Below are positions 1-64,000 of a stretch of DNA of 64,000 nucleotides, one piece after another. The notes beneath the pieces are model-generated. The model was not told where the DNA came from and made no database searches. It saw only the letters and a list, made by a program, of their open reading frames with translations. The stretch is from Kordiimonas lipolytica (GTDB lineage Bacteria > Pseudomonadota > Alphaproteobacteria > Sphingomonadales > Kordiimonadaceae): positions 9,640 through 73,639 of the forward strand of contig NZ_LRUB01000023.1 of assembly GCF_001550065.1 (NCBI RefSeq), read 5' to 3'. The position numbers were made by a program, and so were the translations under genes. The stretch's first letter is position 1. Each line of letters begins with the position of its first letter.

Positions 1-598
1 GGATATGATCTGTTGGCAATTCGACGGTTTTCGTCAACTGCTCCAGCCATTTCAGGTCTATGGCAACAAATACTACCCAACGCACCCGGCTGCGGGGATC
101 CCTTATGGCATAAGCCAGATGCAGCAGGGGGCGTTTCACAATGGGACCGATGACATAGGTCCCTGTCTCGATCTCCTGCGAATGAAGTGCCCGCTGGACG
201 GCATCGTACTCATGCATATTGACCGAACTCTCCAGGGGATAGGCGCTGTTGATGACTTCACCGTCCGGCGCCAGGATCGCGATGTTGCCGAGTTGCGGAT
301 GTCCCGCCAGCAGCGCTGCAAGAAAGTGCGGATCTGATATCAACGTTTCGCTGTCTTGCCTCGCCAACCTGCCTGATAGCCACCTCAAGAGGCTTTTCGC
401 ACCGGTCATCTGGTTCAGGTGTTCACGCGTCATCAGGCTAATCACATGGTGCCCGTCCTGTTCCATGCGCAGCAGCGCCGAGGTGCGCTCGGTGTGGGCT
501 AGGTAAAAAGCGAACAGAATTGCCGGAAGCGTCGCCAGACATATCAGAAAAACCAGCCTGCCCCGAAGCGTCAGAAATGTTGACAAAAACTTGGGCAT
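1..598 (-). CDS. Membrane sensor protein with Cache-like extracytoplasmic domain, N-terminal part only
   Basis: Reading leftward from an ATG at 598 the frame is open to the window edge (199 codons), so only the N-terminus is present. It opens with a short basic stretch and one strong membrane segment (about residues 12-32, rich in V, F, L, I, A). A soluble stretch follows with motifs typical of Cache/PAS-like periplasmic sensor domains: 'GNIAILAPDGEVINSAYP' and 'AVQRALHSQEIETGTYVIG'. Such N-termini usually precede a histidine kinase, diguanylate cyclase or chemotaxis module, but that part is outside the window, so the output cannot be named. A GGGAG-like ribosome-binding sequence lies 10-15 bases upstream. 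The family assignment is inference; the open frame and membrane segment are seen directly. Confidence 0.6.
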   Translation of the reverse strand, partial: MPKFLSTFLTLRGRLVFLICLATLPAILFAFYLAHTERTSALLRMEQDGHHVISLMTREHLNQMTGAKSLLRWLSGRLARQDSETLISDPHFLAALLAGHPQLGNIAILAPDGEVINSAYPLESSVNMHEYDAVQRALHSQEIETGTYVIGPIVKRPLLHLAYAIRDPRSRVRWVVFVAIDLKWLEQLTKTVELPTDHI

Positions 599-839
599 AT
601 TTCTTTAGGGCTCCCTTCTATGCAGGGCACACATCCTTTGGCAGCCTTCAATGGCATATGCAGGATGGATAACACTTCACTTTTCTTTTCGCAGATTATC
701 ACATTTTCACCTAAATTGATTAGGCCATGCGGGTAAGTAACTTGGCTCCACGGAGACCATGTAAGCGCAAAGATCCTACCAAACCCCACTTTTTCCTATC
801 ATCCCGGTGTGCAGCTTCTCGAAGCAGAAGAGGAGACCA

Positions 840-1676
840 TTATAACAACTCGGTCACGTTTTCCCTTGTACTATCTTCTGTATTTCCTGCGATCTCAGCT
901 GACAGCCCGAAGAATTCCAGGGCCGCCTTTAAACGAGGGAGGTCCGCTTGAGGCAGACCGAAGGCTGTGCGCCAACCCTTGTGCGGAGCATAGAGGACGA
1001 CATGTCCGATCCCCGCATAGCGCAGGAGGCGGGGCATCATGTCTTCGTCCTCGGGTTCAACCGCAGCCAGAAGCGAAGCTTGTCGCGCACCCGCACAGTG
1101 CCAAGCAACCGCTTCTGGTTCGCAGCGCCGGTGCAGACCTTCGCCATAAGCGACAGCAACCGCTGTGCCCTTATACTCAATCTTATACCCCAGCATGGGG
1201 CCCGCCCATTTGGGGCCCTGCATCATCATGCGCGCGATATGCCACGCGGTCGGCGCCTTTCTGATCAGCCTCCACAGGTGGCATGCCGCCGCAGCCAGGC
1301 CTGGCGGCAAGAGGGGCATATGGGTCCAGCCGAAGACCGAGAGCGTGATATTACCGGATAGGGATATCTGTTCCCCGTTGGTTGCCGGGCGCAGCGTCAG
1401 GTCGGCCCCAGGGTAGTGGCGCCCGAAATACCGACACAGCCATACCGAGGCGACAAGCGTTACATTGCCACGACCGCGGGACCGGTTCAGGAAATCTATG
1501 GTCCCGCCGAGATGCTCGGGGTGGCCATGGGTGAGAAGAATGATGATGTCGCCGCTGTCCGGGAACTGGGTGCCTTTTGGCGGGTCGATGAATATGGACG
1601 GCAACCCAGGGCCGTGTAGGTGGAAACCGGACCAGCCCAGATATTCGATGGCATATGGGCGCGGCTTGCCGGTCAT
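840..1676 (-). CDS. Metallo-beta-lactamase-fold hydrolase
   Basis: A 278-residue protein with the metal-binding signature HGHPEH at residues 50-55, a variant of HxHxDH with Glu for Asp. An early 'IDPPKGTQFPDSGDIIILLTH' stretch is typical of the UlaG/YtnP-like branch of the metallo-beta-lactamase superfamily, which usually binds two metals and hydrolyses phosphoesters, lactones or thioesters. The substrate cannot be read from sequence. Its ATG overlaps the radical SAM stop codon by 4 bases (ATGA), so it is the translationally coupled last gene of a three-gene operon with an epimerase and a radical SAM enzyme. That context suggests small-molecule or lipid modification rather than antibiotic resistance. 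The middle region (about residues 115-160) is rich in A, L, M and R and may be an inserted hydrophobic helix. Confidence 0.72.
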   Translation of the reverse strand: MTGKPRPYAIEYLGWSGFHLHGPGLPSIFIDPPKGTQFPDSGDIIILLTHGHPEHLGGTIDFLNRSRGRGNVTLVASVWLCRYFGRHYPGADLTLRPATNGEQISLSGNITLSVFGWTHMPLLPPGLAAAACHLWRLIRKAPTAWHIARMMMQGPKWAGPMLGYKIEYKGTAVAVAYGEGLHRRCEPEAVAWHCAGARQASLLAAVEPEDEDMMPRLLRYAGIGHVVLYAPHKGWRTAFGLPQADLPRLKAALEFFGLSAEIAGNTEDSTRENVTELL

Positions 1677-3091
1677 CCTACGTCTTCCAGTTCCGGTTTG
1701 GGTTCAGGCTGTGGTATATGCAGATGCGCTTCTTTCAAGGCCTTGTAGTTGCGCATCAAACCGACAAACATGCGGATATAATGCCAGGACCAGTTGCCCG
1801 GACGCCACAGGCCGAGTTTTAGCGCGGCCCGCCGGATCACACGCGCATAGGCCTGGCGCATCAGCTGGTAAAGCTGTTTTGGCGGTGTTTCCGTGGGCAG
1901 GAGAAAATGCTGCAAGTCATATAGCTGTCGGTCGGTTGAAACAAGATCCGGCTCCACCTTCCGGTACAGCGGTGTGCCAGGCAGCGGGGTCAGCGGCGTG
2001 AATTCGGTCAGCAGGATGGCGGGGTGCCGCTTCACATAGTCGTCAATGGCCAGGAAGTCTTTTTCTTCGAAATGCGGCTCGACGAGGAAGCCGGCGCTCA
2101 TGCCGATGCCAAGGTCGTCTAGGATCGCGAGAGCTTCTTCATCCCGACCCTTTTCCACCCGCTTGCCGGTTCGTTTCAGAGCCTCATAGTCCAGACTCTC
2201 AAGACCCGACATCACCAGTTGCAGGCCCGCCCGTGCCCACAGAGCAAAGAGCTCCCGGTTTTCCACGATTGAATCCACCCTTGCATAGGTGAAATAGCGT
2301 TTCTTGATCCCGGCAGACAGCAGCATCTCACCAAGCTTCCACATCCGCTCGGGATCGTGGAAGGCATGGTCGTCGCACAGATAGACAAACTCTTCCTCAA
2401 GGCCAGCGATTTCCTCGAGCAACAATTCTGGCGACCGCGGGATGAACCCACCGTGGGAATAAACCCTGCAGGAACAGAAGATGCAGGGGAAGCTGCACCC
2501 CACCGAACTGCGTACCGCGGCGATCCGGCGTTCCCAGAGATAGAAATATTTGTGCCGATACCGGGCTGTCAACGACCTGTCAGGCATCGGCTGGTGATCG
2601 AGCGTCCTTGGCAGCGGTCGGGGCTTTGTCGGCGTCAACGCGTCACCCTCGCGGATCATCAACCCGTCGATATGGTGAAAGGTTCGGCCACCGTCAGCAA
2701 CAGTATCGCATATGTCCCGAAAGGCCTCCGTGCCCTCCCCGCGCACCACCAGGTCAATGACAGGGTCCAGAAAATCCTGCGGCCACACTGTGGGATGGTG
2801 CCCGCCAACAACAGTAACGCAGCGCGGCGCCGCCAGACGCGCCCGCGCAAGCGCCCGTTTGGCGGTTTCCACATGCACAACTTCAGAGGTGACCCCGACG
2901 ATATCGGGGATAAACTCTCGCAGCATGCTATCCAGATCCCGGGGCGCCACTTCCATATCCACCAGGCGGACCTCATGGCGGTCGCCGACCATTGCCCCGA
3001 GAAGCTCCAGATTGAGGGGTTCGATCTTGGCGATATTCTTGAGCCCGATGGTATGGTCGCCGCAGGGCGGGTTGATCAGAAGGATTTTCAT
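1673..3091 (-). CDS. B12-binding-domain radical SAM protein (BchE/HpnJ-like)
   Basis: A 472-residue protein with two modules. Residues 1-130 look like a cobalamin-binding Rossmann domain ('MKILLINPP', then 'VGGHHPTVWPQ' and 'VVRGEGTEAF'). It lacks the DxHxxG signature, so base-off B12 binding is uncertain. Residues 190-400 are a radical SAM barrel with the 4Fe-4S motif CX3CX2C at C199, C203 and C206 and a 'GLESLDYEALKRTGK' strand. The C-terminus resembles the extension of BchE/HpnJ-type enzymes. These enzymes methylate or cyclise hydrophobic substrates such as hopanoids or tetrapyrroles. It lies between an epimerase and a metallo-beta-lactamase-fold gene with 4-base ATGA overlaps on both sides, so the three are surely co-translated. 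An FNR/FixK-type box upstream of the operon fits an enzyme carrying an oxygen-labile cluster. The product is unknown. Confidence 0.8.
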   Translation of the reverse strand: MKILLINPPCGDHTIGLKNIAKIEPLNLELLGAMVGDRHEVRLVDMEVAPRDLDSMLREFIPDIVGVTSEVVHVETAKRALARARLAAPRCVTVVGGHHPTVWPQDFLDPVIDLVVRGEGTEAFRDICDTVADGGRTFHHIDGLMIREGDALTPTKPRPLPRTLDHQPMPDRSLTARYRHKYFYLWERRIAAVRSSVGCSFPCIFCSCRVYSHGGFIPRSPELLLEEIAGLEEEFVYLCDDHAFHDPERMWKLGEMLLSAGIKKRYFTYARVDSIVENRELFALWARAGLQLVMSGLESLDYEALKRTGKRVEKGRDEEALAILDDLGIGMSAGFLVEPHFEEKDFLAIDDYVKRHPAILLTEFTPLTPLPGTPLYRKVEPDLVSTDRQLYDLQHFLLPTETPPKQLYQLMRQAYARVIRRAALKLGLWRPGNWSWHYIRMFVGLMRNYKALKEAHLHIPQPEPKPELEDVG

Positions 3092-4116
3092 GATAGCTCC
3101 TGTCGAGGAAAAGGGGCGGAGAGGTGCTGTGCCCGCACCCCGGCGAGCGTGTCCTTGAGGGTCATATCCAGGGGGCGCGTATCCAGCCCGAGGTCCCGGC
3201 GCGCGCTGTCGGCTTTAAAATACCAGTAATAGCGGGACAGCCGCACCCCGGCTGTTGTCAGGGTGCTGTGTGGGGCGATGGTCTCTGCAAGTGCCGCAGC
3301 GGCCAGCGCCAACTGATAGGGCATCTTAAGCCACGGCAGTCGGGCACCGGACAAGCGGGCGATCCGGCCCACCAGAGCTGCCAACGTGATATTGTCCCGC
3401 CCGGCAAGGATGTAATGATCTTCGGGAGACACACAGGTCAGTGCGGCTACAGTGGCGGCAGCGACATCGCGGACATCGATGGGGTTTACGCCGCCGCCGG
3501 GCCACACAGGAAGCCGATTGCGGCTGACGAGGTCGACAAGAGCAGTGCCATTTCTCAGGCCATCACCGGGGCCCAGCACGAACGTGGGGCTCAGCGTGAT
3601 AACGGGGTCGCCGTCTCTCCGGGCCCCAATAGCCATCTCATGGCCAGCCCGTTTTGTCGTTACATAAGGGATACCAGCTTTCGCCAGATTAAATGGGGCG
3701 TCTTCATCAAGTGCATCCGCAGGTCGGTGCGCCGGAAGCGCCCCGACAGCGGATGTGCTGGACATGACAAGCAACCGCGCCAGGCCAACCCGGCGGGATG
3801 CCGCCAGCATGTTCCGCATGCCTTCGACATTGACCTGCTTTAGCGCAACCTTGTCCGCCGCCTGCACCGAAACAACCCCGGCTACATGAACCGCGGCAGC
3901 AACATCGGACAGGCTGTTGGCAAGGGAGCAGGGGTCAAGAATGTCGGCATATCTCACCTCCGTGCCAGACGGCAGTATCCGAGCAGCAACATCCGGTGAC
4001 CGGGCAAGCGTCACAGGCCGGTACCCGGCAAGTGCCAGCGCCTCTGATACATATCGGCCAATAAAGCCTGTCGCTCCCGTTACCGCAACTCGGCTGCCCT
4101 TAGAAATACCAAGCAT
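3088..4116 (-). CDS. NAD-dependent epimerase/dehydratase (extended SDR)
   Basis: A 342-residue extended short-chain dehydrogenase/reductase. The Rossmann glycine motif TGATGFIG is at residues 13-20 and the catalytic YxxxK is Y151-VTT-K155, preceded by 'LLVMSSTSAVG', the usual Ser-containing strand. This subclass resembles HpnA-like and dihydroflavonol-reductase-like enzymes that reduce or epimerise a sugar or hydroxyketone with NAD(P). It is the first gene of the leftward operon with the radical SAM and metallo-beta-lactamase-fold genes. Its start codon lies 66 bp downstream of the centre of a perfect TTGAT-N4-ATCAA box. The substrate is unknown. A hopanoid-related role is possible by family resemblance, but no squalene cyclase or other hpn gene is in the window. 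Confidence 0.75.
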   Translation of the reverse strand: MLGISKGSRVAVTGATGFIGRYVSEALALAGYRPVTLARSPDVAARILPSGTEVRYADILDPCSLANSLSDVAAAVHVAGVVSVQAADKVALKQVNVEGMRNMLAASRRVGLARLLVMSSTSAVGALPAHRPADALDEDAPFNLAKAGIPYVTTKRAGHEMAIGARRDGDPVITLSPTFVLGPGDGLRNGTALVDLVSRNRLPVWPGGGVNPIDVRDVAAATVAALTCVSPEDHYILAGRDNITLAALVGRIARLSGARLPWLKMPYQLALAAAALAETIAPHSTLTTAGVRLSRYYWYFKADSARRDLGLDTRPLDMTLKDTLAGVRAQHLSAPFPRQELS

Positions 4117-4175
4117 GATGCACCCTACCTGTCCGCGTCAGGCCGGAACATTAGCCCCGAGGGCACCGTCCGCGC

Positions 4176-4189
4176 TTGATCTGGATCAA
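4176..4189. promoter_or_regulatory. FNR/FixK-type box upstream of the epimerase operon
   Basis: The sequence TTGATCTGGATCAA is a perfect match to the FNR/FixK/DNR consensus TTGAT-N4-ATCAA. It is centred 66 bp upstream of the epimerase start at 4116, which fits an activating site near -41.5 with a short leader. The NO reductase gene ends on the other side and reads the same way, so the site can only serve the epimerase operon. Confidence 0.75.
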
Positions 4190-4250
4190 CCAGTCTCGGG
4201 AACAGCGCTCTGCTGCTTGACTGGAGGGTGGCTCTTGGCCGTGAGTATTG

Positions 4251-4276
4251 CCTGAGCCGGCACGAACCGGCTCAGG
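4251..4276. terminator. Perfect 10-bp stem-loop downstream of the NO reductase gene
   Basis: CCTGAGCCGG and CCGGCTCAGG form a perfect 10-bp stem around the 6-base loop CACGAA. It begins 18 bases after the NO reductase stop codon. Read in the direction of that gene it is not followed by a U-run, so it is a 3'-end stabiliser or Rho-type end more likely than a classical intrinsic terminator. Confidence 0.45.
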
Positions 4277-4293
4277 GTATTTGGTTTTGTTGA

Positions 4294-6681
4294 TCAGTGG
4301 CCCTGGCCGCCACACGAACCACAGCAGATACTGTCTTCCTGCTCGCTGTTCATAGACATCGAGGCGTTTCCGCCATCAAGGACCGGCACGGCAGAAGCCC
4401 CAGTACCGGTGGCAACAGTTGCCACCGGCTGATGTGACCTGGTGTCACCGATATTGAAAAGGCCTTTCACAACCTGCCAACTTACAGCCAGCGCACCAAC
4501 AATAAAGACAACATCGCCAATGGTACGCACCCACCTCAGGGTTTGCAGGAGGTCACTTTGCATGAAGCTTTCGCTTCTTGCATACCAAAGCCCTTCAGAC
4601 GCACTGGCGACAAACTGAATGATGCCCACGGGCAGCAAGCTGGTGAACAGCATCAGAACAAGGCCGCCATTCAGGCAATGGAAACCCCATTTCATCAGCT
4701 TTTCATCAAAGACCATCTGGGGCCTGATATAGCGCAGAACCAGAATGGTGAAGCCGAGGGCAAGGAAGCCATACACGCCGAACAGGGCTGCATGCGCGTG
4801 TGTTGCTGTGGTGTTCAACCCCTGGATATAATAAAGCGCGATCGGCGGGTTGATGGAGAAGCCAAGAACACCAGCTCCAAGCATGTTCCAGAAAGCAACA
4901 GCTACAAAGAAATAGAGCGGCCATTTCATCTGATCCATCCAAGGGGCCCGATGTTGCAACTTCCAATGTTCCCAGGCTTCATGACCAAGGACGATCAAAG
5001 GCACAACCTCAAGCGCGCTGAAGGTGGCCCCTACAGCCATCACGGGTGTTGTGGTGCCGGAGAAGTACAGATGGTGGAATGTGCCAGGTACACCGCCCAG
5101 CATAAAGAGCGAAGCAGACGCCAGCGCAGCAATGGTTGCCATCCGCTTTGATACCAACCCCATGCTGGAGAAAATAAAGGCCAGTGCCGCGGTTGCAAAT
5201 ACTTCGAAAAAGCCTTCCACCCACAGGTGTACGATCCACCAACGCCAGTATTCCATGACGGAGATATGCGTCTTTTCGCCATAGAAAAATCCGGCACCAT
5301 AAAAGAGCCCGATGGCAACAACGGATGCTGTAAACAGAGCCAGAAGGTGCTTGTCGCCTGGCTGCATCAAAGCGGGCACGATACCGCGCATCATCAATCC
5401 CAGCCACAGGACGATCCCTGTGAACTTGCCAATCTGCCACAAACGGCCAAGGTCAACATATTCATAGCCCTGGTGACCCAACCAGAAGTTCCACTCTTGC
5501 GGCATGATTTGGGCAATCGCCAGATAGTTCCCAACGAAAGACCCGACAACAACAACGATCAGCGCCCAGAACAGTACATCAACGCCAAGCTTTTGATACT
5601 TTGGGTCTTTTCCGCCGTTGATGATAGGGGCTAGGAACAGGCCTGCGGCAAGGAACCCGGTTGCTATCCAGAATAATGCTGACTGGATATGCCACGTCCT
5701 GACGAGGGTATAGGGAAACCATTTGGAGGTCTCGATCCCGTAGAAGCTTTGGCCCTCCACGGTATAGTGCGCCGTGAAACCGCCCAGGAACACCTGGAAG
5801 GTAAAGAGGGCAACAACAAGGAACAGATACTTGCCGAGCGCCTTCTGAGACGGTGTCAGTTTAAAGCGGGTCAAAGGATCGTGGGCTGGTGCTTCCGCTT
5901 CCTTTTCATCTTCCCCGCGCATGAAGGACCAGGCCCAAACCAGACCGCCCACACCAGCAATCAGAAGAACAACACTGACAATGGACCAGACAACATTCTC
6001 GGCCGTTGGTACATTGCTGATCAGCGGTTCATGGGGCCAGTTATTGGTATAGGTTGCCGCAGTTTCTGGCCGTTCGGTTGCTGCGGCCCAGGCAGTCCAG
6101 AAAAAGAATTCCGTCAATCGCTCCCGGCGCTCGGCGCTTGGCAGCACCAATTCTTTCATCGCATAGCTGTCGCGTGTCTGGCGAAGCTCAGGCGCCCCAC
6201 CAAAAAGGCGCGCATAATAGTCAGCCGTCTGATCAATGGCCTCAAGCCTGCGTGGTGATATCACCAGTGTGTCGGTCGCTGCATCATAGCTGTTGGTGCG
6301 GTAGGCTTGTGTCAATTCATACCGGAGACTGTTCTGCTCAGCACCTGATAATTGTCCATAGGGCCGCCCATAAGCATCCTGAGACGCCAATTCGAGCCAG
6401 GCCACCAGCTCACGGTGCAACCAGTCTGCGGTCCAGTCCGGCGCCTGATAGGCACCATGTCCCCAAATAGAGCCCAGCTGCATACCGCCAACCGACTGCC
6501 AAGCGGTCTGGCCATCCAGGATACTGTCTCGGGTCATGATGACAGTACCATCCTCAGAAATCACAGTCCCGGGTATTGGTGGCGCTTCACGATAGACCTC
6601 ACTGCCGAAATACCCAAGCAACCCGAACGTAACAGCAAGTGTTGCAATCAACGTCCACCAAAGTCGGTAATATCTAGCCAT
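4294..6681 (-). CDS. norZ: Quinol-dependent nitric oxide reductase (qNOR) with Cys-rich C-terminal tail
   Basis: A 795-residue single-subunit enzyme that reduces two NO to N2O in the inner membrane with quinol electrons. After an N-terminal membrane helix (residues 9-29) comes the qNOR-specific periplasmic region ('SIWGHGAYQAPDW'), then a bundle of about 12 helices homologous to NorB. The NorB-type motif 'HLWVEGFFEVFATA' carries the His/Glu residues near the binuclear centre, and 'THAHAALFGVYG' supplies further haem ligands. The protein is slightly longer than usual (about 760) because of a C-terminal tail ending CCGSCGGQGH, which looks metal- or haem-binding. It overlaps the upstream ric gene by 8 bases, so the two form a translationally coupled NO-defence unit that follows the NsrR-type operators upstream of ric. 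No norC-like cytochrome is present, which agrees with the quinol type. Confidence 0.95.
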   Translation of the reverse strand: MARYYRLWWTLIATLAVTFGLLGYFGSEVYREAPPIPGTVISEDGTVIMTRDSILDGQTAWQSVGGMQLGSIWGHGAYQAPDWTADWLHRELVAWLELASQDAYGRPYGQLSGAEQNSLRYELTQAYRTNSYDAATDTLVISPRRLEAIDQTADYYARLFGGAPELRQTRDSYAMKELVLPSAERRERLTEFFFWTAWAAATERPETAATYTNNWPHEPLISNVPTAENVVWSIVSVVLLIAGVGGLVWAWSFMRGEDEKEAEAPAHDPLTRFKLTPSQKALGKYLFLVVALFTFQVFLGGFTAHYTVEGQSFYGIETSKWFPYTLVRTWHIQSALFWIATGFLAAGLFLAPIINGGKDPKYQKLGVDVLFWALIVVVVGSFVGNYLAIAQIMPQEWNFWLGHQGYEYVDLGRLWQIGKFTGIVLWLGLMMRGIVPALMQPGDKHLLALFTASVVAIGLFYGAGFFYGEKTHISVMEYWRWWIVHLWVEGFFEVFATAALAFIFSSMGLVSKRMATIAALASASLFMLGGVPGTFHHLYFSGTTTPVMAVGATFSALEVVPLIVLGHEAWEHWKLQHRAPWMDQMKWPLYFFVAVAFWNMLGAGVLGFSINPPIALYYIQGLNTTATHAHAALFGVYGFLALGFTILVLRYIRPQMVFDEKLMKWGFHCLNGGLVLMLFTSLLPVGIIQFVASASEGLWYARSESFMQSDLLQTLRWVRTIGDVVFIVGALAVSWQVVKGLFNIGDTRSHQPVATVATGTGASAVPVLDGGNASMSMNSEQEDSICCGSCGGQGH

Positions 6682-7348
6682 GGAACGCCCCCTTCAGGTT
6701 GCGTGCAAAAAGGATGTCATTTTCAAGATGAATGTGGGCTGCCAGATCTGCCACAAAGGCCTTCAGGCCCAGATATAGGGCACGCCACGTATTGCAGGCA
6801 CCTTCCGGTGGGACACAGCCGCCCGTGAGCTCGTCCAATCGGGCCAATTCCTGAACATGTCCCTCATGTTCGGCCATCATTACGCGCATCGGCCCGCCTG
6901 CCATGCCTCCTTCGCCCTGTATCAGCATCGGAAAGAGGATGGCCTCTTCTTTCTGCATATGCTGTTCCAGTTCAAGCGCCAGATGATGAAGGAACTCTGT
7001 CAAGCCATGCGGACAGGCAGGGTTGTCGCCATGCACGCTTTCAACCCGGTGCGCTAATCGCTTCAGTTCTGTCAATTGTTCACGATGCACCTTGTGAAAA
7101 CGGTTCAGGATAAATTCAATCAGGTCAGCATCACTCAATGTATCCACACCTTTAGCGCCTTTAGCGACACCTGGAAGAGCGCTCAGGGCGTCCGCAATCT
7201 CTTTCACGTCCACCCCGCGCTTGGTGGCAGCCTCACGCAATGTGTGCTCGCCGCCGCAGCAAAAGCTCAGCCTATATTGGTGGAAAATTGCGGTTGCCCC
7301 TGGCAACTCCTGTGCTAACTGGGCCAATGTCCTATCCAGCATACTCAT
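6674..7348 (-). CDS. ytfE: Iron-sulfur cluster repair di-iron protein (RIC/YtfE/ScdA)
   Basis: A 224-residue cytosolic protein that repairs Fe-S clusters damaged by NO or peroxide. The N-terminal ScdA_N/DUF542 part has the signature 'FHQYRLSFCCGGEHTLREA'. The rest is a hemerythrin-like four-helix bundle with repeated HxxxE di-iron ligands ('HHLALELEQHMQKEEAILFP', 'MMAEHEGHVQEL', 'AAHIHLENDILF'). I place the start at the ATG-AGT-ATG at 7348 because GGAGAAG sits 4-10 bases upstream; an in-frame ATG at 7375 has no such signal. Its 3' end overlaps norZ by 8 bases. The promoter region holds two tandem NsrR-like palindromes, so NO-responsive control is expected. Confidence 0.92.
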   Translation of the reverse strand: MSMLDRTLAQLAQELPGATAIFHQYRLSFCCGGEHTLREAATKRGVDVKEIADALSALPGVAKGAKGVDTLSDADLIEFILNRFHKVHREQLTELKRLAHRVESVHGDNPACPHGLTEFLHHLALELEQHMQKEEAILFPMLIQGEGGMAGGPMRVMMAEHEGHVQELARLDELTGGCVPPEGACNTWRALYLGLKAFVADLAAHIHLENDILFARNLKGAFHG

Positions 7349-7418
7349 GATCTTCTCCATAAAACAGCGGTTCACCTGACAGCAGGTGCTGGATCCCGGT
7401 TGGTCAGCCGGGAATTAA

Positions 7419-7467
7419 TAAATGTATTTTACATACATCTTTAAAAGATGCAATATACATTCATGTT
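7419..7467. promoter_or_regulatory. Two tandem NsrR-type operators between ric-norZ and nsrR
   Basis: NsrR binds an 11-1-11 palindrome with half-site AAGATGCATTT. Site 1 (7419-7441) has left half TAAATGTATTT and right half ACATACATCTT, each close to the consensus or its complement. Site 2 (7445-7467) has left half AAGATGCAATA (9 of 11) and right half ACATTCATGTT (8 of 11). They lie three bases apart, 71 bp upstream of ric and about 125 bp upstream of nsrR. This is the expected place for NO-relieved repression. Confidence 0.7.
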
Positions 7468-7592
7468 TAAAGTTGCCGATTGGCCACTGAATGGCTAAAT
7501 AAACTGTATAGAGGCTAAGCGGGTCGTTGGAGTTGCGGAGCTTTATTGCCGCTCCGGCGCGCAGTGTCATTCCAGTCCACATTGGAGAACAG

Positions 7593-8042
7593 ATGCATAT
7601 CACACGTTACACAGATTATTCGCTACGCGTTCTTCTATATTTGGCCGTAAACGACAAGCACCTTGCAACCATCAAGGTGATCGCGGACAGCTATGGCATT
7701 TCCAAAAATCATCTGATGAAAATTGTGCAACACCTTAGCGCCAAAGGATATGTTGAAGCCGTGAGGGGGAAAAACGGCGGCCTCAGGTTGGCCGCCAAGC
7801 CAGAGCGGATCAATATCGGCAAACTGGTACGCGATATGGAACAGGGCTCGCCGCTGGTGGAATGCTTTGGTGCAGATAATGAATGCGTGATTACGCCAGC
7901 CTGCCAGTTAAAGCATATTCTGGCGGAAGCCATGGAGAGTTTCTTCCAAACACTCGACCAATACAGTTTGGCTGACATGCTGCTCCCCAAGAATATGAAA
8001 GGTCTGGCACGTATCCTCGATGCGTCACAAAGCAAACCCTGA
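7593..8042 (+). CDS. nsrR: Rrf2-family nitric oxide-sensing repressor NsrR
   Basis: A 149-residue Rrf2-type transcription factor. It has the typical start 'MHITRYTDYSLRVLLYLA' with the Asp at position 8 that ligates the cluster in NsrR proteins, a winged helix ('GISKNHLMKIVQHL', 'VEAVRGKNGGLRLA') and three cluster cysteines C91, C98 and C104 in 'ECFGADNECVITPACQL'. NsrR carries a 4Fe-4S or 2Fe-2S cluster, represses NO-stress genes and is released by NO. The ATG at 7593 is chosen over an upstream in-frame start at 7527 because GGAG lies six bases before it and the family begins here. The gene diverges from ric-norZ, with NsrR-like palindromes between them. Confidence 0.93.
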   Translation: MHITRYTDYSLRVLLYLAVNDKHLATIKVIADSYGISKNHLMKIVQHLSAKGYVEAVRGKNGGLRLAAKPERINIGKLVRDMEQGSPLVECFGADNECVITPACQLKHILAEAMESFFQTLDQYSLADMLLPKNMKGLARILDASQSKP

Positions 8043-8319
8043 CAGCCCCGGAAAAGCCGAAACGCTCATACAGGAAGACTTCTTTTCAAGCGAGAAAACG
8101 ATCGCTCGAACTTTGTTTCTGAATCGTCACCAATTGGCGAAGAGTCGATATAGAAGCTCGCAATCATAAATCCGTGCTCACAATATCTGCAACGTCACAA
8201 GCGACCCAACAATGGCCAAGATGCAAGCCATTGGAATGTCTGCTATGACAATCGGCTACAGATCTTTTCGGAGCATCGGCTTTTCGTCTCAGGATGACCC
8301 ATTGCGGTCACCAGTACAA

Positions 8320-10065
8320 CTAAACAGTCAGGTCTAGGCTGGTCAGGTCGGTGAGGGTGAGGTCCTCTATGAAAACACTGTTCCCACCACCAAGATCGAT
8401 CAATACGCCTGCGGTGCCATCCACACTGGTCAGCGAGGCTGCGGCCTGCACGTCGGCAAGGCTGGTAAAGTCCACGGCCGCAAAGCGCAGATCGAGGGTA
8501 TCGTCCGTCACCGAGAAGTCGGTGATGGTATCGTCACCGCTCAGCGCGCCGAAGACGAAGTTGTCGGCCCCCGCTCCGCCCGTGAGCGTGTCATTGCCCG
8601 CCCCGCCCCACAGGGTATCATTCCCGCTGCCCCCATCGATGGCATCATTGCCTAAGCCGTTGAAAATCAGGTCATTACCGCCAGACCCGATGAGTATATC
8701 GGCATCTTCTCCGCCATATAGGGTATCATCACCTGCCCCGCCGTTGAGCGTATCATCACCTGTACCACCACCGACTTTGTCACCACCCCCATCGCCACTG
8801 GCGCTATCGTTGCCCGCTCCAGCCCAAACTTCATCATTGCCGCTACCACCCGACAAGGTATCCTCGCCATCGGCTCCGCTAAGGGTATCCCTGCCAGCCT
8901 CTCCCGAGATCATGTCATCACCGGCGCCACCGGCAATAGTATCGTCGGCATCATTACCCGACAGCGTGTCGTTACCGTTGCTGCCGGCCAGGTTGACAGG
9001 CTTGGGGTCTGAAGGAATGATGGGTTCGGCGACATCTGTCACATTGATTGTGAGAGTATAGCTGCTGGAGGATACACCGCCTTCATTATCCCGGACAGTA
9101 AAGTGAAAACTAGAGCGAGCGTTACCATTCGCATCGGCTTGTGGGATATAAACCAGATAGCCATCAGACAGATCCGACGGGAAAATGTTGTAGTTGTCGG
9201 TAACATCAACATCATTTTCCCCGGACTCTCGGTAAACCAGTTTGTCGCCAGAGGCTAAGCTGATGTTGCTGAGCGTAATCCGGTTGAGAGTTGCACCGGC
9301 ATCTGCGTCAGCAAATGTGAAGTCCGCCTCTTTAAATACATATTCTTGGTCTTCTGTCGCCGTAACGGCGGTGTTTTCGCTGGTGGGTAAGCTGTTCGGA
9401 ATGACGATATCAATATCGAAAAAGCCAAAAGCAATATCTGCTCCGCCACCTAGACCACTATTACCGCCATCATTGGCGCTTACGGTGATACGGGCAGCAT
9501 CTGTGCCACTGACACCTGCGGGTCCTGTATAAAGGAACCAATCGCCATCTGCTGTTGCATCAAAATATTTATCGATGTCCGCAATCGTTCCTGCAATCGT
9601 GACGGTATCAGTGCCGGACCCTCCAACCGTAACGCTGTAATCAGCAGCACTGTCCATGGTTGCGGTAATCGTGCCGATAGAGGCAACAAAGGTGAATGTA
9701 ACTGTAGCAGAACCGGAATCTGGATCGTTTACCCGCATGTTCGAGAAATCTATCCTGGAGGCTTCGGCCATATTCGCTGACGCGGTGAATGGCAGATCCC
9801 CGGCATTGTTCGGTGGGTCGTTGACAGATGTTACCTCGATTGTGCGTGTATCAACACTTGAAGCGCCCGCACTATCGGTTGCTGTCACGGTGATTGTACG
9901 CGGATCAGTGCCTGGATTGTAGGAGGCCGGAGAATACCGCATGCTTTGCAGTGTTTCCTGCACAATTGCGTTCGTAGCCTGGTCGTTGAATGTCAGCGTA
10001 AAAGCATCGCCGCCATTTGTCCCAAAGCTATTAACAGAAGCCACAACCACGCTGTTTGCTGACAA
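8320..10065 (-). CDS. 5'-truncated RTX-type calcium-binding adhesin/exoprotein
   Basis: The frame is open from a stop at 10159 to 8320 with no ATG or GTG near its beginning; the first usable start is TTG at 10065, inside a domain. The N-terminal half holds cadherin/Ig-like repeats ('TITVTATDSAGASSVDTRTIEV', 'FHFTVRDNEGGVSSSSYTLTINVTD'). The second half (about residues 355-520) is a run of GGxGxDxLx nonapeptide RTX repeats that bind Ca2+, followed by an acidic C-terminus typical of type I secretion substrates. Such proteins are usually thousands of residues long with N-terminal repeats, so this is very likely a 3' remnant cut at about 10159. No secretion genes are nearby, and recombinase fragments sit directly upstream. 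Confidence 0.7.
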   Translation of the reverse strand: MSANSVVVASVNSFGTNGGDAFTLTFNDQATNAIVQETLQSMRYSPASYNPGTDPRTITVTATDSAGASSVDTRTIEVTSVNDPPNNAGDLPFTASANMAEASRIDFSNMRVNDPDSGSATVTFTFVASIGTITATMDSAADYSVTVGGSGTDTVTIAGTIADIDKYFDATADGDWFLYTGPAGVSGTDAARITVSANDGGNSGLGGGADIAFGFFDIDIVIPNSLPTSENTAVTATEDQEYVFKEADFTFADADAGATLNRITLSNISLASGDKLVYRESGENDVDVTDNYNIFPSDLSDGYLVYIPQADANGNARSSFHFTVRDNEGGVSSSSYTLTINVTDVAEPIIPSDPKPVNLAGSNGNDTLSGNDADDTIAGGAGDDMISGEAGRDTLSGADGEDTLSGGSGNDEVWAGAGNDSASGDGGGDKVGGGTGDDTLNGGAGDDTLYGGEDADILIGSGGNDLIFNGLGNDAIDGGSGNDTLWGGAGNDTLTGGAGADNFVFGALSGDDTITDFSVTDDTLDLRFAAVDFTSLADVQAAASLTSVDGTAGVLIDLGGGNSVFIEDLTLTDLTSLDLTV

Positions 10066-10158
10066 GGTATCGGCATCAAGGTCGAGGGAAATGCCATCAC
10101 CATCACTATCCAGAAAGCTCAGTCTGTCTGTGGATTCCGCATTGCCAGCTTGACTGAC

Positions 10159-10463
10159 CTATTTCACACACCCTGCGACTAACTATACCGTCATGTGCGC
10201 CTTGAAACATTTAATCCGTTCGTGGCGAGAGGCTGCCGTAATTGGCGTCCGGGCGCCGCTTCCGATGTCAGGTCAGAAAGCAGACGATGTAGAATTCAGC
10301 TATTACACAGCGGTCCGAAAAAACGACCGTTATTCCGTACTTGCCTGACTTTGCCTTCTGATGGCGACATTCTTTGTATTTCCGGTTCATTTTTGCGGTT
10401 TTGCAAAGCAAAGTCTGTTATTTTTTCGCTCCATGAGTTTCTCGAACCCAAACGGTCGAAATC
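10159..10463. other. Non-coding junction between the RTX remnant and a resolvase remnant
   Basis: No convincing gene or RNA is visible in these 305 bases. The RTX frame ends at a TAG (10159-10161) and the resolvase remnant starts at 10464. The last 80 bases become AT-rich ('gttttgcaaagcaaagtctg') and could be the old resolution site or promoter of the resolvase, but no clear repeats support this. Confidence 0.4.
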
Positions 10464-10667
10464 ATGTCCATGAAGATTGGGTATGCCCGGGTCAGCACCA
10501 GGGACCAGAACCTCAGCTTGCAGCTTGATGCCCTGGAAAAGGCAGGCTGAGCCAAAATCTTCCGAGAGGTTATCAGCGGGGCCAAAGCAGATCGGCCGGC
10601 ACTCGATGATATGCTAAAGCATCTCCGCACAGGTGCCTGCAGCTGTGCGCTTTCAGGCCAGGCATAG
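10464..10667 (+). pseudogene. Serine resolvase/invertase N-terminal remnant with in-frame stop
   Basis: The frame starting at ATG 10464 reads 'MSMKIGYARVSTRDQNLSL' with the catalytic Ser of serine recombinases in the ARVS motif. It hits a TGA after 28 codons and continues in the same frame with clear family sequence ('AKIFREVISGAKADRPALDDM'). Similarity then ends abruptly at 'LKHLRTG', where the family should read on into the 'DRLARS' region. So it is both interrupted and truncated. It is not a copy of the intact resolvase just downstream, because the sequences differ clearly. It marks an older recombination event at the RTX breakpoint. Confidence 0.8.
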
Positions 10668-10988
10668 CAACGACTGCTGGCAATTCGACATCAGCACATC
10701 CGATCTCAAGAAGATCGATAAACCCGCCTGGATTGATCCAGCGGTGTGCCAATGTGAGCGTCAATGAGCAAACTTGATTGCAGATAATGTGAGCCCGGTT
10801 ACCCGGATAGTTGCAATCAATCTGATCTGAGCTCAAAAGTGTCGATGATTGCGATCACAGGCATGTATGATTGCGAGCTTCTATAGGTAGACCTTCAGAG
10901 ACATCGCCGCTTATGACGGCTTTCTTTACCCATTGCCGCCCGGCGCCGACGACTCCTTTGTCGTTTTCTTTTCTGAAAGGGGGCCAGA
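10668..10988. other. Non-coding stretch between two resolvase genes
   Basis: I see no gene in these 321 bases; the short open frames have no ribosome-binding site and no recognisable protein character. A weak hairpin (CGAC and GTCG around AAAGGA, near 10948-10961) lies just beyond the 3' end of the intact resolvase and might be its transcript end. Confidence 0.35.
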
Positions 10989-11543
10989 CTACCTGGCCGC
11001 CTTCAGCGCCCGATAGATAGTTGCCTCTCCCAGGCTAAACTCCTTGGCCAATTGACCAATAGTCGCGCCTGCAAGCCGTCTTGAGTAAATTTCCTGTTTT
11101 TTGGTATCCGTCAATTTTGGAGGCCTGCCAAACTTGACGCCATTTTCTTTGGCCTTGGCGATCCCTTCGGCCTGTCGCTCTGTGCGAAGGTCGTTTTCAA
11201 ACTCGGCAATCGACGCCAGCATATTGAACATCAGCCGACCGGTGGAGGTGCTTGTATCGATATTCTGGTCCAGGACCAATAGGTCGATACCTTCTTGTTC
11301 AAAACGTTTGGCGAGCTGCGCTAGATGGACAACCGACCGTGCCAGCCGGTCGAGCCGTGTGATGATCAAGGTATCGCCGTCACGAAGATAATTCATGCAC
11401 GCCTTGAACTCAAGTCGGTCAGCCGTTCGACCACTGCGCTTTTCCCGATAAATCCGGTCACATGCTGCCTCATTCAATTTTTCCAGTTGAACTTCCAGAC
11501 TTTGACCAATTGAGCTGACTCTGGCATAGCCAATTCGTGACAT
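10989..11543 (-). CDS. Serine recombinase (Tn3/Gin resolvase-invertase family)
   Basis: An intact 184-residue serine recombinase. The N-terminal catalytic domain has 'RIGYARVSSIGQS' with the nucleophilic Ser at residue 10 next to R8, and further active-site Arg residues in 'LIITRLDRLARS'. It ends with a long E-helix and a C-terminal helix-turn-helix ('GATIGQLAKEFSLGEATIYRAL'). The length is usual for Tn3-type resolvases and Hin/Gin invertases. The AT-rich 176 bases upstream contain inverted repeats that could be its res or gix site. No transposase of the Tn3 family is near, so it may belong to a plasmid-like or decayed element together with the neighbouring toxin-antitoxin pair. Confidence 0.9.
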   Translation of the reverse strand: MSRIGYARVSSIGQSLEVQLEKLNEAACDRIYREKRSGRTADRLEFKACMNYLRDGDTLIITRLDRLARSVVHLAQLAKRFEQEGIDLLVLDQNIDTSTSTGRLMFNMLASIAEFENDLRTERQAEGIAKAKENGVKFGRPPKLTDTKKQEIYSRRLAGATIGQLAKEFSLGEATIYRALKAAR

Positions 11544-11719
11544 AATCTATCATATTCCTTTTAAGGTTTTGACTGTGTATTTATGATAGTAGTTTTGATA
11601 GCAATTTTCCAGGACTATCATATAGTATACTTTTCGATACAATAAAATTTTGACATATTTCATGCGTTTCGATTATATTGAACAAATCAGATGAATCGAA
11701 CGATATTTAGGATCGCATC
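11544..11719. promoter_or_regulatory. AT-rich divergent promoter region with inverted repeats (candidate res site/TA operator)
   Basis: This strongly AT-rich segment separates the resolvase from the divergent toxin-antitoxin operon. It contains TATGATAGT (about 11581) facing ACTATCATA (about 11613), plus CTATCAT close to the resolvase start. Repeated CTATCA-type half-sites of both orientations fit a resolvase recombination site. The part nearest the antitoxin (GTTTCGAT and ATCGAACG) could be the antitoxin's operator. Both roles are inference. Confidence 0.45.
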
Positions 11720-11980
11720 ATGGACGCCCTTACTGCCAATGAAGCCAAAACGCAATTTGGCGACATGCTTTTAAAAGCTCAGCGTGCACCTGTGCAAATC
11801 AGCAAGAATGGCAAGCCCGTGGCCGTTGTCATCTCTATGGACGAGTATGAGGGCATAGAGGCCCTCAAACTTCGCCTGCTGCAATCCAGGGCAGCTCAGG
11901 CCAAATTGGACATAGAAGCAAGCAACACTGCTGACGGCGAGACTTTTTTTGATGACGTCGAAGCAGGCAAGTTTGATTGA
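11720..11980 (+). CDS. Type II antitoxin, Phd/YefM family
   Basis: An 86-residue protein beginning 'MDALTANEAKTQFGDMLLKAQ', followed by 'PVQISKNGKPVAVVISMDEYE', the hallmark of Phd/YefM antitoxins. The N-terminal part binds operator DNA and the acidic C-terminus (ending 'DDVEAGKFD') neutralises the toxin. Its TGA stop overlaps the ATG of the downstream ParE-like toxin by one base (TGATG), so the two are coupled. As is usual for the family, the complex probably represses the AT-rich promoter just upstream. Confidence 0.92.
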   Translation: MDALTANEAKTQFGDMLLKAQRAPVQISKNGKPVAVVISMDEYEGIEALKLRLLQSRAAQAKLDIEASNTADGETFFDDVEAGKFD

Positions 11981-12288
11981 TGCTTGCATATCATTTAACG
12001 CCGGAGGCGCAGAAGGACATTCTGGAAATTCGCCGTTACACCACTGAGCAGTGGGGAAAGCCTCAATCTCAAAAATATCTGTCGGAACTGCGGCAGACCA
12101 TCCGCTTGCTGGCTGAGAATCCCAATTTAGGCAAACAACGCTCTGATGTCAGTTCAGGCGTGTCGAGCTTTCCACATGCGAGCCATGTCATTTACTATAT
12201 CGTGCACAGACAGCAATTGATTGTCTTTGGTGTGCTGCACAAACGCATGGTACCGGACCAACATCTAGCCGACAGGCCAATAATCTAA
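11980..12288 (+). CDS. Type II toxin, RelE/ParE family
   Basis: A 102-residue toxin with the ParE pattern: 'YHLTPEAQKDILEIRRYTTEQWG' at the N-terminus, 'IRLLAENPNLGKQRSDV' in the middle and the strand/turn 'SHVIYYIVHRQQLIVFGVLHKRM' near the end. ParE proteins inhibit DNA gyrase and RelE relatives cleave mRNA; the lack of the catalytic RelE residues cannot be judged here, but the length and N-terminal helices fit ParE. The ATG at 11980 overlaps the antitoxin stop. The pair probably helps keep the surrounding mobile region in the genome. Confidence 0.9.
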   Translation: MLAYHLTPEAQKDILEIRRYTTEQWGKPQSQKYLSELRQTIRLLAENPNLGKQRSDVSSGVSSFPHASHVIYYIVHRQQLIVFGVLHKRMVPDQHLADRPII

Positions 12289-12348
12289 ATCATCTATGTT
12301 CTTGTTTTGTCCAGGTTAGCGTACAAATTGGCACTGTTCTTGTCGTGA

Positions 12349-12750
12349 CCCCTAGATGGCCGCGGCAACCTGAGCGAAGAGTCGCTCGCGGAGTTTGCCA
12401 AGTTCTTTCTGAAGGCCTGCATTGATCAGGTTAGCTTCATGGAGGAGCTGGTTCGGCCAGACCGGTTGCGGGATCGTATGTTGATTTGGGTGGAAGAAGA
12501 AATCCGTGGAGACCGCCTGCCGACCAAATCCGGAAGTGTCATGGAGGCTGTTCTGTTTCGGGGTGACCTACCACGCGGTGATGTCGCCCCACTCTTGAAC
12601 GCCAGTGAACGTACTGCGCGGCGCATTACGTCGGCCCTGCTTGATCGTGGGGTACTCACAAGTGCAAGCACCCGGGCGCCACTGCGGCTTACATTCCCAG
12701 CTACATTGGCAGGCAGATGGATGCCAGGCCTTTTCCCGGACAAAACATGA
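12349..12750 (+). pseudogene. C-terminal remnant of a Fic-family protein
   Basis: From just after a TGA at 12346 the frame reads 'PLDGRGNLSEESLAEF', 'FFLKACIDQVSFMEEL' and then a winged-helix-like region with 'RGDVAPLLNASERTARRI' before 'LDRGVLTSAS'. This is the typical end of two-domain Fic AMP-transferases. The catalytic HPFxxGNGR motif and everything before it are missing, so no AMPylation activity is possible. An ATG at 12439 could express only the C-terminal DNA-binding-like domain. It lies between the toxin-antitoxin pair and the giant recombinase gene, which ends 15 bases away, so it may have been cut when that element arrived. Confidence 0.75.
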
Positions 12751-12764
12751 TATAGGCGGCGGTG

Positions 12765-15700
12765 CTACGCGGCGTCAGCCGTCTCGACCAGGGCAGTTAA
12801 ATCATCAATGTCGCAATAGGCAATTGCAGCCAGATAGGCCACGATCTTGGGAAGACTGGAATAGCGATCCCCGATTGGATTGACTAGATGCATAAATGCG
12901 ATTCCATCGGGAAACTGGGGTTTGATGATGGCGTCCTTCACATTGAAACGGTATGCAGCTTGTCTGGGAATAGTCTTTCTCCACGTTGATTCCGTCGTCT
13001 CACGGTCTATTCCGTCCGGAATGCCAATGATGAACTGCCACCGGCTCTTTGGGATCATGGGTGCAAAGAAATCGACAATATCACTAATCTGCTCAGGTTG
13101 GTGCAGTCGGTAAGAGCGTGCACTGGGTGATGAAGCTCTCAACACCATGAGGGTAAACTCTGCGATCTCTTGCCCCGTCATGGAACGGAGATAATCCGGA
13201 ATGGTTTCGAGCACATTTGCTAATTCCAGTCGCACGGACTTGTCGTTTGGGGCCTTCACCGTGAGAATAGAGCTGTCATTGTGGGGCTGCAGCCGTTTAT
13301 TTCCGCGGCGGGTAGTGAGCTGCTGCAATACGCGGGCCTTCTGAATCCACTCTTCTACCTGTCTACGTTCGATCCCGAACTGATCTGCCACGTCGCGGCT
13401 TCTGGACCCTTCCTCGACGAGGCGCAAAATTGTGTTTGTCAGAGCAAGGTCGGGATCTGCGCTTTCAAATGGCAATCCATCATCTGACCCTAGAGAAAAG
13501 GGCGGATTGGTTAGTGGCTTGTATTGATGCTCTATGACACTGGCGATTGGCTGAGTGGCCAGATATTCGTGCCGTTCTTGGGCCCCGAGACCAGACAATC
13601 TCTTGCCCTGTACCCCAGCGATTTGGGCCAATTTATCAGTGCTGACGACCAATGACTGTCTTTGTAGCTTTTGGAAGAGGATAAGGTCAGTTAGGTGGAG
13701 GTAGCTTGTCATGGTCTCACGCGGATCAGCATGGCCGGCGAAAGCCGCCAAGGTATAATAAAGGCCCATGCGGTTAGACGCATGTCCCATCAAGTGCGTA
13801 CGGATATTTCTGAGTTGTTCGATGGAAAGCCCGGTGAAACCTTGGGAGGCTTCATACACCTCTTCAAGCGTTGCATGGAGGCAGGAAAAACAACTGTGTC
13901 GCAGATTGTGAAACACGATGTCATCTTCATTGGTCAATGCCTTCATGGCCATCGAGAACATTTTGGAGATTGCGCTGGGTTTATAGGGAATGCCAGTATC
14001 GTTCTTGTCGAAAAGTGGCTTAAGAAGATGCTTTTTGGATGCCGTTTTGTGGTTCATCAGAAGACGAAACTCTTTGAGCTCATCGTCATCGAGAAATGAG
14101 CTTAGATGTATTCGTCTGTGTCCTGCTTTTGATTTGTTATCACCATATGGGTTATTCTTGATGGTAACGACGAAGTCGTCTGATTTCTCAACTTCGCAGA
14201 CCCGTAATTTTGCCAATTCGCCCAGACGCATCCCGGTCCGGAAGGCAAGCGTGACGTAAAGGGCAATCTTGCGCCTCTCTAACATGTTCGGCTCGTTCTC
14301 GAGCATAACGTCAATCGCTTTGCGCACCTGCTCTATGGATAGAATTCTGGTTCTTACGCGCGTATGTCGTTGGCGATTGTGCCATGGCAAGGTCTCTAGT
14401 TCGGGCAATCGATAGCGGCGATCCTTCATGGCGAAGCTATGGAAATCTGCCAGCCGCCCCATCAGATAGTCAGTCTCCCCTTGGGTCGTGTGGAAGGTCT
14501 GCATATTGGTGTATAGTTCTTGAAGGTATACTTCGTCCTGCAGGTCCGGCACTTCCCCGTTGGTTTCATAGATGAGGGGTAGGACAAGGTTTGAACAATA
14601 GCGCTGGAGTGTGGCCGGGCTATTGTCTTTTCTCAAAGCAACCTCGATCAGCCAGTCAATAGCAAGGCGCAAGTGCACCGGCAGATTGTCCCGGTCTCGA
14701 AGGAATTTCAGGTTGGCTACGGCTTGGCCAGTGGTGATCTTGCCGTTTTCAAATGAAGGTGGTGTGATGGCGGGCAACAATTCCCGGTCATAAAATGTCC
14801 CCCATTCGTTGGGGTCCTTTTTCAAAATATTACCTCGAGCGGCGCGTTCATCGCGGGGAAGCCGCGCAGACACCTGATTTACTTCGTTGAGTGGGCTAAA
14901 CAAGGATCTCCATGCCTTTGGGCTAACGGAAAAGGTCCTGAAATGGTTTGAAGCGAGTGACTGGAGGGCTTCACTGATTTCAATACCCTGACGGCTTTCC
15001 AAAGACCAGAACCCTGCGGCAGTAAGTTGATCAAGCTTAGTGATAGAAGTTTTATTGGGTATTCCAGCGAAAACAGCTTTCTGGATGAGTACAAAAACGG
15101 CCTTGGTTTGTAAGCCTACTTTCAGGGTTTTTTGTTCAGGTGCCTCTTTCTTCCTTCTACAGAGGCGCCTTATAAGCGCTAGGCTGATTACATCCGGGAA
15201 CCAGTGCCTGTGTCGATAGCATCTCTCGTCTTCGAGCTTCATGCTGTAGCGGCTACGCCGGCCGGCCGCTTCGGCGCGCAGCTCGAGCCAGGCATATGGG
15301 CCCATTCGCTGAAGCGTGGGTTCTGGTTTTGAAAGGGTGCCTGCCAGTTTCTTCACCATCTCAAGGTCTGTCAAACCACCATGTACAATTGCAGAATAGA
15401 GGATCAGGCCAATCAGTGTTTTTTCGTCTTCATTGGACGAACGAGTGATCGAGTTTAGCCTGTCTTTAAACAGTCGTTCCCATACATGAATGTAACGAGC
15501 GCTCGAAAACCATTGTTCGTTTCGAAAAGAACCCTCAAAGGTCAATCTTGTTGGCACTTGAGGCAAACTCACATGCAGCTTGTTTGTCCGGACGATCTTT
15601 TGTGCCGTCCGTAACAGTTTCCCTTTGATATAAACAAGTGCTTCTGCCGTTAAGTTTAGGCTCTCAATCTTGGCTTCAATATCCTTGAGTGCGTGTTCAT

Positions 15701-18080
15701 ATTGCTCGGCTGAAGTAATGTTGGCGCTGTTAAAATTGAGGTCAATTTCAAGCTGGTCATATTTTCGGATCGCGATTTGTCGGGACGTTTCCCTGTTCTT
15801 TGCCCTTTTACGTCGCCCGATTGCTCCTTCTTGCTTCTTTGGGGGATGATAGGCCCCAATGCGATTGGGGTGTGGAGAGGCGCCAATCGGAATAATGCCT
15901 CTTTCATCCAGCATCGATTGTACCTGATGGCCTATGGTCTTGAGGTTAGCAAAGTTATATCCACTCGTGCAGCTCATGGGGCCAACGCCAAGCAAGGCGT
16001 GGCCCATGAAAGCATTGATGCTTTCGTCCCAGGCGTTTCCGGTAAGGGTGCTACGCAACTGGTGGCGCTGCCAATTCTGAGGCAGCGGACTGATAAATCT
16101 GTCTTTGTGCTTCAGGACCTGTGGGGAAAGCGATTGAGGACCAGTATTTGTGAACAGAAAAAAAAGTGGCTGGCGGCTGGCAAGGACGTCTCCTATGAAA
16201 TGGGCCAGTGCGATGTTGCTGGGCATTAGCTTCTTTTGGAGGTTCTTCAGATGATTGAGATAACGAAGCATTTGCTCAAGTGCAGTTTCGCAAAGTGGGA
16301 CGACCCGGGACGAGTGGTTAGTGCGAACCACTTTGTCACAGATCCAGACGAAGCCAGCTTCCAAGTCAAAGTCGCGGAGGTATTCAAACGGTTCTGTGAC
16401 CGGGCGATGCCCTGTTGCTAAGCAGAGCAACATGTAGGTATACAGCGTTAGCAGATTGTGGTGATTGAATACGTCTGCTGGCTTGTTCGCATCCAGTTTT
16501 TGGATCTCAGCGCGCATTTCCTGAAAATGACTGAAGATGCGCTTGGAGTGGGGCACTAAAAGGCTGCCCTGCACGCCATCGACTGGGGCACCCGATTCAG
16601 TCTCAAATCCGAGTGATTCCACATAGTCGTTAAAGCAGGAAATCACGGTATATGGTGACACCTGAGCGTAAAACAGAGCGGGCGTTTCATCGGCGCCCGT
16701 CCCGCAAATATGTCCCTGTATGACACTATCAACACCCGCGTGCCGAAGTGATAGCGAGAGTTGGGCGGCAATTTTGGAAAGTGTAACTTGACGGTGCTTT
16801 AGGCTCGAAAACCCACGCAGGGTTTGGCCTTCATTCTCGGGCAAATGCCAAGCATCTTCTCCGGTGCCAGAAAGATACTCATCTAGGTAGCCTTCAAGCT
16901 CCCGCGGCACAGGCAAAAGACACCCCAGGGATTCTTTATGGGCAAATAGCTCGTTGGTGACATTGTCCTCTATATGATCGGGAAGGTGTTCGCGTGGGAT
17001 TTGAATCTTGTCATAGAGGTACCATTTTTCCTCAATCTTCACCCAACACACTTCTTTGGGTTTTCGGTTCGGGCCAATAGGCCGGTGTTTTAAGCCTTTG
17101 ATCAGCCGAACCGGTCTCCCAAACACTAGGGACAGCAGTATAAAAAGGCTGTTTTTCCAGCTAGACGTACCTATTTTCCCTGGGTTCTTAAGCTGTTTGA
17201 GGCATTCTGACTTGATCGTCGCGACAATGTATGGGCTGAGGGATTTTGGATGGGTGGCGGACAATAGTTGCCCCATAACGAGGCTCTGATTAATCCGCTT
17301 GTTAACTTTGTGCTGTAGATTTGAGCATCTGGCATCCGGTTGAGACGCTCGCGTGCGGGTGTGTTCGACATATGTTGTTGAGGATGTGAAATAGCTGTTT
17401 TCACGTGCTGGCGTATGACTGTTGGCACTGTCGTCATTGTATCTCGTCTGCAACACGCGTGGCGGTCTATTTGATATATCGCTTGAGCTACTGAAGGCCA
17501 GTGAAATGGTCGAGGATAGACTGTCTTTGCTATGGGCCCGTTTTCCTTTTTTCCGCGCACATGCATATTGCAGCAGTCTCCGCCAGGGAGTGATCACGTT
17601 ATTGATTAGAGACTTTGGTTTAGAATTGTCTGTCTCCAGTTGTTCGAGGTGGGCCAGGAACTGTTTCAGGTCATTCGTGGTATCGGCAAAGAGATCGAGG
17701 ATGCCCCGGTTGTTTTTCCTGGCGGACCTAAGTGCAGCACCTGCGCTTCCAATCGATGTTGGTACCGTACCGTGCCGATCAAACCAATCGGCTGCGAGCA
17801 GACTTGCTGCCACGATGTTGATATAAAGCTTTTCTAATCTAGCTTTGTGTGTGGGATCGGAGGGGGGACTTGTATTGATGAGCCCCAACAACGGAAGCTC
17901 GCCCAAAACTATTCGCGCGGACATTTTCTCTGATTGGGGGAAGCGCTCTGGGGCCTGACGATAAGCCTCAAGTTCGTTGGCCCAACGTATGCATTCTTGC
18001 TGAACGTTGGGCTGGTTATCGAACGCATCGTGGACTTGTTGAAGCCGCCGTTTCAGGTTCGGGATGGCGTGGAGTGGCAC
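12765..18080 (-). CDS. Giant protein with two tyrosine-recombinase (phage integrase) modules
   Basis: One uninterrupted frame of 1771 codons. Module 2 (about residues 1240-1470) is a canonical tyrosine recombinase: R1285 in 'RTGMRLGEL', K1318, H1391-NL-R1394, H1450 in 'AGHADPRETM' and nucleophile Y1460. There is an unusual insert of about 55 residues between the HxxR and the GH motif. Module 1 (about residues 540-715) keeps R559 in 'ATGHRP', H673-QL-R676, G693-H694 and Y708. At the usual Lys position it has R586/T587, and its H-to-Y spacing is 14 rather than 10. A helix-turn-helix-like stretch follows near 1555-1590. The start is taken as GTG at 18080 because the frame is closed upstream; the SD is weak. 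Typical integrases are 300-450 residues, so a fused double integrase is exceptional. It is likely co-transcribed with the 170-residue gene 23 bp upstream. Confidence 0.8.
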   Translation of the reverse strand: MPLHAIPNLKRRLQQVHDAFDNQPNVQQECIRWANELEAYRQAPERFPQSEKMSARIVLGELPLLGLINTSPPSDPTHKARLEKLYINIVAASLLAADWFDRHGTVPTSIGSAGAALRSARKNNRGILDLFADTTNDLKQFLAHLEQLETDNSKPKSLINNVITPWRRLLQYACARKKGKRAHSKDSLSSTISLAFSSSSDISNRPPRVLQTRYNDDSANSHTPARENSYFTSSTTYVEHTRTRASQPDARCSNLQHKVNKRINQSLVMGQLLSATHPKSLSPYIVATIKSECLKQLKNPGKIGTSSWKNSLFILLSLVFGRPVRLIKGLKHRPIGPNRKPKEVCWVKIEEKWYLYDKIQIPREHLPDHIEDNVTNELFAHKESLGCLLPVPRELEGYLDEYLSGTGEDAWHLPENEGQTLRGFSSLKHRQVTLSKIAAQLSLSLRHAGVDSVIQGHICGTGADETPALFYAQVSPYTVISCFNDYVESLGFETESGAPVDGVQGSLLVPHSKRIFSHFQEMRAEIQKLDANKPADVFNHHNLLTLYTYMLLCLATGHRPVTEPFEYLRDFDLEAGFVWICDKVVRTNHSSRVVPLCETALEQMLRYLNHLKNLQKKLMPSNIALAHFIGDVLASRQPLFFLFTNTGPQSLSPQVLKHKDRFISPLPQNWQRHQLRSTLTGNAWDESINAFMGHALLGVGPMSCTSGYNFANLKTIGHQVQSMLDERGIIPIGASPHPNRIGAYHPPKKQEGAIGRRKRAKNRETSRQIAIRKYDQLEIDLNFNSANITSAEQYEHALKDIEAKIESLNLTAEALVYIKGKLLRTAQKIVRTNKLHVSLPQVPTRLTFEGSFRNEQWFSSARYIHVWERLFKDRLNSITRSSNEDEKTLIGLILYSAIVHGGLTDLEMVKKLAGTLSKPEPTLQRMGPYAWLELRAEAAGRRSRYSMKLEDERCYRHRHWFPDVISLALIRRLCRRKKEAPEQKTLKVGLQTKAVFVLIQKAVFAGIPNKTSITKLDQLTAAGFWSLESRQGIEISEALQSLASNHFRTFSVSPKAWRSLFSPLNEVNQVSARLPRDERAARGNILKKDPNEWGTFYDRELLPAITPPSFENGKITTGQAVANLKFLRDRDNLPVHLRLAIDWLIEVALRKDNSPATLQRYCSNLVLPLIYETNGEVPDLQDEVYLQELYTNMQTFHTTQGETDYLMGRLADFHSFAMKDRRYRLPELETLPWHNRQRHTRVRTRILSIEQVRKAIDVMLENEPNMLERRKIALYVTLAFRTGMRLGELAKLRVCEVEKSDDFVVTIKNNPYGDNKSKAGHRRIHLSSFLDDDELKEFRLLMNHKTASKKHLLKPLFDKNDTGIPYKPSAISKMFSMAMKALTNEDDIVFHNLRHSCFSCLHATLEEVYEASQGFTGLSIEQLRNIRTHLMGHASNRMGLYYTLAAFAGHADPRETMTSYLHLTDLILFQKLQRQSLVVSTDKLAQIAGVQGKRLSGLGAQERHEYLATQPIASVIEHQYKPLTNPPFSLGSDDGLPFESADPDLALTNTILRLVEEGSRSRDVADQFGIERRQVEEWIQKARVLQQLTTRRGNKRLQPHNDSSILTVKAPNDKSVRLELANVLETIPDYLRSMTGQEIAEFTLMVLRASSPSARSYRLHQPEQISDIVDFFAPMIPKSRWQFIIGIPDGIDRETTESTWRKTIPRQAAYRFNVKDAIIKPQFPDGIAFMHLVNPIGDRYSSLPKIVAYLAAIAYCDIDDLTALVETADAA

Positions 18081-18103
18081 CCCATCAATGTGTTGATCGA
18101 ATA

Positions 18104-18616
18104 TTATCCCTCTCCCTTACTCAAACTATTTCCAAAAGCGTCCGGTTCTGGAAGGACTTTGGGCGAGGGTGGCTGGCCTTGATACAATGCCTTAATGTCT
18201 GTGATAGAAGCTTTGTGAAAAGTGGATAGGCACAATAGCTCGCTACCGGCGATTGTGCGAATGCGATCCGGCGAAATACCAGGATAGTTGGCAATTGGAA
18301 CTTTTAGTTTGTCCTTTAGGCCTACGGGGAGGGCTTCTAATTCTCGTAGGATAGCGACAGCGGCAAACCCGCCAAAATATTCGAAGACCGTAGGTTTCGA
18401 TGGAGACCGAAGTTTGCCGACTGAAATGCAGATTCTCTGCTCAAGCATGTGCGCTTGCAGTCGCGCAATATCCTTGACTATCCATGAGGGTACCTTGGGC
18501 TCGAACGGAATGTGTCCGAGGTGGTTTTGGATTTCAGGATGGAGGGTGAACCTAAAATTTTTGGCCAGCCGTAAGGAGAGTCTGGGTTTATTTGGACGGG
18601 ACAGAACCGACTTCAT
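18104..18616 (-). CDS. Hypothetical protein encoded upstream of the double recombinase
   Basis: A 170-residue basic protein that I do not recognise. The middle part 'VFEYFGGFAAVAILREL' faintly resembles the G-x-x-R-x-x-A box of ParB-like proteins but lacks the conserved Arg, so this is not a call. No signal peptide or membrane segment is visible. It ends 23 bases before the start of the 1771-codon recombinase gene, on the same strand and with a GGAGAGGGA sequence at its 3' end, so the two are very probably one operon. By analogy with Tn554-type elements, where a small protein accompanies the tyrosine recombinases, it may be an accessory factor for recombination. That is inference. Confidence 0.6.
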   Translation of the reverse strand: MKSVLSRPNKPRLSLRLAKNFRFTLHPEIQNHLGHIPFEPKVPSWIVKDIARLQAHMLEQRICISVGKLRSPSKPTVFEYFGGFAAVAILRELEALPVGLKDKLKVPIANYPGISPDRIRTIAGSELLCLSTFHKASITDIKALYQGQPPSPKVLPEPDAFGNSLSKGEG

Positions 18617-18886
18617 AACGTAAGCACCGATACTCTGACAGCGAATTCAAAAAATGTTGAACTGAGAGCTTAACCAGCGTCGCCAAGAATGGTCAAAAAT
18701 TCATATAAATTTTAATAAAAATGCGCCCTTCAGCGGACTTGCCGAAGCTATCCGCCATAGGATGCATAGATACCCCGATTTTCTTTCCAATCTACGCTAG
18801 TAGTGCCGCCTCTTCGAAGTTGGATTTTCCGTTGGCTCGATGTTCGTGGACAGAAAATTTTTCTCTGGATCCTGCTTCTTGTCAAC

Positions 18887-18921
18887 GCCGGAGTAAAATT
18901 CCCTCAGCCGCCGGAGTAAAA
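18887..18921. repeat. Direct 12-bp repeats, likely IS21-family terminal repeats
   Basis: GCCGGAGTAAAA is present at 18887-18898 and again at 18910-18921 with a 23-bp period. They lie about 150 bp beyond the istB stop codon, where IS21-family elements carry multiple short transposase-binding repeats. The assignment rests on position and repeat form only. Confidence 0.45.
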
Positions 18922-18994
18922 ATACATCACGCTGGCTTTGGTTGTCGTCGCGGTGCTGACCCGGGATCCAGCTTGAGCAAGAACTGTTGATGAA

Positions 18995-19034
18995 GAAGGC
19001 AAGAAGGGGCCCAATTGGGCCCCTTCTTGCCTTC
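18995..19034. repeat. Perfect 40-bp palindrome downstream of istB
   Basis: GAAGGCAAGAAGGGGCCCAA is followed at once by its exact complement, giving a 20-bp arm with no spacer. It lies 31 bp past the istB stop. As RNA it would fold into a very stable hairpin and could end transcription from either side; as DNA it could extrude as a cruciform. Confidence 0.85.
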
Positions 19035-19064
19035 GGCGTTACTATTCCCGCTTCGCAAGCAACG

Positions 19065-19709
19065 TCAGCCTACAGGTTTTGATCGGCTCTGTTTGAGGCG
19101 GTAGCTTTCGCCGTTCATCTCGAGGATGTGGACATGATGGGTCAGCCGATCGAGCAGCGCGCCGGTGAGGCGTTCGGAGCCGAAAGTGCTGGTCCATTCA
19201 TCGAACGGCAGATTTGATGTCACGATGGTGCTGCCGCGCTCATAGCGCCCGGAGAAGACCTCGAACAGCAGTTCGGCGCCGGTTGGGGACAAGGGAACAT
19301 AGCCCAACTCGTCGATGATCAGCAGTCTGTATTTGGCGAGTTGTTTCTGCAGGCGCAAGAGGCGTTTGTCGTCGCGGGCTTCCAGCAGTTCATGGACGAG
19401 CGCTGAGGCTGTAATGAAGCCAACCGCCAGGCCCTTTTGACAAGCCGCCAATCCAAGGCCGGGGGCGATGTGGGTTTTGCCGGTACCACTGTTGCCAACG
19501 GCGATAATGTTCTCGTTGCGGGTGATATAATCGCAGCGAGCCAATTCCATGATGAGCAGCTTGTTGAGCGATGGCATGGCCTTGAACTCATAGCTGTCGA
19601 GGCTTTTTGTAGTGGGAAAGCGGGCTTGTTTGATCCGCCGCTCCACCATGCGGCGTTCGCGGTCAATCAATTCTGAACTGATGGGGTGGATGCCCCTTTC
19701 GAGCGACAT
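19065..19709 (-). pseudogene. istB: IstB-like ATPase of an IS21-family element, N-terminally truncated
   Basis: The 214-codon frame has the IstB/DnaC AAA+ core: Walker A 'GNSGTGKTH' (about residues 72-80), Walker B 'RLLIIDELGYVPLS' and sensor motif 'STIVTSNLPFDEW'. IstB helpers are normally about 250 residues. The conserved first 40 or so are missing, and the first dozen codons here ('MSLERGIHPI') come from the adjoining IS1111 element, whose left inverted repeat lies at 19686-19696. No istA transposase gene is present. The element is therefore dead: its 5' part and istA were lost when the IS1111-type element became joined here. Confidence 0.82.
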
Positions 19710-19758
19710 TGTATGATGTCACAACGCCGCTGCGGCGGCATCATCGAAGGAGAGCATC

Positions 19759-20772
19759 ATGACGAACATTTACATTTTGGCAATCGATCTGGCGAAACGG
19801 AGCTTTCAGGTCTGCGCAACTGATCGGGATGGGGCGGTTCTATATAACCGCATGATCTCGCGAACAAAGCTGGAGAAGCTTCTGGAAGCGCAAACATCTT
19901 GCATCGTGGCCATGGAAGCCTGTGCCACCAGCCACCACTGGGGGAGAGTTGCTGAAGGGTTTGGGCATGAGGTCCGCCTGATTCCGCCGATCTATGTGAA
20001 ACCCTTCGTCAAGCGGCAGAAGAATGATGCGGCTGATGCTTCCGCGATTGCTGAAGCAGCGAAGCGCCCGAACATACACTGGGTGGCCGTTAAAAGTGCC
20101 GAGCATCAGGCACGAGCTGTGGCATTTCGTACCCATCAATGTCTTGTGGGGCAGCGCACGCAGCTGATCAATGCATTACGTGGCCACCTTGCCGAGTTCG
20201 GAGTTGTCGTTGCTCAGGGTCGCGCCAATATCAAAACCATCACCAGTATGCTGAAGGATCAAGCGATAGATCTTCCTGCGGGAGTAGAAGACATTGTGCG
20301 CCTCTATCTGGATCAGGTCGAACTGCTCAGCACCAGAATCGATGAATTGACTTGTAGGCTTCGAGAGGCTGTGAAGGTTAATGACGATATGCGACGGCTT
20401 TGTACAGTACCAGGTGTTGGTCCGGTGACGGCGGGCGCGATCATGGCCTTCGCGCCTGATCTGCATAGCTTCTCCAGCGGAAGGAACTTCGCTGCCAGGC
20501 TGGGGCTTGTACCGAGACAACGGTCTACTGGAGGCAAGACGCGTCTTGGCGGGGTCAGCAAGATGGGGCAGAGTGACGTTCGGAGGCTGCTGATCGTCGG
20601 TGCGATGAGCCGCATCAGGTGGATCGTGCGCAAAGGCGAATTGCCTGACAATTGGCTTGGTCGCATTCTGGGACGAAAGCCTCGTATGGTTGCGGCTGTA
20701 GCATTGGCCAACAAAATGGCGCGAAACATATGGGCAATGATGACAAGGAATGAGGATTATCGTTTGGCGTGA
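19759..20772 (+). CDS. IS110-family (IS1111 subgroup) transposase
   Basis: A full-length 337-residue DEDD transposase. The N-terminal RuvC-like domain shows D10 in 'LAIDLAKRSFQV', a Glu in 'IVAMEACATSHHW' and two Asp in 'QKNDAADASAIAEA'. The C-terminal Transposase_20 domain has the helix-hairpin-helix 'VPGVGPVTAGAI' and the catalytic Ser region 'RQRSTGGKTRLGGVSKMG'. Such enzymes move the element with a guide RNA made from its own non-coding end. GGAGAG lies just upstream of the ATG. All expected motifs are present and no stop interrupts the frame, so it may be active. A GC-rich hairpin (CGCCGC/GCGGCG) sits between the left repeat and the start. Confidence 0.93.
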   Translation: MTNIYILAIDLAKRSFQVCATDRDGAVLYNRMISRTKLEKLLEAQTSCIVAMEACATSHHWGRVAEGFGHEVRLIPPIYVKPFVKRQKNDAADASAIAEAAKRPNIHWVAVKSAEHQARAVAFRTHQCLVGQRTQLINALRGHLAEFGVVVAQGRANIKTITSMLKDQAIDLPAGVEDIVRLYLDQVELLSTRIDELTCRLREAVKVNDDMRRLCTVPGVGPVTAGAIMAFAPDLHSFSSGRNFAARLGLVPRQRSTGGKTRLGGVSKMGQSDVRRLLIVGAMSRIRWIVRKGELPDNWLGRILGRKPRMVAAVALANKMARNIWAMMTRNEDYRLA

Positions 20773-21046
20773 TCCGCTGCTACCAATTGACAGCAAGACG
20801 GAAAGCGCTCAGGGCCCGGCCCTGACAAGGAGATCGACTGACCAATATGCGGCAAGGAGTTCAATGTTCAGGACGAGGTAAACCAGTCCCGGGGCTCGAG
20901 CGTCAAAGCTCTTTGAACCGATGTGGACCTTCGTTCTTCGAACTGCATACCGGCCCCGTGGCACCTTCAGGCCACGATCGGAGGCCTGACACACGACCGA
21001 TAGAAGCGCCAAGTCGAAAAAGTCAGAAAATCACCTTGCAAAACAG
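20773..21046 (+). ncRNA. Candidate bridge/seeker RNA in the right end of the IS1111-type element
   Basis: The 274 bases between the transposase stop and the right inverted repeat contain no gene but several strong local hairpins: TCAGGGC/GCCCTGA around CCG (near 20810), a TTCG-TTCTTCGAA fold (near 20930) and CGTGGC/GCCACG around ACCTTCAG (near 20957). In IS110-family elements the non-coding end next to the transposase encodes the guide RNA; for the IS1111 subgroup it is the downstream end. Exact RNA boundaries and guide loops cannot be set by eye. Confidence 0.5.
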
Positions 21047-21108
21047 GGGGCATCCACACACGCCCCGGGATTGCCGGAGGCTCCAACTTCTGAGTAAAAG
21101 GAGCCATT

Positions 21109-21537
21109 ATGAGCAAGACCACGAACAAATTTTCACCTGAAGTCCGCGACCGTGCGGTCCGCATGGTATTTTCCCATGAGGGCGATTATCCGTCCCGTTG
21201 GGCAGCGATTGTATCCATCTCCAGCAAGATTGGCTGTGTCCCTCAGACCCTGAACGAATGGGTCAAGAAAGCAGAGGTGGACAGCGGCCAGCGGGCTGGT
21301 ATGCCGACCGAGGTTGCCGACAAGCTGAAGGCCCTTGAACGGGAGAACCGGGAACTGAGGCAGGCCAACGAGATCTTGCGCAAGGCAATATGTACGGGCC
21401 GCAAATCGTGGATCAGAGACATCGGGTTGTATCAAAAGCAATCATGGCACTCATTCGCTCTGACATACCGAGATCTCGGCGACATACAAGTAGACGAAGA
21501 ACCTGAGGGCTGCCCAGCGTATTCTGGGTCATTCTAA
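21109..21537 (+). pseudogene. IS3-family orfA remnant
   Basis: The frame begins with a typical IS3-group OrfA: '[27 protein letters not shown]', then '[15 protein letters not shown]' (helix-turn-helix) and the leucine-zipper part '[21 protein letters not shown]'. Similarity stops at about 21392. The remaining 48 codons do not look like OrfA, and no orfB with a DDE domain follows, so the element is broken. A good SD (AAGGAG) precedes the ATG. The sequence is different from the complete IS3 element at 58.4-59.9 kb. The 180 bases after it, up to the next gene, show no recognisable function. Confidence 0.8.
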
Positions 21538-21720
21538 GATGGTCAGCCCGGATCGATAACGGGGCATTGATGTGGATGTTGCCTTGGAGGTTGCTGGAAG
21601 CAGATTTAACCTTAAACGCGCTGGCCAAGTTATATCTATGTCAGTCGACAATAGACACGCTGGTCTGCTATATATTGCCGACTATTGCACAATAACTGTA
21701 CCTAATGGGAGGACTGTTTC

Positions 21721-22371
21721 ATGGAGCACCATTTTCACACTTTTCTGCACATCACACTGTTTGGTGTTTGGCTGGGTTCGATTGTTGCTCTATTGGTTTT
21801 GCTGTTGTGTCGGTATCGAGAGATGCTTTCCGAGCCTGAAGGTCAACTGCACCTTCAAAATCTTGCCTATGTACAACGTCTTCCAAAGGCAGCGCTTATC
21901 CTGATGTTGCCCATGGGGTTACAATTATCGAATAACCTCGCACTGATCACGCTTGGTGATGGCTCTATGGTCGGCATTTGGGTTTTTGCGCTTCTTTGGT
22001 TGGTGATTGACTGGGTCGGAGCACCAAGTGGGGCCTCAGTGGCCTCCAAAGCCATGCGGGTCGTAGAGCGTGTATTGCAAGCTGGTTTTGTGCTTGTTCT
22101 TTTGGGGGCTGGCATTCTGTCCCACTTGTCGGGAGCGCCTGTCGAGGCACCCTGGCTGGCAACCAAGCTGATACTTTTTGCGGTAGCACTCGTTATCATG
22201 AGCGGTGTCGATGCCCTGCTTGTTCCACTATATCAAGCCGAAGAAAGCAAGGGTGGAAGCAATGGTCCTAGTCGAAAACAGTCAATTCTGATGGCGGCAG
22301 GGTTGCTTGCTTTGCTGGTTGCCTTATTGCTCACAGCTGCTTGGACAGGCTACACCAACTGGCGCGGCTAA
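21721..22371 (+). CDS. Integral membrane protein of unknown function
   Basis: A 216-residue protein with about six hydrophobic segments (near residues 8-28, 55-75, 80-100, 120-140, 148-168 and 190-210). A His-rich N-terminus 'MEHHFHTFLHITLFGVWLG' resembles membrane proteins of the CopD/DUF2269 type, which may bind haem or copper through such His residues. Function unknown. GGGAGG lies 8 bases upstream of the ATG. It stands alone between the mobile-element debris and the alcohol dehydrogenase operon, reads in the same direction as that operon and is separated from it by 336 bases that contain an FNR-type box. Confidence 0.6.
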   Translation: MEHHFHTFLHITLFGVWLGSIVALLVLLLCRYREMLSEPEGQLHLQNLAYVQRLPKAALILMLPMGLQLSNNLALITLGDGSMVGIWVFALLWLVIDWVGAPSGASVASKAMRVVERVLQAGFVLVLLGAGILSHLSGAPVEAPWLATKLILFAVALVIMSGVDALLVPLYQAEESKGGSNGPSRKQSILMAAGLLALLVALLLTAAWTGYTNWRG

Positions 22372-22550
22372 GAACTGGGCTATCAGTTCTGAAAGTTGGC
22401 TTGAAACTCCAGCCAGTGACTTCTTCGGATAGGGGTGGCTGGGGTGCAATGCTTGTTCGTCTAAGGGGCTGTCGGGGAAGTGCCCGCTCTGATTGGCAAC
22501 CTAATGTGTGAATGCAGTCGGTAGTTGCTCCCTTACCAGAGAAGCCTTGT

Positions 22551-22564
22551 TTGATTATGATCAA
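22551..22564. promoter_or_regulatory. FNR/FixK-type box upstream of the adh-usp-ATPase-antiporter operon
   Basis: TTGATTATGATCAA is a perfect consensus site in the 336-base gap between the membrane-protein gene and adh. It is centred 150 bp upstream of the adh start, the longest leader of the series. The rest of the gap shows only two direct copies of the short motif 'acagtcgct' near 22608 and 22619. Confidence 0.72.
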
Positions 22565-22707
22565 TGTGCATGCGTCCGCATGGCCCTAGTTTACAATTAG
22601 GGATTTACAGTCGCTTTTACAGTCGCTGGTGAATGATTGGACTTCTCTGCTCGTACTGAGTTCACAGTGAATTCTGGTCCTACGTGGCGTCTGGAGGAGG
22701 AACAGCC

Positions 22708-23784
22708 ATGGCTAAAACAATGAAAGCTGCAGTATTTGTCGAACCAAACAGAATTGTACTTGATGAGAAGCCTATACCGGATGTGGGGCCTCTTGACGCT
22801 CTGATCCGCATTACGACGACCACCATCTGTGGCACCGACATCCACATTCTGAAAGGGGAATATCCGGTCGCAAAGGGCCTTACCATCGGTCACGAACCCG
22901 TGGGCATCATTGAAAAGCTTGGCTCGGCCGTGACCGGATATGAAGAAGGTCAGCGGGTAATTGCTGGAGCTATTACCCCAAGCGGGCACAGTGCAGCGTG
23001 CCTTTGCGGCCATCATTCCCAGGATGGAGCGGGAACGAAGCATGGCTTCAAGCCACTCGGCGGATGGCGTTTTGGCAATACCATTGATGGTGCCCAGGCA
23101 GAGTATTTGCTGGTTCCGGATGCAATGACAAACCTTGCTTTAATACCGGACGGACTGACGGATGAGCAAGTGCTTATGTGCCCGGATATCATGTCAACCG
23201 GCTTTTCCGGTGTGGAATCCGGCCAGGTGCGCATAGGTGATACCGTGGCGATATTTGCGCAAGGTCCCATCGGGCTCTGTGCAACCGCAGGCGCGCGCCT
23301 GATGGGAGCCACCATGATCATCGGCGTTGACGCGATACCTGAGCGCATGACTATCGCCCGCAGGATGGGAGCTGACTATGTTGTCGACTATACCAAGGTC
23401 AATCCGGTGGACGAAATCATGCGACTGACGGATGGACGGGGCGTGGACGTTGCGGTAGAGGCGCTTGGTCGTCAGGAAACCTTCGAAGTGGCTCTCCGTG
23501 TGTTGCGGCCAGGGGGAACCTTGTCTTCGTTGGGTGTGTATTCCGGCGATCTGAAAATTCCCCTAGATGCGTTTCAGGCTGGTCTCGGTGACCATCGGAT
23601 TATCACTACGCTGTGTCCTGGCGGCAAGGAGCGCATGCGCCGTTTGATGGAAGTCATTGATTCCGAACGCGTGGATACCAGCCCACTGGTAACACATCGC
23701 TTTGCGCTTGAGGACATTGAGGAGGCCTATGAACTGTTTGCGAACCAGCGAGATGGTGTCCTCAAGGTCGCGCTGACACCATAG
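22708..23784 (+). CDS. Zinc-type alcohol dehydrogenase (isopropanol/threonine dehydrogenase-like)
   Basis: A 358-residue medium-chain dehydrogenase/reductase. The catalytic zinc ligands are the Cys in 'TTICGTDIHIL' and His-Glu in 'IGHEPVG'; the NAD(P) fold follows in 'AIFAQGPIGLCATAGARLMG'. The four-Cys structural zinc loop of classical ADHs is absent (only 'ACLCGHHSQDG' there), as in the tetrameric isopropanol-dehydrogenase branch. It would interconvert a secondary alcohol or short aldehyde with NAD(P)H, a way to balance redox under low oxygen. The ATG at 22708 is chosen over a GTG at 22684 because GGAGGAGG lies 7 bases before it. It is the first gene of an operon with a universal stress protein, a P-type ATPase and an antiporter. 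Confidence 0.85.
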   Translation: MAKTMKAAVFVEPNRIVLDEKPIPDVGPLDALIRITTTTICGTDIHILKGEYPVAKGLTIGHEPVGIIEKLGSAVTGYEEGQRVIAGAITPSGHSAACLCGHHSQDGAGTKHGFKPLGGWRFGNTIDGAQAEYLLVPDAMTNLALIPDGLTDEQVLMCPDIMSTGFSGVESGQVRIGDTVAIFAQGPIGLCATAGARLMGATMIIGVDAIPERMTIARRMGADYVVDYTKVNPVDEIMRLTDGRGVDVAVEALGRQETFEVALRVLRPGGTLSSLGVYSGDLKIPLDAFQAGLGDHRIITTLCPGGKERMRRLMEVIDSERVDTSPLVTHRFALEDIEEAYELFANQRDGVLKVALTP

Positions 23785-23877
23785 CCTGTGGGTTGTACGT
23801 GCATCCAGCTTAAACATGATGCACGCAGGCCATGCACATTTTTGGGGTCGTGGACCTCGGAATCAAGGAGGCTAAAT

Positions 23878-24819
23878 ATGCGTCACTACCACAATCCGCT
23901 CTATGTTAGCTATGGTGTCGCTGACGAAACCGAGGGACTAAAGCAGGCACTGAGTCTGGCACGGAATAACGGCGCTCCATTGGGGGTTCTGGTTGTGTGC
24001 CCGGAATTTCCAGAAGAATTTCCTGACTACCGGAAGAAGTACGAAGAGGCGCTTGTTGCTCAGGCTGAAGCGTCGATACGTTCGACCAAAAAAGCTATCA
24101 AGCAAAAAGAAGGCATTGTCGATATTACGATTGAACTCGTTAGCGACAATACTCCGTCCATAAAGATCATTCAGTATGTGCTCCGGCACGGGCACGACCT
24201 GTTGATAAAGGAGGCTGAGCTTCTCAAAGGCAGTGACAGCGGCTTTAAGGCTATCGATATGGAGTTGCTGCGCCAATGTCCTTGTGCAATGTGGCTATGC
24301 CGCCCGATTGCACATTCAAGACAGCATATTCAGGTCGCCGTGGCCATTGACCCGGAGAGCATGGAACAAGCGGCGAAGGCTCTATCAAAGCGCATGTTGG
24401 AATTGTCGCGCTCGCTGGCAGATAGCTGCAGCGGCGAGTTGCATATCGTTTCCTGCTGGGATTACGAGTTCGAATCCTTCCTGCGCGACAGCATCTGGAT
24501 AAAAGCCACGGATGCGCAAATTGCAGAAGCTGTTCAGGGCACCCAACACAAACACCGCACGGCACTTGAGGGGCTGATCAAGGCATCCGGCATTTCCGGC
24601 AACTGCCGGGTGCACCATCTGCGCGGCAAGGCCGAGGAATGTATCCCGTCTTTCGTGACGGACAAGAAGATCGACATTCTGGTGATGGGTACGGTTGCCC
24701 GTACCGGCATCCCTGGCTTCATCATCGGTAATACGGCGGAGAATATCGTGCAGAATCTCTCCTGTTCATTGATGGCACTTAAACCACAGGGGTTTGTCTC
24801 ACCAGTGAAAGCGTACTGA
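23878..24819 (+). CDS. Tandem-domain universal stress protein (UspE-like)
   Basis: A 313-residue cytosolic protein made of two Usp domains. The second ends in the nucleotide-binding signature 'VMGTVARTGIPGFIIGNTAENI' followed by 'CSLMALKP', the pattern of UspE-type proteins; the first domain lacks a clear G-x2-G-x9-G motif. Usp proteins promote survival in stasis and oxygen limitation, usually by binding ATP or other ligands. The ATG at 23878 is preceded by AAGGAGG at the right distance; the longer open frame from 23788 has no such signal. It follows adh by 93 bases and precedes the P-type ATPase by about 15, so it is likely in the same FNR-box-driven operon. Confidence 0.9.
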   Translation: MRHYHNPLYVSYGVADETEGLKQALSLARNNGAPLGVLVVCPEFPEEFPDYRKKYEEALVAQAEASIRSTKKAIKQKEGIVDITIELVSDNTPSIKIIQYVLRHGHDLLIKEAELLKGSDSGFKAIDMELLRQCPCAMWLCRPIAHSRQHIQVAVAIDPESMEQAAKALSKRMLELSRSLADSCSGELHIVSCWDYEFESFLRDSIWIKATDAQIAEAVQGTQHKHRTALEGLIKASGISGNCRVHHLRGKAEECIPSFVTDKKIDILVMGTVARTGIPGFIIGNTAENIVQNLSCSLMALKPQGFVSPVKAY

Positions 24820-24834
24820 AGGTATAGGGTGATA

Positions 24835-27567
24835 ATGGAAAAGGCGGGCGCGGACGAGAGCCAGAAATCATGGCACACGTTATCTACTGAAAATTCGTTG
24901 GAGCTTCTTAAAGCTCCGGCGGGCGGGCTTTCGCATGTTGAAGCAACAAAGCGGCTCGCGGAATACGGCCCCAACCGACTGCCGGAAGCCGCCCGTCGCA
25001 GCGGCTTCAAGCGTTTTCTGCAGCAATTCCATCATATCCTGATCTATGTGCTGATCGGCTCCGCTGCGATTACAGCTGCGCTCGACCACTGGATCGATAC
25101 GGGCGTGATCCTGGCCGTGGTTGTCGCCAATGCCCTTATCGGGTTCATTCAGGAAGGCAAGGCGGAAAAGGCGATGGAGGCCATCCGCCATATGCTGGCG
25201 CCCCGCGCCAATGTGCTCCGCGATGGGGAAAGACACCGCATAGAAGGCGAAGCGCTCGTTCCCGGTGACATTGTCTTGCTTGAAGCGGGAGACAAAGTGC
25301 CCGCCGATCTGCGCCTTCTAACCGCGCATGGCATGTCGGTGCAGGAGGCTATTCTGACCGGCGAGTCATTGCCGGTCGAGAAACATACTAAACCAGTGGC
25401 CAGTGACGTCGCTCTCGGCGACCGGTCGTGCATGGCATTTTCCGGCACGTTGGTGACGGCTGGCCAAGCCAAAGGCGCTGTCGTAGGCACCGGCAGCCAG
25501 ACCGAAATCGGACGCATCAGCGGGCTGATTTCAGAAGTTGAAACACTGACCACGCCGCTTGTGGCGCAGATGGGTATCTTCGCTAAATGGCTGACCATCC
25601 TCATTCTGCTGATTGCCGCGTTGTTGCTGGCTTACGGATATTTTGTCGGCCACCATGAATTCACAGAGATGTTCATGGCGGTGGTAGGGCTATCAGTTGC
25701 CGCGATCCCCGAGGGGTTGCCTGCTGTCCTGACCATTACGCTGGCGATCGGCGTACAGGCTATGGCGCGGCGCAATGCCATCGTACGGCGTTTGCCGGCA
25801 ATTGAAACACTGGGATCGGTTTCCGTTATCTGCACCGACAAAACCGGCACGCTCACACGCAACGAGATGATGGTAGCCTCTGTGCTTACCTGTCAGCATC
25901 TTTTCGCCTTGGAAGGCGACGGATATGCGCCTGAAGGACTGCTCAAGCTAGAAGATGCACATGTCGCACCTTCCGAACATGCCGTGCTGGAAGAACTCGC
26001 GCGTGCGGCGGCACTCTGCAACGATGCATTCCTGCGCGAGCATGATGGCGTATGGACGGTAGAGGGCGACCCGATGGAGGGGGCGCTCCTAGCCTTTGCT
26101 GGAAAAATGGATGTGGATGTCCGCAAGACACAGGCGGCGTGGACACGCACGGACGCTATTCCGTTCGATGCCAAGCACCGCTTCATGGCGACACTGAATC
26201 ACGACCATGAACGCCATGCGTTTGTGTTCGTCAAGGGCGCTCCGGAACAGATACTTGCCATGTGTCAGGATCAGCGCGCCATGAACGGTTATACGGAAGC
26301 ACTGGATATTGCTTACTGGCACGGGAAAGCCGAGGCTATCGCCGCGCTTGGGGAGCGTGTGCTCGCCGTTGCGGTGAGACCGGTGAAGTCGGACCATACG
26401 GTGCTCGAACATGGGGATGTTGAAGGTACACTCACACTGCTGGGTATGACAGGGATGATCGACCCGCCGCGTGCAGAGGCGATTGCGGCAGTCAAGGAAT
26501 GCCACGGCGCAGGCATCCGTGTGAAAATGATCACGGGCGACCATGCAAAAACGGCGGCTGCTATCGGCAAGCAAATCGGATTGCAAAACCCGGAAAAGGT
26601 TCTGACCGGACGCGATCTCGACGGTATGGACGACGCGGTACTGCGTCAGACCGTGCTGGCTTGTGACATCTTCGCCCGCACCAGCCCGGAACATAAACTG
26701 CGGTTGGTCATGGCGCTGCAATCGCATGGCATGACAGTTGCGATGACCGGGGATGGCGTGAATGACGCGCCCGCCCTGAAACGCGCCGATGCGGGTATCG
26801 CCATGGGCTTAAAAGGCAGTGAAGCGGCCAAGGAAGCGGCGGAACTTGTGCTGGCAGACGATAACTTTGCCTCCATAGCCGCCGCAGTATGGGAAGGCCG
26901 CACCGTCTACGACAACATCAAGAAAGTGATCAGTTGGACGCTTCCCACCAACGCAGGCGAAGCGATGACCATCATTGTCGCGTTGCTGGCTGGGATGACA
27001 CTGCCGATAACACCCGTCCAGATTCTGTGGGTCAATCTCATTACCGCTGTAACACTGGGCATCGCGCTTGCTTTTGAACCGACGGAAGAAAGTACCATGC
27101 GCCGTCCGCCGCGCCCTCGTGATGAACCGCTGTTAACCGGCGGGCTGGTCTGGCATATCGTGCTGGTGTCGTTGCTGTTCCTTTGCGGCGTGTTCGGCAT
27201 GTATCACTATGCAGTTGACCGGGGCTATTCGGTAGAACTCGCCCGCACCATCGCGCTCAACGCGCTGGTGGTGATGGAAATATTCCACCTGTTCTTTATC
27301 CGGAATATCTATGGCACTTCGCTGACATGGAAGGCGGTGCGCGGGACCAAGATGGTTTGGACGGTGGTCATCGTCATCACTGCCGCGCAATTCGCGATTA
27401 CCTATCTGCCGCTCTTGCAGACGGTCTTTGCCACAGAGTCCATCCCATTCCTGGATGGCCTGCTGATTGTCGGTGTCGGCGTGGCCCTGTTCGCGATCAT
27501 CGAAATCGAAAAACAGGTCCGCCTTCGGGCATCACAAAAAGTGACGAATGATCATGCCCGATCTTAG
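24835..27567 (+). CDS. Cation-transporting P-type ATPase (type II)
   Basis: About 910 residues with all P-type ATPase landmarks: N-terminal cation ATPase domain ('GGLSHVEATKRLAEYGPN'), actuator motif TGES at 175-178, 'IPEGLPAVLT' in M4 (typical of type II pumps), phosphorylation site D335 in DKTGT, 'KGAPEQ' and the hinge TGDGVND from 638. About ten membrane segments are visible. In M6 the usual N-x-x-T-D of Ca2+ pumps reads 'NLITAVTLG', so the Asp ligand is missing and the transported ion (Ca2+, Mg2+, Na+ or K+) cannot be named. An alternative GTG start lies two codons upstream at 24829. The 3' end overlaps the antiporter gene by 20 bases. Confidence 0.9.
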   Translation: MEKAGADESQKSWHTLSTENSLELLKAPAGGLSHVEATKRLAEYGPNRLPEAARRSGFKRFLQQFHHILIYVLIGSAAITAALDHWIDTGVILAVVVANALIGFIQEGKAEKAMEAIRHMLAPRANVLRDGERHRIEGEALVPGDIVLLEAGDKVPADLRLLTAHGMSVQEAILTGESLPVEKHTKPVASDVALGDRSCMAFSGTLVTAGQAKGAVVGTGSQTEIGRISGLISEVETLTTPLVAQMGIFAKWLTILILLIAALLLAYGYFVGHHEFTEMFMAVVGLSVAAIPEGLPAVLTITLAIGVQAMARRNAIVRRLPAIETLGSVSVICTDKTGTLTRNEMMVASVLTCQHLFALEGDGYAPEGLLKLEDAHVAPSEHAVLEELARAAALCNDAFLREHDGVWTVEGDPMEGALLAFAGKMDVDVRKTQAAWTRTDAIPFDAKHRFMATLNHDHERHAFVFVKGAPEQILAMCQDQRAMNGYTEALDIAYWHGKAEAIAALGERVLAVAVRPVKSDHTVLEHGDVEGTLTLLGMTGMIDPPRAEAIAAVKECHGAGIRVKMITGDHAKTAAAIGKQIGLQNPEKVLTGRDLDGMDDAVLRQTVLACDIFARTSPEHKLRLVMALQSHGMTVAMTGDGVNDAPALKRADAGIAMGLKGSEAAKEAAELVLADDNFASIAAAVWEGRTVYDNIKKVISWTLPTNAGEAMTIIVALLAGMTLPITPVQILWVNLITAVTLGIALAFEPTEESTMRRPPRPRDEPLLTGGLVWHIVLVSLLFLCGVFGMYHYAVDRGYSVELARTIALNALVVMEIFHLFFIRNIYGTSLTWKAVRGTKMVWTVVIVITAAQFAITYLPLLQTVFATESIPFLDGLLIVGVGVALFAIIEIEKQVRLRASQKVTNDHARS

Positions 27568-29260
27568 CTTCCTGCATGCCTCGCCGTTCTATGAACTGAC
27601 GGCGCTCATTGCCCTGGCCGCTGTTATCGGTTCCGTAGGCTTGTTGCTGCGCCAGCCGATGATCGTCAGCTTCATTGCAGTCGGCGTACTGGCCGGCCCC
27701 TCAGCCCTCGGGATTGTGCAGTCGCACGAACATATCGAGTTGCTGGCAGAGCTCGGCATCGCCGTGCTGCTATTTCTGGTCGGCCTGAAACTGGATTTGA
27801 AGCTGATCCGTACCCTTGGCCCCGTAGCGCTAGCAACAGGGCTGGGGCAAGTGACGTTCACCTCGGTGATAGGTTTTCTCATCGGTCTTGCGCTGGGGCT
27901 GGATACGGTCACTTCTCTCTATGTTGCCGTGGCGCTGACCTTCTCCAGCACCATCATCATCGTCAAACTGCTCTCAGATAAACGCGAAGTCGATTCCCTA
28001 CATGGCCGGATCGCCATTGGCTTTCTGATTGTGCAGGACCTTGTCGTCGTGTTGGCGATGATGGTTCTGTCCGCCTTCGGTGTGGGTGCCCAGGAGGGGA
28101 ATGATGGTTCGGTGTTCGTACATATCAGCACTAACGTGTTCTACGGCATTCTGATGCTAGGTTTTATCCTGCTTTTTATTCGCCACCTCGCGACGCCGCT
28201 GGTTAGCCGCATCGCCCACTCACAAGAACTGCTGATTATTTTTGCCATTGCATGGGCTGCGCTTCTGGCCACCATTGGCAGCGAGCTTGGTTTCAGTAAA
28301 GAGTTGGGTGGCTTGCTCGCCGGGATATCGCTGGCCTCCACGCCATTCCGCGAAGCCATCGTGGCGGGCCTTTCCTCTCTGCGGGATTTCCTCCTGTTGT
28401 TTTTCTTCATTGCACTGGGCTCGCAGCTCGATCTCGGTTTGCTTGGCGCGCAAGTTGCTCCCGCACTGGCCTTTTCTGTCTTTGTGCTTATCGGTAACCC
28501 GCTGATCGTGATGATCATTATGGGTTTGATGGGGTATAGAAAACGCACCGGATTTCTGGCTGGACTGACCGTCGCCCAGATCAGCGAGTTTTCGCTCATC
28601 TTTATGGCGATGGGACTCACGCTGGGGCATGTCTCGGCGGAATCGTTGGGGCTAGTGACTCTGGTTGGGCTGATTACGATTTCCCTGTCGGTTTATATGA
28701 TCACTTATTCCCACGGCCTTTATGGCAGGCTGGAGCCTTGGTTCGACCTATTCGAACGGAAGAAGCCCTACCGTGAGGAAAAACTCGAACAGCAGCTCCT
28801 GGCCAAAGGGGAATACGACGTTATCCTTTTTGGTATCGGTCGGTACGGAAAAGCCATTGCACACTATCTGTTACAGCAGGAATACAGCTTGCTGGTGGTA
28901 GATTTCAATCCGGATGAGGTTCGCCGCTGGCGGGCACAGGGGCATGCGGCCATTTATGGAGATGCGAGCGATCCGGCATTTATCGCCAGCCTGCCATTAA
29001 ATGGCGTCAAGTGGATTGTCTCCGCCATGCCCCAGCATGATATCGGCGTCACTCATGAGGATCCTCGTCTCATCCTTCTGGAAGGGTTGAAACAGCAACA
29101 CTGCAGCGCCGGAATCGCAATATCTACTCAGCGCTCCCACGATAGGGAAATCCTCAGAGAGAAAGGGGCGACACTGGTTCTCCTGCCGTTTTTTGACGCG
29201 GCGGAACAGGCTGTGTTGCGGATGAAGATCTTGCAAGAAAAATTAAGAGAAACTGAATAG
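27548..29260 (+). CDS. CPA2-family K+(Na+)/H+ antiporter with RCK/TrkA-N domain
   Basis: A 570-residue inner-membrane protein. Residues 1-385 hold about twelve hydrophobic segments with the CPA2 motifs 'GVLAGPSALGIV', 'ALTFSSTIIIVKLLSDK' and 'LGGLLAGISLASTPF'. From about 410 a cytosolic Rossmann-type TrkA-N/RCK domain begins ('YDVILFGIGRYGKAIAHYLL', 'GDASDPAFIASL') that would bind NAD(H) or another nucleotide and gate the transporter, as in KefB/KefC. It exchanges a monovalent cation for protons and so adjusts cytosolic pH and K+. The start overlaps the ATPase gene by 20 bases, so the pump and antiporter are made together. It is the last gene of the operon. Confidence 0.9.
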   Translation: MIMPDLSFLHASPFYELTALIALAAVIGSVGLLLRQPMIVSFIAVGVLAGPSALGIVQSHEHIELLAELGIAVLLFLVGLKLDLKLIRTLGPVALATGLGQVTFTSVIGFLIGLALGLDTVTSLYVAVALTFSSTIIIVKLLSDKREVDSLHGRIAIGFLIVQDLVVVLAMMVLSAFGVGAQEGNDGSVFVHISTNVFYGILMLGFILLFIRHLATPLVSRIAHSQELLIIFAIAWAALLATIGSELGFSKELGGLLAGISLASTPFREAIVAGLSSLRDFLLLFFFIALGSQLDLGLLGAQVAPALAFSVFVLIGNPLIVMIIMGLMGYRKRTGFLAGLTVAQISEFSLIFMAMGLTLGHVSAESLGLVTLVGLITISLSVYMITYSHGLYGRLEPWFDLFERKKPYREEKLEQQLLAKGEYDVILFGIGRYGKAIAHYLLQQEYSLLVVDFNPDEVRRWRAQGHAAIYGDASDPAFIASLPLNGVKWIVSAMPQHDIGVTHEDPRLILLEGLKQQHCSAGIAISTQRSHDREILREKGATLVLLPFFDAAEQAVLRMKILQEKLRETE

Positions 29261-29791
29261 CTCCAAACTGAGTGAGCCCTGATACTGATAGGGCCGCCGA
29301 CGATGTCCTGTAAATATGGCTGACGGACACTTGTCGATGCAGACGACTATCGAAAGCCTTTCACAGGAAAGGCAAGCGTCCGGTGAGGAAGGGAGGTTCA
29401 GGAACATGTCTAAACTCAACTACTATACTCGTTGCACTAGACACAGCTTTTTAACGTCAAGACCTTTTTTGCAGGAAAGTGACGCGCAGGTCACGGATAT
29501 TGGCCAATATCAAAGCTACGCCACGTCCCTTTCAGGTTGAATATGATTGTTTCCAGTTAGTGCTGAATTACCGTTGTGAGTCAGAAAGCACACTGGTAGA
29601 TCAGCGAGCCTGTCAATTGGTGAAGCTGAAGGTCTCTATGCTGCCTGTGCTTCATGCATCTGACTGCGTGCCTCACGCGGGTAGACCAAACGGTTCATAT
29701 TGATTTCTGTCAATGACGATTGATCGTCGCTCCTTATGCTTAATGGTGGCATTTACGCTTCGTGGATACTGCGAACAGGAGGGATTGTCAG
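29261..29791. other. 531-base intergenic region with a palindrome and the promoter of the acs-pdh operon
   Basis: No gene is supported here. A perfect 16-bp palindrome GATATTGGCCAATATC occurs at 29496-29511. At the 3' end lies an FNR-type box (29700-29713), followed after one base by the inverted repeat GACGAT-TG-ATCGTC (29715-29728), a possible second operator. The AGGAGGG ribosome-binding site of the acyl-CoA synthetase closes the region. Confidence 0.5.
29700..29713. promoter_or_regulatory. FNR/FixK-type box upstream of the acyl-CoA synthetase-pyruvate dehydrogenase operon
   Basis: TTGATTTCTGTCAA differs from TTGAT-N4-ATCAA at one base. It is centred about 85 bp upstream of the start at 29792. 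A GACGAT-TG-ATCGTC inverted repeat lies directly beside it on the gene side. Confidence 0.65.
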
Positions 29792-31576
29792 ATGCTGCCC
29801 ACAGAGGACAAGTCATTCGTGTCACAATCTTCGCCGCTGGAGCAGCGGATCGGTCAAGCCCTGCTTTGGCATGGCAAGGACTATGAGGCCCTTTGTTCGA
29901 CCTTTTCCTGGAAGGCAGCCGGACGCCAGTTGGACGGATTGCCGGAAGGCGGGCTCAATATTGCTTATGAGGCGGTTGACCGGCATGTGATGTGGAACGG
30001 CTGCGAGAAGACCGCCATCCGCTGGCTCGGGAAATCGGGTAACTGTCGCGATATCAGTTACGCCGACCTGGCGCGCGATACGGCCCGGTTCGCGTCGGTC
30101 CTTGATCATCTGGGCATTGAGCAGGGGGAGCGGGTTTTCGCGCTGATGGGACGAGAGCCCGCACTTTATGTCACCGCTTTGGGCACACTCAGGCGTGGTG
30201 CCGTGTTCTGTCCGCTTTTTTCAGCATTTGGGCCGGACCCCATCAAGGCACGCATCAGTATCGGCGAAGGTGCTGTGCTTGTGACCACGAAAGCATTCTA
30301 TCAGAAAAAAATCGCCCACATCAGGGGCGAGTTGCCAACGCTCAAGCACGTCCTGATCGTGGGAGATGCGGATGACCTGCCGGATGATACGCTGTCGTTT
30401 GATACCCTGTTGGCAGCCGGTGATCCCGGCTTCCCTGTGGCACAAACGAGGCCGCATGACATGGCGCTTCTGCATTTCACCAGCGGTACGACCGGTAAGC
30501 CCAAGGGGGCGTTCCATGTGCATGAAGCGGTGCTGGCGCATCATGTGTCGGCGCAGTACGCTCTTGATCTCAGGAAAGACGATATCATCTGGTGCACCGC
30601 CGATCCCGGTTGGGTGACAGGCACCTCCTATGGCATTATTGCGCCGCTGACGACCGGTGCGACCATGATTGTTGACGAGGCAGAGTTCAACCCCGAGCGC
30701 TGGTACACCATACTGCAGGATCAAAAGGTAACGGTTTGGTATAGCGCGCCCACAGCCATCCGCATGTTGATGAAGGCGGGAGGCGACTTGGCGCGCGAAT
30801 ATGATCTGTCGGCGCTCAGGTTCCTGGCGTCGGTGGGGGAACCCCTGAACCCTGAAGCGGTGATCTGGAGCGCTGACGTTTTTGGTAAACCATTCCATGA
30901 CAATTGGTGGCAGACGGAAACCGGCGCGATCATGATTGGCAATCTGGCCATAGGTGATATCAAACCGGGGTCGATGGGGCGCCCGCTGCCAGGTATTGAC
31001 GCGGGCATCGTTGAACTGCGCGAGGATGGTAGCGTGCGGGAAATCACGTCTGCGGGTGAGGTGGGTGAGTTGGCTCTCAGGCCCGGCTGGCCCTCGATGT
31101 TCCGCGGATATCTGCACGAGACAGCGCGCTACGAGAAATGCTTCAAGGGCGGCTGGTACCTGAGCGGCGATCTGGCTATGCGCGACACGGACGGCTATTA
31201 TTGGTTCGTCGGGCGTGCGGACGACATGATCAAATCGTCTGGTCATCTGATTGGCCCATTTGAGGTGGAAAGCGCGCTTGTGGCGCATGATGCCGTGGCG
31301 GAAGCCGCGGTGATCGGCGTGCCGGACGAACGCGCGGGCGAGGTGGTGAAGGCGTTCGTGACGCTCCATCACGGGATTGAACCCGACGAGACGACGAGAC
31401 GCGATATCCTTGCCCACGTCCGGCGCAGCCTTGGCGCGGCTGTCGCGCCACGGGTGATCGAATTTGCCGATGAATTGCCGAAAACCCGGAGCGGAAAGAT
31501 CATGCGGCGGCTCTTGAAGGCCCGTGAGCTCGGGCTACCGGAGGGCGACACGTCCACCCTGGAGACATTCAAATGA
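29792..31576 (+). CDS. Acetyl-CoA synthetase-like acyl-CoA ligase
   Basis: A 594-residue AMP-forming ligase. The ATP-binding P-loop '[19 protein letters not shown]' is clear, the acetyl-CoA synthetase-like '[14 protein letters not shown]' sits in the centre, and '[34 protein letters not shown]' (shown in parts) holds the hinge. The C-terminal '[14 protein letters not shown]' has the catalytic Lys that is often acetylated. It is shorter than AcsA (about 650) and may use acetate, propionate or another short acid. The ATG at 29792 follows AGGAGGG; an upstream frame extension to 29762 lacks such a site. It overlaps pdhA by 4 bases (ATGA) and heads a five-gene operon that makes or uses acetyl-CoA. 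Confidence 0.88.
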
Positions 31577-32568
31577 ACAAGTATGCCCCAGGCGATGTCC
31601 GCCCGCACTTAACGCGCGACCATTGCCTGCACCTGATGAAGCAGATGACCCGTATCCGCCGGTTCGAAGAAAAGTGTGCAGAGCTCTACACCCAGGAGAA
31701 AATCCGGGGCTTCCTGCACCTGTATATCGGTGAAGAGGCTGTGGCGACCGGGGTGACAGAAGCCCTGGGCCCCGAGGATGCCGTGGTGGCCACTTACCGC
31801 GAACACGGGCATGCGCTTGTGCGCGGGGTGCCCGCGGATCGCATCATGGCGGAAATGTTCGGGAGGATTGACGGTGTCTGCCGGGGGCGCGGCGGATCGA
31901 TGCATCTTTTCGATGTCGGGCGGCGCTTTTATGGCGGCAATGCCATCGTGGGCGGCGGCCTGCCGCTGGCGGTTGGCCTCGCGCTTGCCGACAAGATGCA
32001 GGGGCGCGACCGGGTGACAGTTTGCTTCTTCGGCGAAGGGGCTGTAGCAGAAGGCGAGTTCCACGAAAGTCTCAATCTCGCGGCGCTATGGAAATTGCCC
32101 GTCCTGTTCGTGTGCGAAAACAATGGCTATGCCATGGGCACAGCGCTCGACCGATCCGAGTCTGAGACCGATATCCATGCCAAGGCCGCCAGTTACCGGC
32201 TACCTGCTGAAGTGGTGGATGGCATGAATGTGGTGGAGGTGGAAGCCGCAGCCCGCCGTGCCACGGGTGCCATCCGTGCGGCTGAAGGGCCCTATTTCCT
32301 TGAGTGCCGCACCTACCGCTTCCGCGCCCATTCCATGTTCGACCCCCAGCTGTACCGCTCGAAAGACGAAGTGGCGGCGTGGGAGAAGAAGGGCCCGGTG
32401 GTTCGCTTCCGGGATTGGATGGTGGCGGCGGGCATGGCGCATGAGGCCGATCTCGCTCGGATCGAGGAAGAGGTGGCAGCGGAAGTGACAGCCGCAGTTG
32501 CCTTTGCCGAAGCAAGCGAATGGGAAAGCGTGAACACAATGCTTGAAGAAGTAGGGGCTTTGGGATGA
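31573..32568 (+). CDS. pdhA: Pyruvate (2-oxo acid) dehydrogenase E1 component, alpha subunit
   Basis: A 331-residue thiamine-diphosphate-dependent subunit. The ThDP/Mg motif begins with '[20 protein letters not shown]' and ends at 'CENNGYAMG'. The E1-alpha phosphorylation-loop region '[20 protein letters not shown]' is present, as is '[11 protein letters not shown]'. With the beta subunit it decarboxylates pyruvate and passes the acetyl group to lipoyl-E2. '[20 protein letters not shown]' fits pyruvate or acetoin dehydrogenases better than branched-chain ones. It overlaps the genes on both sides by 4 bases. With an FNR-type box in front of the operon, this is probably a second, low-oxygen-induced complex and not the housekeeping one. 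Confidence 0.9.
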
Positions 32569-33542
32569 CCGAAGAGGTGACATACCGGGAGGCCGTTGGC
32601 CGGACCATACGCGACGCCATGAAGGCAGACGACCGGGTTTTCATCATGGGTGAAGATGTCGCCCGTTATGGCGGCACTTACGCTGTAACCAAAGGGCTTG
32701 CCGAAGAGTTCGGCGAAGACCGGGTGCGCGATACGCCGCTGTCGGAATCAGCCTTCACTGGCGCCGGCATCGGTGCAGCGATTGGTGGCATGCGACCGAT
32801 TGTCGAGATTATGACGGTGAATTTCAGCTTGCTGGCGCTTGACCAGATTTTGAATACCGCCGCCACCTTCCGCCATATGTCCGGCGGGCAGGTGGGTGTG
32901 CCGTTGGTGATCCGCATTGCAACCGGTGCCGGGCGGCAACTGGCGGCCCAGCATTCTCACAGCCTTGAGAATTGGTATGCCCATATCCCGGGGCTGAGGG
33001 TGCTCGCGCCCGCGACCGTGCAGGATGCCTATGCCATGCTGGCTCCAGCGCTTCAGGACCCAGACCCGGTGATCATTTTCGAGCATGTCATGCTTTATGG
33101 ACGAACGGAGCCGTTGGACACATCCTCAGTTGCGGACCTTCGCTCTGCCGCTGTGCGCCGTGCGGGCACCGACATTAGCCTGATCACCTATGGCGGGTCC
33201 CTGCCGAAAACGCTGGAGGCCGCAGAGGTGCTGACAGAGGAAGGGATCGGCGCCGAGGTGCTGGACCTTCGCGTGCTGCGCCCACTCGATAATGCCGCGA
33301 TCCTTGAGACGGTATCGAAAACCCGGCGCGCGGTGGTTGTGGATGAAGGCTGGCTGACCGGCAGCCTAGCGGCCGAAATATCCGCCCGGATCATGGAAGG
33401 CGCCTTCTGGGAACTGGACGCGCCCGTGGGCCGGGTATGCTCGGCCGAAATCCCGATCCCGTACCCCAAGCATCTTGAAGACGCTGCCTTGCCGCAAGTG
33501 GACAGGATTGTCGCCGCGGCCATGGCCGCCATGGGCCGGTAG
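32565..33542 (+). CDS. pdhB: Pyruvate (2-oxo acid) dehydrogenase E1 component, beta subunit
   Basis: A 325-residue transketolase-like subunit with the expected '[22 protein letters not shown]', '[20 protein letters not shown]' and '[16 protein letters not shown]' blocks and the C-terminal '[20 protein letters not shown]'. It completes the ThDP site at the alpha-beta interface. It lacks the N-terminal lipoyl domain that many alphaproteobacterial PdhB proteins carry, so it resembles acetoin-dehydrogenase-type or stand-alone E1-beta. It overlaps pdhA by 4 bases and is followed after 9 bases by the E2 gene. Confidence 0.9.
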
Positions 33543-33551
33543 GGGGCGCAT

Positions 33552-34748
33552 ATGGGGCTTTTCAAAATGCCGTCGCTGGGGGCCGATATGGAGGCCGGTA
33601 CGCTGGTGGAATGGATGATCGCGCCGGGTGACGTGGTTGCCAAGGGTGATACTGTGGCGGTTGTTGAAACCCAGAAAGGCGCGATTGAAATCGAGACGTT
33701 CGAGGCAGGCACTGTCGGCAAACTGCTGGTCGAAGTGGGTGAGACCGTGCCGGTGGGTACACCGCTCGCCGAAATCGGTGATGTTTCGGCGCCAGAGGCC
33801 GCGCCTGCACCTGCACCGGAGTCAGCGGTTGCGCTAGAGCCCACGCAGGAAGTTACAGCCGCGCCGGAAGCGCCACCACCGACACCTAAACCCACGGCGG
33901 CACCCACCCCCGCAAGCGCCGGGCGTCACCGGGCGTCGCCCGCTGCCCGCAAGCTTGCTGCGGAGACGGGCGTTGACCTGTCAGGCATCAAGGGCACCGG
34001 CCCCGGTGGTGCGGTCACGAGCTGCGACCTAGAGGGCGCGCCGAAAGCGACACCACGAGAGGCCGCTCGTGCATCAGGGATCGATTTCACCGAGATGCGC
34101 AAGGCCATTGGCCGGGCGATGGCCCGGTCGAAGCGGGAAATCCCGCACTATTACCTCAAGCACCAGATTGACCTGCAGGCCGCCAGCGCGTGGCTTGAGG
34201 ATTATAATGGATCGCAAGAGCCGGCGGGCCGATTGCTAATGGGCGCGCTACTGGTGAAAGCCGTGGCCCTTGCGCTGAAGAATTTCCCGGACATGAACGG
34301 CTTTTATGAAGACGATGCCTTTACACCAAGCGTCGCCATCCATTGCGGTGTTGCTGTGGCTGTACGAGGTGGCGGCTTGATTGCTCCTGCGGTCCACGAC
34401 ACTGACAGCCTGTCGCTCAGTGACCTGATGGCCGCGATGCGCGATCTGGTTGCCCGGGTGCGGGCGGGTGGCCTGAAGGGATCGGAACTTGCGGACCCGA
34501 CGATCACGATCACCAGCCTCGGCGATCGCGGCGTGGACGAAGTCTACGGCGTTATCCACCCGCCGCAGGTGGCGATTGTCGGCTTTGGCACAGTGGAAGA
34601 GCGCCCCCTGGTTGTGGATGGCTCACTTGTGGCTGCCCCCACGGTAATTAGCACGCTGGCCGCGGACCATAGGGTCGGCGACGGCAGGCGCGGTGCCCTG
34701 TTCCTGCGCGACATCGAAACGCTTCTACAGAAACCGGAGGCCCTATGA
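33552..34748 (+). CDS. pdhC: Dihydrolipoamide acyltransferase (E2) of the 2-oxo acid dehydrogenase complex
   Basis: A 398-residue E2 with one lipoyl domain (residues 1-76; lipoyl Lys K42 in '[12 protein letters not shown]'), an Ala/Pro/Thr-rich linker (80-120), a peripheral-subunit-binding domain ('[21 protein letters not shown]') and the catalytic domain. The latter begins at '[21 protein letters not shown]' and ends at the active-site '[14 protein letters not shown]', with the His and Asp of HxxxDG. The substrate is most likely acetyl, judged by the company of E1 and an acetyl-CoA synthetase-like gene. No E3 (lipoamide dehydrogenase) gene follows, so E3 must come from elsewhere. The stop codon overlaps the start of the ACP-like gene by 4 bases. 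Confidence 0.9.
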
Positions 34749-34999
34749 CGTCCCACATGACCCATGATGCGCTTCGGCGCGCTTTTGAAGAAGAATTGTT
34801 GGCTATCGCACCTGACGCCAGCCTCGACGGTGTGGCCGAGGACGCGGACTTGCGCGATGCGCTTGATCTGGACTCGATGGATATCATGAATTTGGTGATC
34901 GCGCTTCATGACCGCCTTGGTGTGGATATTCCGGACAAGGACGCAGCCCAGTTGGTGACGATTAAAGGCGCACTCGATTACCTAAAAGGAAAAAGCTGA
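34745..34999 (+). CDS. Acyl carrier protein-like protein in a pyruvate dehydrogenase operon
   Basis: An 84-residue acidic protein of the ACP fold. The phosphopantetheine attachment Ser is S44 in 'LRDALDLDSMDIMNLV'; 'LGVDIPDKDAAQLVTIKGALDYL' gives helices 3 and 4. Its ATG overlaps the E2 stop (ATGA), so it is coupled to the dehydrogenase genes. Carrier proteins are not part of classical pyruvate dehydrogenase complexes. It may carry octanoate for lipoylation of E2, or accept acyl groups activated by the ligase that heads the operon. Both are inference. No phosphopantetheinyl transferase is in the window. Confidence 0.82.
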   Translation: MTSHMTHDALRRAFEEELLAIAPDASLDGVAEDADLRDALDLDSMDIMNLVIALHDRLGVDIPDKDAAQLVTIKGALDYLKGKS

Positions 35000-35003
35000 G
35001 GAA

Positions 35004-35024
35004 CCGTTTTCGGAGGAAGAACGG
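35004..35024. terminator. Weak stem-loop between convergent genes
   Basis: CCGTTTTC and GAAGAACGG can pair, with a bulge, around GGAG just after the ACP-like gene; CCCCTTT follows soon after. It is the only candidate end signal between this operon and the convergent HPF-like gene. Confidence 0.3.
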
Positions 35025-35038
35025 AACCCCTTTGCCGC

Positions 35039-35395
35039 TTAGCAGCAATCGGATCGTGTTTGCGACCCGAATCCTTCCAGCCGCCAGTGCATTTGCCGGA
35101 TATTGTGCACTGCCCCACTGAAGGCGTCGTCAAGCGCCTGTCTGACGCTATCCGTCAATCTGGGCAGGAAGCCGTGGCAGTTGATGCCAATACGCTGGCC
35201 GTGCCAATGCAGTACAACAGCTACTTTCACTGAGGGGCCATCGTCTGGTGACAGCACCTCAATGGTGACATGAATGGGATAAATGTCGCCGAAGCGTTCC
35301 TGGAGGCGCCGAACCCGGGTTGCAACATCCTGTTCCATTACCGGATTTGCTGCGACACCGCTGAATGTCACCGTTGCGAATTCCTGCATCCTCAT
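35039..35395 (-). CDS. Ribosome hibernation factor-like protein (HPF/RaiA family)
   Basis: A 118-residue protein with the beta-alpha-beta-beta-beta-alpha pattern of the HPF/RaiA (S30AE) family: 'ATVTFSGVAANPVMEQDVATRV', 'HVTIEVLSPDDG', 'VKVAVVLHWHGQRIG' and 'LTDSVRQALDDAF'. HPF-type proteins bind the 30S decoding site, stop translation and preserve ribosomes in stasis. The match is to the short form; the C-terminal tail with 'CC' is unusual. It runs opposite to the PEBP-like gene, and an FNR-type box lies between them 104 bp upstream of this start. That would couple ribosome hibernation to oxygen loss. Confidence 0.68.
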   Translation of the reverse strand: MRMQEFATVTFSGVAANPVMEQDVATRVRRLQERFGDIYPIHVTIEVLSPDDGPSVKVAVVLHWHGQRIGINCHGFLPRLTDSVRQALDDAFSGAVHNIRQMHWRLEGFGSQTRSDCC

Positions 35396-35492
35396 ATCTC
35401 CGCGACAGTCTGCCGGAAGGAAAGTGCGTGTTCAGGTTATCACGAAAAGGCCTGAATACCTATTGATGTGCCGCCAGAGGTTGGTGCGGATG

Positions 35493-35506
35493 TTGATCTG
35501 GCTCAA
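35493..35506. promoter_or_regulatory. FNR/FixK-type box between the HPF-like and PEBP-like genes
   Basis: TTGATCTGGCTCAA has one mismatch to TTGAT-N4-ATCAA. It is centred 104 bp from the HPF-like start (leftward) and 88 bp from the PEBP-like start (rightward), so it could serve either or both. Confidence 0.6.
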
Positions 35507-35587
35507 TGACACGAGATGGAAGCGCGTTCATTCTGAGGTTCGTACCGGGCTGCTGGCGGGGACGCTTGCTCATTTAAGGAGGATGCC

Positions 35588-36055
35588 ATGAGCCTCAGTT
35601 TGACCAGTTCCGCTTTCGAAGACAAAGGAAGAATACCGGTTAATTACACCTGTGAGGGTGATAACTGTTCGCCCGCGCTCAGGTGGCGGGGCGCACCAGA
35701 AGAGGCGGAGAGCTTTTTGCTAACCTGCGAAGACCCGGATGCGCCCAGTGGGGTCTTTCGTCATTGGGCAGCATACGACATACCGCCGACATGGGCGGGT
35801 TTGAAAACCGGCTATACGAATACCACCGATGAGCAGTCCTTTCGTCAGGCCATCAATGATTTTGGCCTGGCGGGCTATAGCGGACCCTGTCCGCCCTTGC
35901 GTAACGCACCCCACAGGTATCGGTTTCAGATTTCAGCGCTCGATGTTCATACATTACCGGTAAGGCATGGCGCGACCTGCGCCGAGGTGTTGGCTGCGGC
36001 CAAGCCCCATGTGATCGAAAGCGCCGAATTGATGGGATATTACGGCCGTGAATGA
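35588..36055 (+). CDS. YbhB/YbcL family Raf-kinase-inhibitor-like (PEBP) protein
   Basis: A 155-residue member of the bacterial phosphatidylethanolamine-binding-protein family. The signature 'YTCEGDNCSPALRWRGAPE' is followed by 'LTCEDPDAPSGVFRHWAAYDIP' with the ligand-pocket D-P-D-A-P and H, and 'YSGPCPPLRNAPHRYRFQISALD'. No signal peptide is present, so it is cytosolic, like YbhB. The biochemical role of bacterial PEBPs is unsettled. AAGGAGG lies directly before the ATG. It is the first of three rightward genes, the others being a lipoprotein and a cytochrome c, separated by 75 and 46 bases. Confidence 0.92.
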   Translation: MSLSLTSSAFEDKGRIPVNYTCEGDNCSPALRWRGAPEEAESFLLTCEDPDAPSGVFRHWAAYDIPPTWAGLKTGYTNTTDEQSFRQAINDFGLAGYSGPCPPLRNAPHRYRFQISALDVHTLPVRHGATCAEVLAAAKPHVIESAELMGYYGRE

Positions 36056-36130
36056 CGCAACTGTGAAACAGAACCAAGCTATGTAGGGGCTGTTTTTTTG
36101 AGATGATCAATAAAAGATGGAAGGACAACG

Positions 36131-36742
36131 ATGTTGGAAGGATTTAATCGGTGGTTTTGTTGTCTTGTGATTCTGTTGCTTGCGGGGTGCGCTTCCTCTG
36201 TTGACTGTAATGTCGTGTCCTTTCATTCCCTTGAAGAACCGCATGGTGAACGCGTGAGGCTTGTGCACAAAGATCCGGCAAAAACTGGCGGTCCGGAATT
36301 CAAACATTATGCAGCACAAATAGCACCGGTTTTGGCCAAGGTAGGATATCGGCCCTTAACGAGCCCGGACACAGACCTGGTATTTGAGATCGGTTACGGT
36401 GTCGGGCCAGGGCCTGAGGAAATAACACGACTACCCAGATGTTCCATGCGGTATCATTTTCGCCCACATGAGCCAGGAGGCCCGCTTTACTATGGCATGC
36501 AATGCTTTGACACCGGTGTCGAGATCAGGGAAAAATTCGTCCATTTTCTGGAGCTGAAAGTGCGGCGTGCGGGCGAAGGGCAGCCGGTCGTCTATGAAGG
36601 TATGGTGCATGGACTGGATGCATCGGCCAACCTGTCAGTCATGATGCCTTATCTGATTGCGGCGCTGTTTGACGAGTTTCCGGGCGTTAGCGGAGAAGTC
36701 CGCAGTGTCACAATTGATCGCTCTGCGAGGCCCGACAAATAG
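36131..36742 (+). CDS. Lipoprotein of unknown function (DUF4136-like)
   Basis: A 203-residue protein with a lipoprotein signal peptide: hydrophobic residues 11-19 and lipobox LAGC with C20 as the lipidated Cys. The body looks like the DUF4136 group of outer- or inner-membrane lipoproteins ('YAAQIAPVLAKVGYRPLTSPDTDLVFEIGYGVG' in parts, then 'PYLIAALFDEFPG' at the end). Function unknown. GGAAGGAC upstream of the ATG supports the start. The neighbouring genes encode a PEBP-like protein and a lipoprotein cytochrome c, so the gene may belong to a small envelope-stress cluster. Confidence 0.7.
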   Translation: MLEGFNRWFCCLVILLLAGCASSVDCNVVSFHSLEEPHGERVRLVHKDPAKTGGPEFKHYAAQIAPVLAKVGYRPLTSPDTDLVFEIGYGVGPGPEEITRLPRCSMRYHFRPHEPGGPLYYGMQCFDTGVEIREKFVHFLELKVRRAGEGQPVVYEGMVHGLDASANLSVMMPYLIAALFDEFPGVSGEVRSVTIDRSARPDK

Positions 36743-36788
36743 CGGGCAGGGCAAGTAGCCTGCACTTCATTCAATAAGGAGAATAACG

Positions 36789-37232
36789 ATGTCAAAATGG
36801 AGAATAGCTTTGCTGACATGCGCTTGCCTGTCATTGGCAGCGTGTGGAGATAATCAATCCAAGGGCTTTACTCTTCCAAAAGGCGATGTGGCTTCTGGCC
36901 AGGCAGTGTTCCAGGCCCGCCAGTGTACCGCTTGCCACACGGTGAAAGGGGTGGCGTTCGACCTTGGGGATGTTGAACCAGAGATGTCGCTGCAGCTGGG
37001 TGGCAAGATGAGAAAAGTCTATACCTATGGCCAGTTGGTAACATCCGTCATCAATCCGTCCCACAAATTGTCGAAGCGCTTTCCTGGCAAGGACGTCGAT
37101 GACTTCGGAATCTCGAAGATGCGCAATTACAATGCAGTGCTGACAGTCAAAGAATTGACCGACCTTGTCGCATTTCTTGAGGCGCACTACGAGTTGGAAC
37201 CCTACCAGCCGACCAGCTATGGTCATATGTAA
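36789..37232 (+). CDS. Monohaem cytochrome c lipoprotein
   Basis: A 147-residue protein with a lipobox (LAAC, C19) after a short hydrophobic signal and one haem c motif C46-TA-C49-H50. A Met in 'GISKMRNYNAVLT' is the probable sixth ligand, and the end 'ELTDLVAFLEAHYEL' is the usual last helix of class I cytochromes c. It is therefore a membrane-anchored periplasmic electron carrier. The partner oxidase or reductase is not obvious; qNOR at 4.3 kb would not need it. SD AAGGAG precedes the ATG. The gene ends 124 bases before the convergent alcohol dehydrogenase, with a triple 15-bp repeat between them. Confidence 0.85.
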   Translation: MSKWRIALLTCACLSLAACGDNQSKGFTLPKGDVASGQAVFQARQCTACHTVKGVAFDLGDVEPEMSLQLGGKMRKVYTYGQLVTSVINPSHKLSKRFPGKDVDDFGISKMRNYNAVLTVKELTDLVAFLEAHYELEPYQPTSYGHM

Positions 37233-37323
37233 CACCACCTGTGTAGGCATGCAGCTCGGGGAAAAGGGCGACGTACCCTGCAGGTTGGGTGCGGTCAGGA
37301 TAAGGTGTTGGAATGCATCAATC

Positions 37324-37368
37324 CAGTCATATCATGGCCAGTCATATCATGGCCAGTCATATCATGGT
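37324..37368. repeat. Three tandem 15-bp direct repeats overlapping the adh stop codon
   Basis: CAGTCATATCATGGC is repeated three times head to tail (37324-37338, 37339-37353 and 37354-37368, the last with one change). The third copy contains the stop codon of the leftward alcohol dehydrogenase (37357-37359), so the other two lie in its 3' untranslated region. The unit includes ATCAT and ATGAT-like elements but no clear hairpin. It may be a replication-slippage product. Confidence 0.9.
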
Positions 37369-38355
37369 CAGGACCGCGGCGCCGTCAAAGCGGCCATGGC
37401 GCAGATCGTCCAGAGCTTGATTGGCCTCCCGGAGCTGATAAAGGTGTACGGAGGTCTTGACCGGCACCTTTGGCGCCTCAGCAAGAAAAGCCTCGCCGTC
37501 CTCGCGTGTCAGGTTGGCAACGGACCGTAGCGTTCGCTCTTGCCAGAGATACTCATAGGGAAAGGACGGTATATCGCTCATGTGGATACCTGCGCAAACC
37601 ACTGTGCCGCCGGGCGCAACCCGCCTAAGCGCGATGGGTACCAGATCTCCAACAGGGGCAAACAGAATTGCGGCATCCAATGGATGGGGTGGCGTCTCAT
37701 CACTGTTACCCGCCCATGTAGCACCCAGGGAACTGGCGAAGGCCTGTGCTTTTTTGTCTCCTGGTTTCGTGAATGCATAAATCTTTCGCGCCTGATGCCG
37801 CGCTATCTGCGTCATGATATGGGCGGCCGCTCCGAAACCATACAGTCCGATATGCTGTGCACTTCCTGTCATTCGGTATGCCCTGAAGCCAATCAGTCCC
37901 GCACACATTAACGGGGCAGCATTCACGTCGCTGAATGTATCCGGAACGGGAAAACAATAGTGGTGGTTAGCCACCATATAGTCGGCAAAGCCGCCATCCA
38001 GTGTATAGCCCGTGAAAGCCGCATTCTCACACAGATTTTCACGCCCAGATTGACAGTATGGACATTCGCCGCACGTGCGACCCAGCCAGGGCACACCGAC
38101 ACGGTCCCCGATGCTGAAACCGGTGACCCGCGGCCCCAACTCTGCGATAGTGCCGATCACTTCATGGCCCGGAATGAGGGGCAGTTTGGGGTGTTTAAGG
38201 TCTCCGTCAGCGACATGCAGATCAGTTCGGCAGACCGCGCATGCATGGACACGGATCAATATCTGACCCTCGGATGGCGCAGGCCGGGGCACAGAGCGAA
38301 GCTCAAGGGGTTTTCCAGGGCGGGGCAGCACCATTGCATTCATCGTCTCTGTCAT
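37357..38355 (-). CDS. Zinc-dependent alcohol dehydrogenase
   Basis: A 332-residue medium-chain dehydrogenase with both zinc sites: catalytic C42 in 'CAVCRTDLH' and His-Glu in 'IPGHEVIG', and a structural four-Cys loop 'CGECPYCQSGRENLC'. 'GLYGFGAAAHIMTQIA' is the coenzyme-binding strand. This subclass (AdhA-like) interconverts primary alcohols and aldehydes. The ATG at 38355 is chosen because AGGAGG precedes it; the open frame extends 26 codons further but without family resemblance. It follows glgP by 74 bases in the glgC operon direction, and its stop lies inside a 15-bp tandem repeat. It would regenerate NAD+ when glycogen is fermented. Confidence 0.88.
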   Translation of the reverse strand: MTETMNAMVLPRPGKPLELRSVPRPAPSEGQILIRVHACAVCRTDLHVADGDLKHPKLPLIPGHEVIGTIAELGPRVTGFSIGDRVGVPWLGRTCGECPYCQSGRENLCENAAFTGYTLDGGFADYMVANHHYCFPVPDTFSDVNAAPLMCAGLIGFRAYRMTGSAQHIGLYGFGAAAHIMTQIARHQARKIYAFTKPGDKKAQAFASSLGATWAGNSDETPPHPLDAAILFAPVGDLVPIALRRVAPGGTVVCAGIHMSDIPSFPYEYLWQERTLRSVANLTREDGEAFLAEAPKVPVKTSVHLYQLREANQALDDLRHGRFDGAAVLTMI

Positions 38356-38429
38356 TGCTATGCCTCCTGGGCTGGCACAATAGCATGCCGTGTAGTCGCA
38401 TGAATTACCGCCCCAATGCCACCGTTCTG

Positions 38430-40976
38430 TCAATGCTGCCAGCGGATCAATGGTAGCTCGGCTGGTAGAAACGCGTGTTCATTGTGGGCGATGACGCGCG
38501 GCGTATAGGCCGATGGTGGCCGGTCGATCGGGATGGTCAGTTGGTAGATGTAGCCGTGTTCCGCGCCGGGCAGGTTGTCTGCGCGGGTCATGATTTTCCG
38601 GAATGGTGATGAGCCAGTTCCTGCGCCATCGGCATAAAGTTCGACCCGTATTTCGTCGGGTGAAATTTCCCCGAGGTAGACCTGGACCGAAAACGCGACG
38701 CCCCGCACGCACGGCTCGCTCTCTAAAGTGCCAAAATGAATCTGGTTCCAGTGGCGGACCAAAAAGTTCTTCCAATCTTCAAGCGTTTGGCCAAGCTTCC
38801 CGCCTTCCTTCTGGCGTGTATGATAGGCCGCGGCGGCTGGGCAGTAATAGCTGTTATAGTATTCCCGTACCATTCGATTGGCACTGAAATGTGGTGCAAG
38901 ATTGGCCATGCTGGTGCGTACCCTTGCGACCCAGGCGTCAGGCAGGGCACCGTCCGGTCGTTCGTAAAATTCAGGAACGATCTCATTTTCCAGAACCTGA
39001 TACAAAGCCTCGGCATCGGCTGTGTCTCGGGAGTTTTTCTCTGCCTCACTCAGGACACCAGACACTCCGTTCGTCCAGGCACCTGTCCCGATGGCCCAGC
39101 CGGATTTGCCGTTATGGGCTTCGGCCCACCAGCCATCGGGTACTGACAGGTTGAGCCCGCCATTCACCAGGGTCTTCATGCCACTGGTGCCACAGGCTTC
39201 CATGGGCGGGCGCGGGGTGTTGATCCAGACGTCCACGCCCGCGACCAAGTCCTGCGCCAGCCGGATATCATAGTCTTCAAGAAATACCGCCCGATGGCTG
39301 ACATCCGGTTGTTGGGTGAAAGCAACCCATTCCGCTACCAATTGTTTGCCCTGTGGGTCGTTTGAGTGTGCCTTGCCTGCCACCACAATCTGCACCGGGC
39401 GATTGGGGTTGTTGAGCAAGCGCTTCAGTCGGGCATGGTCAGACAACAACAGCCCCGCGCGCTTATAGTCGGTGAAGCGCCTTGCAAAGCCGAGGGTCAA
39501 GACATTGGGATCGAATAGCGTGTCTGGGTCGACGTGCGACCTTGTCCCCGCATGGGTTTTCTGCTGGGCTTCCAACCGGCGTCTCAACTTGACGATCAGA
39601 TCAGACCGTTGTTGGGCTCGAAAGGTCCACAGCACCTGATCTGAGAGATTTTCTATGCCAACTGGCAGTTCCTCTGTTGTACCGCACCAGCGGCTTTTGC
39701 CGCAGGCGCAAGTCCAAAGGTCGTCCGCCCATTTCGAGTCCCAGGAAGGGGTATGCACGCCGTTGGTTACGTGACTAACGGGGACTTCCTCAGTTGGCCA
39801 TCGGGGGTAAAGCGGTGCAAATAATTGCTGGCTGACATGGGCGTGCCGTTGGCTGACGCCATTGATCATGGCTGATCCGCGGACCGCGAGCCATGTCATA
39901 TTGAACGGTTCGGAGGTGTCTGATGGATTTAGCCGCCCAAGTGCCAGAACCAAGTCTGCTTCGATGTCATAGCGTTTGAGGATATCACGGATATAATTTG
40001 TTGGAAGCGGTACTTCGACAGGTGAGTAACGGTCAAACCCTGCACTTACGGGCGTGTGAGTGGTGAAGATGGTACCGGCGCGGGCTATCCAGAAAGCCGG
40101 CCAGAAGGAGCGTCCCGTACGCGCCATTATGGAAAGCGTTCGTGCCAACACCACCATTGCGGTATGACCTTCATTGAGGTGGCAGACATCAATGGGCAGG
40201 TTCAGCGTTTCGATCAGGCGCCAACCGCCAATGCCCAGAACAAGTTCCTGCAGGAATCGAGTTTCCGGATCGTTTGTGTATAGTTTCGCGGTGATGCCAC
40301 GATCGGTCGCGCTATTGAGGAGGTCGTTGCTGTCGAGCAGATATAGTTTGACGCGGCCCACCGTGGCCTGCCAGACCCTTATCGACAGAAGGCGCCCCGG
40401 TAGCTCAAGCTGGATGCGGAGGTGATTGCCATTCGGCGACGGTACCGGTTCAATCGGCAGGTAGGCCGGCTCGCTATAGGGAAATGCTTCCGCCTGTTGG
40501 CCAGCAGCGTCAATAAACTGTCGGCAATAGCCTTCCTGATACAGGAGACCGATGCCGACTGCAGGAACGCCCAAATCGCTGGCCGCTTTCAGATAGTCGC
40601 CCGCAAGCATGCCAAGGCCGCCCGCATATAAGGGCAGCGCCTCGCTGAGGCCGAATTCCATACTGAAGTAGGCAATGCTCCGGGGTGTGCGAAGGTCTTT
40701 GGGTAAATTATCTGTCCACAGCTGGCGGTCGCGGTAGCGCTGGCGTTCCTGGATGAGAGCGTTCACATCCTGCAGGAGGGCCGGGTCGGAAAGACATGCT
40801 TCCAACCGGTCTGCAGGCAGTTGTTGCAGGAGGAAACGGGGATTTTCCGTCCGGTCCCATACGGCCTGATCCAATTGGCGCCAGACAGCGTCTCCAGCGT
40901 GGCTCCAGCTCCAGAACAAATCCAGGGACAGCTGTTCCAGTTTCTGCCGCATCAATGCATTTGGTGGCGATGCCAT
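38430..40976 (-). CDS. glgP: Alpha-glucan (glycogen) phosphorylase
   Basis: An 848-residue GT35 enzyme of the shorter bacterial/archaeal-type branch, starting near 'LSLDLFWSWSHAGDAVWRQLD' and with 'IAYFSMEFGLSEALPLYAGGLGMLAGD'. The pyridoxal-phosphate Lys is in 'ACGTSGMKTLVNGGLNLS', and phosphate-site residues are in 'GFARRFTDYKRAGLL'. It releases glucose-1-phosphate from glycogen. It begins 5 bases after the DUF2934 gene and is in one operon with glgC, so synthesis and breakdown of glycogen share a promoter with an FNR-type box. That suggests glycogen as a low-oxygen energy buffer. Confidence 0.95.
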   Translation of the reverse strand: MASPPNALMRQKLEQLSLDLFWSWSHAGDAVWRQLDQAVWDRTENPRFLLQQLPADRLEACLSDPALLQDVNALIQERQRYRDRQLWTDNLPKDLRTPRSIAYFSMEFGLSEALPLYAGGLGMLAGDYLKAASDLGVPAVGIGLLYQEGYCRQFIDAAGQQAEAFPYSEPAYLPIEPVPSPNGNHLRIQLELPGRLLSIRVWQATVGRVKLYLLDSNDLLNSATDRGITAKLYTNDPETRFLQELVLGIGGWRLIETLNLPIDVCHLNEGHTAMVVLARTLSIMARTGRSFWPAFWIARAGTIFTTHTPVSAGFDRYSPVEVPLPTNYIRDILKRYDIEADLVLALGRLNPSDTSEPFNMTWLAVRGSAMINGVSQRHAHVSQQLFAPLYPRWPTEEVPVSHVTNGVHTPSWDSKWADDLWTCACGKSRWCGTTEELPVGIENLSDQVLWTFRAQQRSDLIVKLRRRLEAQQKTHAGTRSHVDPDTLFDPNVLTLGFARRFTDYKRAGLLLSDHARLKRLLNNPNRPVQIVVAGKAHSNDPQGKQLVAEWVAFTQQPDVSHRAVFLEDYDIRLAQDLVAGVDVWINTPRPPMEACGTSGMKTLVNGGLNLSVPDGWWAEAHNGKSGWAIGTGAWTNGVSGVLSEAEKNSRDTADAEALYQVLENEIVPEFYERPDGALPDAWVARVRTSMANLAPHFSANRMVREYYNSYYCPAAAAYHTRQKEGGKLGQTLEDWKNFLVRHWNQIHFGTLESEPCVRGVAFSVQVYLGEISPDEIRVELYADGAGTGSSPFRKIMTRADNLPGAEHGYIYQLTIPIDRPPSAYTPRVIAHNEHAFLPAELPLIRWQH

Positions 40977-40981
40977 CAGAA

Positions 40982-41227
40982 TCAGGAAACGTCTGCCTGA
41001 GAGGCTTTCACCTTGCGTGGCGCTGCCGCTCTTTTCGCCTTAGCTGCTTTGGTTTTTGGGCGTTTTTCTGGGCTGCTGCCAGGCGCGCGCGGCGGTGGAT
41101 TGAAAAGTGCCTTCAGCTCAGATTCGGCCTGAAGCCAGTGATCAATATCATAGCCGTGCGGGCAACCTTCCTCTTCCCAGATCAGGTAGCTTCGCTTCGC
41201 AATTTGTTCGTACGGGGGTATTGTCAT
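40982..41227 (-). CDS. DUF2934 domain protein
   Basis: An 81-residue protein with the DUF2934 core 'EQIAKRSYLIWEEEGCPHGYDIDHWLQAESEL' (residues 7-38, given in parts) followed by a Lys/Ala/Pro-rich tail that could bind nucleic acid or be disordered. The function of the domain is unknown; it often occurs with stress and glycogen genes. It lies between glgC (21 bases upstream) and glgP (5 bases downstream) in the same operon. GGAGGACACC directly before the ATG gives the ribosome-binding site. Confidence 0.85.
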   Translation of the reverse strand: MTIPPYEQIAKRSYLIWEEEGCPHGYDIDHWLQAESELKALFNPPPRAPGSSPEKRPKTKAAKAKRAAAPRKVKASQADVS

Positions 41228-41248
41228 GGTGTCCTCCGGTGGGTCCTA

Positions 41249-42652
41249 TCAGGGTAGACTTGGTTGACTGAGGGAGAGTGGCGCGGGCAAATTGGCGTTG
41301 CCGGGCCTTGGTGCTATTTCTCTATCCATTTTCCGGTGAACCATCGCCGTGTTGGCAGGTCGACGCGGCGCGGATAGTTTTCGGCCAATCATCCGCTGCT
41401 GCAGCCCATGGGGTGTTACCAGCGTGACGCCATCAGCAGTTCGGGTAAACCAGCGCTTGTCTTCTTCCGCATCTAGGCCCACGGCCATGTTTTCCGGGAT
41501 GGTGCAGCCTTCGCTGACGACGGTTTTATGCAAAATGGTGCCTTCCCCGACGGTTGATCCTGGCAGCAGCACGCTTTTCTTGATGCAGCAGTGCGGTGCG
41601 ATATGCACATCGGCAGATACGATGCTGTGATCAAGATTTGTGTCCTCAATGATCGCGCCTGGCGCCAGAACCACGTTTCGGATTTGGCCAAACTGACTGT
41701 TTGGCGACAGAATGATCCGAGCTGCAGGTCTTTGCTCCGGTGCGGTTCTGATTGGCCAAGAGGTGTCATAGAGATCAAGTGGTGGATGAACATCGGTTAG
41801 GTCGAGGCACGCGCGCCAATAGGCATCCAGTGTGCCCACATCCCGCCAGTAAGGAAGGGCTGCAGATACCCCGGCCCGACAACTGTTGGTAAACTGGTGC
41901 GCATAGAGCTTTGATCGTCCGACAAGACGGGGCAGCAGGTCATGGCCGAAATCGTGGCTGGACGCGCTATTGTGATGGTCTTCATACAGAAGTTCGGCGA
42001 GGAAATCTGCTTTGAACAGATAAATGCCCATGCTGGCGAGGCAGGTGTCAGGGGAACCTGGGATCGTTGCCGGAGCCTTGGGTTTTTCAATAAACGTCTT
42101 GACGCTATTGGTCGCGTCGATAGCGACAATGCCAAAATCCTGAGCCTTTCCAGTTGGGACGCCAACACAAGAGATCGTGGCGTCTGCGTCATTCTGGATA
42201 TGCTCCGCCAACATGCGGCGATAGTCCTGTTTGTAGACATGGTCTCCTGCCAAGACCAGGATATGCTCTGGCGTATCGCCACCAAGGTGCCTGAGGCTCT
42301 GGAACACAGCATCTGCGGTGCCTTTGTACCATCCGTTGCCGTCGCCAGCTTGTTCTGCAGGCCACGGTTCAATGAATTCATCCAGATCACGATGAAGAAA
42401 ACTCCAGCCCTTGTTCAGGTGGCGGAGCAGGCTCTGTGCGCGATATTGGGTTGCCACGCCGATGCGCCGGATACCGCTGTTGATGCAATTCGACAAGGGA
42501 AAATCGATCAGCCTATGGCTGCCGCCAAACGGGACTGCGGGTTTGGCCTGCATAGCCCCCAAATCATGAAGTCTGGCCCCTTTTCCGCCCGCCAGGATCA
42601 CCGCGGTCGTCTTGCGTAGCGCATAATCCAGATCTGGATTGCGATCAGGCAT
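41249..42652 (-). CDS. glgC: Glucose-1-phosphate adenylyltransferase
   Basis: A 467-residue ADP-glucose pyrophosphorylase. The N-terminal nucleotidyltransferase motif 'VILAGGKGARLHDLGAMQAKPAVPFGG' (in parts) is followed by 'IDFPLSNCINSGIRRIGVATQY' and 'WYKGTADAVFQ' with the ATP-site residues. The C-terminal half is a left-handed beta-helix with 'IEDTNLDHSIVSADVHIAPHC'. It makes ADP-glucose, the committed step of glycogen synthesis. The protein is about 40 residues longer than usual because of a Pro/Arg-rich tail. The ATG at 42652 follows GAGGGG; an open extension of 16 codons lacks family similarity. Its start is 69 bp from an FNR-type box, and DUF2934, glgP and adh follow in the operon. Confidence 0.95.
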   Translation of the reverse strand: MPDRNPDLDYALRKTTAVILAGGKGARLHDLGAMQAKPAVPFGGSHRLIDFPLSNCINSGIRRIGVATQYRAQSLLRHLNKGWSFLHRDLDEFIEPWPAEQAGDGNGWYKGTADAVFQSLRHLGGDTPEHILVLAGDHVYKQDYRRMLAEHIQNDADATISCVGVPTGKAQDFGIVAIDATNSVKTFIEKPKAPATIPGSPDTCLASMGIYLFKADFLAELLYEDHHNSASSHDFGHDLLPRLVGRSKLYAHQFTNSCRAGVSAALPYWRDVGTLDAYWRACLDLTDVHPPLDLYDTSWPIRTAPEQRPAARIILSPNSQFGQIRNVVLAPGAIIEDTNLDHSIVSADVHIAPHCCIKKSVLLPGSTVGEGTILHKTVVSEGCTIPENMAVGLDAEEDKRWFTRTADGVTLVTPHGLQQRMIGRKLSAPRRPANTAMVHRKMDREIAPRPGNANLPAPLSLSQPSLP

Positions 42653-42714
42653 AATATCCCCCTCAGGTATGGAAGAATTGAAAAGGAAGGATACCATCAA
42701 TCCGTGTCGGAAAA

Positions 42715-42728
42715 TTGACAGGGATCAA
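42715..42728. promoter_or_regulatory. FNR/FixK-type box upstream of glgC
   Basis: TTGACAGGGATCAA has one mismatch (C for T) to TTGAT-N4-ATCAA and is centred 69 bp upstream of glgC. The same 14 bases occur upstream of ppsA at 53669, which argues for a shared regulator. Confidence 0.68.
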
Positions 42729-42784
42729 CGTTTTGGTGTTGTTGTGCCAATTTTCTCCGGTACTGTCAGCTGCGCCTGATGCTC

Positions 42785-43231
42785 CTACCGCAGGGATGCG
42801 ACGGTTGGCGATTGCACGAGTGGTGTGGAAATGGCAGCGATCAACTCACCGGATAGCGCGTGTGGCAGGTGTGTGGCGATATCACCAACGGATAGAATGC
42901 CGACGGTACGGTTATTTGTGTTCACCACCGGCATCCGCCGTATCTTGTTTCTTTCCATGACGAGCACTGCTTTGTCGATATGATCGCTTTCCGTGCAATA
43001 GACTACATGGCGTGTCATGACATCGCGGACCACCAGCTCCGTGGCCTCGTAGCCGGGAACAAACCCCCTGCAGGCGATATCGCGATCCGTGACCATGCCA
43101 CATAGATGTTCTTGGTCTTCCACGAGAAGAGCTCCAATGTCATGGTCGCGCATTTTTTGGGCTGCGGTCGCGAGGCTGTCATCTGGACTGACGGCTATTT
43201 TCCGTTTCGACATAATTTCCTTAACCAACAT
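42785..43231 (-). CDS. Protein with two CBS domains
   Basis: A 148-residue protein made almost entirely of a CBS pair: 'VKEIMSKRKIAVSPDDSLATAAQKM' with 'DIGALLVEDQEHLCGMVTDRDIA', and 'VRDVMTRHVVYCTESDHIDKAVLVM' with 'RMPVVNTNNRTVGILSVGDIA'. Such stand-alone pairs bind adenosine nucleotides and report energy state; the partner is unknown. The ATG at 43231 is chosen because AGGAAG lies 8 bases before it; an ATG two codons upstream is too close. It ends a leftward operon that starts with the host-attachment-type gene, directly before the glgC promoter. A second CBS-pair gene is at 50.1 kb in the same regulon. Confidence 0.88.
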   Translation of the reverse strand: MLVKEIMSKRKIAVSPDDSLATAAQKMRDHDIGALLVEDQEHLCGMVTDRDIACRGFVPGYEATELVVRDVMTRHVVYCTESDHIDKAVLVMERNKIRRMPVVNTNNRTVGILSVGDIATHLPHALSGELIAAISTPLVQSPTVASLR

Positions 43232-43298
43232 GACCATCTTCCTTTTCGGTTCCAGCGGAATGGAAATCCAGGCCGCGTCCGACCGTGGCCCCAGTGTT

Positions 43299-44639
43299 TT
43301 AGAGGCCTGTCGGATATGTTTCATCCAGTTCGCCCTGATGCCACCTCATGGGGACATGCAGCGGCCTCACGGCATCAGTCTCGTCAAAATGCAGCAGAAG
43401 GTCGAACTGTTCCGGCAAACAACTGCTGAAATAGTGGCTCTGGCGCTCTGTTTCGGGCCGATAGATCACGCCGATTGCGCGCATCAGGCGCGGCTCAAGC
43501 AAATAGTCAATCGCTTCGTTGTTGCTTCTCATGTCCAGCAGGAAATTGGGGTGCGACACCCTGTGAAACAGATATTCATAGCTGTCCGGCAGAGGTGCGC
43601 GGACATTTTTGCGTTCCGCCGGGCGGTCCCAGTCAGACGCGGCCGTGACTTCCCCGGTGGAGGTTGAGAAGCCGATGAGCAGGGCATTGTTGCCATGGCT
43701 CTCGCGGACCAATTGGCCAATGTTGAATTCTCCCCGCCTGTGCATTTCAGTGGCGGCGGCGTTACCGATATGGGAATTGTGTGCCCACACGATAACCTTG
43801 GCTTCGCGCCCAAGTTGTTCACTCAGGTGGTGCACAAGGTCGCCCAGCGTTTCAGCCATATGTTGGTCGCGCAGGTTCCAGGAATTAGGACGCCCCCTGA
43901 ACAGGGCGCGATAATAGATTTCGGCATTCCTGACCAGCTTGGCGTTCTGCTCGGCGCAGAAATACTCGTCCCCGTCGACGATTCCTTTTTGGGTCAGATA
44001 CCGGAAAGCCTTGTGGCGCAGGTCAACCAGCTGGGCTGTGATGTCGTGCTCACACGCCTTGGTCAGCCCCATCTCGGCAGCGTAACCATACTGCTGCGGC
44101 TTATGGATGAACTGATCGAGACAGCTATATCGCTTCCGCGCCCGGTTGGCTGCTTGGGGGTCAACGCGTTCCAGATAGTCAAGGACTGCTTTGGCAGATG
44201 TGCTCATGCTATAGAGGTCGAGCCCATAAAAGCCGGTCGGGCGACCGGATTTCTTGCTGTTGAAGGTATGCAGCCAGGTAATGAAGCGTGAGACTTCGGT
44301 ATTGGCCCACATCCATGTCGGGAACCGTTCGAAGGCGTCAAGCGCCGCGCGGGGGCATACTTCCGGACCCGCACCCGTAACATAGCGATTGATTGCATAG
44401 GCATCGGGCCAATCGGCTTCCACGGCTACGGCATCGAAGTCGTACTCTTCGATCAATCGAGCGGTGATGTCAGCGCGCACCCGATAGAATTGCTGTGTAC
44501 CGTGGGTGGCTTCCCCGAGGAGGACGAGCTTCTTGTCTTTTGCAGCCCTCAGAAGGGAGGCATGGTCCGATGCCCCCAAGTCAAGGGGAGTGACACACTT
44601 TTCCAGCGCGTGGATAGCTGCCTGATCCTGGACGGACAT
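43299..44639 (-). CDS. Erythromycin esterase-family protein
   Basis: A 446-residue member of the erythromycin esterase superfamily. Recognisable blocks are 'KLVLLGEATHGTQQFYRVRADI' with the catalytic His, 'AVAVEADWPDAYAINRYV', 'FPTWMWANTEVSRFITWLHTFN' and 'VIVWAHNSHIGNAAATEM'. EreA/EreB open macrolide rings, but most chromosomal relatives, including this type next to a phosphoribosyltransferase, have unknown substrates and no proven resistance role. The preceding phosphoribosyltransferase gene ends only 3 bases before its start, so they are co-translated. Membership in an oxygen-regulated stress operon speaks for a metabolic or repair role. Confidence 0.88.
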   Translation of the reverse strand: MSVQDQAAIHALEKCVTPLDLGASDHASLLRAAKDKKLVLLGEATHGTQQFYRVRADITARLIEEYDFDAVAVEADWPDAYAINRYVTGAGPEVCPRAALDAFERFPTWMWANTEVSRFITWLHTFNSKKSGRPTGFYGLDLYSMSTSAKAVLDYLERVDPQAANRARKRYSCLDQFIHKPQQYGYAAEMGLTKACEHDITAQLVDLRHKAFRYLTQKGIVDGDEYFCAEQNAKLVRNAEIYYRALFRGRPNSWNLRDQHMAETLGDLVHHLSEQLGREAKVIVWAHNSHIGNAAATEMHRRGEFNIGQLVRESHGNNALLIGFSTSTGEVTAASDWDRPAERKNVRAPLPDSYEYLFHRVSHPNFLLDMRSNNEAIDYLLEPRLMRAIGVIYRPETERQSHYFSSCLPEQFDLLLHFDETDAVRPLHVPMRWHQGELDETYPTGL

Positions 44640-44642
44640 GGC

Positions 44643-45299
44643 TTAGGCACTCCTTTTATGTTTCATACAGCGTTCAGCCATCGCAGCTTGTACTTCTTCG
44701 TCACTGACCTGGGAGAAATCCCCATACCAGTGGCCTACGCCCCAGAAAGGATCTGGCTTGAACGGACAAACGAGCCGATCCACCTGCCGTGCCAGTTGAG
44801 CACATGAATCAACGGCGCCGACCGGCACTGCAGCAATGATTTCCCGGGCATGCATTTTCTTGCAGGCTGCGACGGCTACCTGCATGGTGGCGCCGGTGGC
44901 CAACCCATCATCGACGAGGATCACGGTCCTGTTGTCCAGCTTGGGTGCGGGCCGGCCACCACGATACGACTCATTCCGGCGCGCCAGCTCGGCCTGTTCC
45001 TTCGTCAACACCTGGTCGAAGACTTCCTCGCTCAGGTGCAGTTGCCCGATAATATGCTCGTTGAGGACACAAAGTCCGCCGACCGAGATGGCTCCCATCG
45101 CCAGCTCTTCCTGGCCGGGTACACCCAGTTTGCGCACCAACATGATATCAAACGCCAGCCCCAGTGTGTCTGCAACCTCACGGGCGATGGGAACGCCGCC
45201 ACGGGGCAGTGCAAGGATAAGGACATCCTGCCGGTCCGTGTAATCGACCAGTGCGGCGGCAAGAGCCCGCCCAGCCTCAGTGCGGTCACGATATTTCAT
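44643..45299 (-). CDS. Phosphoribosyltransferase domain protein
   Basis: A 218-residue PRTase-fold protein with the PRPP-binding loop 'RTVILVDDGLATGATMQVA' and the early 'LILALPRGGVPIAREVADTLG'. It belongs to the group that includes predicted phosphoribosyltransferases fused or linked to dienelactone-type hydrolases; its substrate is unknown. The ATG at 45299 is selected because the family starts at 'YRDRTEAGRALA'; the open frame continues upstream 57 codons within the neighbouring hydrolase gene but reads as nonsense. It overlaps that hydrolase gene by 14 bases, so the two are coupled. Confidence 0.85.
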   Translation of the reverse strand: MKYRDRTEAGRALAAALVDYTDRQDVLILALPRGGVPIAREVADTLGLAFDIMLVRKLGVPGQEELAMGAISVGGLCVLNEHIIGQLHLSEEVFDQVLTKEQAELARRNESYRGGRPAPKLDNRTVILVDDGLATGATMQVAVAACKKMHAREIIAAVPVGAVDSCAQLARQVDRLVCPFKPDPFWGVGHWYGDFSQVSDEEVQAAMAERCMKHKRSA

Positions 45300-45981
45300 G
45301 GCGCGTTCCCGAATGATGTTTGATCCAGTCTGCGGCAAGGTGGGCAACTTTATCGAGAGCCCCATGTTCCTCAAACAGGTGACCGGCACCGGGGACGACG
45401 TGAATGTCAGACCGATCGTTGAGCCTCGCGAGAGCCTGTTCATTGAGGTCAAGAACCTGCCGGTCATCACCCCCGACGATCAATAGCGTAGGCGCTTTGA
45501 CATGGGGCAGATATTCTCCTGCCAGGTCCGGGCGTCCGCCACGGGACACAATAGACGTAACGTTGTCTGGGCTTTCCGCCGCGGCGATCAGGGCGGCGGC
45601 TGCCCCAGTGCTGGAGCCGAAAAAGGCACGCTCTAGATGTTTGGTTCGGTCATTGGTTTTCACCCAGTGCCCAATCTGCACAAGCCGGTCGGCTAACAGG
45701 GTAATATCGAACCGCAGCTTGAAGGTCATCTGGTCTTCTCGGCCTTCCTTTTCCGTCAGCAGGTCGGTAAGCAAGGTGGCGATATGCTGCTGATGGAAGA
45801 TTTCGGCTACATACCAATTCCGGGGGCTGAAACGGCTGCTGCCGCTGCCGTGTGCGAATATCGCGATCTGCCTAGCCTCTCCCGGGATAGTCAGCCGCCC
45901 TTCAAGGGCGACTGTGGCAAGTGGAATGTCAATGCGCAGGTCGTGAATCTGATCCTGCAGTTGATCGTGAAGGGTAGGCAT
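45286..45981 (-). CDS. Alpha/beta hydrolase (dienelactone hydrolase-like)
   Basis: A 231-residue alpha/beta hydrolase. 'IAIFAHGSGSSRFSPRN' is the oxyanion-loop region, 'FFGSSTGAAAAL' has the nucleophile elbow (GSSTG), 'LLIVGGDDRQV' the acidic residue and 'VVPGAGHLFEE' the catalytic His. The substrate is unknown. In many genomes this protein is linked or fused to the phosphoribosyltransferase found here just downstream (14-base overlap). It is the second gene of the five-gene leftward operon, 36 bases after the host-attachment-type gene. Confidence 0.87.
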   Translation of the reverse strand: MPTLHDQLQDQIHDLRIDIPLATVALEGRLTIPGEARQIAIFAHGSGSSRFSPRNWYVAEIFHQQHIATLLTDLLTEKEGREDQMTFKLRFDITLLADRLVQIGHWVKTNDRTKHLERAFFGSSTGAAAALIAAAESPDNVTSIVSRGGRPDLAGEYLPHVKAPTLLIVGGDDRQVLDLNEQALARLNDRSDIHVVPGAGHLFEEHGALDKVAHLAADWIKHHSGTRHEIS

Positions 45982-46017
45982 TGTGGTCCCCTTTTCGATT
46001 GGTTAGCATCCCCTCTT

Positions 46018-46512
46018 TCAGCGGCCCTGCGCGTCGGGGTTGCTGGCTTGGGTGTCGTCTTTTTCCTGCAGTTTTTTCAGCCGGGCTGGCAAGGTTTGTT
46101 CAGGCACGCCGATCAGGTTCTTTGCATATTCCCCGGATATTTTGGCGAGCGTCGCTTTATTCAGGCCTGCCTTCAGCATCGCCATGGTTTTAGGCAGGGC
46201 AATTAGGATGAGGCTGTCGATTTCCTTATGGGCAACAGCGTCGTTGAGTTCTTGCGCCACAGCATCCAGAAAGGCCTCGCTTTCCTGCTCTGGGAAATTA
46301 GCGTGGTCTTCGTAAGCATAGGCATGGTGAGATGCAGAGCCATGGCCGTGTCCTGGTCGATCAGCGGCCAGATCGCCCTGTTGCTTGCGGGCAGCAGGGT
46401 GTTCCAGTTCCAGATAACGCAGCATGGCGCCATTCAAATGGCCGCGCGTATAAATCTCCGCATGGGCACGGTCGGCAAGCAAAACCCATTCATGATTGAC
46501 GATAGTTGACAT
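46018..46512 (-). CDS. Host attachment protein family (BaeRF-like) protein
   Basis: A 164-residue protein of the Host_attach family: 'WVLLADRAHAEIYTRGH' at the start, 'LAADRPGHGHGSASHHAYAYEDH' with a His/Gly-rich loop in the middle, and 'IDSLILIALPKTMAMLKAGLN' near the end. The fold resembles the archaeal release factor/eRF1 domain; the name comes from plant-associated bacteria and does not prove a host role. The ATG at 46512 follows GGAGAAAGCC. It heads the leftward operon and lies 65 bp from a perfect FNR-type box, which is shared with the divergent response regulator. Confidence 0.87.
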   Translation of the reverse strand: MSTIVNHEWVLLADRAHAEIYTRGHLNGAMLRYLELEHPAARKQQGDLAADRPGHGHGSASHHAYAYEDHANFPEQESEAFLDAVAQELNDAVAHKEIDSLILIALPKTMAMLKAGLNKATLAKISGEYAKNLIGVPEQTLPARLKKLQEKDDTQASNPDAQGR

Positions 46513-46570
46513 GGCTTTCTCCAGCATTGGAAGCGATGCCCAACTGTACCAACCGAGCATCAATTGTACA

Positions 46571-46584
46571 TTGATCTGCATCAA
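46571..46584. promoter_or_regulatory. FNR/FixK-type box between the host-attachment operon and the response regulator
   Basis: TTGATCTGCATCAA is a perfect TTGAT-N4-ATCAA match. It is centred 65 bp from the leftward start at 46512 and 89 bp from the rightward start at 46667, so both directions are possible; the distance favours the leftward operon. Confidence 0.75.
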
Positions 46585-46666
46585 TGCCACTGGAACGCCA
46601 GCGGTATTGCTTTAGCGCAACCGGCAATTGTGCTAGTGTCGTCAGCCTGAGAGGACACAATCTGAC

Positions 46667-47416
46667 ATGGGCAGAATATTAGTTGTCGATGATGATCCCC
46701 GTGTGCGCCAGATGCTGCAACGGTATTTGTCGGGGGAAGGATTTCAGACGGTGCTCGCTGCAGATTTGCGGCAGGCAGGACAGTCGCTGAAAGAGCAACC
46801 AGTCAGCCTTGTCATCCTTGATATTAATCTTGGGAGTGATGACGGCCTGGATTTTGCTCGTGAGGTACGTGCCGCCGACGGTGGCCTGCCGATCATTATC
46901 CTGTCAGGAAAGGACGATGTTGTGGACCGCATCGTTGGGCTGGAAGTTGGTGCCGACGATTATGTGACCAAACCATTCCACCTGCGCGAATTGCTGGCGC
47001 GTATCAAGACGGTTCTGCGGCGCAGCGCCACCCGCAGGGATGGCACCAGGCGGGATATGACCGCGAATGACAGTGCCATTCGGTTCGGAGCCTGGTATTT
47101 GCTGCGGGGCAGCCGACGACTGCTGCGGGAAGATGGGGCCGAGCATGTCCTGACCACTGGCGAGTTCAAGCTTCTGGACGCCCTGACCCGGCACCCCCAA
47201 CGCGTGCTCAGTCGCGACAGACTTCTTGATATGGTCGCGGGACGCAACTGGACCCCGTTTGACCGTAGTATCGATACACAGATCCGCCGCCTGCGCAGCA
47301 AGGTTGAGGAAAATCCGGCGGCCCCCAGCCTGATCAAAACCGTGCGCGGCGAGGGCTATATGCTGGCTGTGCGGGTGGAAAATGGTGTGCAGGTGCCCGG
47401 TGTTCTTCAAGGCTGA
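46667..47416 (+). CDS. OmpR-family response regulator
   Basis: A 249-residue two-domain regulator. The receiver has the acidic pocket D8-D10 in 'ILVVDDDPRVRQ', phospho-acceptor D52 in 'LVILDINLG', Thr/Ser in 'IIILSGKDD' and Lys in 'VTKPF'. The C-terminal winged helix ends with 'FDRSIDTQIRRLRSKVEENP' and 'IKTVRGEGYML', typical of OmpR/PhoB DNA binding to direct repeats. The FixL-like hybrid kinase gene starts 107 bases downstream in the same direction with an FNR-type box between, so the pair is probably functional but separately controlled. A likely target is the TGTGACA direct-repeat array in front of the crp/fnr gene. Confidence 0.92.
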   Translation: MGRILVVDDDPRVRQMLQRYLSGEGFQTVLAADLRQAGQSLKEQPVSLVILDINLGSDDGLDFAREVRAADGGLPIIILSGKDDVVDRIVGLEVGADDYVTKPFHLRELLARIKTVLRRSATRRDGTRRDMTANDSAIRFGAWYLLRGSRRLLREDGAEHVLTTGEFKLLDALTRHPQRVLSRDRLLDMVAGRNWTPFDRSIDTQIRRLRSKVEENPAAPSLIKTVRGEGYMLAVRVENGVQVPGVLQG

Positions 47417-47436
47417 CGGCAGCTTGCTATCTGACA

Positions 47437-47450
47437 TTGACTGAAATCAA
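47437..47450. promoter_or_regulatory. FNR/FixK-type box upstream of the hybrid kinase
   Basis: TTGACTGAAATCAA has one mismatch to the consensus and is centred 80 bp upstream of the kinase start. It would place the sensor kinase under the regulator it may ultimately control. Confidence 0.65.
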
Positions 47451-47523
47451 TAAGTAGTATCATGGAGCTTGCTATATAATCAGACGGGAATTGCACCTAT
47501 TCCTGAACGAGGAGAAGGCCATC

Positions 47524-49098
47524 GTGAACGACGCCTCCGTACCGCACGAGAAGGACGCACAGGGGGGAAGCCGTCAGGTCGACTTGCAGGCAAAATGGCA
47601 TGCCGTCGTAGAATCTCTGGTGCATGCTCTTATCGTGATCGATGACCGCGGCATAATCCAGGAAGTGAATCCTGCAACCCTTGAGCTTTTTGGGTATGAC
47701 GAAGGCGAAATGGTTGGCCAGAATGTATCTATGTTGATGCCTGAGCCCTATCGCCACGAGCACGACAGCTATCTGGCACGCTATAAGAAGACGGGCGAGA
47801 AACGCATTATAGGCATTGGGCGCGAAGTTCTGGCCATGCGCAAAGACGGCAAGACATTCCCTGTACTTCTTTCGGTAGGGGAGGCGCTTGATGGCGGCCC
47901 CCGGTCTTTTTTTTTCGGGGTCATCTATGACCTGACGGAAGCCAAACAGAATGAAGAACGATTGGTTGACGCGCAGAAGACAGAGGCGGTCACCCAGCTG
48001 ACAGCCGGCATCGCGCATGATTTCAACAATATGCTGACCGTGATTCAGGGCAATCTGGAGATGCTGGACGCCCATGTGGCAGACCGGGACGGTCGCGAGC
48101 TTCTGAGCGAAGTTCTGGGCGCCATCGAGGATGGTGGGCGTTTGGTCAAGCAACTTCTGGCCTTTAGCCGGAAGCAGACGCTTGATCCACGGGTAATTGA
48201 CCTGAACCAACTGGTGGCCGGATTGCTGAAGTTGCTCAGGCGCACCATCAGCGAAAACATCGAGATACGGGACATATTGGGGGCAGGTATGACCCCGGTG
48301 GAAGTGGACCCTCAGCAGCTTGAAAATGCGATACTGAACCTGGTGATCAATGCCCGGGACGCTATGCCGGGCGGCGGTCGGATCAGCATCGAAACAGATA
48401 TGGTGGACGCGGATAACGTCATGCCAGGAGCGGACATTCACCCAAGCACAGACCGCTATGCCCGTATCACCATCCGCGACAGCGGCCCCGGCATCCCCGA
48501 AGACATCATGTCGCGCATTTTCGAACCATTTTTTTCGACGAAGGCGCCGGGCAAGGGGTCAGGGCTCGGGCTCAGCATGGCGCAGGGCTTTACCCGCCAG
48601 TCTGGCGGTGACCTCCTTCTGGAAACTATCCCGGGTCAGGGGACAACCCTGTCCATCTTGCTGCCCGGTTTGACCAGTGTCCAGCCCACCAGTCGGCGCC
48701 CACAGTTTGAGACCGATCCAAATGCACCCGTCCGGGGTGGTAAAGAGACCATTCTGCTGGTGGAAGATGATGCCCGGGTGCGCCGGGCCAACACGCGCCG
48801 GCTTGTAGCGTTGGGATATCGCGTCCTTGAAGCGGCCGATGGACCAACTGCGCTGGACATACTGCTGAAGCATGACAATGTGGAGGTGCTGTTTTCGGAT
48901 ATCATTATGCCCGGTGGCATGCTGGGCAACGAGCTTGCCGAAAAGGCACGCCTTATGCGCCCCAAGCTCAAGATTTTGCTGACGACCGGCTATGCGGAAG
49001 ATGCGGTGTCAGGGCGCGGCTCGCCCTTTGACCTGCTCAGCAAGCCCTTCAGAGGCAAACAACTTGCTGCGAAGGTGCGAACACTCCTGGACAATTGA
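47524..49098 (+). CDS. FixL-like PAS hybrid histidine kinase with C-terminal receiver
   Basis: A 524-residue cytosolic sensor: PAS (about 25-140), HisKA with H165 in 'TAGIAHDFNNML', HATPase ('NLVINARDAMPGGG', 'DSGPGIPEDIM', 'GKGSGLGLS') and a receiver with D459 in 'VLFSDIIMPGG'. The PAS domain matches FixL around the haem: H80 in 'HEHDSYLARY' sits where FixL has its proximal His (H200 in Bradyrhizobium), R86 matches R206 and R100 in 'IIGIGR' matches O2-contact R220 with identical spacing; only the H214 position is Arg (R94). A haem oxygen sensor is therefore likely. The start is GTG 47524 after GAGGAGAAGG. Unlike FixL it has no membrane helices, and its H-box is of the AHDFNN type. Confidence 0.88.
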   Translation: MNDASVPHEKDAQGGSRQVDLQAKWHAVVESLVHALIVIDDRGIIQEVNPATLELFGYDEGEMVGQNVSMLMPEPYRHEHDSYLARYKKTGEKRIIGIGREVLAMRKDGKTFPVLLSVGEALDGGPRSFFFGVIYDLTEAKQNEERLVDAQKTEAVTQLTAGIAHDFNNMLTVIQGNLEMLDAHVADRDGRELLSEVLGAIEDGGRLVKQLLAFSRKQTLDPRVIDLNQLVAGLLKLLRRTISENIEIRDILGAGMTPVEVDPQQLENAILNLVINARDAMPGGGRISIETDMVDADNVMPGADIHPSTDRYARITIRDSGPGIPEDIMSRIFEPFFSTKAPGKGSGLGLSMAQGFTRQSGGDLLLETIPGQGTTLSILLPGLTSVQPTSRRPQFETDPNAPVRGGKETILLVEDDARVRRANTRRLVALGYRVLEAADGPTALDILLKHDNVEVLFSDIIMPGGMLGNELAEKARLMRPKLKILLTTGYAEDAVSGRGSPFDLLSKPFRGKQLAAKVRTLLDN

Positions 49099-49105
49099 CG
49101 CAGGG

Positions 49106-49121
49106 CACTGCCGCCGCAGTG
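49106..49121. terminator. Short GC-rich hairpin between convergent kinase and crp/fnr genes
   Basis: CACTGC-CGCC-GCAGTG forms a perfect 6-bp stem with a tetraloop 8 bases after the kinase stop codon. No U-run follows, so it is only a possible transcript end. A GGGGT/ACCCC pair around A-rich bases lies at 49136-49153. Confidence 0.35.
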
Positions 49122-49242
49122 ACCGCCAGCCCTTGGGGTAAAAAACACCCCCCGGTCATTTCTGGACAGAGGGTGAGGCTCAGGGAGGTAGGGACGCCGT
49201 ATGAGAGCGGTGCTTAGGGGGCGGGCGCACAGTCCAATATAG

Positions 49243-49956
49243 TCAGTTCACAAAGACAGTTTCGGCCATATATTCCAGAGAACGGAGGTCGTAGATAGTG
49301 ACCTCGCGGCCGGGCTTGGCCTGAATAATACCCTGGCGTTTGAATTTGCTGAGTACTCGGCAGACTGTTTCCTGGGTCAGGCCCAGATAGTCAGCGATGT
49401 CGATCCGTGACATCGGCAGGCTGAGGGTGCGGCTTTCGCAACTGTTTTTGGACATGTTCGCATGCCAGGTCACAAGGAAGGAGGCGACCCGCTCCGCAGG
49501 ATGTTTGCGGCCGAGAGAAATGATATGATCCATCTGGTGCGCTGAGGCCTGGTGGACCACTTGCATCATTTGCCGCGCCAATGCGGGCGACCGGGTGATG
49601 GCCGCTTCCAGTTGCAGAATGGGATAACAGAGAACAGTCACATCGGTAACGGCCTCGGCGCAGTACTGCGCCTCCTCTTCAAAGGGCTCACCGACCAAGT
49701 CACCCGCACCCAGGAAGCCGATGATCTGGCGACGCCCATCCATCAGGATCTTGCTTGTCTTTATGGTGCCTTCCGTAATTTCGTAAATCGACGTCTGCGG
49801 ATCACCATCATGAAACAGAACACTGTTTCGAAGTAGCCGACGTTGTGTAGAGGTGAGAAAAGAGGACAGTCTGGTGCCACCCTCTTTCAGCATACCGGTT
49901 CTAGAGACGGAATGTGGAATCCTTGGATCAGTGGAATCAGAAATCTGGCGCGTCAT
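49243..49956 (-). CDS. CRP/FNR-family transcription regulator (FixK-like)
   Basis: A 237-residue regulator: cyclic-nucleotide-binding-like beta-roll (about 35-125; 'YEITEGTIKTSKI', 'IGFLGAGDLVGEPF'), dimer helix and C-terminal winged helix 'MSRIDIADYLGLTQETVCRVLSKFKRQGI'. In the recognition helix E196 and R200 match the Glu and Arg of FNR/FixK that read TTGAT; C199 replaces the usual Ser. The N-terminal cysteine cluster of FNR is absent, so it should not sense oxygen through an Fe-S cluster, like FixK. The ATG at 49956 is preceded by GGAG. Upstream lie three phased TGTGACA repeats. It is the best candidate to bind the twelve TTGAT-N4-ATCAA boxes in the window. Confidence 0.9.
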   Translation of the reverse strand: MTRQISDSTDPRIPHSVSRTGMLKEGGTRLSSFLTSTQRRLLRNSVLFHDGDPQTSIYEITEGTIKTSKILMDGRRQIIGFLGAGDLVGEPFEEEAQYCAEAVTDVTVLCYPILQLEAAITRSPALARQMMQVVHQASAHQMDHIISLGRKHPAERVASFLVTWHANMSKNSCESRTLSLPMSRIDIADYLGLTQETVCRVLSKFKRQGIIQAKPGREVTIYDLRSLEYMAETVFVN

Positions 49957-50030
49957 GACAGTCTCCGGCGAAAGTTTGGAACCTATGAAGGGTACAGTCG
50001 CACGGGAAGGTAACCGTGGCACGCGATGTA

Positions 50031-50057
50031 TGTGACACTGTGTGACAAATGGTGACA
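50031..50057. promoter_or_regulatory. Three helically phased TGTGACA repeats upstream of the crp/fnr gene
   Basis: TGTGACA at 50031-50037 and 50041-50047 and GGTGACA at 50051-50057 are direct repeats with exactly 10-bp period. They lie 75-101 bp upstream of the crp/fnr start. Such arrays are typical binding sites of OmpR-family regulators, which bind tandem direct repeats one helix turn apart. Confidence 0.6.
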
Positions 50058-50082
50058 AATATCGCTAAAGCGGCAGCTCTTT

Positions 50083-50523
50083 TCAGGGGTGGTATGGTGG
50101 GGTGTTCCCGTCTTTGGGTACTGGCGCCACTAGGTCGATAGTGGCCAGGGAGGGCATTAGCGCCACAATATCCTTGAGGGAGATTACACCGGCAATCTTG
50201 CCTTCGGCGTCTTTGACCGGCAAACATCGGACGTTGTTGATTTGCATGAGGCGTGCAACATCGACGATATCCTCAATCGGGCTGCACCAGATGGCGTGAC
50301 GGGTCATCAAATCTTCGGGCGTCAGATCAAAAACATTGGGCCCCAAAACCATCCCGCGCCTTACGAGGTCGCCTGCAGTGAGAACGCCAACCAACACGCC
50401 GCGGCAATCACAAACCGGCAGCAAGCCGATTGCGTGTTGTCTTAGCGCTCTGGCGGTATGCGGAATGGGCGCATCGGTCGAAATAGAGACGGGGGCAATA
50501 TCAATGATATCCTTTACTTGCAT
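50083..50523 (-). CDS. Protein with two CBS domains
   Basis: A 146-residue CBS pair: 'VKDIIDIAPVSISTDAPIPHTARAL', 'IGLLPVCDCRGVLVGVLTAGDLVRRG', 'PEDLMTRHAIWCSPIEDIVDVARLM' and 'VRCLPVKDAEGKIAGVISLKDIV'. No other domain is attached. Its first ATG (50532) touches the AGGAG sequence, so I take the second, at 50523, 9 bases from it. It lies 38 bases behind hsp20 on the same strand and thus in its operon; the crp/fnr gene follows after a 126-base gap with its own regulatory repeats. It parallels the CBS gene at 42.8 kb, although the two sequences are only family-level similar. Confidence 0.87.
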   Translation of the reverse strand: MQVKDIIDIAPVSISTDAPIPHTARALRQHAIGLLPVCDCRGVLVGVLTAGDLVRRGMVLGPNVFDLTPEDLMTRHAIWCSPIEDIVDVARLMQINNVRCLPVKDAEGKIAGVISLKDIVALMPSLATIDLVAPVPKDGNTPPYHP

Positions 50524-50561
50524 GACGCTCATCTCCTATTGCTACCAAACCCGAGGCGCTG

Positions 50562-51059
50562 TCAGTCCTTTTTGACCGAGATCTTGCGTTCCTGTTTTTT
50601 GGTGGCTTTGGATTTCGGGATCAGAATTCGCAGCACGCCCTGTTGCAGGGTGGCTTCGATTTTGGCCTCATCGGGTTCTATCGGCAGGTCTAATTCCCTG
50701 TAGAAAGCGCCGCTATCACACTCCTGATGCAGAATCTCAGCGTCGGAGTCATGCAGGATCTCCTCACGGTGACCACGCAGGATCAGGCGCTGCCCGGACA
50801 GCGTGATGTCGATGTCATCGAGCGCCATGCCAGGGACGTCTGCGCAAATATCCAGGTGGGAGTCTGTCAGCATTGCGTCGATCGGGATGGGGTGTTTACC
50901 ATTGACGCTGCCGCGCCATGGCATGGTGACCCGAACCTTGGGCGCGTAATCGTGAAAGAGCCGGTCAACTTCTTCATGTAGACGGTGCAGTGGCGTGAGA
51001 ATGGCCCGTTGAGCAAATGCTTCCGCATTGTCGCGGGACGTTTTTATCAGGTCATCCAT
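50562..51059 (-). CDS. Hsp20/alpha-crystallin small heat-shock protein
   Basis: A 165-residue holdase chaperone. The alpha-crystallin domain runs from about residue 55 ('IPIDAMLTDSHLDICADVPGMALDDIDITL' in parts) through 'LILRGHREE' to 'EATLQQGVLRILIPKS', with the G-x-L box as 'GVLRILIPK'. The N-terminus 'LHRLHEEVDRLFHDY' is the usual amphipathic segment. It ends in a Lys-rich tail. The gene is preceded by an FNR-type box centred 87 bp upstream and followed by a CBS gene in the same operon. A second, different hsp20 gene is at 54.2 kb. Confidence 0.92.
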   Translation of the reverse strand: MDDLIKTSRDNAEAFAQRAILTPLHRLHEEVDRLFHDYAPKVRVTMPWRGSVNGKHPIPIDAMLTDSHLDICADVPGMALDDIDITLSGQRLILRGHREEILHDSDAEILHQECDSGAFYRELDLPIEPDEAKIEATLQQGVLRILIPKSKATKKQERKISVKKD

Positions 51060-51139
51060 AAAATCCTCCTGTTGGGGCGAGGTGAAGCCGAAAATAGTGT
51101 CTGTATGATTTCAATATGAATGAACCGTGTGCCGCCGCA

Positions 51140-51153
51140 TTGATTGCAGTCAA
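51140..51153. promoter_or_regulatory. FNR/FixK-type box upstream of hsp20 (51.1 kb)
   Basis: TTGATTGCAGTCAA has one mismatch to the consensus and is centred 87 bp upstream of the leftward hsp20. It lies 21 bases past the ppsA stop codon, so it serves hsp20. Confidence 0.65.
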
Positions 51154-51173
51154 CAACAGTGAACCGCAATGAC

Positions 51174-53600
51174 TTACTGCACCATGTCTTCCATAAGGGC
51201 CGTTTTCTGCAGTGCGCGCTCCGTGGCGGCGACAGTTTCGAAAATATCGAAAAAGACGTCGCTTGTGACGCTCATGGAATCGATCCCGATCTCCACCAGG
51301 AATTCAGCGAAATCGGGATAGTCCGATGGTGCCTGGCCACATATGCCGATGGGTACGCCACTCAGGTGGGCACCTTCGACAGCCATCGTGATTGCCCTCT
51401 TGACGGCCGGATCACGCTCGTCAAAGGTTTCAGCCAAAAGAGCCGAGTCCCGGTCGATCCCCAGCGTGAGTTGGGTCAGGTCGTTCGAACCGATTGAAAA
51501 GCCGTCGAACCGTTCGGCAAACTCTGCGACCGACAGCACATTGCTTGGGATTTCGCACATGATATAGACCTCGAGGCCATCTATGTCGCGCTTGAGGCCA
51601 TGGGTGGACATGGCCGATAGAACAGCATCCGCTTCACCAAGGGTGCGGCAGAAAGGGATCATGAGGCGGATATTATCGAACCCCATTTCGCTGCGCGCCC
51701 GCCTGACCGCAGCGCATTCAAGCGCGAAAGCCTTGGCATAGGCGGCGTGGATATATCGTGCCGCACCGCGGAAACCGATCATCGGGTTATCCTCTGCCTG
51801 TTCGTAGGTTGCTCCACCAAGTAACGCGGCATATTCGTTTGATTTGAAATCAGACAGCCGCACGATCACGGGGCGTGGGTGGAAGGCGGCCGCGATCTTG
51901 GCGATACCCTCCGTCAGCATCTGAACGAAGAAGTCTGCGCCGCTTGTGAACGGTAATATGCGGTCCTTTATCTGTTGTTTGAGGTGCGTGTCGCTCAGCG
52001 TGTCCAGTTCTAACAGGGCCATGGGATGAACACCGATGGCGTGGGTGATGATAAATTCAATTCTCGCCAACCCGACACCGTCGCTTGGCAATATACCCAT
52101 CTGGAATGCCTGTTCCGGATCGGCGGCATTGAGCATGATTTTGGTGTGGGGCCGGGGCGTCTCGCCGATGTCTTTCCGCTCGGTCTTGAAGGCGACGACA
52201 CCTTCAAGCACGCGGCCGGTTTCGCCAGCCGAGCAATCAACCGTTATGATGTCCCCATCCCTGATCGTTGCGGTGCCATTTTCTGTCCCGACGATGGCCG
52301 GGATACCAAGTTCCCGTGCAACAATGGCGCTGTGGCAGGTGCGACCGCCATGGTCAGTTACGATGGCGGCAGCCTGCTTCATGATGGGTTCCCAATCCGG
52401 GCTGGTGGTTTCCGCCAGCAGGATATCGCCGGGCTGGAAGGCCCCAAGATGGTTCTTGTCTGTCACATGACGTGCGGTGCCTGTGGCGATCTTCTTGCCG
52501 ATGGCGCGACCAGATGCCAAAGTGGTGGCCTTGCCGGTCAGTCGGTAGCGGATGATTATGGCGGGATCAACCAGCGCCTGAACCGTCTCAGGCCGTGCCT
52601 GCAGGATATATAGGCGACCGTCGCCAGCGTCCTTGGCCCACTCGATGTCCATGGGCGTTGCGTGGCCATAGTGGTCGCTATAGTGCCGTTCGATTTGTAC
52701 GGCGGTCTCGGCAAGCGCGATAATCTCGTCATCCTGCAGACAGAAGCGAAGCTGCAGGCTGTCTGGTACAGGAACCGTCCGTGTGTCCATGGTTGCGTCG
52801 GTACCCGTAACCACTTTCTGGTGCTTGCGGCCCAGTTTATGCTGGAATACGGCTTTATATCCGGCTGCAAGGCGGCCTTTATGGACATAATATTCATCAG
52901 GCTCGACAAGCCCCTGGACGATGGCTTCACCACAGCCGTAGGCCGCGCTGACAAGCACGCAGTTACGGAATCCCGTTTCCGGGTCCAGCGTGAACATCAC
53001 GCCGGAACAGGCTTCGTCTGAGGCGACCATACGCTGCACACCAACCGACAGCGAGACCGTCATATGGTCGATCTTATGATCGATGCGGTAAGAAAGCGCC
53101 CGGTCGGTATAAAGGGAGGCATAGCAGCGCTTAACGGCATCCAGCAGGCTTTCAACCCCGGTGACCGACAGAAAGCTGTCATGCTGTCCGGCGAAGGAAA
53201 GCCCCGGCAGGTCTTCCGCCGTTGCGCTTGACCGCACAGCAACAGCGCATGCTTCGCCTTTGTCATTTGCCAAAGCCCTATAGGAATTCGAGATGGCGAC
53301 AACCAGATCGTCCGGAAGGGCTGCTTCAAGAACCAGATTTCTGATGGCCTGGCCTATTTCAGCAAAGGTGTCCAGGTCCTGTTTTTTTAGCTGTTTGATC
53401 AATCCAGAGATCTGGGGCACTAGCCGGTTTTGGCTGAGGAAGTGTTTGAACCCTGCGGTGGTAATGGCAAACCCGTCCGGCACCGAAATGCCGGTTTCTG
53501 GCAGGCTTCGGGCAAGCTCACCCAAGGACGCGTTTTTGCCGCCAACGAGCGGGAGATCTTTGAGGGACAGGCGGTCGAAGGGCAACGTGAAACGGGTCAT
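51174..53600 (-). CDS. ppsA: Phosphoenolpyruvate synthase
   Basis: An 808-residue enzyme that converts pyruvate + ATP to PEP + AMP + Pi. Domains in order: ATP-grasp/PPDK N-terminal ('VGGKNASLGELARSL', 'VRSSATAEDLPGLSFAGQHDSFL' in parts), phosphohistidine domain with the catalytic His in 'GGRTCHSAIVARELGIPAIVG', and C-terminal PEP-binding barrel ('GVGLARIEFIITHAIGVHP', 'FSIGSNDLTQLTLGIDRDS'). The ATG at 53600 follows GGAG and matches the family start; the open frame extends 23 codons upstream. An FNR-type box identical to that of glgC is centred 75 bp upstream. Together with pdh and glg genes it links pyruvate to gluconeogenesis and glycogen when respiration slows. Confidence 0.95.
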   Translation of the reverse strand: MTRFTLPFDRLSLKDLPLVGGKNASLGELARSLPETGISVPDGFAITTAGFKHFLSQNRLVPQISGLIKQLKKQDLDTFAEIGQAIRNLVLEAALPDDLVVAISNSYRALANDKGEACAVAVRSSATAEDLPGLSFAGQHDSFLSVTGVESLLDAVKRCYASLYTDRALSYRIDHKIDHMTVSLSVGVQRMVASDEACSGVMFTLDPETGFRNCVLVSAAYGCGEAIVQGLVEPDEYYVHKGRLAAGYKAVFQHKLGRKHQKVVTGTDATMDTRTVPVPDSLQLRFCLQDDEIIALAETAVQIERHYSDHYGHATPMDIEWAKDAGDGRLYILQARPETVQALVDPAIIIRYRLTGKATTLASGRAIGKKIATGTARHVTDKNHLGAFQPGDILLAETTSPDWEPIMKQAAAIVTDHGGRTCHSAIVARELGIPAIVGTENGTATIRDGDIITVDCSAGETGRVLEGVVAFKTERKDIGETPRPHTKIMLNAADPEQAFQMGILPSDGVGLARIEFIITHAIGVHPMALLELDTLSDTHLKQQIKDRILPFTSGADFFVQMLTEGIAKIAAAFHPRPVIVRLSDFKSNEYAALLGGATYEQAEDNPMIGFRGAARYIHAAYAKAFALECAAVRRARSEMGFDNIRLMIPFCRTLGEADAVLSAMSTHGLKRDIDGLEVYIMCEIPSNVLSVAEFAERFDGFSIGSNDLTQLTLGIDRDSALLAETFDERDPAVKRAITMAVEGAHLSGVPIGICGQAPSDYPDFAEFLVEIGIDSMSVTSDVFFDIFETVAATERALQKTALMEDMVQ

Positions 53601-53668
53601 GGTGGGCTCCGATGTGTTTGGATGGCTGACATGGCCCTGTATCTTAGGTGAAGAGCCATGCTCTACCA

Positions 53669-53682
53669 TTGACAGGGATCAA
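53669..53682. promoter_or_regulatory. FNR/FixK-type box upstream of ppsA
   Basis: TTGACAGGGATCAA, identical in all 14 bases to the site before glgC, is centred 75 bp upstream of the ppsA start at 53600. Confidence 0.7.
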
Positions 53683-54083
53683 TATTCAAATCTGGAGGGG
53701 GATGCGCCCCAGGCCAATGGCACCTGGAATTTAGAATAGAAAATATACGGTACCCGCGATCCACTTAGCATCCAAGCCAGAGTTTCCTCCTGCCGGTCAG
53801 CGTCGTGGGTCGCGGGCCCGTTCACGATAGATCATCACGTTCCTGATCCGACAGTCCAATCGGTGCCTTGACAGACACTTTCATGAAGAGTTTTTCAGGC
53901 CTCGCTCCTCACCGTGTCCAGCCACGATAAGCTGACCTTGGAGCAGTTTCATTGATTTTAATCAATGGATGATTTTTTCATCAGGCAGATGGCCTTCTGC
54001 AATCTTTTGACAGTCTGCTGTCGCCGATTGGCCCCGCTTGTCCCTCTGGAGCCTCTCTTTTTGACTGATCAATTTGCCCAAAA
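53683..54083. other. Long intergenic region between divergent ppsA and hsp20, with a distal FNR box
   Basis: No gene is visible in these 401 bases. Apart from the box at 53952-53965 nothing stands out: no stable hairpin and no sizeable open frame with a ribosome-binding site. The divergent arrangement suggests promoter DNA for ppsA on one side and hsp20 on the other. Confidence 0.45.
53952..53965. promoter_or_regulatory. FNR/FixK-type box, distal site upstream of hsp20 (54.2 kb)
   Basis: TTGATTTTAATCAA is a perfect consensus match, 132 bp upstream of a second box (54084). It is 200 bp from the hsp20 start and may belong to an upstream promoter or act together with the proximal site. Confidence 0.65.
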
Positions 54084-54097
54084 CTGATCAGGATCAA
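54084..54097. promoter_or_regulatory. FNR/FixK-type box, proximal site upstream of hsp20 (54.2 kb)
   Basis: CTGATCAGGATCAA has one mismatch to TTGAT-N4-ATCAA and is centred 68 bp upstream of the hsp20 start at 54159, the same spacing as at several other genes of the window. Confidence 0.65.
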
Positions 54098-54158
54098 TGT
54101 GGGCTCCGATGTCGGGGCATAAAGTCTGCCATTGTCCACCGATTAAGAGGAGACCGTT

Positions 54159-54671
54159 ATGGCCACAAGTAAGAACCTGACCCCGAGCGGAAATGGCGGT
54201 CGTCGCCTTTCCTTTTGGAACAATGATCCTTTTGAATCTCTTCATGACGATATGGATCGGCTTTTCAGCCGCTATCTGACCCCGTCTCTCCTGCATCGTC
54301 CGTCAGCTTTGCTGGGCAGTGACATGTCGGCCCAGAATTACGCACAGATGGACGTGCGCGAAAGCGATGAAGCGATTGATATCAAGGTTGATGTGCCTGG
54401 CATGGATGTCGATGACATCAACGTGACCTTGACCGACAAGACGCTCTTGACGATCCGGGGCGAGCGGAAGACAGAATCTGAAGAGAAGCTGAAAGACTTT
54501 TACCGTGTCGAACGCGCGTACGGCAGCTTCCTGCGCCGTATCGACCTGCCGGCGGAAGTGGACGAAAACAAGATCGATGCCTCTGTCAAACGCGGCGTCC
54601 TGAGCCTGCATTTGCCCAAGACGGCGCAGGCCAAAGCGCATGAGAAGAAAATCAAGATCAAAGCTTCATGA
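54159..54671 (+). CDS. Hsp20/alpha-crystallin small heat-shock protein
   Basis: A 170-residue small heat-shock protein of the class common in bacteria under stress. N-terminal 'DPFESLHDDMDRLFSRYL', alpha-crystallin domain from 'YAQMDVRESDEAIDIKVDVPGMDVDDINVTL' (in parts) to 'VKRGVLSLHLPKT', and a Lys-rich C-terminus. It is expected to form oligomers that hold unfolded proteins. AGAGGAG precedes the ATG. Two FNR-type boxes lie upstream and a strong intrinsic terminator follows, so it is a single-gene unit. It differs clearly from the hsp20 at 50.6 kb, so the two are not a recent duplication. Confidence 0.94.
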   Translation: MATSKNLTPSGNGGRRLSFWNNDPFESLHDDMDRLFSRYLTPSLLHRPSALLGSDMSAQNYAQMDVRESDEAIDIKVDVPGMDVDDINVTLTDKTLLTIRGERKTESEEKLKDFYRVERAYGSFLRRIDLPAEVDENKIDASVKRGVLSLHLPKTAQAKAHEKKIKIKAS

Positions 54672-54703
54672 GCCTATTGCTCGACCTCCCTGAGCAGACT
54701 TGG

Positions 54704-54730
54704 TGGCGCTTTCGAGCGCCGCCTTTCTTT
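54704..54730 (+). terminator. Intrinsic terminator after hsp20
   Basis: GGCGCT-TTCG-AGCGCC forms a 6-bp GC-rich stem (extended by G-C and G-T pairs) capped by a UUCG tetraloop, followed by TTTCTTTATT. It lies 33 bases after the hsp20 stop and is the clearest intrinsic terminator in the window. Confidence 0.85.
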
Positions 54731-55195
54731 ATTATATGACATTATCTGGCCAGGTGTTTTGCGATTTGCCCAAAGATCAGGGGCACGTTCAAACCATCAA
54801 GTTCCTAACCAAGTAAATGGCTTCAATCCGGGGGCAAGGTCAAGCAAAACCAAGTCGCTTTATGAGGGGCAGAAAGGCGACAATAGCCGGAGCAGCAGAT
54901 CAGACCTAGTTGACGGGTATCACCTATATAGAGACGCCTGAGAGCTTAAGTTGCCGGCTGGTTGATGCTGGCCCACAATCTCGAAGTCAGCATAAACCTG
55001 CGTGGGCATTGCCATGACAACACCGTCGCTGAGAGCTTCTTCCAGCTCCTCAATTGAGAGCGAATCAGGCGGCTGAAATCCTAGGACCGCACAAAGCCTA
55101 GACGAGACATTTTTGATTGTGTCGAGATTTCTACAGCCCAAAATACAAGTATGTCAGCAGCAAAATGTGAAAGGCCCATGGGTCCATAACACGCT
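54731..55195. other. Intergenic region without a supported gene
   Basis: These 465 bases carry one leftward open frame (54920-55141, 73 codons, containing 'SIEELEEALSDGVVMAMPTQVY'), but it starts with TTG, has no clear ribosome-binding site and no recognisable domain. It may be the remnant of a protein once downstream of the HD-GYP gene. Nothing else is evident. Confidence 0.4.
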
Positions 55196-55798
55196 TCATA
55201 TGTGGCGCGTAACTTTTCCCAGTCCACTGCTTACCAACTCGCAGGCAGCCTCAACAATTTTTCCGTCCAAGCGTATATCTGCATCCTTTTCCAACTCAGA
55301 AATGACCTTGCTACGACTTAACGGTACTCGATAGGTCCTTTTGCTAACCATCGCATGAATACTGTCGGCTACTGCAACAACCCTAACAGCCTCGGAAAGG
55401 AATTCGGCCTTCAAGCCTTGCGGATATCCAGACCCATCCATTCGCTCATGATGGTTGCGGGAAATGTCTGCAATCGTCTGGCTAAACCCTAGCCCCTCTA
55501 GTATCGACCATCCATGCTCTACATGTGTTTGTATAAGGCCATACTCTGCCGGTAAAAGCGCACTTGGCTTAGAAAGCAGTTGGGAAGGAATGGCATTTTT
55601 CCCAATATCATGGAGCAGAGCACCAAGATAGATTTCTTGAACATATGACTTTTCGAATCCTAGTCGTTCGCCAATCGCCTTGGAAATATCCGCTGTTCCT
55701 CTTAAATGATATGCCGTGTATGGATCCCGCATGTTTAGCAGAGAAACGAATGACCAAGCTATCTGTTCAGTTTTATACATCACGGTTCCAATTTTCAT
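55196..55798 (-). CDS. HD-GYP domain phosphodiesterase-like protein
   Basis: A 200-residue protein that is almost only an HD-GYP domain. 'DPYTAYHLRGTADISKAIGERLG' gives the first helix with its conserved His, 'GALLHDIGKNAIP' the HD motif, 'HVEHGWSIL' and 'NHHERMDGSGYPQGL' the GYP motif. Such proteins hydrolyse cyclic di-GMP or related dinucleotides with a bi- or trinuclear metal site; all metal ligands seem present. No sensory domain is attached, and the start is not well supported by a ribosome-binding site, so the true N-terminus may differ. The 185-residue unknown gene lies 61 bases upstream on the same strand. Confidence 0.85.
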   Translation of the reverse strand: MKIGTVMYKTEQIAWSFVSLLNMRDPYTAYHLRGTADISKAIGERLGFEKSYVQEIYLGALLHDIGKNAIPSQLLSKPSALLPAEYGLIQTHVEHGWSILEGLGFSQTIADISRNHHERMDGSGYPQGLKAEFLSEAVRVVAVADSIHAMVSKRTYRVPLSRSKVISELEKDADIRLDGKIVEAACELVSSGLGKVTRHI

Positions 55799-55859
55799 GG
55801 TTTGGCCAGCTTGATACCTTGATCACCTGCTGATCTGACCAACTAGCCAAAATTCAGTA

Positions 55860-56417
55860 TCACGCTATTGAACGACTGATCGATGCATCATGCGCCTCTT
55901 TAGTTGGATGGCGAAAAAACTGCTCCAGAGCAGACCATGTCGACCCCTGACCCGTCTCAATCTCGATTCCAGACGAAACTATCTCGAATATGGTTCCATG
56001 CATGGTGAACACGAAATGGTGGAGCAAACTTGGGCAGTCATATTGATGGATTTCACTGTCCGCTAATCTGCGGCGAATAATCTTAATTAGTTCCGATTTT
56101 TCAACCTCATAATGGCTAAACGGCTTTAGACCCAACTGCGAGAGCCTATGTTTGGAAACTGTGTCATCCTCATAAATTTCAGACGAAAAATGCATGACGT
56201 GCCGAAAGCGGAGTAAAGCATATTTTTGTCGCTCTAATGCGTCCGTCGGATTTGCCGCAAACCGTTCAGACCAGCCTGTTTCATCTGTATGAGCATAATA
56301 CGAAAAGAGCAGATCATTTCCGATGGTTGCATAGACGGGAGCCTGAAACGTGCGATTTGACGCTGGCACCCTTGATAGGGGTTTAAGTGTCTCGCTGGTT
56401 CCGAATCGAATAGTCAT
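55860..56417 (-). CDS. Hypothetical protein upstream of the HD-GYP gene
   Basis: A 185-residue protein that I do not recognise. It seems soluble, mixed alpha/beta, with blocks 'ATIGNDLLFSYYAHTDETGWSE' and 'SLLHHFVFTMHGTIFEIVS' and several Tyr/His/Phe residues. The second block suggests a beta-sheet of a sensory or PilZ-like fold, but no PilZ motif (RxxxR, DxSxxG) is present. Its position in front of the HD-GYP gene suggests a regulatory partner in cyclic di-GMP signalling. Base composition is lower in GC than the metabolic block. Confidence 0.55.
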   Translation of the reverse strand: MTIRFGTSETLKPLSRVPASNRTFQAPVYATIGNDLLFSYYAHTDETGWSERFAANPTDALERQKYALLRFRHVMHFSSEIYEDDTVSKHRLSQLGLKPFSHYEVEKSELIKIIRRRLADSEIHQYDCPSLLHHFVFTMHGTIFEIVSSGIEIETGQGSTWSALEQFFRHPTKEAHDASISRSIA

Positions 56418-56651
56418 TTCTGCTCCAGAATATAACTTAAGAGAGATATTTCACGACCAACAATAGATTCATTTTCAGCAAGCCACAAGTAATCATCCAA
56501 TGGCCATCGCCTTGTTCCTGGCGTGAATTGCCACAGCAATTGAACTTCCTATCTAATGGAGAAGAAATGCAGTAGTATTCATTCGATGATGTGGTGAAGG
56601 CAGAGTTTCGTATCAAGTAGTTGTCGCCTGTTGAAATGATGGGGTGGACTA

Positions 56652-58547
56652 ATGCGCTTGATAAAGTCGGTTTCGATTCTTCTTATCATCTTCATCCTCG
56701 GCACACCTTCATCTTCGTCTGGTACCCCCTTGAAATCGGAGGCGGTCATTTTCGGGGGTGATGCCATGTACCCCCCTTTTGAGTGGCTGAGGGGCGAGAA
56801 GGCAGCAGGGTTTCATGTTGACCTTGCCCTCGCCATTGGTGAGGTGAGCGGACGCAAGATCGACTATAGGCTCGGGAGCTGGCCCGACATGGTGAAGGCC
56901 CTGGAGGCCGGGACAATAGATGTCCTGCCCATGCTTGTGTCGGAGGAGCGGAAAGCAAAATTTCTGTTCTCCTCAACCATCCACAATCTGGAACATGCTT
57001 ATTACGCCCACCCCGGTGCCCCGACGGTACAATCTCTGCAAGACCTTCAAGGCAAAAGAATCGCCGTGGAAGATCTTTCTTATGCCCAAGCTAAACTGAT
57101 GGGCAGCGATTTCGATCTTGTTCTGACCGATAGTACCCTGGATGCTCTCAAGACTGTATTATCCGGAAGTGCCGACTATGCCATCCTGGCAACAGCTACA
57201 GCGGATTACCTTTTGGACAGGGAACGCATCGGCCTTGTACGTGTCGGGTTACCGTTCTGGCCACAGGAGTATGCGTTTGCTGTTCGGAAAGACAGGCTGG
57301 ATTTGGCTGTTTGGGTGCAGGACAGCCTCAACCGTGCCATCAGCGAAGGCCTTTACCAGGAAGTCTTTGATCGCTGGGAGGACCAGATCACTCCGTCAGC
57401 AACGACCTTTTCCGAAGCATTGGAAAGGGCTGCGATCATTCTTGTTCCGCTGGTTATGGTTGCTGGCCTTGGCTGGGCTTGGATCGTTCTGCTGCGGCGT
57501 ACCGTTAGGGCCCGCACCCATGACTTGCAGAGTGAGCTCAAGAGGCGTGAGGAAGCGGAAGAACAGATAAGATATTTTGCTGATCACGACACCCACACAG
57601 ATCTGCCGGAACTCCACCATTTCGTGGCACTGGCCAAGGAGCGCCTGTCCAATGAAACCGAGGCTTCAGATGCGAGGGAGGTGGCACTGCTCAAGTTGGC
57701 GGAACTGGAAGACGTGATTCAGACATTTGGCTATAACACGGAACAACAATTCGTAAGTATTTTCGCGCAAAGGCTCAGAGAGGCGAACTTTGAAGGAAAG
57801 GGATATCTGGGGCGCGGCATATTTATCGTGATGTGCCAAGCCGGCAAGCTGAAGCGCCGTCTCGACGCGCTATCAGGCCAAATTCAGATCGGTGACTTGA
57901 ATATATACCCTCAGCTCATAGTAGGAGCGACTCGCTGGCCTGATCACAGTAGCAACTTCGAAAAGATCGTTCAGCGCGCGGAAACAGCACTCGCTGTCGC
58001 TAAGGCCCATAATCGTGACTGGGTGATGTATGAAAAAGCTTTCGAGCCAGATGAGTTGTCGATCAGGCTGGTCACGGATTTTCGGGATAGTGCGGGAAAG
58101 GAAATTTTTCCTGTTCTCCAGCCACAGGTGGACCTTAATACTGGCCGGGTCGTTGCTGCAGAGGCCCTTGTTCGCTGGCAGCATCCCGAGCTTGGAGTGG
58201 TGTCGCCAGCCAAGTTCGTGCCCGTCCTTGAAAAAGCCGGGCTGATTGGGCAGATAACCCGCAAAATGATCGAGAACTCGGCAAGGCTCAGCAGAAACCT
58301 GGCTGAGGCGGGGATAGACTGTATCATCAGTGTGAATGTGTCCGCTCAGGACGTGATTGCCGATGGGTTGGTTGACTTTTTGACGGACGAACTCGCGCGC
58401 CACGCTGTTCTGCCACGTGTCCGTCGTCAAAACATTTGGCACAAGTTGGGTCGCGGCTTAGCGGAGTATGGGCCTCGTCTTGGTGTTGATATTAAGCGGC
58501 GTGCATTTGGTGTTGCAAGCGCCGATGTTCGATGGTCTGTCGTTTGA
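56652..58547 (+). CDS. Substrate-binding-domain/degenerate GGDEF/EAL protein, C-terminally truncated by an IS3 element
   Basis: A 631-codon frame. A signal peptide (1-24) leads into a periplasmic solute-binding domain of family 3 ('VIFGGDAMYPPFEWLRGEKAAGFHVDLA' in parts), a membrane helix at about 270-290 and a coiled linker. Then comes a GGDEF-like fold without the GGDEF signature ('GYLGRGIFIVM' in its place), and an EAL domain starting at 'PVLQPQVDLNTGRVVAAEALVRWQHPE'. The EAL part breaks off at residue 589, after 'ARHAVLP', where the IS3 left end starts at 58418; the last 42 codons are IS sequence. About half of the EAL domain is lost, so phosphodiesterase activity is not expected. The other half is not found beyond the IS. 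Confidence 0.8.
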   Translation: MRLIKSVSILLIIFILGTPSSSSGTPLKSEAVIFGGDAMYPPFEWLRGEKAAGFHVDLALAIGEVSGRKIDYRLGSWPDMVKALEAGTIDVLPMLVSEERKAKFLFSSTIHNLEHAYYAHPGAPTVQSLQDLQGKRIAVEDLSYAQAKLMGSDFDLVLTDSTLDALKTVLSGSADYAILATATADYLLDRERIGLVRVGLPFWPQEYAFAVRKDRLDLAVWVQDSLNRAISEGLYQEVFDRWEDQITPSATTFSEALERAAIILVPLVMVAGLGWAWIVLLRRTVRARTHDLQSELKRREEAEEQIRYFADHDTHTDLPELHHFVALAKERLSNETEASDAREVALLKLAELEDVIQTFGYNTEQQFVSIFAQRLREANFEGKGYLGRGIFIVMCQAGKLKRRLDALSGQIQIGDLNIYPQLIVGATRWPDHSSNFEKIVQRAETALAVAKAHNRDWVMYEKAFEPDELSIRLVTDFRDSAGKEIFPVLQPQVDLNTGRVVAAEALVRWQHPELGVVSPAKFVPVLEKAGLIGQITRKMIENSARLSRNLAEAGIDCIISVNVSAQDVIADGLVDFLTDELARHAVLPRVRRQNIWHKLGRGLAEYGPRLGVDIKRRAFGVASADVRWSVV

Positions 58548-59472
58548 TCCTTTCGCGTTGTTTGATGATGGTCGCGGCCCTGCCGAAGTAGGCGTCGGCA
58601 GGGGTCACATTGTTCAGGCTCTCATGGTAGCGCTGGTGATTATAATGCTCGATGAAGGCCTCGATCTGGGCTTCGAGGTCGCCGGGCAGGAAGTAGTTTT
58701 CCAACAGGATGCGGTTCTTGAGGGTCTGGTGCCAGCGCTCGATCTTGCCCTGGGTCTGGGGATGCAGTGGTGCGCCCCGGACATGGCTCATGCGCTGCGC
58801 CTCGATATAGTCGGCCAGCTCGCCTGCAATATAGCTGGGACCATTGTCGCTGAGCAGTCGGGGTTTGTGGTGGATATGGGCCTGATCACAGCCTGAGGCC
58901 GCAAGCGCCATATCCAGCGTGTCGGTAACATCCTCGGCCCGCATGGTGGTGCAGAGCTTCCAGGCGATGATATAGCGCGAGAAGTCGTCGAGGATGGTGG
59001 AGAGATACATCCAGCCCCAGCCGATGATCTTGAAGTAGGTGAAGTCCGTCTGCCACATCTCGTTCGGTCGGGTCGTTTTGGTGTGGAAGGCTTCGGCGGC
59101 CTTGATCACCACATAGGCCGGGCTGGTGATCAGGTCCTGGGCCTTCAACAGGCGGTAAACCGTGGCTTCGGAGACGAAGTAATGCTTCTCGTCGGTGAAG
59201 CGCACGGCCAGTTCGCGCGGGCTGAGTTCACTATGTTCGAGCGCCATCTCGATGATCTGGTCCCGGATGTCGGCACCGATGCGGTTCCAGACCCGGCCCG
59301 GCGCCGAAGGCCGGTCCTCCAAGGCTTCCGGACCGCCATCGAGATAGCGGTCGTACCAGCGGTAGAAGGTCCGGCGGGCGATGCCGAGCCGGTCCAGCGT
59401 GCGTTTGGCAGGCAGGTGCGACTGCTCGACGAGCTTGATGATCTCAAGTTTTTCGGGTGCGGGATATCTCAT
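58492..59472 (-). CDS. IS3-family transposase OrfB (DDE integrase)
   Basis: A 326-residue DDE transposase. An N-terminal helix-turn-helix ('AKRTLDRLGIARRTFYRWYDRYL') and HTH_21-like region are followed by the integrase core with the first Asp in 'MWQTDFTYFKIIG', second Asp in 'LSDNGPSYIAG' and Glu in 'HPQTQGKIERWHQTLKNRILLE' (D, D and E in family spacing). The ATG overlaps the OrfA stop by 4 bases (ATGA), so it is made by coupling or by frameshifting into an OrfAB fusion. The reading frame is intact. Confidence 0.94.
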   Translation of the reverse strand: MRYPAPEKLEIIKLVEQSHLPAKRTLDRLGIARRTFYRWYDRYLDGGPEALEDRPSAPGRVWNRIGADIRDQIIEMALEHSELSPRELAVRFTDEKHYFVSEATVYRLLKAQDLITSPAYVVIKAAEAFHTKTTRPNEMWQTDFTYFKIIGWGWMYLSTILDDFSRYIIAWKLCTTMRAEDVTDTLDMALAASGCDQAHIHHKPRLLSDNGPSYIAGELADYIEAQRMSHVRGAPLHPQTQGKIERWHQTLKNRILLENYFLPGDLEAQIEAFIEHYNHQRYHESLNNVTPADAYFGRAATIIKQRERIKRQTIEHRRLQHQMHAA

Positions 59473-59843
59473 GCCTCGTCGTCCCCATCCGCGATCATGC
59501 TTTTTTTAAGCAGGCGGTTCTCCAGCGTCAGGTCGGCGACGCATTCCTTCAGGGCACTCGCTTCGCGGCGCAGGCCCTTGACCTCATCAGTGGTGGCGGC
59601 ACGGGCGGTATCCCCCGTCAAGCGCCGCTTGCCGGCTTCCAGGAATTCCTTCGACCAGGTGTAATACAGGCTCTGGGCAATGCCTTCCTTGCGGCACAGT
59701 TCGGCAATGCTGTCATCACCGCGCAGGCCTTCCAGCACGATCCGGATCTTGTCTTCCGCTGAGAAGTGCCGCCGGGTCGCGCGGCGAATGTCTTTGACCA
59801 CCTTCTCGGCGGTCGCTTTGGGCTTGGAGGATTTGGCTCTCAT
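59469..59843 (-). CDS. IS3-family transposase OrfA
   Basis: A 124-residue OrfA with the helix-turn-helix 'RHFSAEDKIRIVLEGLRGDDSIAELCRKEGIAQSLYY' (in parts) and the coiled-coil part 'LRREASALKECVADLTLENRLLKKSM', which together recognise the element ends and multimerise. GAAGGAACGAAG lies before the ATG. It overlaps OrfB by 4 bases. It shows little similarity to the broken orfA at 21.1 kb, so two different IS3 groups are present in this genome. Confidence 0.92.
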   Translation of the reverse strand: MRAKSSKPKATAEKVVKDIRRATRRHFSAEDKIRIVLEGLRGDDSIAELCRKEGIAQSLYYTWSKEFLEAGKRRLTGDTARAATTDEVKGLRREASALKECVADLTLENRLLKKSMIADGDDEA

Positions 59844-59895
59844 CTTCGTTCCTTCGTCTCTACGACGAGACCCAAATCCTCCTTAACTTGCAACC

Positions 59896-60210
59896 CTAAT
59901 TCTGTGCCATAGGCGCTGACGGGGGACACAGGTCCTGAATGTCGTCCTCAGGGCAGTCATATCGGAAGTAGCCAACGGAAGCCGTGGGTTCACCATCAGT
60001 GTTTCTAAGCGGCAGAAGAAGGCCACTATAGCGCACCTTTTCGCCCTTGGAAGTCTCCACCATCTCATCGGTCACGCACCCCAAGCGATAATTCTTCAAC
60101 GAGACAAAGAGGTCGTGGTACTTTTGCCGTAACTCTCCCGATAAGTGATCGACAAAGTTGTCAGCAATAATGTTTCGGCTCCACATTCGGTCATGAGCAT
60201 TGCCCATCAA
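59896..60210 (-). pseudogene. PAS-domain protein remnant cut by the IS3 element
   Basis: The frame reads 'LSGELRQKYHDLFVSLKNYRLGCVTDEM' (in parts) and 'KGEKVRYSGLLLPLRNTDGEPTASVGYFRY', which looks like the second half of a PAS_5-type domain found in alphaproteobacteria. After 'DDIQDL' the frame runs into the IS3 right end and stops at 59896. No proper start codon or N-terminal half is found upstream, where the antisense katG remnant begins. So it is truncated on both sides. Confidence 0.55.
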
Positions 60211-60317
60211 AAGAATGGAAAGCGTACCCTATGCCGTTCCTGTGCCGAGGGCTTTTGGTTTCTGCGGCTTCGGTGATTATAAAAGTAAGCAATCGATTAC
60301 AAAAGCCGTCAAGGCAA

Positions 60318-60691
<374 letters not shown>

Positions 60692-60744
60692 CAGGGAAAT
60701 AGGGGTGCTGCTCCCAGCGGGGCGGCACCCTTTCTTGCCAAATC

Positions 60745-61032
60745 CTATTTATGGGCGATGGGCTTGTCCGTGAAGATATAGTCCCTGAGTTCTTTATCGA
60801 AACTAGGGTCTTTGCGCCTGATCCACTCAAGAACCATGGCTGCATGCTCTTTTTCTTCGTCGCGGTTGTGCGCCAGGATCGCCCGAAGGTCTTCATCCTT
60901 GCAGGTGTCAACCCGCTGGTTGTACCAGTCGACCGCCTCCAGTTCCTCGATCAGCGATGTGAGGGCGCGGTGCATGTCCCTCGTCTCATCGGACAGGTCT
61001 GACATGGCTTCACGGTATCCGGCTTCTGACAT
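60745..61032 (-). CDS. Encapsulated-ferritin-like (EncFtn/rubrerythrin-type) protein
   Basis: A 95-residue two-helix protein closely resembling the encapsulated ferritins described from Rhodospirillum. It has 'SLIEELEAVDWYNQRVD' and 'ILAHNRDEEKEHAAMVLEWIRR'. The ferroxidase residues are kept with an offset of about two: E30, E60 and H63 for E32, E62 and H65, and W36-Y37. Such proteins form decamers that oxidise Fe2+ at the dimer interface and rely on an encapsulin shell for iron storage. Here the chain ends soon after the second helix ('YIFTDKPIAHK'), so the C-terminal encapsulin-targeting extension is missing, and no encapsulin gene is in the window. The ATG at 61032 follows AAGGGG. An FNR-type box is centred 66 bp upstream. 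Confidence 0.82.
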   Translation of the reverse strand: MSEAGYREAMSDLSDETRDMHRALTSLIEELEAVDWYNQRVDTCKDEDLRAILAHNRDEEKEHAAMVLEWIRRKDPSFDKELRDYIFTDKPIAHK

Positions 61033-61091
61033 AGATAACCCCTTTTGTCTCAGTTTGGTTTCTTCGGTCATAGGCCTTTCATACCGCAAGT

Positions 61092-61105
61092 TTGACGTGT
61101 ATCAA
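61092..61105. promoter_or_regulatory. FNR/FixK-type box upstream of the ferritin-like gene
   Basis: TTGACGTGTATCAA has one mismatch to TTGAT-N4-ATCAA. It is centred 66 bp from the leftward ferritin-like start and 115 bp from the rightward 98-codon gene, so it may act on either side. Confidence 0.65.
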
Positions 61106-61165
61106 TAAGACTTTGTTGAACATTGTGCTATCCTTCGCCATTCCGTGCAATTGGATAGCGCCAAA

Positions 61166-61201
61166 GGGCGAAACAGTTCGCCTTAAACCTTAAAGGGCGA
61201 A
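61166..61201 (+). promoter_or_regulatory. Leader with two mutually exclusive hairpins before the 98-codon gene
   Basis: GGCGAA (61167-61172) can pair with TTCGCC (61177-61182) around ACAG. The same TTCGCC can instead pair with a second GGCGAA (61196-61201). The second hairpin ends directly beside the AAGGAAG ribosome-binding site of the GTG start at 61214, so the choice between folds could affect translation. Confidence 0.4.
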
Positions 61202-61213
61202 AAGGAAGAAACA

Positions 61214-61510
61214 GTGATCTCCTTTCAGCAGGCAAAAAATGACCCCGCATGCTGTTTCGACCATCCTGCGGATGTGGTGACAAGCGCAGACTTGTCAGAT
61301 GAACAGAAAATCGAAATTTTGCAGCGCTGGGAATATGATGCCAGTGAGGAAGCTGTGGCTGAGGAAGAGGGAATGCGGGGTGCCAAGGAAAGCCTGTTGC
61401 GCGAGATTGTCCTGAGCCTGAATGCCCTCACGGGCGGCCTGGACCTGAACACTGTTAGCCCCAATAAACATCATGGTATTCCCGATTCCGCGATCAAATC
61501 TGTGAAGTAA
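61214..61510 (+). CDS. Small hypothetical acidic protein
   Basis: A 98-residue protein starting with GTG after AAGGAAG. 'FDHPADVVTSADLSDEQKIEILQRWEYDASEEAVAEEEGM' (in parts) resembles small conserved proteins of proteobacterial stress regions in which a 'kieiLrrWeyDa' block is typical. The domain name is not certain and the role unknown. The C-terminal 'LLREIVLSLNAL' helix may mediate contacts. It lies in a small rightward cluster with a glycine-zipper membrane protein and a ZIP transporter, and its leader has competing hairpins. Confidence 0.7.
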   Translation: MISFQQAKNDPACCFDHPADVVTSADLSDEQKIEILQRWEYDASEEAVAEEEGMRGAKESLLREIVLSLNALTGGLDLNTVSPNKHHGIPDSAIKSVK

Positions 61511-61574
61511 TTGAACAAGGTTGCGTGTTGCTGTTCAAGCTAATTGAGCGTCGCTATTTTCCCAGGAGGACAAG

Positions 61575-62138
61575 ATGAACACACCTTTGAAGGACACTGA
61601 AATCATTCATGAAGCTGTTGGTGTTTTCCAAGGCCCTGATGAATTACAGGCTGCAATGGATGATTTGCAGGAACATGGCTTTATGCGGCAGGAGATCAGC
61701 ATTCTGGCTTCGGACAAGGTTGTGGAAGAAAAACTGGGCCATATCTACCGCCGCGTCGAAGAGGCGGAAGATGATGCCGCAGCCCCGCGCACGGTTTTCG
61801 TGAGCAACGAGACTCTCGGGGAAGCCGAGGCTGCCCTTGTTGGTGTGCCGTTTTACCTGGGCGCTATGGCCGCAACAGGAGCTGTTGTGGCATCAGGAGG
61901 AACTTTGTTGACAGTGCTTCTGGCTGCCGGTGCTGCGGGTGGCGCTGGGGCCGCGATTGGTGCCCTGCTCGCCAGGCGGGTGGGGCAACACCATGCTGAC
62001 TTTATCCAGGAACAGCTGGATCATGGCGGCTTGCTTTTGTGGGTGCATCTTCGGTCAGCGGAGAAAGCGGAACTGGCGAAAGAGATTCTGGAACGCCATT
62101 CCGGGCGTGACATTCATTTTCATGACGTGAAACTGTAG
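61575..62138 (+). CDS. Membrane-associated stress protein with glycine-zipper segment
   Basis: A 187-residue protein. The N-terminal 80 residues ('AVGVFQGPDELQAAMDDLQEHGFMRQEISIL' in parts) resemble the general stress protein 17M-like (YflT) fold. Residues 95-135 form one or two Gly/Ala-rich membrane segments ('AGAAGGAGAAIGALLARRVG'). The C-terminal part repeats a small alpha/beta unit ('QLDHGGLLLWVHLRSAEKAELAKEIL'). This arrangement is common in uncharacterised stress proteins of alphaproteobacteria. AGGAGGACAAG precedes the ATG. It is followed by the ZIP gene after 5 bases, so the two are co-expressed. Confidence 0.72.
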   Translation: MNTPLKDTEIIHEAVGVFQGPDELQAAMDDLQEHGFMRQEISILASDKVVEEKLGHIYRRVEEAEDDAAAPRTVFVSNETLGEAEAALVGVPFYLGAMAATGAVVASGGTLLTVLLAAGAAGGAGAAIGALLARRVGQHHADFIQEQLDHGGLLLWVHLRSAEKAELAKEILERHSGRDIHFHDVKL

Positions 62139-62143
62139 AGATT

Positions 62144-62875
62144 ATGGAAACGTCATTATGGCCTCCCTTCATAGCGGCGACCCTTGCTGCGATTGTGACG
62201 ACTATGGGGCTTGTGGCCATCCGACGTTTCCAGGCCTGGGCCGAAAGCTACAGCGTCTATTTCGCATCTTTCGCGGCAGGCGTGCTGATCTCCGTATCTT
62301 TCCTTCATATCGTGCCGACGGCTATCGGCATGAGCCCATATGCACCCATTTTTTTGTTGATGGGTTATTTTCTTCTCTATGCCTTCAACCGGTTCGTGGC
62401 GGGCTATGTATGCAGTCGCCCCGACTATGTCAGTGCGGGGCTCGGTCTTGTTCCCATGTTGGGTATCGGACTGCATTCCTTTATCGACGGTATGGTTTAC
62501 AGCGTGACCTTTTCGGTCAGCATCTTCACCGGCAGCATGGCGACCCTTGGCATGATCTTGCATGAATTCCCGGAAGGCATTGTCACCTATGTGCTCCTCA
62601 GGAAAGGCGGGTTCGCGGAACGGTCTGCGCTGAAGTGGGCTTTTCTTGCCGCAGCGCTGACGACACCTGCGGGGATGCTTCTGTCATTCCCGTTTGTCAC
62701 CGACATCGGCAAGCCGCTGTTGGGGGATTGCCTGGCCCTGTCGGCCGGCGCGCTGATTTATGTGGGTGCCAGTTACCTGCTGCCGGAAGTGGAGCGGCAG
62801 TCTCGCAGATATAGTGTCGCGGCATTGGGGGCGGGGGTTTATGCCGCGCTGTTGATAGTCCTAAGCGGCGCCTAG
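62144..62875 (+). CDS. ZIP-family divalent metal transporter
   Basis: A 243-residue inner-membrane protein with about eight hydrophobic segments. The ZIP metal-binding helices are clear: 'GIGLHSFIDGMVYSV' (TM4, His-Ser-x-x-Asp-Gly) and 'MILHEFPEGIVTYVLL' (TM5, HExPEG). ZIP proteins import Zn2+, Fe2+ or Mn2+ into the cytosol. Because a ferritin-like gene lies 1.1 kb away, iron is a plausible substrate, but sequence alone does not decide. The ATG follows the stress-protein gene by only 5 bases, with GAGATT as a weak ribosome-binding site. Confidence 0.9.
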   Translation: METSLWPPFIAATLAAIVTTMGLVAIRRFQAWAESYSVYFASFAAGVLISVSFLHIVPTAIGMSPYAPIFLLMGYFLLYAFNRFVAGYVCSRPDYVSAGLGLVPMLGIGLHSFIDGMVYSVTFSVSIFTGSMATLGMILHEFPEGIVTYVLLRKGGFAERSALKWAFLAAALTTPAGMLLSFPFVTDIGKPLLGDCLALSAGALIYVGASYLLPEVERQSRRYSVAALGAGVYAALLIVLSGA

Positions 62876-62981
62876 AGCGGCCGACTTGCTGCGATAGAGC
62901 GATCCGATCTTTATGGGTTGACCTGCCCAAGTTGCTTTGGCCGTATTGGGTCAATTTGGGTCTTTGAAATAGCAAAGGATG

Positions 62982-63011
62982 ACGTCGGCTACGCTATAGC
63001 AAAGCCGACGT
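62982..63011. terminator. Stem-loop between the ZIP gene and the convergent small operon
   Basis: ACGTCGGCT and AGCCGACGT form a perfect 9-bp stem around a 12-base loop, between convergent genes. TTAGAGTTTCT follows on one side and only a short A/T mix on the other, so it may end transcripts from both directions, with modest efficiency. Confidence 0.5.
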
Positions 63012-63060
63012 TAGAGTTTCTGGTGTATCGAGAAAAGTTTGATAGTATTTAGACGTTAAG

Positions 63061-63411
63061 TCATTCCTTCTTAGTTTCGGCCTGAATAAGGATTTGAGTG
63101 AACCCCTCATCCACAAAACCTTTGATTTCCCTTGGGTGCATCAATCGGAGTACTGCCTCAAGATGAGACCAAGGTAGCTCGATATGGTCCAGCGGACCTT
63201 TCACCTGATAGAGGCTGTTGGCGGTTCGTACATTGTTGCCATCAACCTCAATGACAGGCGATGACCGAAAGGCGTCGCCAGAGCGGAAGCGCTGGAATTT
63301 ATCTTCAATCACGGAACCGCATAGCAGGCGCAAGTTTTTGTGATGCTCAGGAGCATCTGTAAAGGAAACAAGGCATGCGTCTTTGATGATACCATCATAT
63401 ATTTTGTTCAT
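63061..63411 (-). CDS. Hypothetical protein, last gene of the MbcA-type antitoxin-like operon
   Basis: A 116-residue soluble protein that I do not recognise. It has a possible beta-rich centre ('FRSSPVIEVDGNNVRTANSLYQVKG') followed by helices ('ELPWSHLEAVLRLMHPREIKGFV') and an acidic/Lys tail. GAGGAAGG lies before the ATG. It follows the 63-codon gene by 12 bases and the MbcA/ParS-like gene before that, all on one strand, so they form one unit. It does not show the Arg/Glu/Ser pattern of RES toxins, the usual partners of MbcA-type antitoxins, and is only about two thirds of their length. Confidence 0.6.
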   Translation of the reverse strand: MNKIYDGIIKDACLVSFTDAPEHHKNLRLLCGSVIEDKFQRFRSGDAFRSSPVIEVDGNNVRTANSLYQVKGPLDHIELPWSHLEAVLRLMHPREIKGFVDEGFTQILIQAETKKE

Positions 63412-63423
63412 GTCTTGCCTTCC

Positions 63424-63615
63424 TCAAAACCAGTTTGTGGCTTCAGAGATCAATCCTGCTAGCACGAGCAGAATGTGATAACCGCCTTTGGCAGCTTGTT
63501 CAAAGAGCCACGCAATGAACTCTTTGTGACAGGTGGTGAGATATTCTGCGGTCACTGTCTTTAGGGGCTGTGTACCGGCGATTTTAGGCGTAGCAGTAGC
63601 GTGAGAAGCAGTCAT
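63424..63615 (-). CDS. Small hypothetical protein with hydrophobic C-terminus
   Basis: A 63-residue protein. The first 25 residues are Ala/Thr/Pro-rich. The rest is 'CHKEFIAWLFEQAAKGGYHILLVLAGLIS', an amphipathic helix and a short hydrophobic stretch that may touch the membrane. A very strong ribosome-binding site (AAAGGAGG) 6 bases before the ATG makes it a real gene despite its size. It lies between the MbcA/ParS-like gene and the 116-residue gene. Function unknown. Confidence 0.6.
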   Translation of the reverse strand: MTASHATATPKIAGTQPLKTVTAEYLTTCHKEFIAWLFEQAAKGGYHILLVLAGLISEATNWF

Positions 63616-63649
63616 CGGTGCCTCCTTTGGCGGGTCGTGGATAGGGCGG

Positions 63650-63985
63650 TTAATGAAGGTGGGTGGTGTTGAGCGGGTAGTGAACCTGCTGACAAAGAAC
63701 CCTGCTCACATCTTGAATGCCTTCCAGGCCATGGCCGAGCATATGATGGAGGGGGCTTTGATCCTGAAAAGCAGGATTGTTCGACTTGAGCCACCGGACG
63801 GCTGAAGTGGCTGACGTGCCCATTAGCTTTAGCTGTCGGTTTACATCGATGACGCAGGCAAGGCGAAGATAGGTCTCCTTGCTCAGTTCGGTGAAAACCC
63901 GCTGTTGCCACAACTGAAAGATATATGTGTCTTTGAGGCCGGTCAGTGTGAATTGCTCGCTGTCAGACAATGCCCAACCGCGCAT
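63650..63985 (-). CDS. MbcA/ParS/Xre antitoxin-like protein (N-terminus possibly beyond window)
   Basis: A 111-residue frame from the first ATG in the window; it stays open to the right edge, so the true start may be outside. The C-terminal 45 residues ('SATSAVRWLKSNNPAFQDQSPLHHML' and 'GLEGIQDVSRVLC') match the toxin-binding domain of the MbcA/ParS/Xre antitoxins ('WLxxPNPALxGxxPLDLL'). The N-terminal part, 'LSDSEQFTLTGLKDTYIFQLWQQRVF', may be a helix-turn-helix-like region. Antitoxins of this group normally neutralise RES-domain NAD+-consuming toxins, but none is encoded downstream. Confidence 0.7.
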   Translation of the reverse strand: MRGWALSDSEQFTLTGLKDTYIFQLWQQRVFTELSKETYLRLACVIDVNRQLKLMGTSATSAVRWLKSNNPAFQDQSPLHHMLGHGLEGIQDVSRVLCQQVHYPLNTTHLH

Positions 63986-64000
63986 GATTGTGAAGGAAAG

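Follow-up and report, generated by a model that had tools for sequence, protein, structure and literature searches.

On the minus strand of the window, the whole 64,000-nt stretch of Kordiimonas lipolytica DNA that we analyzed, a 1771-codon open frame runs from 18080 to 12765 (GTG start, TAG stop). Judging from sequence comparison, the resulting 1771-aa tyrosine recombinase (TR) protein is almost certainly a fusion of the products of two neighbouring genes, here called B and C. We read it, with a probability of about 0.7, as the recombinase of a mobile-element module that in relatives has the gene order A-B-C and in which B and C are fused here. The initial annotation had described one polypeptide with two TR modules. 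The open frame, the complete TR in the C half and a TR fold in the B half (B2) agree with that description, but it gave no strand and passed over a further TR-like fold (B1, about residues 274-492) with its invariant tyrosine Y471.

The individual genes can be recognized in plasmids. A translated search of plasmid records gave 236 records with a match, in none of which a single place accounts for 80% of the query. In the eight plasmid loci that were read in detail (L001-L005, L007, L008 and L010), B and C are two adjacent genes located behind a small gene, A, with B proteins of 725-790 aa and C proteins of 986-1120 aa. The A/B/C sizes are 197/743/995 aa in V. cyclitrophicus, 141/738/1014 aa in Ketogulonicigenium, 209/790/1120 aa in Aeromonas (unannotated, taken from the frames), 213/725/1019 aa in A. 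johnsonii, 166/725/986 aa in Dinoroseobacter and about 154/780/1066 aa in three Acinetobacter loci. Between B and C there is an overlap of 4-19 nt in four loci, a gap of 4 nt in three and a gap of 26 nt in the eighth. Since the two genes overlap or nearly touch, their products are probably made together. Where annotated in the loci examined, the module is labeled only as integrase, recombinase or hypothetical protein. A PADLOC run with four proteins returned one weak match, that of the Vibrio B protein to DrmC (E 0.039). The Acinetobacter pittii plasmid locus L006 (4138-8536) has B and C frames of 526 and 937 aa, shorter than in other copies and apparently broken, and it was used for block ends only. 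The PLSDB 'plasmid' record of L003 (Aeromonas caviae pKAM479_3) is 4.94 Mb long and is probably a chromosome or a cointegrate.

In the window, the place of gene A is occupied by a 170-aa frame (18104..18616, minus strand), which lies upstream of the fused gene and had escaped the initial annotation. It is assigned by position; against a profile of three A proteins it scores 3.1 bits, a value exceeded by 2 of 500 shuffles.

The joint between B and C maps to residues 736-754 (15819..15875, minus strand), close to the ends of six unfused B proteins and to the start of two of four unfused C alignments. In BLAST comparisons the window protein matches the B proteins of L001-L004 as far as residues 694-729, while the C proteins of the same loci start to match it at residues 754, 758, 853 and 889. 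The two halves share 19-28% identity with these proteins (BLAST E 1e-16 to 1e-42). Moreover, the C-termini of six further unfused B proteins fall 1-5 residues past column 735.

Among 5.8 billion proteins searched, eight matched the window protein, fused proteins among them. P0002-P0006 align with 40-94% identity across 85-99% of the query. P0007 and P0008 (1790 and 1791 aa, one of them from Halomonas alkaliantarctica) align over both halves, only in the multiple alignment, and the fragment P0009 ends within C. P0005 comes from Kordiimonas lipolytica, an alphaproteobacterium. Two alignment searches, in each of which scoring stopped at about 7990 candidates, added six B proteins and no further C protein. 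Scans of the genome and viral collections, for which either the window protein alone or an alignment of the fused family was the query, produced 22, 40 and 19 pattern matches, none of them confirmed, on the basis of a few exact peptide patterns. Phage records yielded no match.

These relatives bear directly on whether a sequencing or assembly error has merged two genes, a concern that the initial annotation itself had raised. The unfused relatives do carry B and C as separate genes, and third-position G+C, which varies between 0.45 and 0.59 along the frame, has its minimum (0.45, against 0.51-0.59 elsewhere) at residues 751-900, just past the joint, though within the range of a single gene. 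The dip neither supports nor excludes a recent join and is compatible with one gene. Against an error, the joint is crossed without interruption in P0001-P0006; the five fused relatives each form their own 90% cluster, and two of them are on contigs longer than 1 Mb. Because the fused relatives read unbroken through the joint, an error is very unlikely. The fusion may have had one origin or two. In the B tree (built without L008B and L010B, and with the fragment P0009 scored as fused), fused proteins occupy two places, one comprising the window protein and P0004-P0006 and the other P0007-P0009 beside the unfused P0013-P0015. Well supported branches of this tree require two changes of fusion state, yet a single clade of fused proteins was not rejected by the AU test (p 0.063).

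The C half is a tyrosine recombinase with the full catalytic set, as identified from its sequence. Pfam finds one Phage_integrase match in the entire 1771-aa protein (residues 1250-1399, E 2.2e-12), and the PHROGs integrase match spans residues 1139-1464 (E 1.8e-24). The complete TR, C2, with both core-binding and catalytic domains, corresponds to residues 1129-1480 (13641..14696, minus strand), and its R-K-H-R-H-Y set lies within a TR fold. R1285, K1316, R1394, H1450 and Y1460 are each conserved in all 14 rows of the C alignment, from which the near-copies P0002 and P0003 were omitted, and H1391 in 13. The set proposed by the initial annotation is thus retained at R1285, H1391, R1394, H1450 and Y1460, but the lysine is K1316 rather than K1318, which is Lys in 1 of 14 rows. 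Toward the C-terminal end, a region at residues 1549-1596 (13293..13436, minus strand) weakly resembles a helix-turn-helix, in line with the initial annotation: phrog_4494 matches it with E 9e-5, and HTH_28 gives E 0.007 near the C-terminal end, under Pfam's cut-off. Upstream of C2, region C1 (residues 850-1061; 14898..15533, minus strand) has a B1-like order of helices and strands, as read from the secondary structure of a poor model. C1 is unproven as a further TR fold, the profile test being mixed: out of 60 column shuffles per comparison, 4 reached its score against C2, 50 against integrases, 16 against B2 and none against B1.

In the structure model of the B half there are two folds of the TR/TopIB catalytic type, B1 (residues 274-492; 16605..17261, minus strand) and B2 (residues 505-735; 15876..16568, minus strand). 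The structure prediction recommended in the initial annotation for the N-terminal region accordingly returned a TR fold for B2. Nine columns of the B alignment are invariant in 21 of 21 sequences: Y471, G505, R559, D582, K583, N669, R672, G693 and H694. Six of the nine coincide with positions of the catalytic site (Arg I, Lys, the first position of box II, Arg II, His III and Tyr), with the tyrosine in the other fold. This pattern of invariant columns places a conserved pocket in B2 and the candidate nucleophile in B1. The counts exclude the near-copies P0002 and P0003 but retain P0008 and near-identical Acinetobacter rows; with three rows of the latter kinds removed, the tested positions are conserved in 18 of 18 sequences and H673 in 16 of 18.

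The TR fold of B2 has an invariant Arg-Lys-Arg-His pocket but no conserved tyrosine. Its box II reads N669-x-x-R672-H673, where Asn replaces His at the first position; N669 and R672 are invariant, and H673 occurs in 19 of 21 sequences. The usual tyrosine place of B2 (column 702) is variable (F7 Y5 M3 L3 W2 G1). B1 can be considered, less firmly and on the strength of the model, a second TR-type fold. It has lost most catalytic residues, keeps a basic residue at 436 (R11, K10) and carries Y471 (16668..16670, minus strand; 21/21) at or near the nucleophile position, where there is a weak HMMER match to the XerD C-terminal Tyr motif. For the HP1, SSV, variola and TelA enzymes, the catalytic tyrosine numbers are those that we assume. 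Neither fold of B contains a complete catalytic set by itself, as B2 has Asn for the box II His and the conserved tyrosine belongs to B1.

One of the closest known systems is the strand-biased circularizing integrative element (SE), which encodes IntA, Tfp, IntB and Srap (PMC10214605) and is further defined by a 6-bp footprint, the lack of an empty site and strand bias. In both cases a recombinase-fold protein without the full motif is encoded next to an active TR of large size, a small protein completes the set, and Tfp (773 aa) is about the size of B. The differences are that the window gene has no adjacent IntA of ordinary size, that the small gene is first in the module and last in the SE, and that B and C are fused in the window. 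When all six frames of the window were searched with profiles of C2, B2 and integrases, no second TR gene emerged. We compared profiles of B, B1, B2, C, C1 and C2 with the proteins of SE-6283 from pSEA1 (IntA 467, Tfp 773, IntB 731 and Srap 165 aa, assigned by order and size as given in PMC10214605), using 200 shuffles each. The sole clear match was that of C2 to IntA (14.2 bits, E 9e-4, best shuffle 2.1). Several pairs scored above all shuffles without being significant, namely B1-Tfp (7.1 vs 3.5 bits, E 0.19), B-Tfp (3.4 vs 2.3 bits, E 1.2), C2-Tfp (3.5 vs 1.5 bits) and C-IntA (1.8 vs 1.3 bits). IntB and Srap of SE-6283 did not rise above shuffles with any of the six profiles. The module is therefore SE-like in design rather than an established SE, and kinship to Tfp is at most a hint.

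GInts (Tn6571 family, GinA-GinD) likewise have several TR-type genes in an operon with a small helper, and GinC lacks part of the motif (PMC5385486); they have four genes, in a number and order unlike those of the eight loci. Tn554 (TnpA, TnpB, TnpC) also combines a long TR with a small helper (PMC10214605, PMC3414803), but has a separate TnpA of normal size and no Tfp counterpart, and no second TR was found in the window. In RIT elements three TR genes stand side by side, all encoding the tyrosine and, in the archetype, proteins of 315-410 aa (Table 1 footnote of PMC10214605), in contrast to one 1771-aa protein here and two genes, of 725-790 and 986-1120 aa, in relatives. SE synteny blocks are reported to be confined to Gammaproteobacteria, and those of GInts to occur in Gamma- and Betaproteobacteria and to be missing from Alphaproteobacteria (PMC10214605); the present module occurs in some Alphaproteobacteria. 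As to the Gamma-Mobile-Trio (GmtX, GmtY, GmtZ), no Gmt model appeared among the NCBIfam matches, the library presumably containing such models. The suggestion that a fused TR pair is an undescribed arrangement is consistent with our literature search, which found no fused pair of this kind in the titles and the starts of abstracts among the papers listed, with thin coverage of subscription papers and preprints.

How the two halves work together can be proposed from their residue patterns. C2 would cut and rejoin DNA at the element ends, B would be its obligate partner in the recombination complex, and the fusion would hold the two at 1:1. B1 might in addition pass Y471 to the B2 pocket, forming a shared active site within one chain. 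In Flp, a tyrosine is likewise contributed to a pocket in a different fold, between two monomers in that case (PMC4381057), whereas here it would involve two folds of one chain. That B1 and B2 share a site, so that the polypeptide carries two active sites, is a tentative proposal based on the model. The fuller picture, in which a split-site B is fused to C and one polypeptide thus holds three or four folds of TR type and two active sites that differ from each other, as the covalent asymmetric half or more of a synapse, is rather doubtful. The idea in the initial annotation of a preassembled half-synapse, or of a catalytic joined to a regulatory protomer, is partly supported: C is the predicted catalytic protomer, and B a predicted partner whose set is incomplete in any single fold.

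B could instead have a structural role only, comparable to Tfp in SEs or GinC in GInts, binding core DNA and arranging the complex with C2 as the sole catalyst; Y471 and the B2 pocket residues would then have been retained for contacts with DNA phosphates or for folding. We give this nearly even odds. It has precedent in Tfp and GinC, recombinase-fold proteins described as lacking the full motif (PMC10214605), and it accords with the Asn at box II of B2 in 21 of 21 sequences, with the unconserved tyrosine place and, as a hint at most, with the B1-Tfp and B-Tfp scores (E 0.19 and 1.2). However, four invariant pocket residues (R559, K583, R672 and H694) together with a tyrosine in the adjoining fold are more than a scaffold obviously needs. 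That two ordinary recombinases were joined, the first being active through R559-H673-R676-H694-Y708 as listed in the initial annotation, is highly improbable. R559 and H694 are indeed conserved, and B2 is a TR fold, but the 21-sequence alignment contradicts the rest: position 708 is Tyr in 3 of 21 sequences and 676 is Arg in 15 of 21, the actual box II lies a few residues earlier, and the lysine position, which had been given as R/T, is K583, Lys in every sequence.

For the fused B+C protein as the recombinase of a mobile module, which we consider quite probable, evidence comes from relatives on Acinetobacter plasmids. A 6.5-kb query around the Acinetobacter block matched 247 places in 220 plasmid records, and among the matches listed several begin near one base (query 232-236). 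Seven loci have a common left edge at ATAACAGAAAACT, ~160 nt ahead of the first gene. The sequences to the left of ATAACAGAAAACT are of six different kinds in these seven loci, L006 and L010 being alike, while the right side is common for variable lengths. These comparisons support a mobile unit whose left end carries the recombinase operon, an arrangement shared with SEs and GInts. The block with its sharp left edge is seen in many plasmid places (L007:4001, L008:4001, L013, L014 and others). Over its full length phrog_33072 is matched by the Acinetobacter C protein (E 0), so that one copy must at some time have been classified among phage proteins. The location of the block on plasmids (220 matching records), and the same YhfG gene adjoining it in many among the matches listed, could also point to housekeeping, that is, to the resolution of plasmid or chromosome dimers rather than transposition. 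Given the sharp common edge and the six kinds of left neighbour in seven loci, this is unlikely. To our knowledge, a multi-gene set with an impaired partner exceeds the known needs of dimer resolution.

In the window itself, terminal repeats are limited to short pairs without support from relatives, and no Rfam family was found at 9000-23000. Upstream of the fused gene, tandem repeats at 18886-18929, which we take to be IS21-like ends, lie 270 nt ahead of the A-like frame. They are followed by an IstB frame that is short at its N-terminus (19065-19709, minus strand) and, beginning 50 nt past it, an IS110-family transposase frame (19759-20772, plus strand). Because of these repeats and frames, the upstream neighbours of the fused gene can be identified as insertion sequences. 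Between the repeats and the IstB frame there is a perfect 40-nt palindrome (18995-19034; 20-nt arms, no gap). On the other side, a convergent 103-aa frame without a Pfam match (12439-12750, plus strand) stops 14 nt from the stop of the fused gene; presumably it resembles the C-terminus of Fic-type proteins. A 16-nt inverted pair surrounds this frame (12300-12315 and 12735-12750, 88% complementary) and is perhaps a remnant of the end of another element. Farther away are a Phd/YefM antitoxin and ParE-type toxin pair (11720-12288, plus strand), a serine resolvase gene (10989-11543, minus strand) and, recognized by eye, a second, broken resolvase-like stretch on the opposite strand (about 10464-10700, plus strand).

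More than one recombinase-type protein is required by SEs, GInts, Tn554 and RIT elements alike, and in SEs and GInts one of these lacks part of the catalytic set; PMC10214605 treats the roles of the individual proteins as unresolved. The 1771-aa protein is a true fusion of genes, from a family of multi-recombinase mobile modules that has been little described and that is common on Acinetobacter plasmids and present also in some Alphaproteobacteria. As a natural fusion it amounts to a partner pair fixed at 1:1, in which single mutations can probe the role of the impaired partner. With the B family it can be clearly tested whether two folds of one protein can share a recombinase active site.
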